DNA of 32,416 bases from Saprospiraceae bacterium. GTDB lineage: Bacteria; Bacteroidota; Bacteroidia; Chitinophagales; Saprospiraceae. Made by a program: the position numbers and the translations under genes. Below are positions 1-32,416 of the stretch, piece by piece. Every line of letters starts with the position of its first letter. The first letter of the stretch is position 1. Below the pieces are notes generated by a model, which saw only the letters and a list, made by a program, of their open reading frames with translations, did not search any database and was not told where the DNA came from. The DNA lies in assembly GCA_029262995.1 (NCBI GenBank), contig JAJCYH010000003.1, positions 1 to 32,416 on the forward strand, read 5' to 3'.

Positions 1-67
1 ACTCAGATGAAGTGACATCTAGTCACTTCATTCAATTCAAAAAGTATTGTAGCAAAGAGATTAAATT

Positions 68-107
68 AAGGCTATGAATTGAAAACCTTCGTTCAAGCCT
101 TTTTTTT
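68..107 (+). terminator. Rho-independent terminator, repeat copy 1 (first)
   Basis: AAGGCT (68-73) pairs with AGCCTT (96-101), and the stem extends by TGAA/TTCA after a one-base bulge. A run of eight T follows. The same structure lies 277 bp downstream in copy 2 (about 345-384) and in the partial copy at 621-661, where the T run is interrupted by one A. Confidence 0.6.
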
Positions 108-131
108 ATTTTTCACTACAAGTGGAATAGA

Positions 132-163
132 AAAGCTCATAGTTAACTCTGTGGGCTTTTTTT
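132..163 (+). terminator. Rho-independent terminator, repeat copy 1 (second)
   Basis: AAAGCTCA (132-139) pairs with TGGGCTTT (152-159) with one G-T pair, and a run of seven T follows. The loop contains the palindrome GTTAAC. The equivalent in copy 2 lies at about 409-440. The partial third copy ends before this hairpin. Confidence 0.55.
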
Positions 164-344
164 ATGCCCAGTTTATAATGGACAATGGTATGCTGACTGA
201 CTACAGGGAGCGTCAGTAGAGGTGATAAGTCGTCTCCCTACTCTATGGCTACCCACCCTCGCTTGAGAGCGAGGTTCACTCAGATGAAGTGACATCTAGT
301 CACTTCATTCAATTCAAAAAGTATTGTAGCAAAGAGATTAAATT

Positions 345-384
345 AAGGCTATGAATTGAAAACCTTCGTTCAAGCCTTTTTTTT
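345..384 (+). terminator. Rho-independent terminator, repeat copy 2 (first)
   Basis: Second-copy equivalent of the hairpin at 68-107, with the same 6-bp AAGGCT/AGCCTT stem, inner TGAA/TTCA pairing and T run. Confidence 0.55.
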
Positions 385-620
385 ATTTTTCACTACAAGT
401 GGAATAGAAAAGCTCATGGTTAACTCTATGGGCTTTTTTTATGCCCAGTTTATAATGGACAATGGCATGCTGACCGACTACAGGGAGCGTCAGTAGAGGT
501 GATAAGTCGTCTCCCTATTCTATGGCTACCCACCCTCGCTTGAGAGCGAGGTTCACTCAGTTGAAGTGACATCTAGTCACTTCATTCAATTCAAAATGTA
601 TTGTAGCAAAGAGATAAATT

Positions 621-661
621 AAGGCTATGAATTGAAAATCTTCGTTCAAGCCTTATTTTTT
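621..661 (+). terminator. Rho-independent terminator, repeat copy 3 (partial)
   Basis: AAGGCT (621-626) pairs with AGCCTT (649-654), followed by A and six T. This is the last recognisable part of the array before ordinary AT-rich spacer. From 666 to 863 I see only AT-rich sequence; it presumably contains the promoter of the downstream protease gene, but no box is good enough to call. Confidence 0.5.
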
Positions 662-863
662 CACTAATTTGTAAATTGTATTGCAATTTCAACTCTCTTT
701 TCTTCTTTAATGATTTTAAGCAATGAAATTTTATTGCTAATTTTATTTTCCCTATTTGAGTTTTTCATTTCCAATTGGTTTGTCGATTAAGATTTTAGGA
801 TTTATTCTGATTTCCTTTGGTCTGCTTACAATTAGTTTGTAGAAATCTGTAAAATTGCTATTG

Positions 864-2699
864 ATGAAGTTTTTAGTATTTCTTTTTAGTTTGGTATGCT
901 CTTTTGACTGTTTTTGTCAAGCGATAAATTATACATCTGAACAAGTTCATGAATTGGATAAAGCAGCTTGTGGAACACCCCCAATTACTTTTGAGGATAG
1001 AATCAAAGGATTAAAATCTAAAGGAAAAGTAAGCTTGAATAAGAATAATGGTTTTACACAATTGCCAATAAGAGCTCACATATTCCGATTGGATGATGGA
1101 AGTGGTGGTTTGCCTCTTAGTGATTTAAACGAAGCTTTGGCTAATTTGAATAATGTTTACCATCCAGAAAGTATTGAATGGTATTTGGCTGATGTAAATT
1201 ATATAAATAGTACCGCATATTATACATTTGAAACTTCAGAAGAACCTGCAGTGCGTGCTGCGTATTTAATCGATGATGCAGTTAATGTGTTTTTTGCAAA
1301 TGAAGTGTCAAATGGTTCAGGAGCATATTATTGTGGATATGCTTATTATCCTGCCAATAGCGATCAAAGCCTTTGTATTCTGATGGACAATGGATGTACA
1401 TCAACTTCTGTAAATGGAACCTTTGTCCATGAATTTGGACATCATCTGAGTCTTCCACATACTCACAATTATACTTCAAATGGGAATGATCATTCTTTAG
1501 CTGAACATGTACCACGATCAGGACCACAGTCTAATTGTTCAACTGATGGTGATTTTATTTGTGATACTGAAGCTGATCCAACCGGTCCTACTTCTGCTTG
1601 TATTTATACCGGAGGTGAATCTGACATTTATGGCAACGCTTATGAGCCTCCAGTTGATAATATTATGTCTTATTATTCTGATGCTTGTGGTGGCATTTTT
1701 ACGCCTGGACAATATACAGATATCGGGATAGGCTTAACATCTAGGTTGGGTCATTCTGCTTACGATTTAGATGGAGCAGCTCCTGAAAATGTGACTAACC
1801 CTTCTGGATTGACTGCTACAGTGAATAGCAATCAAATTGATTTAAGCTGGAATGACAATGCTAATAATGAAACAGGATTTTTAATTGAACGCTCTGATGA
1901 TGGCGGGTCAACCTATAGAGCTCTACCTTTTGGAGGCGTAGCTGCAAATGTAACAAGTTTTATAGATACAGATTTAGATCCATTTACCGAGTATAGATAT
2001 AGGGTAAAAGCAAGTAATGATGATCCAGATCATTATTCTAATATTATAATTATAACATCTGAACGATGTTATACAGCTAGCTTACAATTTAACTCAGGGC
2101 AACTAATTCAATCTCCTGTAGACATACCAAACTTACCTGTTACTGCTCCCACTTGTCAATCCGTATTTCCTGTTACAATTACTGTTGTTGGAGACTTTGG
2201 AGCTAGTTTCGAAATCTGCGATATCTTAGGAGAAGACATGGCGGTTTTAGATCAAACAGAAATTGCACCAGCGGACTGTAATCTTGATGGAGCTACGACT
2301 TCATTTAATATCAATACAACTCAATATAACATTTGGGCACTTAACGGAACTATAACTTTCTATATAGATGCCAACGTTAATGTTGGCGATTTTTGTTCTC
2401 AAAATACAGTAGTTGCTTGTATAGAAATAGATGATTGTGGAAATGGTTCTTGCCCTGAAAACTATAGCGGTGTTAACGAACTAACAGGATTACAAGTTGT
2501 TTCAGAAGATTTTGAAACAGATGGCGAAATAGAAACAAGCCAAAGTATTGAAGGCTCTATTGGCGTAACTTATGATTCCGGTGTATCTATTACGTTTTTG
2601 CCAGGATTTCAAAATGCTATTGGATCTTTTTTCGAAGCTTTTATTGATGGATGTGGTAATCTCTTTAAAGAACCTGAGGAACAATCTTCAGACAAATAG
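864..2699 (+). CDS. Secreted metzincin-like (pappalysin-type) metalloprotease with FN3 and 3-coathanger-type C-terminus
   Basis: A secreted zinc protease of about 611 residues. I chose the ATG at 864 because the upstream in-frame codons (855, 861) are TTG and the ATG starts a clean signal peptide (MKFLVFLFSLVCSF, cleavage near CFCQ). The extended zinc motif HEFGHHLSLPH is at about residues 189-199 (three His ligands, catalytic Glu 190), with a Met-turn-like NIMSYY near 266-271; this arrangement is typical of metzincins such as the PAPP-A/pappalysin families. A fibronectin type III domain follows (about 312-397). A Cys-containing beta domain then leads to a C-terminal stretch (SIEGSIGV...LLPGF-like...EAFIDGC) resembling the 3-coathanger stack domain of Bacteroidota. 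No classical T9SS tail is visible. Its stop lies 1 bp from that of convergent fumC. Substrate unknown. Confidence 0.82.
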   Translation: MKFLVFLFSLVCSFDCFCQAINYTSEQVHELDKAACGTPPITFEDRIKGLKSKGKVSLNKNNGFTQLPIRAHIFRLDDGSGGLPLSDLNEALANLNNVYHPESIEWYLADVNYINSTAYYTFETSEEPAVRAAYLIDDAVNVFFANEVSNGSGAYYCGYAYYPANSDQSLCILMDNGCTSTSVNGTFVHEFGHHLSLPHTHNYTSNGNDHSLAEHVPRSGPQSNCSTDGDFICDTEADPTGPTSACIYTGGESDIYGNAYEPPVDNIMSYYSDACGGIFTPGQYTDIGIGLTSRLGHSAYDLDGAAPENVTNPSGLTATVNSNQIDLSWNDNANNETGFLIERSDDGGSTYRALPFGGVAANVTSFIDTDLDPFTEYRYRVKASNDDPDHYSNIIIITSERCYTASLQFNSGQLIQSPVDIPNLPVTAPTCQSVFPVTITVVGDFGASFEICDILGEDMAVLDQTEIAPADCNLDGATTSFNINTTQYNIWALNGTITFYIDANVNVGDFCSQNTVVACIEIDDCGNGSCPENYSGVNELTGLQVVSEDFETDGEIETSQSIEGSIGVTYDSGVSITFLPGFQNAIGSFFEAFIDGCGNLFKEPEEQSSDK

Positions 2700-2700
2700 A

Positions 2701-4083
2701 TTATAACATCTTTTCAGGCCTTACCCAAAGATCAAATTCTTTTTCAGTCAGATAAGCTAATTTAAGAGCAGCTTCCTTAAGGCTTGTTCCTTCTTTATAA
2801 GCTTTCTTAGCAATTTCAGCAGCTTTATCATAACCAATTTTTGTATTTAAGGCGGTAACTAACATCAATGAATTGTTAAGACTCTCATTAATCCTTTGCT
2901 CATTAGGAGTAAGACCAGCAATGCAATTATCACAAAAACTTAATGCAGCATCCCCTATCAGTTGAGCGGACATTAGAAAATTGAAAATCATGACGGGTTT
3001 AAAAACATTCAACTGAAACTGACCACTCATACCAGCTATGTTTATCGTTACATCATTCCCCATTACTTGGGCCATTGCCATTGTAAGTGCTTCAGATTGA
3101 GTAGGATTTACTTTACCAGGCATAATGGAAGAACCAGGCTCATTGGCTGGAATTGTAATTTCTCCGATACCACATCTAGGACCAGATGCTAACATTCTAA
3201 TATCATTTCCAATTTTCATCAAAGAAACCGCTACAGTTTTCAAAGCGCCATGGCTTTCAACGAGTGCATCATGAGCAGCTAATCCTTCAAATTTATTGAC
3301 ACCTGTTACAAATGGATGTCCTGTTAACTTAGCAATCTTTGAAGCTACAGTCTTACTGTATTTCTTTGGCGTATTTAGACCTGTTCCAACCGCAGTACCG
3401 CCTAGAGCTAATTGAGCTAAGTGGCTCAAACTGTTTTTTATGGCTTTTATGCCAAAATCCAATTGACTAACATATGCGGAAAGTTCTTGTCCCAATGTTA
3501 CTGGTGTAGCATCCATAAAATGCGTCCTTCCAATTTTTACAACTTTTTTATTGGCTTTGGATTTGTTATTTAGTTCGTCTCTTAATCTTTGAAGACCAGG
3601 TAATGTAACTTCCAAAAGTTTTGAATATGCAGCAATATGCATTGCTGTTGGAAACGTATCATTAGATGACTGAGATTTGTTAACATCATCATTTGGGTGA
3701 AGAATTTTTTTCTCATCAGTTAGTTTACCTCCCTTTATAACATGTGCTCTGTTGGAAATTACCTCATTAACATTCATATTGGTTTGAGTGCCAGAACCTG
3801 TTTGCCACACAACTAGTGGAAATTGATCATCTAGTTTACCTTGAATGATTTCCTTACAAACTTGAGCGATAAGTTTAGCCTTTGATTTCGGCAAGACACC
3901 TAATTCAGCATTGGTTTCAGCAGCAGCCATTTTTAATACACCATAAGCTCGAATTACTTCTATTGGTATTTTTTGACCACCAATGAGAAAGTTTTCACTA
4001 GAACGCTGGGTTTGAGCTGCCCAATATTTATCTGCTGGCACTTTAATAGTACCTATTGAATCTTTTTCTTTTCTGTAAGACAT
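2701..4083 (-). CDS. fumC: Class II fumarate hydratase
   Basis: Catalyses reversible hydration of fumarate to malate in the citric acid cycle; cytosolic homotetramer. The fumarase/aspartase superfamily signature [10 protein letters not shown] is at about residues 317-326 and carries the catalytic serine loop. Substrate-contact stretches include [10 protein letters not shown] (about 95-104), [14 protein letters not shown] (about 129-142) and [10 protein letters not shown] (about 185-194, with the general-base-region His). Length of 460 aa matches FumC. I placed the start at the ATG at 4083 ([11 protein letters not shown]); the frame extends four codons upstream to a TTG, which is less likely. 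Monocistronic by appearance, convergent with the protease gene and divergent from the superoxide dismutase gene. Confidence 0.96.
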
Positions 4084-4109
4084 TGTTTTATTCAAGTTTA
4101 AATGAATTG

Positions 4110-4117
4110 CAAAGTTA
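4110..4117 (-). promoter_or_regulatory. Candidate -7 box of fumC (TAACTTTG)
   Basis: On the minus strand this reads TAACTTTG, an exact match to the Bacteroidota -7 consensus TAnnTTTG, 26 bp upstream of the fumC ATG. No good TTG -33 element is seen at the expected distance, so the call is tentative. Confidence 0.4.
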
Positions 4118-4195
4118 ATGAAGATGTTAATAAGATGAACTTCTTATCTTTAAGTTGGTTTCATATTTATACATTATTAACAAAAAAAGAATAAA

Positions 4196-4804
4196 ATGGC
4201 TTTTGAATTACCATCTTTACCGTATGCACATGATGCTTTAGAACCTAATATTGATACAACGACCATGCAAATACATCATGGCAAACATCATGCGGGATAT
4301 ACTAGCAAATTAAATGCTGCTATTCAAGGTACAGATCTTGAATCTAAATCAATTGAAGATATATTAACCAATATGGATATGTCTAATGCTGCTGTTAGAA
4401 ATAATGGTGGTGGCTATTACAACCACAGTCTATTCTGGACAGTAATGTCTCCTGATGGTGGTGGACAGCCTAGTGGTGAATTGGCAGATGCAATAAATTC
4501 TGCTTATGGTTCATTTGATGGCTTTAAAGAAAAATTTGCTTCAGCTGCAGGAACAAGATTTGGAAGTGGCTGGGCTTGGTTATGTGTTCATCCCGGAGGT
4601 AAGGTAGAAGTTTGTTCTACGCCTAATCAAGATAATCCATTAATGCCTGACGCTGGTTGTAATGGTAAACCAATTCTTGGATTAGATGTATGGGAACATG
4701 CTTACTATCTAAAATACCAAAATAGAAGACCTGATTATGTACAGGCCTTTTTCAATGTGATTAACTGGGAAGAAGTATCAAAAAGATATACAGAGAGTAA
4801 ATAA
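4196..4804 (+). CDS. Superoxide dismutase, Mn/Fe family
   Basis: Converts superoxide to oxygen and hydrogen peroxide. The 202-aa protein has all four metal ligands: His27 (QIHHGKHH), His77 (YYNHSLFW), Asp164 and His168, the last two in the family signature DVWEHAYY. Gly at the GGGYYNHS position and Gln145 in the STPNQDNP loop look more like Mn or cambialistic enzymes than strict Fe enzymes; metal choice cannot be settled from sequence alone. No signal peptide, so cytosolic. It starts at an ATG divergent from fumC and ends in a terminator shared with convergent asnS. Confidence 0.95.
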
Positions 4805-4813
4805 AATGGAAAT

Positions 4814-4840
4814 GCCTGAGTGTAAAGCTCAGGCTTTATT
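4814..4840. terminator. Terminator between superoxide dismutase and asnS
   Basis: GCCTGAG (4814-4820) pairs with CTCAGGC (4828-4834) around a 7-nt loop, then a T-rich tail (TTTATTTATT). It lies 10 bp after the superoxide dismutase stop codon and just beyond the 3' end of asnS. Confidence 0.75.
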
Positions 4841-4842
4841 TA

Positions 4843-6279
4843 TTAGAATTCTGCATTTCCTGGAAAACGAGGAAATGGAATTACATCTCTTATATTTGAC
4901 ATTCCAGTTATAAATTGCACTAGTCTTTCAAGGCCTAATCCAAATCCTGCATGTTCACAAGTCCCATACCTTCTGGTGTCCAAAAACCAATCCATCTCCT
5001 CAGCAGGAATATCAAAAGCTTTCATTCTTTCCAATAAAACATCTAGACGTTCTTCTCTTTGCGATCCCCCTACTATTTCTCCAATTCCAGGGAACAAGAT
5101 ATCCATAGCCCTTACAGTTGTATCATCTTCATTTAACCTCATATAGAAGGCTTTAATTTCTTTTGGATAGTCAGTAAGGATAACTGGTTTTTTAAAGTGT
5201 TTCTCAACAAGATATCTTTCATGTTCAGATTGGAGGTCAGTTCCCCATTCTTCAATGACATATTGAAATTTCTTTTTCTTGTTTGGTTTAGAATTCATCA
5301 ATATCCTGATAGCCTCAGTATAAGTCAACCTTTCGAAATCATTTTCTACACAAAACTTTAATTTTTCAATGAGTTTCATTTCTGATCTTTCGATCTGCGG
5401 CTTTTGACTTTCTTCTTGTGTTAATCTTTCTTCAAGAAAATCAAGATCATCAGGATTCTGATCAATACAATATTGGATAACATATTTTAAAAGCTCTTCC
5501 GCAAGGTCCATATCATCATTGAGGTCAGCAAAAGCCATCTCTGGTTCTATCATCCAGAATTCTGCAAGATGCCTGCTGGTATTAGAATTTTCTGCTCTGA
5601 AAGTAGGCCCAAATGTATAAACATCCGTCAAAGCCAAAGCACCCAACTCAGCTTCCAATTGACCAGAAACAGTAAGATTAGTAGCCTTGTTAAAAAAATC
5701 TTCTTTGAAATTTATTTCATTATCATTGGTTAATGGTATATTCTTTAAATCAAGAGTAGTTACCTGAAACATTTCTCCTGCACCTTCAGCATCTGACCCA
5801 GTAATTATGGGAGTATGCAAATAATAAAAGCCTTTATCATTGAAAAATTTGTGGATTGCAAATGCTATACTGTGCCTAACTCTGAATACAGCACCAAACG
5901 TATTAGTTCGAAATCTGAGGTGTGCAATTTCTCTTAAAAACTCAAGACTATGACGCTTTGGCTGTAAAGGATATTTAGAGGGGTCAGCTTCTCCTAATAT
6001 TGTTACTTGAGAGGCTTTGATTTCAACTTTCTGTCCAGAGCCTTGTGACTCAACAACGGTTCCTTGAGCTTTAATAGCAGCTCCGGTATTAATTTTTTTT
6101 ATTTCGTCTTCAGTTAAAGAATCTTTATCTATTACAACTTGGAGAGTATGTATCGTAGATCCATCATTCACTGCAATAAATTGATTGTTTCTAAATGTTC
6201 GAACCCAACCATTGATCACCACTTCATAATCCTTCTGGTCTGATGCCAGAATCTCTTTTATTTTTTTTCTTAGAGACAT
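4843..6279 (-). CDS. asnS: Asparaginyl-tRNA synthetase
   Basis: Charges tRNA-Asn with asparagine; class IIb aminoacyl-tRNA synthetase, cytosolic dimer. An N-terminal OB-fold anticodon-binding domain (about 18-105, [11 protein letters not shown]...) is followed by the class II catalytic domain: motif 2 around [21 protein letters not shown], and motif 3 GFGLGLERL near the C-terminus, ending in the typical [10 protein letters not shown]. The 478-aa length is normal. The TSRHLAEF context and the SGQLEAE segment fit AsnRS rather than AspRS. A candidate -7 box lies 17 bp upstream, separating it from batD. The cognate tRNA-Asn lies in the same window at 13804. Confidence 0.96.
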
Positions 6280-6296
6280 GTTTTAATATTGAATTG

Positions 6297-6304
6297 CAAA
6301 AGTA
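6297..6304 (-). promoter_or_regulatory. Candidate -7 box of asnS (TACTTTTG)
   Basis: The minus strand reads TACTTTTG, an exact TAnnTTTG match in the 64-bp gap between batD and asnS. About 20 bp upstream there is only a TTT-type -33 element. It would give asnS its own transcript even if the Bat run reads through. Confidence 0.4.
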
Positions 6305-6343
6305 ATTTAAATGCAATGGAAAGGAAACTAAATCATTCTACTT

Positions 6344-8041
6344 TTATGATTCAATCATTGTGAATAAATTAAGTGTTTTACGATAGATTTCCTGCTTATT
6401 CTGCATAAAACCAGGAGCATACAATGCCGTTTCAGAAGCATTCATGATTTCTTCAAAACTGTCAATCTGCTCTTTAGTCAAAGGAGTAGATTTTAATTTC
6501 TCAATACATTCTGAAGTATTGATGTGAAACGCCTGAATATTGTATTTGTCTTGAATAAATTGCTTAACCGATCTGGATAATTCTTCATAGAATGTTGGAT
6601 TATTCTCACTATTGATAAGCATTGATAATTTCTCCAACCTGAGTTTAGCTTTCTCTAGTGCTTTCTTCCGTTTGATTTCAAGAGGATCTTTTTGACCTGA
6701 TTTTCTTAGATATATATTATATGAAAACAATGTGATAATTGATAAGACAAATAAAATCAAATAAACATTATGTAGAAAAGTGCCATGTATTTTTCCTGAT
6801 GATTTTGACAAACTTGTATTTGGAAAAATATCGTTATTCACTGAATTATGATTTGTGGAGCTTATTGATGAAAAGCTATTTCCAGGTATTACATTTACGG
6901 GTGGTAGGGTTTTATGGATCTGAATATATTTTTGACTATCTGGGTTAAAGTAAGTAAACTCTGGATCTATCAGGTATTTACCAGGAAATCTCGGGACAAT
7001 AAGGTATTCGAAAGTTTTCCTATGGATCAGTTTATTTGATCTCGTGAATACTTCATCTTCAAGTACATTAGGGTCATATATGTCCAATGAGTCAGAGCTT
7101 AACCACATTGGTGGACCTACAGTTTTACTATCTCCATCTCCTGTGACTTGCAAAGTTATCGTAATGGCATCATCTGTTGTTATGCTTCTTTTTGCAACTA
7201 CAGCATCCATGTTATATCTTCCTATAGCTCCAGAGAAACTTTTAATATCTGTGTATGGCGTATTTTTTACTTCAAGATTGATAGAGTCCGTTATAACCCT
7301 TTTTTGCTTAAGCTGAGAAGAAAAGAGAAAACTTCTAGAATTTTTAGAGGTTGCAATTCCTAAATTTATTGAAATTGGCTGTATGGTATAATAAGATTTT
7401 TGTTGTGGGAAAAGGCTATACCTACGAATGATTTTGGTTGCATACTCTTGTCCATTGATAATTTCCCTGGTTGTTGGTTCCTGACCAGTACTGAGCATTT
7501 CTGTATAAAAGCCTTCAAAGTCTGGTTCAGATAATACATTTACAGATCTGACATCCAATTTGGTATATAATTTATAACTTAGTGTAATCTGTTGTCCTAC
7601 ATAACTGACGGTATCTGAACATATGGTTTTGATGAAAACATCTTCATAATCATTCTTGTTGCTAGGAACAGCCTTTATCACTTTAATTCTTTGTGCTTCA
7701 GTGTATTTTTTCCCAGATGAGCTTTCTATGCTTGCAGCACCGATAATAAAGTTTCCAGTTTTTTTAGGACTAAGGCTATAAGAGTAACTCAGTTTCTTGC
7801 TCATTGAACCATTGACTACCCTCATTGAACTACTTCTATTTGGACCAGAAAGAATATCAAAGTCCTTAAAGGAAGGTGGTTTAAAATTTCTACCATCTTC
7901 ATTTTCAAGAATGAACTGAACATCAACATAGGAACCCAAAACTATTTCTTTAGCATCCAGTTGAGCATAAAACCTTCCTGATTGGGCGTTAAGTTTAACA
8001 CTACATAGAATCAAACAAAGAGAAAATAAAATATACCGCAT
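6344..8041 (-). CDS. batD: BatD-family protein
   Basis: Large envelope protein of the Bat (Bacteroides aerotolerance) complex; precise biochemical role unknown. The 565-aa product has a signal peptide (MRYILFSLCLILCSVKLNAQ), tandem beta-sandwich regions typical of BatD/oxygen-tolerance proteins (the motif DILSGPNRSSSM near residue 63, SYSLSPKKTGNFIIG near 88), a transmembrane helix at about 428-444 (LILFVLSIITLFSYNIYL) and a cytoplasmic helical tail with KRKKALEKAKLRL. Its ATG directly abuts the stop codon of the upstream short BatD-like gene, so the two are probably translationally coupled. It is the last gene of the Bat run; no batE-like gene follows, since asnS comes next. Confidence 0.88.
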   Translation of the reverse strand: MRYILFSLCLILCSVKLNAQSGRFYAQLDAKEIVLGSYVDVQFILENEDGRNFKPPSFKDFDILSGPNRSSSMRVVNGSMSKKLSYSYSLSPKKTGNFIIGAASIESSSGKKYTEAQRIKVIKAVPSNKNDYEDVFIKTICSDTVSYVGQQITLSYKLYTKLDVRSVNVLSEPDFEGFYTEMLSTGQEPTTREIINGQEYATKIIRRYSLFPQQKSYYTIQPISINLGIATSKNSRSFLFSSQLKQKRVITDSINLEVKNTPYTDIKSFSGAIGRYNMDAVVAKRSITTDDAITITLQVTGDGDSKTVGPPMWLSSDSLDIYDPNVLEDEVFTRSNKLIHRKTFEYLIVPRFPGKYLIDPEFTYFNPDSQKYIQIHKTLPPVNVIPGNSFSSISSTNHNSVNNDIFPNTSLSKSSGKIHGTFLHNVYLILFVLSIITLFSYNIYLRKSGQKDPLEIKRKKALEKAKLRLEKLSMLINSENNPTFYEELSRSVKQFIQDKYNIQAFHINTSECIEKLKSTPLTKEQIDSFEEIMNASETALYAPGFMQNKQEIYRKTLNLFTMIES

Positions 8042-8545
8042 TTATATTTTTCTAATCTTCGCTTTTGATTGACTAGACTTTTCTAATTTTTTGGAATCAT
8101 CTTTATGAAAATTCATATTTGGCCATTGAAAGGATTCGAAAATAAAATTATTCTCCATTTTAGGATCTTCAATGATACCTAATGGATTAGGATAGACATT
8201 AAACTCCAATGCTTCTGTGTTAAGTTGTATATCTTGAGCTATTAAATAGGCTGGTGGAATATAATATTTTCCAATGTCCCTAGGTCTTAAGATATATGAA
8301 ATTGATCGTTTACTAGATTTGGCACCATTTATAATCTGCATAGATGAACTATAATTGGGTCCGCTCAAGATATCCATTTCTTCAAATTTAGGGGCTTCAA
8401 ATTTCCCCTCTGAATTCTCAATTATGAATTCAACTTTAATGCTATTACCAAGAAGGATAGAATCTTTACTCAAGTTAACTTGAAGTGATTGGGTATTTGC
8501 AGTAAAACCCATAAACAACAAACATGCTAAAATTGTATTTTTCAT
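8042..8545 (-). CDS. Short BatD-like protein (N-terminal BatD domain only)
   Basis: A 167-aa exported protein homologous to the N-terminal domain of the BatD encoded immediately downstream. Both share the pattern signal peptide, then VEFIIEN/VQFILEN, DILSGPN.SSSM..(I/V)NG, and a following SY.L.P...G motif. It lacks BatD's later beta domains, membrane helix and cytoplasmic tail, and ends in a Lys-rich tail. I chose the ATG at 8545 (MKNTILACLLFMGFTANTQS), which begins a signal peptide; the longer frame to 8611 starts at TTG. The zero-base junction with batD suggests co-expression. It may be a decoy or partner subunit, or the result of a partial duplication that remained in use. Confidence 0.75.
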   Translation of the reverse strand: MKNTILACLLFMGFTANTQSLQVNLSKDSILLGNSIKVEFIIENSEGKFEAPKFEEMDILSGPNYSSSMQIINGAKSSKRSISYILRPRDIGKYYIPPAYLIAQDIQLNTEALEFNVYPNPLGIIEDPKMENNFIFESFQWPNMNFHKDDSKKLEKSSQSKAKIRKI

Positions 8546-8638
8546 AGTTTTCTGGATTTTAATCAAAGTTAATATATAGCTGAAATATATAAAACCACTG
8601 AAAAGTTTCAACAGGTTAAAATTTTTACAAAATTTTAA

Positions 8639-9406
8639 CTACCAGTCTTTCTTTGGTTTCTTCCTATTGGAATTAAATTTTCTTAGTTTTTCCTGCACCT
8701 TTAGCTCTTCGCTTTGAATAATTTGAAGTAGTTTTTTAGCATCAGTGCTGTCCAATTGTTGTTTCTCTAATCTTGAACTATCAAAGGAAGAACTTTGGTT
8801 TTGAATGCTGCTGTCTTTTTTTTCTTCTTGTTGGTTTTGCTGTTGGTCTTGTTGTTGATTTTCTTCGTTTTGCTGATCACTATTTTGCTGCTGATCATTA
8901 TTTTGTTGATCTTGATCTTTGTTCTCTTCGTTTTGTTGATCACTATTTTGTTGCTGTTGCTGTTGTTGTTCCTGCATTTTAATCATTTTCATTGTTTCCT
9001 TAGCAGCGGCTAAATTGTATTTTGCCTCCTTATTATTGAGATTGTTCTTTAAAGCATTCTTATAGGCTTCAATAGATTCTTCAATTTTCTGATTATTATA
9101 ATAGGCATTTCCTAGATTGAAATAAGCATTGCTGCGTTCTTCATTATTTTTTGCACGATTAACAGCTCCTTGATAATGGTCTATAGCTTCTTCAAAACGC
9201 TCTTGCTTATAGATAGCATTTCCCAAGTTAAAGTTTGACTTTAAAGAATTATCACTGTCTTTTGCCTTTCGGTAAAATTCTTCTGCGGTGGTATAGTTTT
9301 CCTGAATATAATTTTTATCACCATCCATTAACAGTTCATGGGATGACTGAGACCAAATCTGGTTGGAAAGAGATAGAAAGACTAATATGAATAGACGGTA
9401 AATCAT
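8639..9406 (-). CDS. BatC-like TPR protein with Gln-rich tail
   Basis: Exported tetratricopeptide-repeat protein of the Bat operon. From the ATG at 9406 the signal peptide is MIYRLFILVFLSLSNQIWSQ; the in-frame TTG at 9412 is less likely. At least three TPR units follow (about 25-140: SNFNLGNAIYKQERFEEAIDHY, AYFNLGNAYYNNQKIEESIEAY and KEAKYNLAAAKE). A low-complexity stretch made of Gln, Asn, Asp and Glu (about 147-205) follows, then a short basic C-terminus. Bacteroides BatC has TPRs and lies between batB and batD, as here. The upstream batB stop is 2 bp away. The Gln-rich DNA is imperfectly repetitive and could expand or contract. Confidence 0.82.
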   Translation of the reverse strand: MIYRLFILVFLSLSNQIWSQSSHELLMDGDKNYIQENYTTAEEFYRKAKDSDNSLKSNFNLGNAIYKQERFEEAIDHYQGAVNRAKNNEERSNAYFNLGNAYYNNQKIEESIEAYKNALKNNLNNKEAKYNLAAAKETMKMIKMQEQQQQQQQNSDQQNEENKDQDQQNNDQQQNSDQQNEENQQQDQQQNQQEEKKDSSIQNQSSSFDSSRLEKQQLDSTDAKKLLQIIQSEELKVQEKLRKFNSNRKKPKKDW

Positions 9407-9408
9407 AA

Positions 9409-10437
9409 TCAAAAATCAAGTATGTTCTTTAAACGATTGTTATTGCCTTTTTTGTTTGTCACAAAAAATTCAATTACGAGAAAGAGGATACAACATATTA
9501 GGAAGTATTGAAAATAGCTATTATAATCTGTAAATGAACGTTGTTCAATTTCCTTTTTTTCGAGTTGATCTATCTCTTGATCAATGGCATCAATGGCTGA
9601 CATGCGCGAATCGATTCTGAAGTATTTTCCTCCTCCAGCATTAGCTATATCAATAAGATTCTGTTCATTTAAAGAGGTTTTTACCACGTTCCCGTTTTCA
9701 TCAGCTTTCAAAACTCTTTTTCCATTAACTGTAACCGGAATATAAGCACCTTCTAAGGTTCCAATACCTACCGTATAACTGGTAATTAATTTTTCTTTGG
9801 CTTCTTTGGCAGCTTCTATGGCTTCACTTTCGTGGTTTTCACCATCGGACAGAATGATCAGAGCTTTTTGCGTTTGATTTTCTTCACCAAAAATAGTTTC
9901 TGAAAGTTTGATAGCATCTGCAATCACGGTACCTTGGGTTCCGGCTTGTGTAGGATTGGCACTTTTAATGAAGGTTTCAGCTGATGCAAAATCGTCACTT
10001 AATGGCATTTGCAAATAGGCACTTCCCGCAAAGAAGATTAAACCTACTCTTTCCCCTCTGAACTTTTGAAGCAATTCTGATAGAAAGAATTTAGCTCTTT
10101 CCATTCTATTGGGTGAGATATCTTCCGCCATCATACTTTGTGAAATGTCCAGAGCAATAACTATGTCAGAGCTTTTGACTTTGAGTGTTTGTTTGCGACT
10201 TCCCCATTGAGGATTGGACCAAGCTAAAATACCAAAGGCTAAGGCCAAGAGTACCAATACAGATTTTAGCCATTGCTTTTTAGTTGAAAAATCTTTGAGA
10301 AGTCTGTCTATAATAGGCGCATCCCCTGCATCGTTTAACTTTTTCCTTTTAAAATTGGAATAAAAGTAAAACCATAGCAATGCTAGGGGCAGTAAACAAA
10401 GTAACCATAATATGAGCGAGACTTCAAATCTAAACAT
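9409..10437 (-). CDS. BatA/BatB-like VWA membrane protein
   Basis: Membrane-anchored von Willebrand factor A protein of the Bat complex. Of 342 residues, two N-terminal helices (about 7-26 and 57-73) precede a VWA domain from about 90 to 280 with the MIDAS motif DISQS at 97-101, and LIILSDGENHES as a further metal-site strand. A third membrane helix is near 312-328. Position immediately before the TPR gene and BatD genes suggests BatB; only one VWA gene is present here, and neither MoxR ATPase nor DUF58 genes are seen in the window, so the locus is partial compared with the full Bacteroides-type operon. Confidence 0.85.
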   Translation of the reverse strand: MFRFEVSLILWLLCLLPLALLWFYFYSNFKRKKLNDAGDAPIIDRLLKDFSTKKQWLKSVLVLLALAFGILAWSNPQWGSRKQTLKVKSSDIVIALDISQSMMAEDISPNRMERAKFFLSELLQKFRGERVGLIFFAGSAYLQMPLSDDFASAETFIKSANPTQAGTQGTVIADAIKLSETIFGEENQTQKALIILSDGENHESEAIEAAKEAKEKLITSYTVGIGTLEGAYIPVTVNGKRVLKADENGNVVKTSLNEQNLIDIANAGGGKYFRIDSRMSAIDAIDQEIDQLEKKEIEQRSFTDYNSYFQYFLICCILFLVIEFFVTNKKGNNNRLKNILDF

Positions 10438-10456
10438 AGAATGGTATTAGGATAGA

Positions 10457-11212
10457 TTATTCTACTTCTTCAAGAATACCTGCTATTTCTGGATCGACAA
10501 GAAGTCTACCACAATGTTCACATGTGATAATTTCTTTTCTATTTCCGATTTCTATTTGCAGTTGTGGAGGAATTCTATTAAAGCAACCGCCACAAGAACC
10601 TCTTCTATAAGTAACTACAGCAAGACCGTTACGGTAGGCGTTTCTGGTTTTGTCGTAGTATTTAAGCATTCTCTCTTCGATCTTCTGTCTGGCTTTATCA
10701 GACTTAGTCCTAAGAGTGGCTTCTTCTTTTTCTGTTTTTACAATAATCTTTTCGAGTTCTTCATTCTTAAGAACCAAATCTTTTTCTTTAGATTCTTTCT
10801 TTTCTGTAGTCGCTTCAAGCATTTCAACTTTAGCGGCCTTTTGATCATTTGCTTCTTTGATTCTTTTTTCAGAAAGTTGAATTTCCAAAGATTGAAGTTC
10901 GATCTCCTTAGTTAAAGCTTCGTATTCTCTGTTGTTCTTTACTTCATCTAATTGTTTTTGATAACGTTCGATTAAAGTTTCAGAAGTCTTGATATTATCT
11001 TTATGCTTAGAGATATTATCTTCAAAATCATCCAGTTGTGATTTGAGCTTATTAATCCTAGTTTCAAGACCTTTTATTTCATCTTCAAGATCGCTCACCT
11101 CAATAGGCAATGCACCTTTCATGATTTTAATCTCATCAAATTTTGAATCAATAGTTTGGAGATCATAGAGGGCTCGCAAACGCTCTTCTATTGTTTTAGT
11201 TTTCTTAGCCAT
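10457..11212 (-). CDS. Coiled-coil protein with C4 zinc ribbon (COG1579 family)
   Basis: A 251-aa cytosolic protein. Residues about 25-180 are a long heptad-rich, Lys/Glu-rich coiled coil, and the C-terminus (about 200-240) is a C4 zinc ribbon with CGGCF and CEHCG, the diagnostic pair of COG1579. The biochemical role of this family is poorly known; nucleic-acid binding is often suggested. It sits 2 bp downstream of the NIF3-like gene, a pairing that I recall as common in Bacteroidota, and 19 bp upstream of batB. Confidence 0.88.
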   Translation of the reverse strand: MAKKTKTIEERLRALYDLQTIDSKFDEIKIMKGALPIEVSDLEDEIKGLETRINKLKSQLDDFEDNISKHKDNIKTSETLIERYQKQLDEVKNNREYEALTKEIELQSLEIQLSEKRIKEANDQKAAKVEMLEATTEKKESKEKDLVLKNEELEKIIVKTEKEEATLRTKSDKARQKIEERMLKYYDKTRNAYRNGLAVVTYRRGSCGGCFNRIPPQLQIEIGNRKEIITCEHCGRLLVDPEIAGILEEVE

Positions 11213-11214
11213 AT

Positions 11215-12012
11215 TTAGAGATAATTAACCGGATTAGTGTTCATTTTTGTGTAATGGGTTGCAAAGTTATTAAATTTATTTGTCAAAATCTCGTGTATCA
11301 TTTTAATTGTGTGTTGTTCACTCTCAAAATGACCGATATCTGCTATAACTATTTGGTTATCAGCATCAAAGAACTCGTGATATTTGAAATCTGAGCTGAT
11401 AAATAGCTCTGCACCTTGCTTGATGGCCTCTGAAAGTAAAAATCTACCAGATCCACCACATAATGCAACCTTTTTGATTTTTTTATTTAAAAAATTGGTG
11501 TGCTTTATTGTTTTTAGTTTAAGATGGCTCTTCATCTTGATTAAAAACTGCTCTTCATCCATAGATTCGGGCAATAATCCGATAGCACCAGAGCCAATTT
11601 CCTGACCTTCATCGCTAAATTCGGATTTACTTTTAAGAATACATACATTTTTTAAGTTCAGGATACCAGCAAGATAAGTATTAACGCCATTATAGTAGAC
11701 ATTATCCAAATTGGTGTGTATTGCGATCAGGTTGATATTGTTTTTAATGGCTTTTTGAACAATACGTTGAACATAATTTTTTCCCGTAAGGGATTTTAAA
11801 CCAGAAAATATAATTGGGTGATGCGACACTATCACATTTGCGTCAAGCGTAATGGCTTCATCAATGACATCTTCTGTTACATCTAGGCTTACCAGAACGG
11901 ATTCGATTTGATCCTGTTCATTGCCTACAAGGTGACCGCTATTATCATAAGATTCCTGGTATTGCAATGGTGCCCATTGATTCAGATAATCCAAGAGTTC
12001 AATGACCTTCAT
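11215..12012 (-). CDS. NIF3-like dinuclear metal centre protein
   Basis: Member of the NIF3/YbgI family, hexameric cage proteins with a two-metal site and no settled substrate (often labelled GTP cyclohydrolase 1 type 2 homolog). Metal-binding motifs are visible: SHHPIIF near residue 62, IAIHTNLDN near 96 and ADIGHFESEQ near 225. At 265 aa it is the short form, similar in size to E. coli YbgI; many Bacteroidota homologs are about 365 aa with an inserted PII-like domain that is absent here. It overlaps no neighbour: 2 bp separate it from the genes on each side. Confidence 0.9.
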   Translation of the reverse strand: MKVIELLDYLNQWAPLQYQESYDNSGHLVGNEQDQIESVLVSLDVTEDVIDEAITLDANVIVSHHPIIFSGLKSLTGKNYVQRIVQKAIKNNINLIAIHTNLDNVYYNGVNTYLAGILNLKNVCILKSKSEFSDEGQEIGSGAIGLLPESMDEEQFLIKMKSHLKLKTIKHTNFLNKKIKKVALCGGSGRFLLSEAIKQGAELFISSDFKYHEFFDADNQIVIADIGHFESEQHTIKMIHEILTNKFNNFATHYTKMNTNPVNYL

Positions 12013-12014
12013 AT

Positions 12015-12524
12015 CTAGCTGTTTTTTATTTTATCGATTATAGCACTAGTAGAGTAACCATCTAGGAAGTCAATGGTTTTTACCTCTCCCCCATGTTCTA
12101 GAACAATATCAGAACCTACGATATCAGAAACTTTATAGTCGCTACCTTTCACCAGGACATCTGGTACTATAGCATTAATGATGTTATAAGGTGTTTCCTC
12201 TTCAAACATGATAACAAAATCTACACTTTCAAGACCTGCTAGCATATTCATACGATAACCTAAGTTATTGATTGGTCTTGATTCACCTTTTAGTTTTCTG
12301 ACTGACTCATCAGAATTAACAGCTACAATGAGGCAATCTCCTAATTTTTTGGCTTTTGAAAGATAATCCACATGACCTGGATGCAGAATGTCAAAACAAC
12401 CGTTACTGAAGATTATCTTTTGCTTATTGAATTTGAGCAACTCCACCAGACCTGATAATTCTTCTTTTGAGATGATTTTTTTCAAAATAATGCCTTGTCT
12501 TTTCTTATTGTAAAGTTTGGCCAA
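12015..12524 (-). CDS. Heptose 1-phosphate adenylyltransferase-like (RfaE2/HldE C-terminal domain)
   Basis: Nucleotidyltransferase that by family would make ADP-heptose for lipopolysaccharide inner core. The HxGH-type nucleotide-binding motif NGCFDILHPGH is at residues 41-51, followed by the family's VAVNSDESVRKLKG segment and the C-terminal GYSTSAIIDKI signature. There is no ATG in the N-terminal region: the frame opens with TTG at 12524, 2 bp after the upstream stop, and a second TTG (12485, giving MKKIISKEEL, about 156 aa) is the better length match to the family. The stand-alone domain means the kinase half (RfaE1) must be encoded elsewhere. Related cytidylyltransferases (glycerol-3-phosphate type) are an alternative. 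Confidence 0.85.
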   Translation of the reverse strand: MAKLYNKKRQGIILKKIISKEELSGLVELLKFNKQKIIFSNGCFDILHPGHVDYLSKAKKLGDCLIVAVNSDESVRKLKGESRPINNLGYRMNMLAGLESVDFVIMFEEETPYNIINAIVPDVLVKGSDYKVSDIVGSDIVLEHGGEVKTIDFLDGYSTSAIIDKIKNS

Positions 12525-12526
12525 AG

Positions 12527-13243
12527 TTACCTTACTTTTTCTTCAATAATATACAAATTATAAGCCTGTTTGAACTCAATCCCTTCAATTTCAACAATAA
12601 GGGTGGCGGGGGCGTCTGCTAATCTCCTTTCAAAGAGCACATCCCAGCTGTTGTCCTTACCTGGCGTAATCGTATCTCTTTCAAGCACCCATTCGTCCAC
12701 ATAGGCGATTTGCTCTTCTAATGATCCTACCATTAATTTATGTGCCCTAGAATCTTCCATCATATATGCGGCTGATTCAGTTGCATAAAGAGCAACATCA
12801 ATCCCTGCATAATTGGAGGTAGTACCTATAGCAATAATTCCTATGCCAATGCCTATAGCATTGCTGATGTCGCGTGATTTTTTCTCTCTTTGTATATCCC
12901 TGTTAGTCATTTCCAGTTGATAGATAATATCCCGTTTATCAAGGGCGTCGAGTAAAACGGTTTTACCGTCTTTATTTATTAAGCTTAAGCTGATGTCTTT
13001 ATGGTCAATGATTAGGTCATTGTTGGTGTTATTGAAGATATCTACTTCAAACACTACATAGTCCAGGGCATCTCCTGAGAAGTAGCTTTCAACTCTAATG
13101 TCTCTGGCTCTACTTAGATCTGCTTCTGAGCTGGTTTTTTCCGCTTCAAAGAAATATACTTTTTTGGCACAAGAACTTAGCGAAAGACAATAGGCTAGTA
13201 GTACAAGAAGAATAATGACACGAGATTCAATAAGCTTATTCAT
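12527..13243 (-). CDS. Putative lipoprotein, unknown function
   Basis: From the ATG at 13243 the product is 238 aa with a lipoprotein signal (hydrophobic core IILLVLLAYCLSL, lipobox LSSC, lipidated Cys25). Two upstream in-frame ATG-type extensions exist (to 13291) but would bury the signal peptide. The mature part is a beta-rich segment (about 45-115) and a Gly/Ile-rich stretch (ISNAIGIGIGIIAIG, about 128-142) that could be a membrane helix or a glycine-zipper-like segment, then another beta region. I recognise no family. It is the first gene of the minus-strand run leading to the Bat genes, 2 bp from the nucleotidyltransferase. Confidence 0.65.
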   Translation of the reverse strand: MNKLIESRVIILLVLLAYCLSLSSCAKKVYFFEAEKTSSEADLSRARDIRVESYFSGDALDYVVFEVDIFNNTNNDLIIDHKDISLSLINKDGKTVLLDALDKRDIIYQLEMTNRDIQREKKSRDISNAIGIGIGIIAIGTTSNYAGIDVALYATESAAYMMEDSRAHKLMVGSLEEQIAYVDEWVLERDTITPGKDNSWDVLFERRLADAPATLIVEIEGIEFKQAYNLYIIEEKVR

Positions 13244-13367
13244 AGTAATTACAATTATCGGCAAGTTAAATGCTCTTGAAATTTCTTGCAAACGCTTAAC
13301 AAAAGTTTAATTGGAAATATAATGATTATAGGGGGGTGATATTTTTTTAATATTTTTTAATAAAAAA

Positions 13368-13398
13368 TTGCAGAATCCCAGCAATCAATATAAATTTG
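13368..13398 (+). promoter_or_regulatory. Promoter upstream of the tRNA-Asn repeat region
   Basis: TTG at 13368-13370, a 20-bp spacer and TAAATTTG at 13391-13398 match the Bacteroidota promoter pattern (TTG near -33, TAnnTTTG near -7). Transcription would start near 13405, about 7 bp before the first copy of the tRNA 5' sequence at 13412. This is the spacing expected for a tRNA promoter, although the intact tRNA now lies about 400 bp farther on. Confidence 0.6.
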
Positions 13399-13411
13399 CA
13401 CTCGCTTAAAA

Positions 13412-13803
13412 GCCTCCTTTACTGACGTGCCAAAGGCAGTCAGCATTTAGAAGGATCAGATCAAAAATGTTTGATAATATATTTTAAGTTAAAATAAATA
13501 ATTGCCTCCTTCACTGACGTGCCTAAAGCAGTCAGCAATTAAAAGGGTCAGATCAAAGATGTTTGGTTGTATAATTTAATGTAAAATGAATAAAAGCCTC
13601 CTTCACTGACGTGCCAAAGGCAGTCAGCATTTAAAAGGGTTAGATCAAAGATGTTTGGTTGTATAATTTAATGTAAAATGAATAAAAGCCTCCTTAGCTC
13701 CCTCCTTCACGGTGTTACGGCGGGTGCGGCAGCTGGAAGCAGCTTCGCAGCAGTTTTAATGAAGATTAGAACAATAGAATAAAAGTGAAGATTTTAAATA
13801 AAA
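13412..13803 (+). repeat. 92-bp tandem repeats each starting with the tRNA-Asn 5' end
   Basis: GCCTCCTT, the acceptor-stem start of the downstream tRNA-Asn, occurs at 13412, 13504, 13596 and 13688, a 92-bp period, and then at the true tRNA at 13804 (116 bp later). The first three units continue with a hairpin: CTGAC-G-TGCC, loop AAA, GGCA-GTCAG. The second unit has changes in both arms, leaving a shorter stem. An AT-rich tract (TTTGGTTGTATAATTTAATG) and AATAAAA precede the next unit. The fourth unit keeps 13 bases of the tRNA (GCCTCCTTAGCTC) and then switches to a GC-rich stretch with GCTG/CAGC pairing around AGCTTCGCA. None of the copies is an intact tRNA. Confidence 0.85.
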
Positions 13804-13877
13804 GCCTCCTTAGCTCAGCTGGTTAGAGCGGCGGACTGTTAATCCGTAGGTCCAAGGTTCAAGTCCTTGAGGAGGCG
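13804..13877 (+). tRNA. tRNA-Asn (anticodon GTT)
   Basis: A complete cloverleaf can be drawn. The acceptor stem GCCTCCT pairs with AGGAGGC, the D stem is GCTC/GAGC, the anticodon stem is GCGGA/TCCGT around loop CTGTTAA (anticodon GTT), the variable loop is AGGTC, and the T stem CAAGG/CCTTG encloses TTCAAGT. The discriminator base is G. The genome reads CCC rather than CCA after it, so CCA must be added post-transcriptionally. The tail carries a 7-bp hairpin at 13882-13906 whose loop is the reverse complement of the conserved loop of the hairpin family at 14034-14774. Confidence 0.95.
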
Positions 13878-13881
13878 CCCA

Positions 13882-13906
13882 TGAAGCAGAGCTTCGCTTT
13901 GCTTCA
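13882..13906 (-). repeat. Conserved-loop hairpin in the tRNA-Asn tail (inverted member)
   Basis: TGAAGCA (13882-13888) pairs perfectly with TGCTTCA (13900-13906). Read on the minus strand, the loop contains GCGAAGCTC, the core of the loop shared by the hairpins at 14059-14774 (positions 13887-13897 are the complement of GCGAAGCTCTG). It lies between the tRNA 3' end and the terminator. Confidence 0.6.
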
Positions 13907-13933
13907 GCACGCTTCACGGCGCGCCAATGATAT

Positions 13934-13968
13934 TAGCCACTCAATGGAATGAGTGGCTATTTTTTTTT
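13934..13968 (+). terminator. Rho-independent terminator of tRNA-Asn
   Basis: TAGCCACTCA (13934-13943) pairs with TGAGTGGCTA (13950-13959) to give a 10-bp stem, followed by nine T. Confidence 0.85.
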
Positions 13969-14033
13969 ACTAGACCTTATATTCCTAGAATCAATCTTTA
14001 CATCTGGTAAGTTTCATGATTTATTAATATGTC

Positions 14034-14151
14034 GGCCAAGCTCTAGTTTGGGTTGGCCTTGAACTGTGCGAATCTCTAGTTTGGGTTTGTCCAGAACTGT
14101 GCGAAGCTCTGGTTTGGGTTTGTCCAGAATTGTGCGAAGCTCTAGTTCTGG
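14034..14151 (+). repeat. 33-bp repeat array forming conserved-loop hairpins
   Basis: CTCTAG/CTCTGG landmarks recur at 14041, 14074, 14107 and 14140, a 33-bp period. Each complete unit has the loop GTGCGAAGCTCT or GTGCGAATCTCT (14066-14077, 14099-14110, 14132-14143). The flanks differ yet remain complementary: TTGAACT/AGTTTGG with wobble pairs, CCAGAACT/GGTTTGGG (partial), and CCAGAATT/AGTTCTGG (8 bp, one wobble). A further inverted repeat GGCCAA/TTGGCC (14034-14039, 14053-14058) opens the array. Confidence 0.8.
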
Positions 14152-14227
14152 GATTATCTACTCTGTTTAAATTGTGTGGTTTTTATTGTTTACTCTTCAA
14201 TTTATCTCGTCATTACATTACAAGACA

Positions 14228-14518
14228 ATGACAAAGTTAAAAGGCCTAGGTTTTTATGTATATATTTTATTGTCGGAAAAAGACAATCAATTTTATGTTG
14301 GATATACATCGAACTTATATAAGAGATTTCAGCAGCACTGTGATGGACTGACTAAAAGTACAAGAAATAGGAGGCCACTTAAGCTTATATTTTATGAGGC
14401 CTATTTATATAAAGAAGATGCTTTAAGAAGAGAAAAATACTTTAAAACTTCAGCGGGAAAGAGAGCATTGAAGTTAATTCTAAATAAAAAACTATTCAAA
14501 ATCAGATTAAATATCTAG
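14228..14518 (+). CDS. GIY-YIG domain nuclease (small stand-alone)
   Basis: A 96-aa single-domain GIY-YIG nuclease of the UPF0213/YhbQ type. The GIY-YIG pair appears as YVYIL...FYVGYT (about residues 9-26); the catalytic-region Arg is in NLYKRFQQH (about 28-36), and the conserved Glu lies in the FYEAYL segment. The C-terminus is basic (ALKLILNKKLFKIRLNI). I start it at the ATG at 14228 (MTKLKGLGFYVYILL); an ATG at 14174 would add a hydrophobic 18-residue leader unusual for the family. Such genes act on DNA, but cellular roles of the small bacterial forms are largely unknown. It lies between hairpin repeats, downstream of a tRNA, with a damaged duplicate after it. Confidence 0.88.
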   Translation: MTKLKGLGFYVYILLSEKDNQFYVGYTSNLYKRFQQHCDGLTKSTRNRRPLKLIFYEAYLYKEDALRREKYFKTSAGKRALKLILNKKLFKIRLNI

Positions 14519-14520
14519 GT

Positions 14521-14556
14521 CTGCCATAAACCGTGCGAAGCTCTGGTTTATGGCAG
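14521..14556 (+). repeat. Perfect 12-bp stem conserved-loop hairpin
   Basis: CTGCCATAAACC (14521-14532) pairs perfectly with GGTTTATGGCAG (14545-14556) around the loop GTGCGAAGCTCT. It starts 2 bp after the GIY-YIG stop codon and its right arm runs into the truncated GIY-YIG copy. There is no T run, so it is not a standard terminator. Confidence 0.85.
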
Positions 14557-14739
14557 CACTGTGAAGGACTGACTAAAAGTACAAGATATCGGAGGCCTCT
14601 AAAGCTCATCTTTTATGAAGCATATTTATATAAATCTGATGCTTTAAGAAGGGAGAGGTATTTTAAAACTTCTAGGGGAAATAGAGCATTGAAGTTAATG
14701 CTAAATAAAACACTTTTCAAAATCAGATTAAATATCTAG
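14553..14739 (+). pseudogene. Truncated GIY-YIG duplicate
   Basis: From GCAGCACTG at 14553 the DNA repeats 14332-14518 at a 221-bp offset, with many scattered substitutions but an intact frame to the same stop. It encodes the C-terminal two thirds (QHCEGLTKS... to KIRLNI) and lacks residues 1-35, including both halves of the GIY-YIG motif and the catalytic-region Arg, so it cannot be an active nuclease. A GTG in the hairpin loop (14533) is in frame and could start a 68-aa product, but this is doubtful. The duplication unit includes the hairpin after the gene. Confidence 0.8.
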
Positions 14740-14744
14740 GTCTG

Positions 14745-14774
14745 CCATAAACCATGCGAAGCTCTGGTTTATGG
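14745..14774 (+). repeat. Conserved-loop hairpin after the truncated GIY-YIG copy
   Basis: CCATAAACC (14745-14753) pairs with GGTTTATGG (14766-14774) around ATGCGAAGCTCT. The outer CTG/CAG pairs of the sister hairpin at 14521 are lost because the right side now joins a copy of tRNA-Asn sequence (AGGTCC...). Confidence 0.8.
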
Positions 14775-14787
14775 AGGTCCAAGGTTC
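14775..14787 (+). repeat. 13-bp direct repeat of the tRNA-Asn variable loop and T arm
   Basis: AGGTCCAAGGTTC is identical to 13848-13860 within the tRNA-Asn gene. The two copies bracket the tRNA tail, the hairpin array and both GIY-YIG copies (927 bp apart). This is the layout of an integration site (att-like repeat) or a recombination scar; no integrase gene is present between them. Confidence 0.55.
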
Positions 14788-15000
14788 CCTGCTATTTAGG
14801 CCAATCGGCATACAAAATTGGCAATTAATATGGATAAGTCTTTAAAGTACAAAACTGTACTAGTACGAAAAGTATACTTCCTTTTTGTGCGGTCATTATT
14901 AAACGATCAAAGTAGGTAGTGCACTTTCATTTGATGAATTAAAATGTGAAATTAAGGTTCCACAATATGACCAATCATTATAAATGGTTATTCAACTATG

Positions 15001-15029
15001 TAGTTAACTAATTATATTTTATATCTTTG
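15001..15029 (+). promoter_or_regulatory. Promoter and palindromic operator of the marR operon
   Basis: TAGTTAACTA at 15001-15010 is a perfect 10-bp palindrome, and TATCTTTG at 15022-15029 is an exact TAnnTTTG -7 box, 18 bp before the MarR ATG. The palindrome lies where the -33 contact is expected, so a dimeric MarR protein bound there would block its own promoter. Autoregulation is inferred from the position. Confidence 0.5.
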
Positions 15030-15047
15030 CATTGACAATAACTTAAT

Positions 15048-15542
15048 ATGAATAGAGACTACATTAAAGAACTTGGTTACAGGGCCTTGGATAATCGGTT
15101 AAAACGTATAAGCGACAGGATGTCTCATGGTACAAGAAAATTCTTCAAGCAAATAGATATTGATGTAGAGCCTAGCTGGCATTTAGTTTTCAAACTATTA
15201 AAAGAAAAGGATAAGATTACCATGGTTGAAATAGCAGAGCAGCTTGGTTATTCGCATCCCTCAATGGTCGTAATGCTTAAAAAGATGAGGGTTAAAGGAT
15301 ATATAATTGCTGAAAAGGATACCAATGATGGCAGGAAACAAAATATAAAACTCACTCAGAAATCTTATGACCTTCTTCCCAAATTAGAAAAAATATGGAG
15401 CAGCTGTGAAGAAGCTATTTATAAGATGTTAAAAGAAGACCTTTCAATATTAAAACATCTTGATAAAATCGAGGAATCACTTAATACTATTCCGTTCTAC
15501 GATCGCTTTTATCACGAATATATAAATATCAAAAACTTATAA
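15048..15542 (+). CDS. MarR-family transcriptional regulator
   Basis: A 164-aa winged-helix regulator. The helix-turn-helix is around ITMVEIAEQLGYSHPSMVVMLKKMRVKGYI (about residues 56-86), followed by the wing with the family hallmark DTNDGRKQNIKLT (about 90-102). Helices on each side would form the dimer interface. MarR proteins usually repress their own and adjacent operons and release DNA on binding small aromatic ligands or on oxidation; which signal applies here is unknown. The stop codon is 2 bp before the cupin gene, and a palindrome overlaps the likely promoter. Confidence 0.88.
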   Translation: MNRDYIKELGYRALDNRLKRISDRMSHGTRKFFKQIDIDVEPSWHLVFKLLKEKDKITMVEIAEQLGYSHPSMVVMLKKMRVKGYIIAEKDTNDGRKQNIKLTQKSYDLLPKLEKIWSSCEEAIYKMLKEDLSILKHLDKIEESLNTIPFYDRFYHEYINIKNL

Positions 15543-15544
15543 TT

Positions 15545-16297
15545 ATGAATGCTTCAAAAAATGGTTCCATATTTTTATTAGACCAAAATACTACTTTGTG
15601 TTCACGAAGAGGTATGATAAGAACTTTAGGACTGACACTAGGTGCTTCTGCACTTCCTTCTTTTATGTCAACTGCAATGACAGAAGTGTCAGTAGATGCT
15701 TTAGATCATGGAGAAAAAATTATTCCTGTGGAGGAAAAAGAATTAATTGAAATGCAAAAATTTATTGAGGACTGTATCGCTGCCAACAATGAGGCAAATT
15801 CTCAAGAAGCAGTTAAGGAGGTTTTAGCTAAAAGTGTATCTAATCCTTCATCCATGTTGAAAACAATTGGCGAACCTACTGAAGCAGGTTTAAAGATTTT
15901 TCTTCGCTCCAAAGATTTAACAATTTTTGCTGCTTCATGGACGCCTCAAATGAATCTTATGCCACACAACCATCACATGTGGGCAAATATCGGCATTTAT
16001 ACGGGAAGAGAAGACAATATCATTTGGGAACAAACTAACGACGGATTAAACGCTAATGATGTTAGGTGTTTATTTGCGGGAGATGTTGCTACTCTAAACA
16101 CAAGCGCTATTCACTCAGTCACCAACCCACTCCAGAGATTTACCGGAGGGCTTCATATCTATGGTGGAGATTTCTTTGTTACGGAACGCAGTCAGTGGGA
16201 TCCTGAAACACTTGAGGAAGAACCTTCGAATGGTGAAATTATCCGCAGTATCTTTAAGGAAGCAAATGAACAAATGCGTAGAATGAAAATAGACTAA
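15545..16297 (+). CDS. Twin-arginine-signal cupin protein (COG5553 / cysteine dioxygenase-like fold)
   Basis: A 250-aa product with a twin-arginine motif (SRRGMIRTLG, Arg21-Arg22) followed by a hydrophobic stretch to about residue 45, suggesting export of a folded, metal-loaded protein. The cupin domain holds likely metal ligands His141, His143/His144 (PHNHHMW), Glu156 (GREDN), His190 (AIHSVTNP) and His204 (LHIYGGDFF). This pattern matches predicted metal-dependent double-stranded beta-helix enzymes related to cysteine dioxygenases; the substrate is unknown. It lies between a MarR regulator (2-bp gap) and a RidA-family gene (95-bp gap). If the Tat call is wrong, it may be a cytosolic protein with an unusual N-terminus. 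Confidence 0.75.
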   Translation: MNASKNGSIFLLDQNTTLCSRRGMIRTLGLTLGASALPSFMSTAMTEVSVDALDHGEKIIPVEEKELIEMQKFIEDCIAANNEANSQEAVKEVLAKSVSNPSSMLKTIGEPTEAGLKIFLRSKDLTIFAASWTPQMNLMPHNHHMWANIGIYTGREDNIIWEQTNDGLNANDVRCLFAGDVATLNTSAIHSVTNPLQRFTGGLHIYGGDFFVTERSQWDPETLEEEPSNGEIIRSIFKEANEQMRRMKID

Positions 16298-16392
16298 TAA
16301 GCAGTCCATTATCTAACTCATTATCTTGATAGAAATATGCCGATGGCCTCATCAAATCAGTAAAGAAGTCAAACTTATTAAAAATATTTAAT

Positions 16393-16818
16393 ATGAAAAG
16401 AGAGCTAATATCAGGGGATAGTCCATATGAGAAAATTGTTGGATTCAGTAGAGCAGTACGGGTTGGACCATATATAACAATTGGAGGGACAGCGCCAATG
16501 GATGAAAATGGTAATACCGTAGGGATTGGTGATATATCTGTACAAACTAAACAGTGTCTAGAAATAATTAAAATGGCATTGGAAAAAGCTGGTTCAAGTT
16601 TAAAGGATGTAGTTAGAACTAGAATGTTGTTAACAAATATAGAAGACTGGAAAGGTGCTGCTGAAGTAAGAGATTCATATTTTAAAACCATAAGGCCTGT
16701 TGATACCATTATGCAGGTATCACGATTTATTAATCCAGAATGGTTAATAGAAATAGAGGTAGATGCTATTATCTCTTCTTCAACAATAGATAAAGACAAA
16801 TTAACTGATTGTATTTAA
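16393..16818 (+). CDS. RidA/YjgF-family protein
   Basis: A 141-aa protein of the RidA (reactive imine deaminase) superfamily; no signal peptide. The segment VRTRMLLTNIEDW (about residues 75-87) is the family's beta/alpha core, and the C-terminal MQVSRFINPEWLIEIEVDAI contains the Arg that binds the substrate carboxylate in RidA, followed by the EIE.DAI strand. It could hydrolyse an imine or enamine made by the upstream cupin enzyme, but that is inference. A short non-conserved tail follows. The 95-bp gap after the cupin gene contains no clear promoter. Confidence 0.88.
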   Translation: MKRELISGDSPYEKIVGFSRAVRVGPYITIGGTAPMDENGNTVGIGDISVQTKQCLEIIKMALEKAGSSLKDVVRTRMLLTNIEDWKGAAEVRDSYFKTIRPVDTIMQVSRFINPEWLIEIEVDAIISSSTIDKDKLTDCI

Positions 16819-16952
16819 GTTCATTTGAAAGGCAATCAAATAGATGCATCGAGACTCTTACCCCAAGTAGTAAGACAAAATATACTTGTCCGATAGATGC
16901 CAAGCTTAATTTAAGTCAGGATACGTTTGATTGTTATAAATTAGTGTTATAA

Positions 16953-17198
16953 ATGCAACTTAAACAAACAATTGAAAAGCTTGGCGTTGTAAAAGTTATT
17001 GCCACTTTATTAATAATGGTACTTCTTATTGTATTTGTATTTAGGGAACAAATAAAAGAAAGCAAATACACAAAAGCGAAACTTGAAATATTTGATAGGA
17101 TGAAAGATAGTAAGCTTAAAGATTGGCCATCAGAAATATCCAATGTTATCGACAGCATGATATTAGAAAATCAGGATACACTTAATAGTGGAAATTGA
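16953..17198 (+). CDS. Small single-pass membrane protein, unknown
   Basis: An 81-aa product with one transmembrane helix (about 13-29, VKVIATLLIMVLLIVFVF) and a charged, helical C-terminal part (EQIKESKYTKAKLEIFDRMKD...). No family recognised. Its 3' end (17128-17202) is repeated at 19069-19143, on the far side of the S74 gene, which shows that the local sequence was duplicated. Confidence 0.55.
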   Translation: MQLKQTIEKLGVVKVIATLLIMVLLIVFVFREQIKESKYTKAKLEIFDRMKDSKLKDWPSEISNVIDSMILENQDTLNSGN

Positions 17199-17202
17199 TC
17201 TG
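17128..17202 (+). repeat. Left copy of a ~75-bp direct repeat flanking the S74 gene
   Basis: This is the 3' end of the small membrane protein gene (SEISNVIDSM...) and 4 bp beyond the stop. It matches 19069-19143 with a few substitutions clustered near the end. The two copies bracket 17228-18925. Confidence 0.8.
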
Positions 17203-17227
17203 TCAAGCTTATTACAACCAACTGCAC

Positions 17228-18925
17228 TTATAGTTTTGATTTTTCAAGCCTCTTTATTATAAGAGTTAGGAGTTCTTTCTGCTCCTCCAATTCTGATGTG
17301 AGTTTCTCATTTTCATTTTTAAGAGCCTGGATAGCCAGCATCATGATCCCGTCAGAATCAATTGTTGATATTGACTTATTGTTTTCACCCAATCCAAATG
17401 CTTCATAGAAATCTTCAGCAACGGCTCCAATGTGTGGTACGTTTTTTCGATCTTTATAGTTCCATTTTTTAATGTCGAGAGACATTAACTTTTCGAGAAC
17501 ATCTTTTTTATTAACGGATTCTAAATTTTCTTTAAGATCTATTGAAGAGGGATTACTCAAACCTGCTGTTACTTCAAATGTTCCATTGATCTTTACAAAG
17601 TCGTTGTCAAATTCTCCATAGATTAAAGGGTCATCATCTTCTGCATTGTCAATGAATAGTTTGTCAGAAATTGCACCATTTCCAAATGTTGGTCCCGAGT
17701 GAGCTCCAATACACACGTTATTAGAGCCTGTAATTTGTTTGCCTGATTCAGTACCAACGAAGCTATTGAAACTGCCGATAAGGTTATTTAAGCCAGAATC
17801 AGCTCCAAAAAAGCAGTTTTGACTACCAGATGTATTTTTTTCTCCTGCACGTTCACCAAAGAAACTGTTATTTGAACCTGTTGTATTGTCAAAAGCAGTG
17901 AATGATCCAAAGAAGCTATTTTTTACACCTAGTGTATTTTTTGAACCTGTTGATGCTCCAAAGAAGCTGTTATTATCTCCGTCAGTATTTGCAAACCCAG
18001 CTCCGTGACCAAAAAAACTATTTCTATGTCCAATTGTATTTTTCTCACCAGAAGCTCGCCCAAAGAAGCTGTTGTAGTCTCCAGTTGTGTTTGATAAACC
18101 GGTGCTTTGACCAAAGAAGCTATTGGCCTGCCCTGTAGTGTTAGAATTGCCGGAACGATCTCCAAAGAAACTATTTGAAATTCCAGTTGTTGTAGATTTA
18201 CCAGAAAAGGCGCCGAAAAAACAATTAAAACTTCCTGAAGTGTTATTCATTCCAGCGTCCTTACCAAAGAAGCTGTTAGATCCTCCTCCGGTATTTTTAT
18301 TTCCAGATCCTTCACCAAAGAAGCTGTTATTACCTCCTGTTGTATTGAATTCACCGGCATCTTGACCAAAGAATGAATTATTATTTCCAGTAGTATTGAA
18401 ATATCCGGCATCTTCTCCGAAGAAACTATTATCTGAACCTGTTGTATTTCTGTTACCGGCGTCATCTCCGAAGAAACTGTTTCGAGTTCCTGTTGAATTA
18501 GTTTTTCCAGCAGCTTTACCGAAGAAAGAATTGGACGGCGCAGTCGTATTGTTTTTACCAGCTTCTATACCATAAAAGGAGTTAGAATTACCAGATGTGT
18601 TATTAAATCCGGCATCTTTACCAAAGAAGCTATTAGAAGAACCTGTGTTATTTCGACCTGCATCCCGTCCAAAGAAGCTATTAGAAGAACCTGAGCTACC
18701 AAATATTCCTGCGCCAATACCAAAGTAACTATTTGACGACCCTGTGGTATTCTTTTCACCCACATCTCTACCAACAAATGTGTTTGAAGTACCCGTTGTG
18801 TTATCACTACCTGCACCAATACCTATAAAGCTGTTGGTGCCAGTACAGTCGGAAGTGCATTGTCCCCAAAGCTGTGGCGATAAGCTAATAAATAAGGTGC
18901 AAAGAAAAGCAATAAAACGTGCCAT
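17228..18925 (-). CDS. Repeat-rich surface protein with C-terminal Peptidase_S74 (tail-fibre chaperone) domain
   Basis: A 565-aa exported protein. After a signal peptide (MARFIAFLCTLFISLSPQLWGQ) there are about 23 copies of a 17-residue unit (consensus NSFFGxDAGxxNTTGxx; 51 bp in DNA) up to about residue 405, probably a beta-solenoid or trimeric stalk. The last part (about 458-565) is an S74 intramolecular chaperone: SSIDLKENLESV holds the Ser/Lys pair expected for self-cleavage, then IGAVAEDFYEAFGLG and a C-terminal coiled coil (NENEKLTSELEEQKELL). S74 domains trimerise fibres and may release themselves by cleavage. No T9SS tail is seen. It stands alone, inverted relative to its neighbours, between two direct repeats. 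Confidence 0.88.
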   Translation of the reverse strand: MARFIAFLCTLFISLSPQLWGQCTSDCTGTNSFIGIGAGSDNTTGTSNTFVGRDVGEKNTTGSSNSYFGIGAGIFGSSGSSNSFFGRDAGRNNTGSSNSFFGKDAGFNNTSGNSNSFYGIEAGKNNTTAPSNSFFGKAAGKTNSTGTRNSFFGDDAGNRNTTGSDNSFFGEDAGYFNTTGNNNSFFGQDAGEFNTTGGNNSFFGEGSGNKNTGGGSNSFFGKDAGMNNTSGSFNCFFGAFSGKSTTTGISNSFFGDRSGNSNTTGQANSFFGQSTGLSNTTGDYNSFFGRASGEKNTIGHRNSFFGHGAGFANTDGDNNSFFGASTGSKNTLGVKNSFFGSFTAFDNTTGSNNSFFGERAGEKNTSGSQNCFFGADSGLNNLIGSFNSFVGTESGKQITGSNNVCIGAHSGPTFGNGAISDKLFIDNAEDDDPLIYGEFDNDFVKINGTFEVTAGLSNPSSIDLKENLESVNKKDVLEKLMSLDIKKWNYKDRKNVPHIGAVAEDFYEAFGLGENNKSISTIDSDGIMMLAIQALKNENEKLTSELEEQKELLTLIIKRLEKSKL

Positions 18926-19052
18926 AATTGAATGGTTTAATGTATTAATAAACAGATATCTAGTAAATTGTGACAGAAATTACAAAATCTTTATTCAACG
19001 ATTGCAGAAATCAAATGATAATTAATCACAGTAGATGCTTTTAATTATTAAA

Positions 19053-19139
19053 ATGTTTACTCCAACTTCATCAGAAATATCCAATGTTATCGACAGCATG
19101 ATATTAGAAAAGAAAGATACACTCGATAATGAAAATTAA
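19053..19139 (+). pseudogene. 3' remnant of a second copy of the small membrane protein gene
   Basis: In frame, this reads SEISNVIDSMILE then KKDTLDNEN and a stop, matching the last residues of the gene at 16953-17198. The membrane helix and N-terminal half are missing and replaced by unrelated sequence from the S74 side. The homologous DNA runs from 19069 to 19143. Confidence 0.75.
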
Positions 19140-19143
19140 TCTT

Positions 19144-19554
19144 TTGAATTTTTATACTTATGTCATCCAAGAGGTATATCTTGAACACGTATAAAGAAAT
19201 GTCTTCGAGGATTTTAAATAATATCAGACATTTTTTTATTGAAAATGTATTTAAAATAGCTTAAATGATTTTTTCTTATTGATGAGTGTCAATTTATATG
19301 AAGCCATGAACAATTAATTATAAGATGATGTTATTGTTCGATATGCAAGATTGGGCTCATAAAATGGTAAAACGCGTTGGATTTCATTTAGACAAAACTT
19401 TGCTGGCAAACAATTTTTGATATATTCGGCAATTTTCTTTTATTGAAGCTGTAATTGAGTTGAATAAAGAAAATGATATTATGATATTTCTTTTACGAGA
19501 AATTGCCCTTAAAAGATAAATTTTTAATAAGGGATTTTATTATAAAAATAAAAA
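19144..19554. other. Non-coding gap, no supported gene
   Basis: About 410 bp of AT-rich sequence between the remnant and the DM13 lipoprotein gene. A 31-codon frame near 19326 has no other support. A CCCTTA/TAAGGG inverted repeat near 19507-19534 lies just before the DM13 gene and could be part of its leader. Nothing else is seen. Confidence 0.5.
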
Positions 19555-20232
19555 ATGAAGAAAATTAAATTTCTCCCAATCATTACAATCCTTATTCTAG
19601 GAGCGTGTATTGGTGATGATTTCCTTAATGATACTGTCGAACCAGTACTTCGTATAACCAGTACTGTTGATACTATTGAGATTAATACTTCATTTAATTT
19701 TGAATCCATTTATTTGAACAATGTGGGAGTCGAGGAAGATGTAGAAGTGCAATGGTTCAGTTCACACGATGATGTTATCAAAATCAGAGAAAATGACGGT
19801 GTTGCAATGGCACTACAAGAAGGAAATTCAGTTATTTCTGTCAATTATGACGGTGGCTCTACAGCTCTTAAAGACTCTGTGGTTGTTACTGTTGGAAGCG
19901 AAACCATATCATTACCTGAAGAAAGGAGTGGATCAATTTTTACTACAAGCTCTTATGTTTTGAGAGGAGATTTCGTGATCAAAATGAACGGCAATAATAT
20001 GCTTTTAGAATTTTCTGACAATTATGCTGCTTCAACAGCACTTCCGGGACTATTTGTGTATTTGTCAAATAACCGAAATTCTATTGCCAATGCGTTAGAA
20101 ATAAGTGCCGTTGAGGTATTTTCTGGAGCACATTCTTATACTATTCCCAATGTGAGTATTAATGAATACAGCTATATAGTTTATTTCTGTAAACCATTTA
20201 ATGTGAAAGTAGGTGACGGCGAAATAATTTGA
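19555..20232 (+). CDS. DM13-domain lipoprotein with Ig-like domain
   Basis: A 225-aa lipoprotein (lipobox LGAC, lipidated Cys18). Residues about 30-113 resemble a bacterial Ig-like (Big2) beta domain (ALQEGNSVISVNYDGG). Residues about 125-225 match the DM13 domain: SYVLRGDFVIKMNGNNMLLEF, GLFVYLSNN, and a final YSYIVYFCKPFNVKVGDGEI, the counterpart of the family's WCkpF strand with its conserved Cys (Cys212). DM13 domains have been proposed to serve in electron transfer or redox chemistry. The beta-barrel gene starts 22 bp after its stop, so the two are probably one operon and may form an outer-membrane pair. Confidence 0.8.
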   Translation: MKKIKFLPIITILILGACIGDDFLNDTVEPVLRITSTVDTIEINTSFNFESIYLNNVGVEEDVEVQWFSSHDDVIKIRENDGVAMALQEGNSVISVNYDGGSTALKDSVVVTVGSETISLPEERSGSIFTTSSYVLRGDFVIKMNGNNMLLEFSDNYAASTALPGLFVYLSNNRNSIANALEISAVEVFSGAHSYTIPNVSINEYSYIVYFCKPFNVKVGDGEII

Positions 20233-20254
20233 CATTATCAAATAATAGAATAAA

Positions 20255-21133
20255 ATGAAAAACATCATATTTTCTCTTTTAACTCTCTTCTTTATCACGG
20301 GAACAATAAATGCTGGTGGGCCTTGGGTTCAGCAAAAGGGAAAAGGCTATTTCAAATTTTCAGAATGGTGGACTGTTTATGATCAGCATTATACGGATAC
20401 TGGACAGAAGGACCCTAATGTCACGACTGGCATTTTTAACACTTCCTTGTATGTAGAATATGGTTTTACGAATAGGCTTACTGGCATTTTCAGTGGTCCA
20501 ATTTTTAGTAGAAATTACATGAACAATTTGATTTCTTCTACAAATGGAGAGCTATTAATTAAAGGAGAAGCCATTAATTCTTTGGGGGATTTTGACATAG
20601 GATTTAAATATAGTTTGACCAAACCTGGAAGTGTAAAGATTCCTATTTCTGCATCATTCACTTTTGGTTTGCCTACAGGCAAAACCAATGGCGGGACACA
20701 AGGAAATCTACAAACTGGAGATGGTGAATTCAATCAGATGATACAGATTGATGCTGGTACAGGTTTTAATCTGGGGAAAAATGTATTTGCTTATGCCAAT
20801 GCATTTGCTGCATTCAATAATCGTACCCAAGGATTTTCTGAGGAATTCAGATTGGGGATTGAAGCAGGGGTGGGTTTATTTAATAAAAAACTTTGGATAA
20901 TCACTAGATTAAGCAATGTTGAATCTCTTCAAAATGGTGAGACCGTTGAAACTATAATGAGAACAAGCATATTTGCCAACAATACAGAATACACTAGCCT
21001 TGGCTTGGAAGCTAATTATTATATATCAGATAAAATTGGTGTATCAGCTTCAATAACCAGTGCTTTACGTGGGGAAATTATCGCTGCATCACCCTCCTAT
21101 TCAATCGGGATTTTTCTTGATTTAAGCAAATAG
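20255..21133 (+). CDS. Outer-membrane beta-barrel protein
   Basis: A 292-aa exported protein (signal MKNIIFSLLTLFFITGTINA). The mature part alternates aromatic/hydrophobic and polar residues in strands such as YFKFSEWWTVYDQHY, SLYVEYGFTNRLTGIFSGP and FDIGFKYSL, with Gly-rich turns, and ends SPSYSIGIFLDLSK. This fits a 10-14-strand barrel of the transporter-like class (Phenol_MetA_deg/DUF3187-type look). No plug domain, so it is not TonB-dependent. Close coupling to the DM13 lipoprotein suggests joint function at the outer membrane; substrate unknown. Confidence 0.7.
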   Translation: MKNIIFSLLTLFFITGTINAGGPWVQQKGKGYFKFSEWWTVYDQHYTDTGQKDPNVTTGIFNTSLYVEYGFTNRLTGIFSGPIFSRNYMNNLISSTNGELLIKGEAINSLGDFDIGFKYSLTKPGSVKIPISASFTFGLPTGKTNGGTQGNLQTGDGEFNQMIQIDAGTGFNLGKNVFAYANAFAAFNNRTQGFSEEFRLGIEAGVGLFNKKLWIITRLSNVESLQNGETVETIMRTSIFANNTEYTSLGLEANYYISDKIGVSASITSALRGEIIAASPSYSIGIFLDLSK

Positions 21134-21289
21134 ACGTTTTTCAGTTTTGTTTTAGCAGAGTTACAAATCTCTCAAAATTATTATTTGCCAAAAAGGAGTA
21201 TTCGAATAATTACAAATGCAAAGGCAATGCATATTTAATAACCAATGAATAAATCTCGAATTAAAAAAACTGCCTGTGAAGTTTTAGTA

Positions 21290-22066
21290 TTACCAACTGC
21301 CTCCTGCTCCTCCTCCCCCAAAGCTACCTCCACCAAAACCACCAAAGCCGCCGCCCCCAAAAGAACCACTACCTGAAGAGAAATTTCCAAAACTTCTTCC
21401 ACCTCTACCTGACGATGACATTAAAAGAAGAAATGTCCAAAAGTTAAGATTACTGCCTGCCAGATGAGAACTTTGTACATTTCTGAATCGTATATATGAC
21501 ATCAGGACGAAAAAAAAGATCATGAATAAAGGAAATAGCAAAGGAGGAACTTTGTTTTTATTGCTAGCAACTTGATCTGCGGTATATTCTCCACTTGTCA
21601 AGCCCATGATGAGAGAAGTGGCATCATCGATCCCTTTAAAATAATTATTATTGCGGAATTCTGGTTTCATATAGTTTTCTACAATCCTCTTAGCTATGGC
21701 ATCAGGAATGACACCTTCTAGTCCGTAACCGGTGGCAATAAACATTTTTCTGTCTTCCATTGCAACTAGGATGAGTATTCCATTATTTTTTCCTTCTTGT
21801 CCGATACCCCATTTTTCTGCAAGCCGAAAACTAAAATCTCCAATTTCATTTCCATTTAAAGAACTTATCGTAACAACTGCTATTTGTGTTGAAGTTGTAT
21901 CATTGAAAGCAACCAATTTATTTTCAAGTTCTAACGCTTGGCTGACATCTAATATATTCGCAAAATCATTAACTAATTTTGGAGGATCTGGCCTAGCAGG
22001 CAGATCCTGACCAAAGGAAAAATTGCAAAACAATATCGATAGTATGAAAAACAGGATTCTATTCAT
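21290..22066 (-). CDS. TPM-domain membrane protein with Gly/Phe-rich tail
   Basis: A 258-aa protein from the ATG at 22066 (signal MNRILFFILSILFCNFSFGQ); a longer ATG start at 22099 would overlap the upstream gene and hide the signal. A TPM (TLP18.3/Psb32/MOLO-1) domain spans about 30-165 (VNDFANILD, TQIAVVTISSLNG, EKWGIGQEGKNNGILILVA, MFIATGYGLEGVIPD). A membrane helix follows (about 178-196), then a low-complexity tail of Gly, Ser and Phe ending GGAGGSW, typical of this YgcG-like class. It is the third gene of the lemA-TPM-TPM run. Its exact function is not known. Confidence 0.88.
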   Translation of the reverse strand: MNRILFFILSILFCNFSFGQDLPARPDPPKLVNDFANILDVSQALELENKLVAFNDTTSTQIAVVTISSLNGNEIGDFSFRLAEKWGIGQEGKNNGILILVAMEDRKMFIATGYGLEGVIPDAIAKRIVENYMKPEFRNNNYFKGIDDATSLIMGLTSGEYTADQVASNKNKVPPLLFPLFMIFFFVLMSYIRFRNVQSSHLAGSNLNFWTFLLLMSSSGRGGRSFGNFSSGSGSFGGGGFGGFGGGSFGGGGAGGSW

Positions 22067-22076
22067 TTGATTTAAA

Positions 22077-22508
22077 TTAACCGAAAGAAATCTCGTCATT
22101 TAATTCGTTTATATCATCAGACTGATAAGGAAAATGAGTTTTTAACTGATCCCCTGCCATTTTTATTCCCAAGGATAATCCTTCAGCAAATTCTCCTTTT
22201 TTAAATTTTTGACTCATCGTTTCTTTTATTCTATCCCAAAAGTCTTCAGGAATTACTGCATTTATACCTGCATCACCAAGAATTGCAAACTTATGATCTT
22301 TGATAGCTAAATAAAATAATATACCGTTCCTTAATTTAGTCTTATGCATTTTTAATGAAGCAAAAACAGCTGCGGCCTGGTCCAATACATCTTTTTTACA
22401 GTAATTCTCAATATGTACTCGAATTTCTCCTGAAGTATTTAATTCAGCATCTTTAATAGCATTCGTAATATTTTGTTTTTGCTGTGCGGTAAAAAATTTG
22501 CTAGCCAT
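22077..22508 (-). CDS. Short TPM-domain protein
   Basis: A 143-aa protein with a TPM-like domain and no signal peptide or membrane helix: ELNTSGEIRVHIENYC, RNGILFYLAIKDHKFAILGDAGINAVIPEDFWD, and KKGEFAEGLSLGIKMAGDQL. It lies 5 bp after lemA and is probably translated from the same transcript. This three-gene order (LemA, short TPM, long TPM) recurs in Bacteroidota; no enzymatic role is established. Confidence 0.87.
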   Translation of the reverse strand: MASKFFTAQQKQNITNAIKDAELNTSGEIRVHIENYCKKDVLDQAAAVFASLKMHKTKLRNGILFYLAIKDHKFAILGDAGINAVIPEDFWDRIKETMSQKFKKGEFAEGLSLGIKMAGDQLKTHFPYQSDDINELNDEISFG

Positions 22509-22513
22509 AGGAA

Positions 22514-23110
22514 TTAAAATTGTACTTCTGGTACTTTATTAGCATTTTCATCAGCTTCAAATTGTATTTTTCTTTCAAAGCCAAATATTCCAGCAGACAA
22601 ATTGTTAGGAAACGAACGAATATAAGTGTTATAAACTTTTACTGATTCATTATAATTTCTACGTTCTACAGCTATTCTATTTTCTGTACCTTCCAATTGT
22701 GCCTGCAATTCTAAAAAGCTTTGGTTGGCTTTTAAGTCTGGATAGCGTTCGACTACTAACATTAATTTTGATAATGCAGAACTCAGTCCAGTCTGTGCTT
22801 GTTGAAATTGTTGCATAGATGCTGCATTGAGATTACTCGGATCAATACTTATGCTTGTGGCTTTTGCACGGGCTTCAATGACTCCGGTTAAAGTTTCCTT
22901 CTCATGATCGGCATAACCCTTTACAGTACTCACCAGATTGGGAATTAAGTCAGCTCTTCTTTGGTAAACATTTTCAACATTTGACCATGCCGTAATGACA
23001 GACTCATCATAATCGACCATCTTATTATAGCCACCAGCAAAAGTTCGATAGATGACAAATGCAGCAACAAGTATGACTCCTAAAATAATCCATTTTTTAT
23101 TCTGTTCCAT
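22514..23110 (-). CDS. lemA: LemA family protein
   Basis: A 198-aa protein with an N-terminal membrane helix (about 7-23, WIILGVILVAAFVIYRTF) and an all-helical domain outside the membrane. Family motifs are visible: VITAWSNVENVYQRRADLIPNLVSTVKGYADHE (about 39-71), then VVERYPDLKANQSFLELQAQLEGTENRIAVERRNYNE, and FPNNLSAGIFGF. LemA proteins are common but of uncertain function. First gene of a three-gene operon with two TPM proteins. Confidence 0.95.
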   Translation of the reverse strand: MEQNKKWIILGVILVAAFVIYRTFAGGYNKMVDYDESVITAWSNVENVYQRRADLIPNLVSTVKGYADHEKETLTGVIEARAKATSISIDPSNLNAASMQQFQQAQTGLSSALSKLMLVVERYPDLKANQSFLELQAQLEGTENRIAVERRNYNESVKVYNTYIRSFPNNLSAGIFGFERKIQFEADENANKVPEVQF

Positions 23111-23138
23111 TATTATTGATTTTATAAATTTTTAGATA

Positions 23139-23146
23139 CAAATTTA
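23139..23146 (-). promoter_or_regulatory. Candidate -7 box of the lemA operon (TAAATTTG)
   Basis: The minus strand reads TAAATTTG, an exact TAnnTTTG match 28 bp upstream of the lemA ATG. No TTG is found at the -33 distance. The rest of the 285-bp gap to 23395 shows no gene. Confidence 0.4.
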
Positions 23147-23395
23147 CTTTGGGGTTACGAAGTTACTGAATTTAGGATTCAGATGGGGGATTAGTTGGAG
23201 AAACAGGATGATTTGTAATCTTCCTAGTGATCTAAATAATAAAACTAAGTAGAATCATTACTATTATTCATTGAAAGTCAGTAACTTAACAAAATAATAG
23301 GCAGCAAAGCGAGCGGGTTTTGAACAATATAGAATCAAAACTCTGATAATTAGTATTCCAGACCGATGCATTGATCACCTTAATCCTGTATACTA

Positions 23396-25003
23396 ATGAA
23401 ATACATTTACCTATTCCTGACAATGGTATCTTCACTTGTTTTTTTCAGTTGCTCAAAATCAGAAACCACAGACTCTTCTGAAGGGTTTGTAAGTAAATTT
23501 ATTACAGCTGCAGAAGGTGGAATGATCGAGACAGAGAATGGAATTAGTTTGACAATACCTGCCGGTGCTTTGGACTCAGATATGGAAATCAAACTCAAAT
23601 CTTTACAGGGTGAGGCCTTTGATGAATTTGGCATTATCGGCGCAGTACTGGAACCAAACGGCTTAGAGTTTGTGTCGGAATTGACACTGCGATTTCCATT
23701 GCCTAATGACTGGGATGATAACGAAATGCCAGCAGTGTATTATTCGTCAGGAGATAATGCTTCAGATTTTTTTCTTACTCTGAAGCCTTCACTTGTAATG
23801 GGCGGTCCAGGATCATATTATGCAGAAGTTGGTATTTCACATTTTAGTGCATGGGGACTTGCGAGGAATTGTCATGCTGGTACGATGAAGCATTTGTTTG
23901 ATGATTTTAGAAATGCCGGTTGTAATCTTGATGAAATGACCCTTGAGGTAAGAGAAAAATGGGACAATAAATTTAGAGTTGATCCTTATGATTATAACGG
24001 CGACCCTGAAGAATTTTCTTTGGGTAACGTGCCACTGCAGTGCTTTTTTGATGTATATTTTTATGAACATGGTAGCTTTACACTAGGAGAAGACATTACA
24101 GAGGCTTATCTTCAATCGCTTCGTAACTTGATGATCAATCGTGGTAAGAGAGTTGCTATTGGGTTTAATGATGTTTGGAGAGACGATGATGGAGATGGTA
24201 TTTTTGAGGGTTTTGCTCACTCAGCGGCATTAGAGATTGTAAATAATGAACTTAAGCTTAGACAAAGTGTGAGTGTCAACGAAAAGGTAATTGGAAGAGT
24301 AGTTGATGCCTTGGGAGATAATATAGTTTATTATCCAACAGAAGGAGAATTAACAGCAGACTTGCTAAACGCATATAGATTAGAAAGAAGTGGAGTATTG
24401 CTTGAAGAGGCGATATGCGGTTCTGTCAATTGTCTGTTTTCTGCTCCTCTTCATCTTAGAGCTAAACCCTATACATCTATTCTATTCTATGTGTCCAATT
24501 ATGCCAGTGGAGAAAACCCTTGTGAACCCGTTCAATCAGAATTTACATCATGTTTCTTTAACATGACTGTGAGTGAGATCATGGTAACAACTATTCATTT
24601 TGACACTGGACAAACAACGGGAGGTCAAGTTAACGGAACTACATTTGTGGGTACATATACCGGCACAATGAATGGAAATATTTTCACGGGTTTTCGTGAT
24701 GACGCACCAGCCAACACGACACTTAACTCCACAATAAGTATAGAACTGGATGATCACAGGGAGAAGGTAATGCTCATGCATGTATATTATCATTTTGAAG
24801 GCGCATTCACTTCAGAGCGTGAATTGATCGTAGCAAATATTCCAATTGATGATGCACCAGGTTTTTTTGAAATTAATGGAATCGAAGCTTGTGATCATAT
24901 AGAGTTATTTACGACGAAGACAACATATTCTGATCGCGAAACTACAATGGATAGCTATAGTTGTTATTATGGAGATGAGATCATAGAAATATACTTGTAT
25001 TAA
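23396..25003 (+). CDS. Large lipoprotein with N-terminal ZU5-like domain, unknown function
   Basis: A 535-aa lipoprotein (lipobox VFFSC, lipidated Cys19). Residues about 35-155 resemble a ZU5-type beta domain: GGMIETENGISLTIPAGALDSDMEIKLKS followed by LEPNGLEFVSELTLRFPLP and a closing HFSAWGL. The remaining two thirds contain scattered Cys residues and beta-rich segments (QTTGGQVNGTTFVGTYTG and others) that I cannot assign. No T9SS tail. It probably sits on the outer membrane. Convergent with the T9SS-type gene that ends at 25081. Confidence 0.7.
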   Translation: MKYIYLFLTMVSSLVFFSCSKSETTDSSEGFVSKFITAAEGGMIETENGISLTIPAGALDSDMEIKLKSLQGEAFDEFGIIGAVLEPNGLEFVSELTLRFPLPNDWDDNEMPAVYYSSGDNASDFFLTLKPSLVMGGPGSYYAEVGISHFSAWGLARNCHAGTMKHLFDDFRNAGCNLDEMTLEVREKWDNKFRVDPYDYNGDPEEFSLGNVPLQCFFDVYFYEHGSFTLGEDITEAYLQSLRNLMINRGKRVAIGFNDVWRDDDGDGIFEGFAHSAALEIVNNELKLRQSVSVNEKVIGRVVDALGDNIVYYPTEGELTADLLNAYRLERSGVLLEEAICGSVNCLFSAPLHLRAKPYTSILFYVSNYASGENPCEPVQSEFTSCFFNMTVSEIMVTTIHFDTGQTTGGQVNGTTFVGTYTGTMNGNIFTGFRDDAPANTTLNSTISIELDDHREKVMLMHVYYHFEGAFTSERELIVANIPIDDAPGFFEINGIEACDHIELFTTKTTYSDRETTMDSYSCYYGDEIIEIYLY

Positions 25004-25080
25004 AAGCACTTTCATACAGTCCTTCAACAATGTTGTAAATAGTCAATGTTATATTTTAGTGTATTAATGTCAATTCAATA

Positions 25081-27381
25081 CTAAATCTTTACTACAGATA
25101 TCACTCTGGTTGTCTTATTATTCTTGAATTGTAAATAGTATAAACCTGTTCCAACATTCTTCAAATCAAACCGCAACTCCTGATCACCATATTTTTCATA
25201 TTGAGGTATCTGAATAAGTTCCCCACGGGCATTAAGCAAATGCACCTCAAAACTTGTAGTTAGTTGATGTTGGCGAACATATAGGTAATCCTGCGTTGGA
25301 TTAGGGTAAGAAGATATTTCTAATTTTTGAAGGTCTGCGGTATTGGTAGTTTCTTCGACTTCGACTTGCTGCGAAAAGATACATCCATTCGCATCGGTGA
25401 CAATTATTGTATAAGAACCAGGTGATAACCCTACAGCCAAATCTGTGGTTTGCATCTCTGCGTCATTCCAATTATATGAATATGGCGGCGTACCTCCCTG
25501 GACTTGAATGCTTGCAGTACCATTAGGCATGCCACTGATAGAGTTCGTCACCATTGTAGTAGCGGTTAAAGGTAGTGGAGCTTCCAAGGTATAATTGAAA
25601 AATGCTTCACAACCATTGGTATCAACAATTGTGGCTTTATAATCGCCTGAGACTAAGTCGCTGATCATACTATTGCCGACCTCACCATTATTCCACATAT
25701 AGCTGTAGGGTTCAGTACCTCCGCTAACCATAACACTTATAGCTCCATCAGCTTGATCGTGACAAGTAATCTCTTCTATAGTGTTGATCATAACAATTAA
25801 AGCGTTTGGTTGAGTGATGTCTATGGATAGAGAATCAGAACAACCAGCACTGTCATTGACTGTAGCAGTATAGCTGCCAGCATTCAAGTTTTGTAAATTC
25901 GCTTCGTCGGTTCCATTACTCCAAAGTACATTAAATGGTGGAGTTCCCCCATCAATGATTAAAGTTATTGAGCCATCCATAAAATCATGACAAGAAACAT
26001 TCAATATATCAAAGGATAGGTCAATTGTTTCAGGATTTTGGAGGTCAACTGTAATATTGTGACTGCAACCTTTATCATCCATAACTTCAAGTTCATAACA
26101 GCCAGGACCGAGGTTATTCAAATCTTCAACAAGAAATGCTCCATCATTCCAGCTGTACCAATATGGGGCTTCACCTCCAGATATAGAAATTTCTATGCTA
26201 CCATTATTGCCAAGACAATCTGGTTGAACGATTTGATCTACGCTAATAATAATAGGATCGGCCTGAATAATTGGCAATTCCTTAATGATGGCTTGACAGT
26301 TGTCGTTACTGACGGTAAGATTATAGAGACCTGGACTAAGAAACTTTGGGTTAGATTCGTTGCCAATAAAACTTGGACCATCCCATTCGTAGTTAAGTCC
26401 AGTATCATCTCCAATTACATTGATTTCAAAACGCCCATCATCAACAGATATGCAAGAAGTTCCAATTGTTTTTATTTCTATTCTGGTATTACAACTGACT
26501 TTTAGCGAACTTAATACAGATACGAATTCTCCATTGCTAATATTTGCAATCAAACCAATTTCAGGAGCAAGTACGAGGCCAGAATTGGATTGATCCCTTA
26601 GATAAGCGCAATTAAAAAAGGTATCTGCTGGGACTATAACTTCTGGGAGACTATCCACAACGGTATATAGAGTATCACCGTTATATTCATCAATTTCAAA
26701 AAATAGGGTGTCTCCAAAGTTTAATTGTTGTGGCATAAAAAATTCGGAACTGCCATCTTCTTGAATCTGATAAATTTGTGTTGAATCTGAAGGATGTCTA
26801 AAAAAAAGTGGACCTACTACTGTATCTGAAATTATTCCTGTAGAATCAGGTATGGGAAGATTGACTGCAATAAAATTCGTATCATTTCTACTGATAATGT
26901 TTTTGACAAACAGTCCAAATTGATTGGCTTCGATTCCACTACTATCCAGAATACTGTATGTCCATGAATTTCCTAAATAGAGTGGGAAGTAATTTACCTC
27001 ATTAGGCTTGGATAAAATTTGATTAAAAATTTGTCTTTTCTTTGGGGGTAACTCGAATGCGGTTAGAGATACAACAAGTTTGTCACATCCAGGGGGTTCA
27101 AAAGAAATGCCTCCTAGAGTAGGACAAATACATTCACAAAGCGATGCATCAAATGGTGAAGTTACAGTGCCTTTGCAAATTGATTTATCATACCCACACC
27201 TATCTCCACAAAATCCTTCAGAGCAACGACATTTACAACTTCCTTTATAAAGTAACCCATTTCCATTAAGGCATCTTGTAACCGAAGTACAAAATAAATC
27301 TGTAACTCCAAAAGGATCAGCACAGCTAATTAATAAAGAAATTAAAAGTAATAGGATTAAAGTGAGTCGATAATTTTTCAT
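25081..27381 (-). CDS. SprB-repeat surface protein with lipobox and T9SS sorting domain
   Basis: A 766-aa surface protein. The N-terminus has a lipoprotein-type signal (LLISLLISC, Cys20) followed by a Cys-rich EGF-like region (about 30-100). A central domain (about 125-300) includes NYFPLYLGNSWTYSI. From about 310 to 685 there are roughly five SprB-type repeats of the form DGSI...GGTPPF..WSNG....L..G.Y...V.D..GC. The last ~75 residues are a T9SS type A sorting domain: ISSYPNPTQDYLYVRQ ... GLYYLQFKNNKTTRVISVVKI. SprB repeats occur in Bacteroidota adhesins. The combination of lipobox and T9SS tail is unusual; the N-terminal Cys may instead belong to an ordinary signal peptide. Confidence 0.87.
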   Translation of the reverse strand: MKNYRLTLILLLLISLLISCADPFGVTDLFCTSVTRCLNGNGLLYKGSCKCRCSEGFCGDRCGYDKSICKGTVTSPFDASLCECICPTLGGISFEPPGCDKLVVSLTAFELPPKKRQIFNQILSKPNEVNYFPLYLGNSWTYSILDSSGIEANQFGLFVKNIISRNDTNFIAVNLPIPDSTGIISDTVVGPLFFRHPSDSTQIYQIQEDGSSEFFMPQQLNFGDTLFFEIDEYNGDTLYTVVDSLPEVIVPADTFFNCAYLRDQSNSGLVLAPEIGLIANISNGEFVSVLSSLKVSCNTRIEIKTIGTSCISVDDGRFEINVIGDDTGLNYEWDGPSFIGNESNPKFLSPGLYNLTVSNDNCQAIIKELPIIQADPIIISVDQIVQPDCLGNNGSIEISISGGEAPYWYSWNDGAFLVEDLNNLGPGCYELEVMDDKGCSHNITVDLQNPETIDLSFDILNVSCHDFMDGSITLIIDGGTPPFNVLWSNGTDEANLQNLNAGSYTATVNDSAGCSDSLSIDITQPNALIVMINTIEEITCHDQADGAISVMVSGGTEPYSYMWNNGEVGNSMISDLVSGDYKATIVDTNGCEAFFNYTLEAPLPLTATTMVTNSISGMPNGTASIQVQGGTPPYSYNWNDAEMQTTDLAVGLSPGSYTIIVTDANGCIFSQQVEVEETTNTADLQKLEISSYPNPTQDYLYVRQHQLTTSFEVHLLNARGELIQIPQYEKYGDQELRFDLKNVGTGLYYLQFKNNKTTRVISVVKI

Positions 27382-27623
27382 TGATGCTGGTTTTAATTAG
27401 TCAATGCAATTAAAGCCCTTACCAGCTCATACAATTCAAAAAATCATCACGTTTTATATTTGCATTATTATACGAACATGACTTTTAATCTATTCTAGCT
27501 GAAGGACTATCGATTTTTAGGATACCAGCCTTCATTCTATATTATCGGTTTGAGATAATATTAAAGTTAATAAAATAGATTTTAAATTTCAAGTGCTTTT
27601 GAATCTTAAAATAAAGAACTACT

Positions 27624-28112
27624 TCATTCCTTAGCTTCAAGCACACCTAGTCTTTTTTTCAGGCTTTCGATAATGCTTTGCTGTTCTTGAATAGCTTTTA
27701 AGTCTACAACACTAAAACCTGCATAATCAATGCCATATAGATCGTCAGCCTCAGAGTAACTCACAAGTTCAGGAAGTATTTTCTTTACATCTTGTGCTAT
27801 CAATCCAAAGGTCTGTGTATTGGTGTCATCTTCTTTAAAGGTATATGTAGATGGACGAAGCTGTTGGACTTGATTTAAAACAGGATATAAGTCTGCAATA
27901 TTCTTTTTTAGGCGCATATCTGAAGTAGCAGTATATGCTCCAGTTGTTGCATTAATGAAGCCCATTAACGTTCCACCATAATGAAAGCGTAATACGAAAC
28001 CATGTGTTATATCCCAATCGTCATTTGACGTTCCATCATCAAATCGTAAACCAGTTCCAAAATTTTGACTAGTTGATAGATTTCTAGATTTGCAGTTGGA
28101 GGTCTTTCTACC
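27624..28112 (-). pseudogene. C-terminal fragment of an S74 tail-fibre protein
   Basis: An open frame of about 162 codons begins after an in-frame TAA (28113-28115) with no good start and no signal peptide. It contains RNLSTSQNFGTGLRFDDGTSNDDWDITHGFVLRFHYGGTL, typical of the region before S74 domains, then the S74 motif SDMRLKKNIADLYPVL, FGLIAQDVKKILPELVSY and a C-terminal coiled coil (KAIQEQQSIIESLKKRL). The first ATG (27965) would give a 113-aa S74 domain alone. Most likely this is the tail of a longer gene whose 5' part is lost or replaced by the adjacent plus-strand ORF. An expressed small protein cannot be excluded. Confidence 0.7.
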
Positions 28113-28161
28113 TTAGGGACTATAGCTCTTGCGCCTGCAATAGGTTCTTTAGTAGACGGGA

Positions 28162-28452
28162 ATGCAAATTTCTCCTTATGGTAAAGCCTTGGGCTTAACA
28201 AGTTTAAGTGCAACATTTGTATGGGGAATTGGATATGTTGTTAGCTCTTCACCAAGTAATAATACAGATAACCCCAAACAATTAATATTAGCGGCACTTC
28301 CTATGATTGCAGGGATAACGACTTCGATTATTGTTTATAATAAAGCCAAAACCAATTCTTCTCAAGATCATAGTTCTGCTATTCAGCGATGGAAAATAGG
28401 AGCCATTCCTATTGAACAAGGCGCTGTGATTTACATGACTTTGGATTTTTAA
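28162..28452 (+). CDS. Hypothetical small membrane protein
   Basis: A 96-aa frame with two hydrophobic segments (about 12-28 GLTSLSATFVWGIGYVV and 40-59 LILAALPMIAGITTSIIVYN) and a polar C-terminus. No family recognised. It starts at an ATG about 50 bp from the damaged S74 frame on the opposite strand and stands alone, so it may be a real small gene or a fortuitous frame in degraded DNA. Confidence 0.4.
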   Translation: MQISPYGKALGLTSLSATFVWGIGYVVSSSPSNNTDNPKQLILAALPMIAGITTSIIVYNKAKTNSSQDHSSAIQRWKIGAIPIEQGAVIYMTLDF

Positions 28453-28863
28453 ATAAAAGTTTTCTGTGTATCTCCTTTGGCAGATTAGGCTACCGCAAAA
28501 TGATGCATTGTTAGTTTTACCATTGAGTAATTTTCGGGCTTGTAATTATAATGGTACAAACCGAATATTCAATAAGTCTTTAGAACTTATGCTTTCTTCC
28601 AGTGCTGAGACAAAGAGAAATTAGCCATAATTTTGCTTGGAAAAATTATTGCTTATTAGCAACGTTATTGTCTATTAATATTCATAATGTTGTTTTAAGG
28701 CAATATATGTTGTTCTAATATATAGTTAGTATTGTTGTTTATGGACATCAATACTAGTATAATTACGATTTAGTGTTGCTTAAGGAGAACATATTTGCAT
28801 TAAATGAAACTAATAGTAATTTGAAATTGTAGATAAGGATAAGAAAGATGCCAAAAGATAATT
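28453..28863. other. Non-coding AT-rich gap before hipBA
   Basis: About 410 bp. The frame 28466-28624 (52 codons, GTG start) is open but looks like no known protein. The right half is AT-rich with several imperfect repeats of TTGTT and ATATGTTG and probably contains the hipBA promoter/operator, but I could not pick a convincing box or palindrome. Confidence 0.4.
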
Positions 28864-29214
28864 ATGAGTAAGCCAGATATAAAAGCACTAAGTGATAAAG
28901 CTCTATTAGAGTTCATAGGTCACTTTATTCGTCACCATAGAATCAATCAGAATAAATCTCAAAGCGATCTTGCAAAAGAGTCAGGAATCGATCGATCAAC
29001 GATAAGTGAAGTAGAAAGAGGCTACAAATCTAATACCCTGACTATTATTCAAATATTACGAGCTCTAAATAAATTAAATGTATTCGAAGCTTTTAATGTA
29101 GAACAAGAGCTAAGTCCTCTGCAACTAGCAAAGATCAAAATCAAACCAAAAGAGAGAGTAAGAAGCAAGAAAACTCAAGGCGAGGACAGAAATAAAGATT
29201 TGCAAGAATGGTAG
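28864..29214 (+). CDS. hipB: HipB-like antitoxin, XRE-family HTH regulator
   Basis: A 116-aa DNA-binding antitoxin. The XRE helix-turn-helix is at about residues 19-73 (IRHHRINQNKSQSDLAKESGIDRSTISEVERGYKSNTLTIIQILRALN). The C-terminal 40 residues are basic (KIKIKPKERVRSKK) and may contact HipA or DNA. Family members neutralise HipA and repress the operon. The stop codon overlaps the hipA start (ATGGTAG), implying translational coupling. A 7-codon frame (28848-28871) overlaps the start and might tune initiation. Confidence 0.9.
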   Translation: MSKPDIKALSDKALLEFIGHFIRHHRINQNKSQSDLAKESGIDRSTISEVERGYKSNTLTIIQILRALNKLNVFEAFNVEQELSPLQLAKIKIKPKERVRSKKTQGEDRNKDLQEW

Positions 29215-30500
29215 ACGTAGTATATGTTAATATTTGGGGGAATCGTATAGGGGCAATTACATGGGACTCCACTAAAGCATATGGCTCTTTTGAATATGAG
29301 CCTGATTTTATCGATAAGGGTCTAGACCTCTCGCCAATACTTTTGCCAATTAATAATGCCAAAGGAAGAATCTTTTCTTTTCCTGAGTTAAGAAATAGCA
29401 ATACATTCAAAGGATTACCAGGATTAATATCAGACATCTTACCAGATAAATATGGAAAGGCCATAATAAATTCTTGGCTTGCTCAACAGGGTAGACCAAC
29501 TGACAGTTTGAACCCTATAGAAACTCTCAGCTTCATTGGTAAAAGAGGAATGGGTGCCATAGAAATTGAGCCAATAAGTTTTGAACCAGCAAATAAATCT
29601 AAAAAATTAGAAATTTCATCAATGATCGGAATTGCTGACGACATCATGTCTGGTAAGAAAGATTTTAGATCTAAGCTTTCCAAAAATGATGAACAAGCAC
29701 TTTTAGATATTTTGAAAATTGGAACTTCAGCTGGAGGGGCAAGGGCAAAAGCAATTATCACATATAATAAAAAAACTAAGGAAGTAAGAAGTGGCCAAGT
29801 CAATGCTCCAGAAGGATTTGAACATTGGTTAATAAAATTTGATGGTGTAACAGACAATCAATTTGGCAGCAGCCAAGGATATGGTAGGGTTGAAATGGCT
29901 TATTATTATATGGCTCAAATGGCCAAAATTGAAATGGAGGAATGCCAATTGTTTGAGGAAAATGGAAGGGCACATTTTATGACAAAAAGATTTGACCGAA
30001 TTGGCAGAAAACAAAAATTGCATGTGCAAAGTCTTTGTGCTATGAGGCACTATGACTTTAATGATGTTAACGCCTATAGTTACGAACAACTATTTGAAAC
30101 GATGCGACTGCTCAATTTGCCTTATCCTCAAGCGGATCAACTCTATAGGCGGATGGTATTTAATGTGTTAAGCCGGAACTGTGATGATCATACTAAGAAT
30201 TTTGCTTTTATGATGAATGATTCTGGACAATGGAAATTATCTCCTGCATTTGATATCTGCCATGCTTATAGACCAGGCAGTACCTGGGTTAGCCAACATG
30301 CATTGAGCATAAACGGGAAGCGAAGAGACTTTATATATGAAGATTTCATACAAGTGGCTGACAATATGAATATTAAATCTCCTAATATCATTATAATGGA
30401 GGTTCAAGAAAGTATTAACAGTTGGGATTATTTTTCCAAGGAGCTTGAAGTGGACGAAAAACTGTCGGAAGCCATAAAGAAAACATTTGTTAGAATTTGA
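29208..30500 (+). CDS. hipA: HipA-family serine/threonine kinase toxin
   Basis: A 430-aa full-length HipA-type kinase. An N-terminal subdomain (about 1-120) carries LPGLISDILPDKYGKAIINSW. The glycine-rich loop GTSAGGARAKA (172-182) is the counterpart of the HipA P-loop-like phosphorylation segment. Catalytic and metal residues are in NCDDHTKNFAF (324-334) and LSPAFD (Asp349). In E. coli, HipA phosphorylates glutamyl-tRNA synthetase and blocks translation, causing dormancy; the target of this distant homolog is unknown. All key motifs are intact, so it is probably active. The start overlaps the hipB stop by 7 bp. Confidence 0.93.
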   Translation: MVDVVYVNIWGNRIGAITWDSTKAYGSFEYEPDFIDKGLDLSPILLPINNAKGRIFSFPELRNSNTFKGLPGLISDILPDKYGKAIINSWLAQQGRPTDSLNPIETLSFIGKRGMGAIEIEPISFEPANKSKKLEISSMIGIADDIMSGKKDFRSKLSKNDEQALLDILKIGTSAGGARAKAIITYNKKTKEVRSGQVNAPEGFEHWLIKFDGVTDNQFGSSQGYGRVEMAYYYMAQMAKIEMEECQLFEENGRAHFMTKRFDRIGRKQKLHVQSLCAMRHYDFNDVNAYSYEQLFETMRLLNLPYPQADQLYRRMVFNVLSRNCDDHTKNFAFMMNDSGQWKLSPAFDICHAYRPGSTWVSQHALSINGKRRDFIYEDFIQVADNMNIKSPNIIIMEVQESINSWDYFSKELEVDEKLSEAIKKTFVRI

Positions 30501-30661
30501 ATCTGTAATAATTGATACAGATACTCTATTGCTTTAATACAGTAGTTCATGTTAAACTAAATGGAAAATTGGGTTTGGAGTTTTAATTTCGAGAATCCAC
30601 AAAGTCTAAATTGGGCAAGTATCAAATATCCAAAAGATTCCTTTAATATTATGAGCATATT

Positions 30662-31780
30662 ATGTATCCAACACTTTATCATGCTTTCAAAGATTTATTC
30701 GGATTAGATATTCTAATCCTCAAAGTTGTGATGACTTATGGCTTTTTTATGTTTGTGGCTTTTTTATGTGCCTATTTCACAACCAGGTCTGAATTAGTAA
30801 GACGAGAAAAAAGTGGGCAAATAAATAGCTTTTACCGTAAAGTAAAAATACCTGGTAAATGCATACACTATGTTTTAAGTATCATTCTTGGATTTATAAT
30901 AGCTTGGAAATTAAGTTATTTTGTTATTCATTTTAAAGAAGTAATTGATACTCCTCAGGATTTTTTTATTTCTTTAAAAGGCAATATTGCATGGGGAATA
31001 TTCGGTGCACTATTAATGACCGGTATAAATTATTTGGAGCTAAAAAGGAAAGAGAATAACATTAACAGCATTCCTATTGAAATTCATCCTTATGAAATGA
31101 TGCCCAACCTTGTAATAGTTGCTGCATTCTTTGGCTTATTGGGGGCTAACTTATTTGCTCATCTCGAGAATATTGAAGAATTGATTTTAAATCCAGGTGT
31201 TTTTTTTCAAAACCCATTAAGTGGAGGTTCCTTTTTAGGGGCTTTAATAGGTGGAGCTATTGGAGTCTTATGGTTTATTCGAAAATCTAATATTAGCTGG
31301 AAGATAATGGGTGATATAACGGCTCCTGGGCTGCTGCTGGCCTATGGTATTGGAAGGATGGGATGTCATTTGAGTGGCGATGGGGATTGGGGCATAGATA
31401 ATTTAAGCAGAAAACCTGATATGCTTGCATTTCTACCTGATTGGGTATGGTCATTCGATTATCCAGGCAATGTACATGGGATTGTTCTTGATAATCCAGT
31501 GTGGCCTACTCCTTTATATGAAAGTGTGGCTTGTATTATTTTGTTTTTTGTACTATGGAAAATTAGGACAAGAATTAGCTACGAGGGAATGTTGTTTTCT
31601 ATTTATTTAATATTTGTGGGAATAGAGCGATTGCTAATTGAGCAGATAAGAATTAACCCAGAATATTTAATTATGAATTTACGGTTAACTCAAGCGGAAA
31701 TGATCTCATCAGTACTATTGTTGATGGGAATAATTGGTTTGTTTTATTTTCCTCAAGAACAAAAAGAAAAGCCTATCTAA
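30662..31780 (+). CDS. Divergent Lgt-like prolipoprotein diacylglyceryl transferase family protein
   Basis: A 372-aa polytopic membrane protein with about seven hydrophobic helices. Lgt family features are present: HPYEMMPNL near 142, the GR signature loop as GRMGCHLSGDGDWG (231-244), and IERLLIEQIR (321-330) with Arg323 and Glu327 at the i,i+4 spacing of the essential Arg/Glu of E. coli Lgt. The usual GRxGN is GRMGC, so the conserved Asn is replaced by Cys (residue 235). Canonical Lgt adds diacylglycerol to lipobox cysteines; this version may be a paralog with altered specificity. It ends inside a terminator stem. A lone gene after hipBA. Confidence 0.78.
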   Translation: MYPTLYHAFKDLFGLDILILKVVMTYGFFMFVAFLCAYFTTRSELVRREKSGQINSFYRKVKIPGKCIHYVLSIILGFIIAWKLSYFVIHFKEVIDTPQDFFISLKGNIAWGIFGALLMTGINYLELKRKENNINSIPIEIHPYEMMPNLVIVAAFFGLLGANLFAHLENIEELILNPGVFFQNPLSGGSFLGALIGGAIGVLWFIRKSNISWKIMGDITAPGLLLAYGIGRMGCHLSGDGDWGIDNLSRKPDMLAFLPDWVWSFDYPGNVHGIVLDNPVWPTPLYESVACIILFFVLWKIRTRISYEGMLFSIYLIFVGIERLLIEQIRINPEYLIMNLRLTQAEMISSVLLLMGIIGLFYFPQEQKEKPI

Positions 31781-31804
31781 TTGTTTATTATAGATAGGCT
31801 TTTC
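31767..31804. terminator. Bidirectional terminator between the Lgt-like gene and the collagen-like gene
   Basis: AAAAGCCTATCTA (31767-31779) pairs with TAGATAGGCTTTT (31791-31803) around an 11-nt loop. Poly-A on one side and poly-T on the other allow it to work for both convergent genes. The stop codon of the Lgt-like gene (31778-31780) lies at the top of the stem. Confidence 0.8.
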
Positions 31805-31832
31805 AATTCATTAAAGGTCCTTGTTTTAAGTC

Positions 31833-32416
31833 TTATTGTTGTACAAAAAATACAACTTTAGCAGGAGAGTTTAGAATATTAAAAGCTTGATCTGGAGATA
31901 GCTCTATATAGATACTACTGTTATCAAAATAGAAATTAAAGTAATAGCCATCTTGAGCGACATAACTATCCGGTGTTCCGTCTACTAATACAGTAACAGA
32001 TATTATTTTCGAAGCATTTAAGAAATGCAGTGCTGATGTTGTTCCGCCCTGCATAGATGCAGTATTAAATTCTATGTCTTTTATTTGTAATGCAGGATTA
32101 AATGATTGGGTCCCTGTTTTGATGTAACCATCTACTGTAATAGTTGAACCATTTTCAGTCATTATTGAATTACTGCCACTTGAAGTACCATTAAATTTTA
32201 TAATTCTTCCTGTAGATCCTGAAATATTAGCAGAACCGGGAGGTCCTTGTAGGCCATTAGCACCATCCATACCATCAGCGCCTGGAGCACCATCCATACC
32301 ATCAGCGCCTGGAGCACCATCCATACCATCAGCGCCTGGAGCACCATCCATACCATCAGCGCCTGGAGCACCATCCATACCATCAGCGCCTGGAGCACCA
32401 TCCATACCATCAGCGC
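31833..32416 (-). CDS. Collagen-like repeat surface protein, 5' end beyond the window
   Basis: Partial gene; the frame is open to the window edge, so the N-terminus and signal are missing. The visible product starts with Gly-X-Y collagen-like triplets in a 9-residue unit (GADGMDGAP), passes LQGPPGS, and continues into a beta-rich C-terminal domain of about 130 residues (RIIKFNGTSSGSNSI ... SPDQAFNILNSPAKVVFFVQQ). Bacterial collagen-like proteins form trimeric stalks on the cell surface; the C-terminal domain would be the trimerising or binding head. No S74 or T9SS tail is visible. An opposite-phase frame in the repeat (about 32198-32410) is a by-product of the repetitive DNA. Confidence 0.8.
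   Translation of the reverse strand, partial: ADGMDGAPGADGMDGAPGADGMDGAPGADGMDGAPGADGMDGAPGADGMDGANGLQGPPGSANISGSTGRIIKFNGTSSGSNSIMTENGSTITVDGYIKTGTQSFNPALQIKDIEFNTASMQGGTTSALHFLNASKIISVTVLVDGTPDSYVAQDGYYFNFYFDNSSIYIELSPDQAFNILNSPAKVVFFVQQ
32261..32416 (-). repeat. 27-bp identical repeats encoding collagen-like triplets
   Basis: Units start at 32261, 32288, 32315, 32342 and 32369, with a sixth cut at the window edge. All five complete copies are identical at the DNA level, which points to recent expansion or ongoing slippage/recombination. The array probably continues beyond the window. Confidence 0.9.

Follow-up and report, generated by a model that had tools for sequence, protein, structure and literature searches.

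A small GIY-YIG nuclease gene among hairpins with a shared internal loop and fragments of tRNA-Asn: a candidate tRNA-gene cassette in a Saprospiraceae bacterium

We analysed a stretch of 32,416 nucleotides from a Saprospiraceae bacterium (contig JAJCYH010000003.1), referred to here as the window. It contains an intact tRNA-Asn (GTT) gene at 13804–13879 of the forward strand (ARAGORN; Rfam tRNA model, 72.9 bits) and, on the same strand, a small GIY-YIG nuclease gene at 14228–14518, which encodes 96 amino acids from its ATG, the reading frame being open from 14174. The gene matches Pfam PF01541 (E = 1.1e-17), and profile A1 matches the UPF0213 structures 1zg2 and 1ywl. Positions Y12, Y23, G25, R33 and H37 of A1 are invariant and E69 is conserved in at least 90%; these six we take to be the catalytic residues. 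Judged by its sequence, the predicted protein belongs to the GIY-YIG nuclease superfamily (UPF0213-like), with a GIY-YIG domain that retains the catalytic residues. A second, 5'-truncated copy lies at 14557–14739 (forward strand); it lacks the GIY and YIG motifs, is 83% identical across query residues 33–96 and is covered by a 221-bp tandem repeat. The array looks partly decayed, this second gene copy being truncated. No other ORF of at least 80 amino acids is found within 13291–15048, where neither an integrase nor a Y1/HUH RAYT is encoded. The occurrence of such GIY-YIG genes is sporadic: they are carried by 26 of 60 genomes, this one counted in.

The tRNA gene is accompanied by pieces of itself, all on the forward strand. 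Its original promoter and leader (13363–13411) are now separated from the tRNA body and are followed by nt 1–8 of tRNA-Asn (GCCTCCTT, 13412–13419), the first of three such copies (the others at 13504–13511 and 13596–13603), in a 92-bp tandem repeat spanning 13407–13695. A copy of nt 1–13 is located at 13688–13700, 5' of the intact tRNA, and nt 45–57 (AGGTCCAAGGTTC) at 14775–14787, abutting the last hairpin described below. Promoter and nt 1–8 lie 384 bp ahead of the intact tRNA-Asn, whereas in five other loci (L098, L099, L103, L104 and L106) they are contiguous with the tRNA; window positions 13363–13419 align at 84% to positions 1452–1509 of L106. The layout fits the interruption of a tRNA gene by a cassette carrying the restoring half. 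A further locus (L097) has a related 5'-side insert and no GIY-YIG gene in the available stretch. These tRNA fragments, missed by the preliminary description of this DNA, are the larger finding.

The preliminary description was centred on hairpins with a conserved 12-nt loop on varying, self-complementary stems. A search of both strands of the whole window for GTGCGAAGCTCT with up to two mismatches gives six matches, starting on the forward strand at 14066, 14099, 14132, 14533 and 14754 (the five places listed before, all recovered) and on the reverse strand at 13888–13899; shuffled windows have a mean of 1.1 matches, and none of 100 reaches six. A partial core, AGCTTCGCA, is also present at 13741–13749, as described. 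A 12-nt loop is not the best definition of the conserved unit, which combines an internal loop with a mini-helix inside it: on the minus strand it reads as an AGA/AC internal loop with a GC-TTC-GC mini-hairpin as its cap. Varying flanks that pair are strong in two copies. The first, CTGCCATAAACC-AGA-GC(TTC)GC-AC-GGTTTATGGCAG (14521–14556, minus strand), directly follows the stop codon of the GIY-YIG gene; its reported perfect 12-bp stem is real, with a DNA fold of -12.8 kcal/mol (z -6.9). The second (14742–14774, minus strand, loop ATGCGAAGCTCT) was found by loop search and fold, and its positions 14745–14774 fold as DNA with z -5.7. As RNA, the hairpins at 14521 and 14745 are also stable. Pairing is weak in a minus-strand trio upstream of the gene (14038–14152), which forms a 33-bp repeat of 3.5 copies with the loop GTGCGAAGCTCT (z +0.6, -0.5 and -2.0 as DNA; -0.6, -0.6 and -3.0 as RNA). 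Because its stems fold weakly, the trio alone says little on covariation.

The core that had been reported inverted at 13887–13897 falls inside a hairpin-forming stretch at the tRNA 3' end (13882–13916, forward strand; TGAAGC-AGA-GCT...AGC-AC-GCTTCA). This resembles the GAAGY/RCTTC type of the GIY-YIG subfamily; the lowest-energy fold of the stretch differs, pairing TGAAGCAGAGC with GCTTTGCTTCA. A hairpin of this kind is absent after tRNA-Asn in the five displayed same-genus loci with sequence past the tRNA (L097, L098, L099, L103 and L104) and is present in genome G010 (L105), with GCC/GGC replacing GCT/AGC. An intrinsic-terminator-like hairpin, TAGCCACTCA-atggaa-TGAGTGGCTA (L016 1207–1232), followed by a T run, is located at 13934–13968 on the forward strand.

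Across the genome, the loop pattern with up to one mismatch is found at nine sites (six for a control pattern), five of which are the window cluster. Complementary flanks are absent at three of the four outside near-matches, those inspected; the remaining one lies on C32. The exact loop is confined to the window locus in its own genome. Dispersal of the exact loop was rejected, the three inspected outside sites having no hairpin, and a REP-type, multi-copy family dispersed in this genome, as had been proposed, is not supported. Two reservations raised earlier thus hold in part, that of a loop occurring only here and that of local duplication, which did produce some of the copies.

Relatives of the gene carry hairpins of similar design. 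An AG/C internal loop between sequence-variable helices is present at 12 of 21 subfamily loci, and is found in none of 87 other GIY-YIG locus records, none of 20 distant regions and none of the 21 loci in each of five dinucleotide shuffles. Over 16 hairpins, 13 of them preselected for pairing and AG/C, covariation is 0.62 (0.165 when shuffled) and 8 of 11 base pairs are altered on both sides; because of this preselection, the invariance of AG and C in the set is no evidence. This supports two earlier proposals: that one motif stays constant while the stems around it change and compensate, and that the GIY-YIG nuclease is its partner. The register of the loop is ambiguous (CA/G at 10 loci, TA/A at four); on our reading these hits are the same hairpins shifted by one. 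A 3x1 loop (AGA/C) was discarded, being found at only 6/21 loci against 12/21 for the 2x1 AG/C; the window has AGA/AC instead of AG/C. The nine subfamily loci that lack the AG/C hairpin are L017, L018, L212 and six loci that were judged by eye to make up a terminal-inverted-repeat group lacking a tRNA. The subfamily hairpins are located at tRNA 3' ends. The TGAAGY hairpin pattern is mostly restricted to the GIY-YIG locus, with one structured place in the window's own genome; structured extra copies were seen by eye only in G266, G406 and G425.

Small GIY-YIG genes cluster strongly with tRNA genes. In 32 of 40 further relatives a tRNA lies within 300 bp of the gene, always on the same strand, compared with 0/20 control regions. 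A copied piece of the tRNA is found nearby at 27 of the 40 loci (1/40 with reversed tRNAs) and beyond the gene in 26, on the predicted side in 18 of 19 with the tRNA upstream and in 8 of 8 with the tRNA downstream; the exception (L138) has the piece between tRNA and gene. The layout of tRNA half and GIY-YIG gene recurs with many different tRNAs, and in tandem arrays tRNA 3' parts lie between the copies (10 copies in L076, three in L082). Among the eight loci without an ARAGORN tRNA, tRNA 3' pieces were recognised by eye in L133, L141, L155 and L157; none was seen at first reading in L131, L135, L144 and L146, and L216, the same place as L135, has T-arm-like sequence ahead of the hairpin. Palindromes inside the tRNA pieces were dismissed: of 31 inserts, from 23 loci, no more than 17 exceed 95% of shuffles.

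Given this architecture, with its tRNA association, shared hairpin structure and tRNA fragments on the expected side, we somewhat favour the explanation that the small GIY-YIG nuclease encoded next to the hairpins has them as its cognate sites and that nuclease and hairpins together form a miniature selfish tRNA-gene cassette; the interpretation in the preliminary description is partly supported. Judging from the compared loci, tRNA genes appear to be interrupted by cassettes that bring the restoring half with them. As to recognition, cutting, single-strandedness and mobility, we infer the following. The feature recognised by the nuclease would be the AG(A)/C internal loop of the hairpin, with little constraint on the sequence of the helices around it; the hairpin would probably be met in single-stranded DNA that replication or recombination exposes. 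A nick or break at the hairpin or the tRNA would lead repair to copy the cassette, which could then pile up in tandem. The tRNA half carried would be the 3' part if the cassette lies after the tRNA and the 5' part if before; it would rebuild one intact tRNA, so that insertion would be harmless, and tRNA halves and hairpins would be left over and accumulate.

Among the alternatives, a strict homing endonuclease would act on cells that lack the cassette and break both strands of their intact tRNA gene, the hairpins merely insulating or inactivating the leftover half. The tRNA adjacency, the sporadic presence in 26 of 60 genomes and the parallels with phage SegB in the accessible part of its description (PMC13096335) agree with this; however, an intact tRNA stands beside the cassette, so a tRNA cutter that had no need of the hairpin would turn on its own host, and the common AG/C loop points to the hairpin itself being recognised. 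We regard this reading as unlikely. The hairpins might instead be RNA elements (terminators or processing signals of the tRNA 3' trailer), with the GIY-YIG protein a bystander or RNA cutter. The stretch at 13882–13916 has the tRNA on one side and the terminator of that tRNA on the other, tRNA 3' ends are where the subfamily hairpins are found, and the window hairpins at 14521 and 14745 are stable as RNA. At 6 of the 12 AG/C loci a terminator-like T run stands at the end of the inner helix, and those six hairpins may double as terminators; this count raised our estimate for RNA elements, which nonetheless seem improbable. Against them, hairpins are found in both orientations, and downstream of the gene too in L222 and L223 (by eye); the window has its separate terminator at 13934, and the 87 records without AG/C include 69 with a tRNA within 300 bp. 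A terminator-only reading was rejected on orientation and the separate terminator, even with six of 12 terminator-like. Tandem duplication of the ordinary local kind, next to a tRNA gene prone to recombination, with the GIY-YIG gene a passenger and no partnership, would account for the 33-, 92- and 221-bp repeats, the restriction of the exact loop to this locus and the presence of tRNA pieces at same-genus tRNA loci that lack GIY-YIG (4 of 17), but is already disfavoured, and very improbable in our judgement, by the AG/C hairpin on different stems in other genera and the tRNA-half layout repeated with many tRNAs.

Returning to the cassette with cognate hairpins, several known systems can be compared. 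The Ssn family comprises GIY-YIG single-strand-specific nucleases of Neisseria, whose repeated target, NTS, has hundreds of copies. Shared traits are a small single-domain GIY-YIG protein and a gene that has hairpin-like repeats of its own on either side; in the window, hairpins with the same loop flank the gene on both sides and would be its targets. Unlike NTS, the exact loop is found at this locus only, and here a constant internal loop with varying stems occurs in a cassette within a tRNA gene. Integrative elements that target tRNA genes use tyrosine integrases and restore the tRNA end. Here too the element would supply the part displaced by insertion, and a duplicated tRNA part lies at the far end (a piece at 27/40 loci, beyond the gene in 26; nt 1–8, 1–13 and 45–57 in the window), although 4 of the 17 tRNA loci lacking GIY-YIG have a piece as well; the differences are the absence of an integrase (the GIY-YIG gene is the only ORF of at least 80 amino acids at 13.3–15.0 kb), a unit of about 300–460 bp, and the use of 5' as well as 3' parts. 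SegB belongs to the GIY-YIG proteins. Its gene, a phage homing endonuclease gene, is co-located with tRNA genes and drives segmental amplification, according to the accessible part of the source, in which tRNA-half restoration and cognate hairpins are absent (PMC13096335). The GIY-YIG gene described here likewise accompanies a tRNA gene and occurs sporadically in related genomes (32/40 within 300 bp; 26/60 genomes), in a setting other than phage. REP/RAYT (GTAG REPs) and CGTC REPs consist of short palindromes that flank the nuclease or transposase gene they are paired with, often as pairs in opposite orientation, as far as the consulted part of the source goes (PMC3733652). The pairing with a flanked enzyme gene is alike; RAYTs, however, are Y1/HUH enzymes rather than GIY-YIG, no such gene is adjacent (13291–15048), and the palindromes of the window are not dispersed in its genome. 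The accessible text of RepRanger (PMC12306157) has no mention of GIY-YIG. The arrangement is not described in the literature covered (titles and abstract openings; few subscription papers).

With slightly more doubt than confidence, we also consider it possible that small GIY-YIG nucleases of this class drive widespread one-gene mobile elements of about 300–460 bp with paired single-strand hairpin sites, which would interrupt tRNA genes, often at loops, carry the missing 5' or 3' part and restore the tRNA, their gene-less derivatives being small palindromic repeats without a known mobiliser. If true, this would offer a candidate nuclease for orphan bacterial palindromes, explain the gathering of tRNA fragments and small GIY-YIG genes at tRNA loci in the class, and reveal a tiny parasite inside essential RNA genes that uses neither splicing nor an integrase. 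The AG/C hairpin is an immediately testable substrate.

In favour of the cassette, the ends of a 293-bp GIY-YIG element in G110 recur in that genome as 24 mini-palindromes, none of which turned up in a search of 118 other genomes; such a link was rejected for ends of the C24/G345 type (0/8 genomes). Palindromes of the CCTGCCTGCCGGCAGGCAGG type were rejected as tRNA-specific, being found in 15 of 24 genomes (up to two mismatches), several away from tRNAs; scattered genome-wide, they need not belong to the cassette. In the window, three forward-strand hairpins of the CTGAC-G-TGCC(AAA)GGCA-GTCAG type are located at 13422–13629, one in each 92-bp unit, the second having TGCCTAAAGCA. Hairpins of this bulged-G type also accompany a 5S rRNA gene and the second GIY-YIG locus that the genome contains (L013/L014).

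Contig C3, which is the window, belongs to a genome of 3.77 Mb, and its sole tRNA (ARAGORN) is tRNA-Asn at 13804-13879. A small GIY-YIG gene is found at 14228-14518 (Pfam PF01541, 1.1e-17) and a second, 5'-truncated copy at 14557-14739 (83% identity, query residues 33-96). The recurrence of a constant 12-nt loop reported in the preliminary description is borne out: GTGCGAAGCTCT and its one-base variants start at 14066, 14099, 14132, 14533 and 14754, and none of 100 shuffles gave an equal match count. The hairpins at 14521-14556 and 14742-14774 each lie directly 3' of one of the two GIY-YIG copies, and their DNA folds are far more stable than those of shuffled sequences (z -6.9 for 14521-14556 and -5.7 for 14745-14774). 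The upstream trio of loops is a 33-bp tandem repeat which folds weakly. A genome-wide search found no further copy of the exact loop, and three of the four near-matches outside the locus were inspected and form no hairpin.

The tRNA-Asn promoter is separated from the intact tRNA. The ancestral promoter has 84% identity to locus L106, where it leads directly into the tRNA; in the window it is directly followed by tRNA nucleotides 1-8 (13412-13419), and 384 bp separate this copy from the intact gene. Units of 92 bp, each with nucleotides 1-8 and a hairpin, extend to about 13695, and a copy of nucleotides 1-13 (13688-13700) is followed by a further hairpin-rich stretch before the intact tRNA. Downstream, nucleotides 45-57 (14775-14787) abut the last hairpin. 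The 5'-side insert is absent in L098, L099, L103 and L104, and a related one is present in L097 (genome G004).

Queries with ten small GIY-YIG proteins across the class gave matches in 197 of 296 genomes, often as tandem arrays. The tRNA pattern was first noticed in the initial loci and then tested on 40 further loci and on 20 control regions of the same contigs; the test loci were taken down the search list from G125:C70, one place per cluster, previously uninspected and starting beyond base 1500, and three higher-listed uninspected places were left out. A tRNA lies within 300 bp at 32/40 test loci (same strand in 32/32) and at 0/20 controls. A copied piece of the neighbouring tRNA is found nearby at 27/40 loci, against 1/40 with the tRNA reversed. 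Where the tRNA is upstream, the piece lies beyond the GIY-YIG gene (18 of 19 loci, the exception being L138); where it is downstream, the piece precedes the gene (8/8). Among 17 tRNA loci of the same genus that lack a GIY-YIG gene, four also have such a piece, so the pieces are not exclusive to GIY-YIG loci. At L076 (G151:C9:905000-911500), tRNA-Met precedes a tandem array of ten GIY-YIG copies, mostly at 457 bp spacing, each followed by tRNA nucleotides 48-74; the first and last units, as inspected, also have a terminator. This array is well suited to measuring copy-number change. L082 has three copies. Based on these arrays and on the placement of the pieces, the unit behaves as if inserted within the tRNA gene, bringing the missing part with it.

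L144 (G254) has GTCACCCTGAGCTTGTCGAAGGGT-type repeats on both sides of the GIY-YIG gene in place of tRNA pieces. At 1159-1329 of L027 (minus-strand orientation), a dead copy of tRNA-Glu lies in four consecutive pieces, with three short inserts between them and no target duplication. In L105 of G010 (1655-1747, minus-strand orientation), only the acceptor ends GCCTCC...GGAGGCGCC of a pseudo-tRNA are left, flanking hairpins.

Concerning structure, the minus strand of the constant loop is AGAGCTTCGCAC, an AGA/AC internal loop with a GC-TTC-GC mini-hairpin; GCGAAGC, the opposite strand of the latter, is an unusually stable DNA mini-hairpin. We scanned 21 loci (19 of the closest relatives from a separate class search, two of which had already come up in the class-wide search above, together with L017 and L018; the own-genome C24 copy was excluded), accepting any helix with a 2x1 internal loop. 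AG/C was the top-ranked loop, in 12/21 loci, against 0/21 in each of five shuffles. It was found in 0/20 regions 20 kb from the test loci and in 0/87 other GIY-YIG locus records (a few mutually overlapping), 69 of which have a tRNA within 300 bp. On our reading, CA/G (10 loci) and TA/A (4 loci) are the AG/C hairpins in shifted register, which leaves a one-base ambiguity in the loop itself. Most outer helices are of the form ..GAAGY/RCTTC... Across 16 hairpins both sides changed in 8/11 pairs, with covariation of 0.62 vs 0.165 shuffled and at most 0.10 slid; as 13 of the 16 rows were preselected for pairing and AG/C, weight falls only on the sequence changes and none on the invariance of AG and C. 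The stretch 13882-13916, on the 3' end of tRNA-Asn, is similar to this type. The G010 site has GCC/GGC vs GCT/AGC in the window, one compensating change in favour of this reading, but the lowest-energy fold differs, with TGAAGCAGAGC pairing with GCTTTGCTTCA. No similar stretch follows tRNA-Asn in five same-genus loci inspected with downstream sequence (L097, L098, L099, L103 and L104).

Most likely, the protein would recognise the single-stranded hairpin through its AG(A)/C loop. The cassette would be copied when the cuts made by the protein are repaired, and the tRNA part it bears would keep the host alive. A terminator-like T run ends the inner helix at 6/12 AG/C loci, and the hairpins could alternatively, though less probably, be RNA signals. 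The copies could also be products of passive duplication, which we consider less likely than cassette movement. Strict homing on the tRNA duplex is likewise less favoured.

The 5'-side window hairpins, with a CTGAC-G bulge, resemble those at a second GIY-YIG locus in the genome, adjoining tRNA-His on C25. The tRNA-Asn gene may thus be where two types of hairpin, with two GIY-YIG partners, come together. The GIY-YIG sequence at the C25 end is common to the C24 end, where a truncated second copy follows. CTGACGN{9,39}GTCAGCA occurs at ten places in the genome (reversed control: 2) and at 0-3 in each of 12 other genomes of the genus; one place, on C13, adjoins what we read as an apparent 5S rRNA.

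Concerning gene-less derivatives, a 293-bp element in G110 consists of a single GIY-YIG gene with ends CCCCGTAGGAT...ATCCAACGGGG. These ends occur at 24 places in G110, 4-16 bp apart among the sites listed, and are absent from the other 118 genomes searched. A parallel search with another end type found 0/8 genomes, so the case for such derivatives comes from one genome, G110. Separately, in L194 (G055:C2:1200000-1213500) there is a cluster of CCTGCCTGCCGGCAGGCAGG palindromes, most sited between GAGG and AATC within another repeated sequence.

In principle, the nearest relative is Ssn, reportedly a Neisseria GIY-YIG single-strand nuclease, which reduces the novelty of the window system. In the parts covered, the GIY-YIG superfamily survey describes no such tRNA/hairpin association (PMC1564403). 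SegB is described as co-located with phage tRNAs and as driving segmental amplification (PMC13096335). According to PMC3733652, GTAG REPs are paired with RAYTs, and CGTC REPs, including Neisseria dRS3, are apparently without a dedicated transposase. Since the constant-loop palindromes, tested for the dispersal expected of Ssn and REP/RAYT, are not dispersed in this genome and no RAYT adjoins the locus, we group the window system with nuclease-plus-palindrome systems, outside both.

Tandem repeats are also found at both contig ends: a 277-bp repeat at 1-661, which carries CTGACG..GTCAGCA hairpins and has 134 bp in common (97-98%) with the C13 stretch adjoining the apparent 5S rRNA, and a 27-bp repeat at 32259-32416 (5.9 copies, 100% matches).
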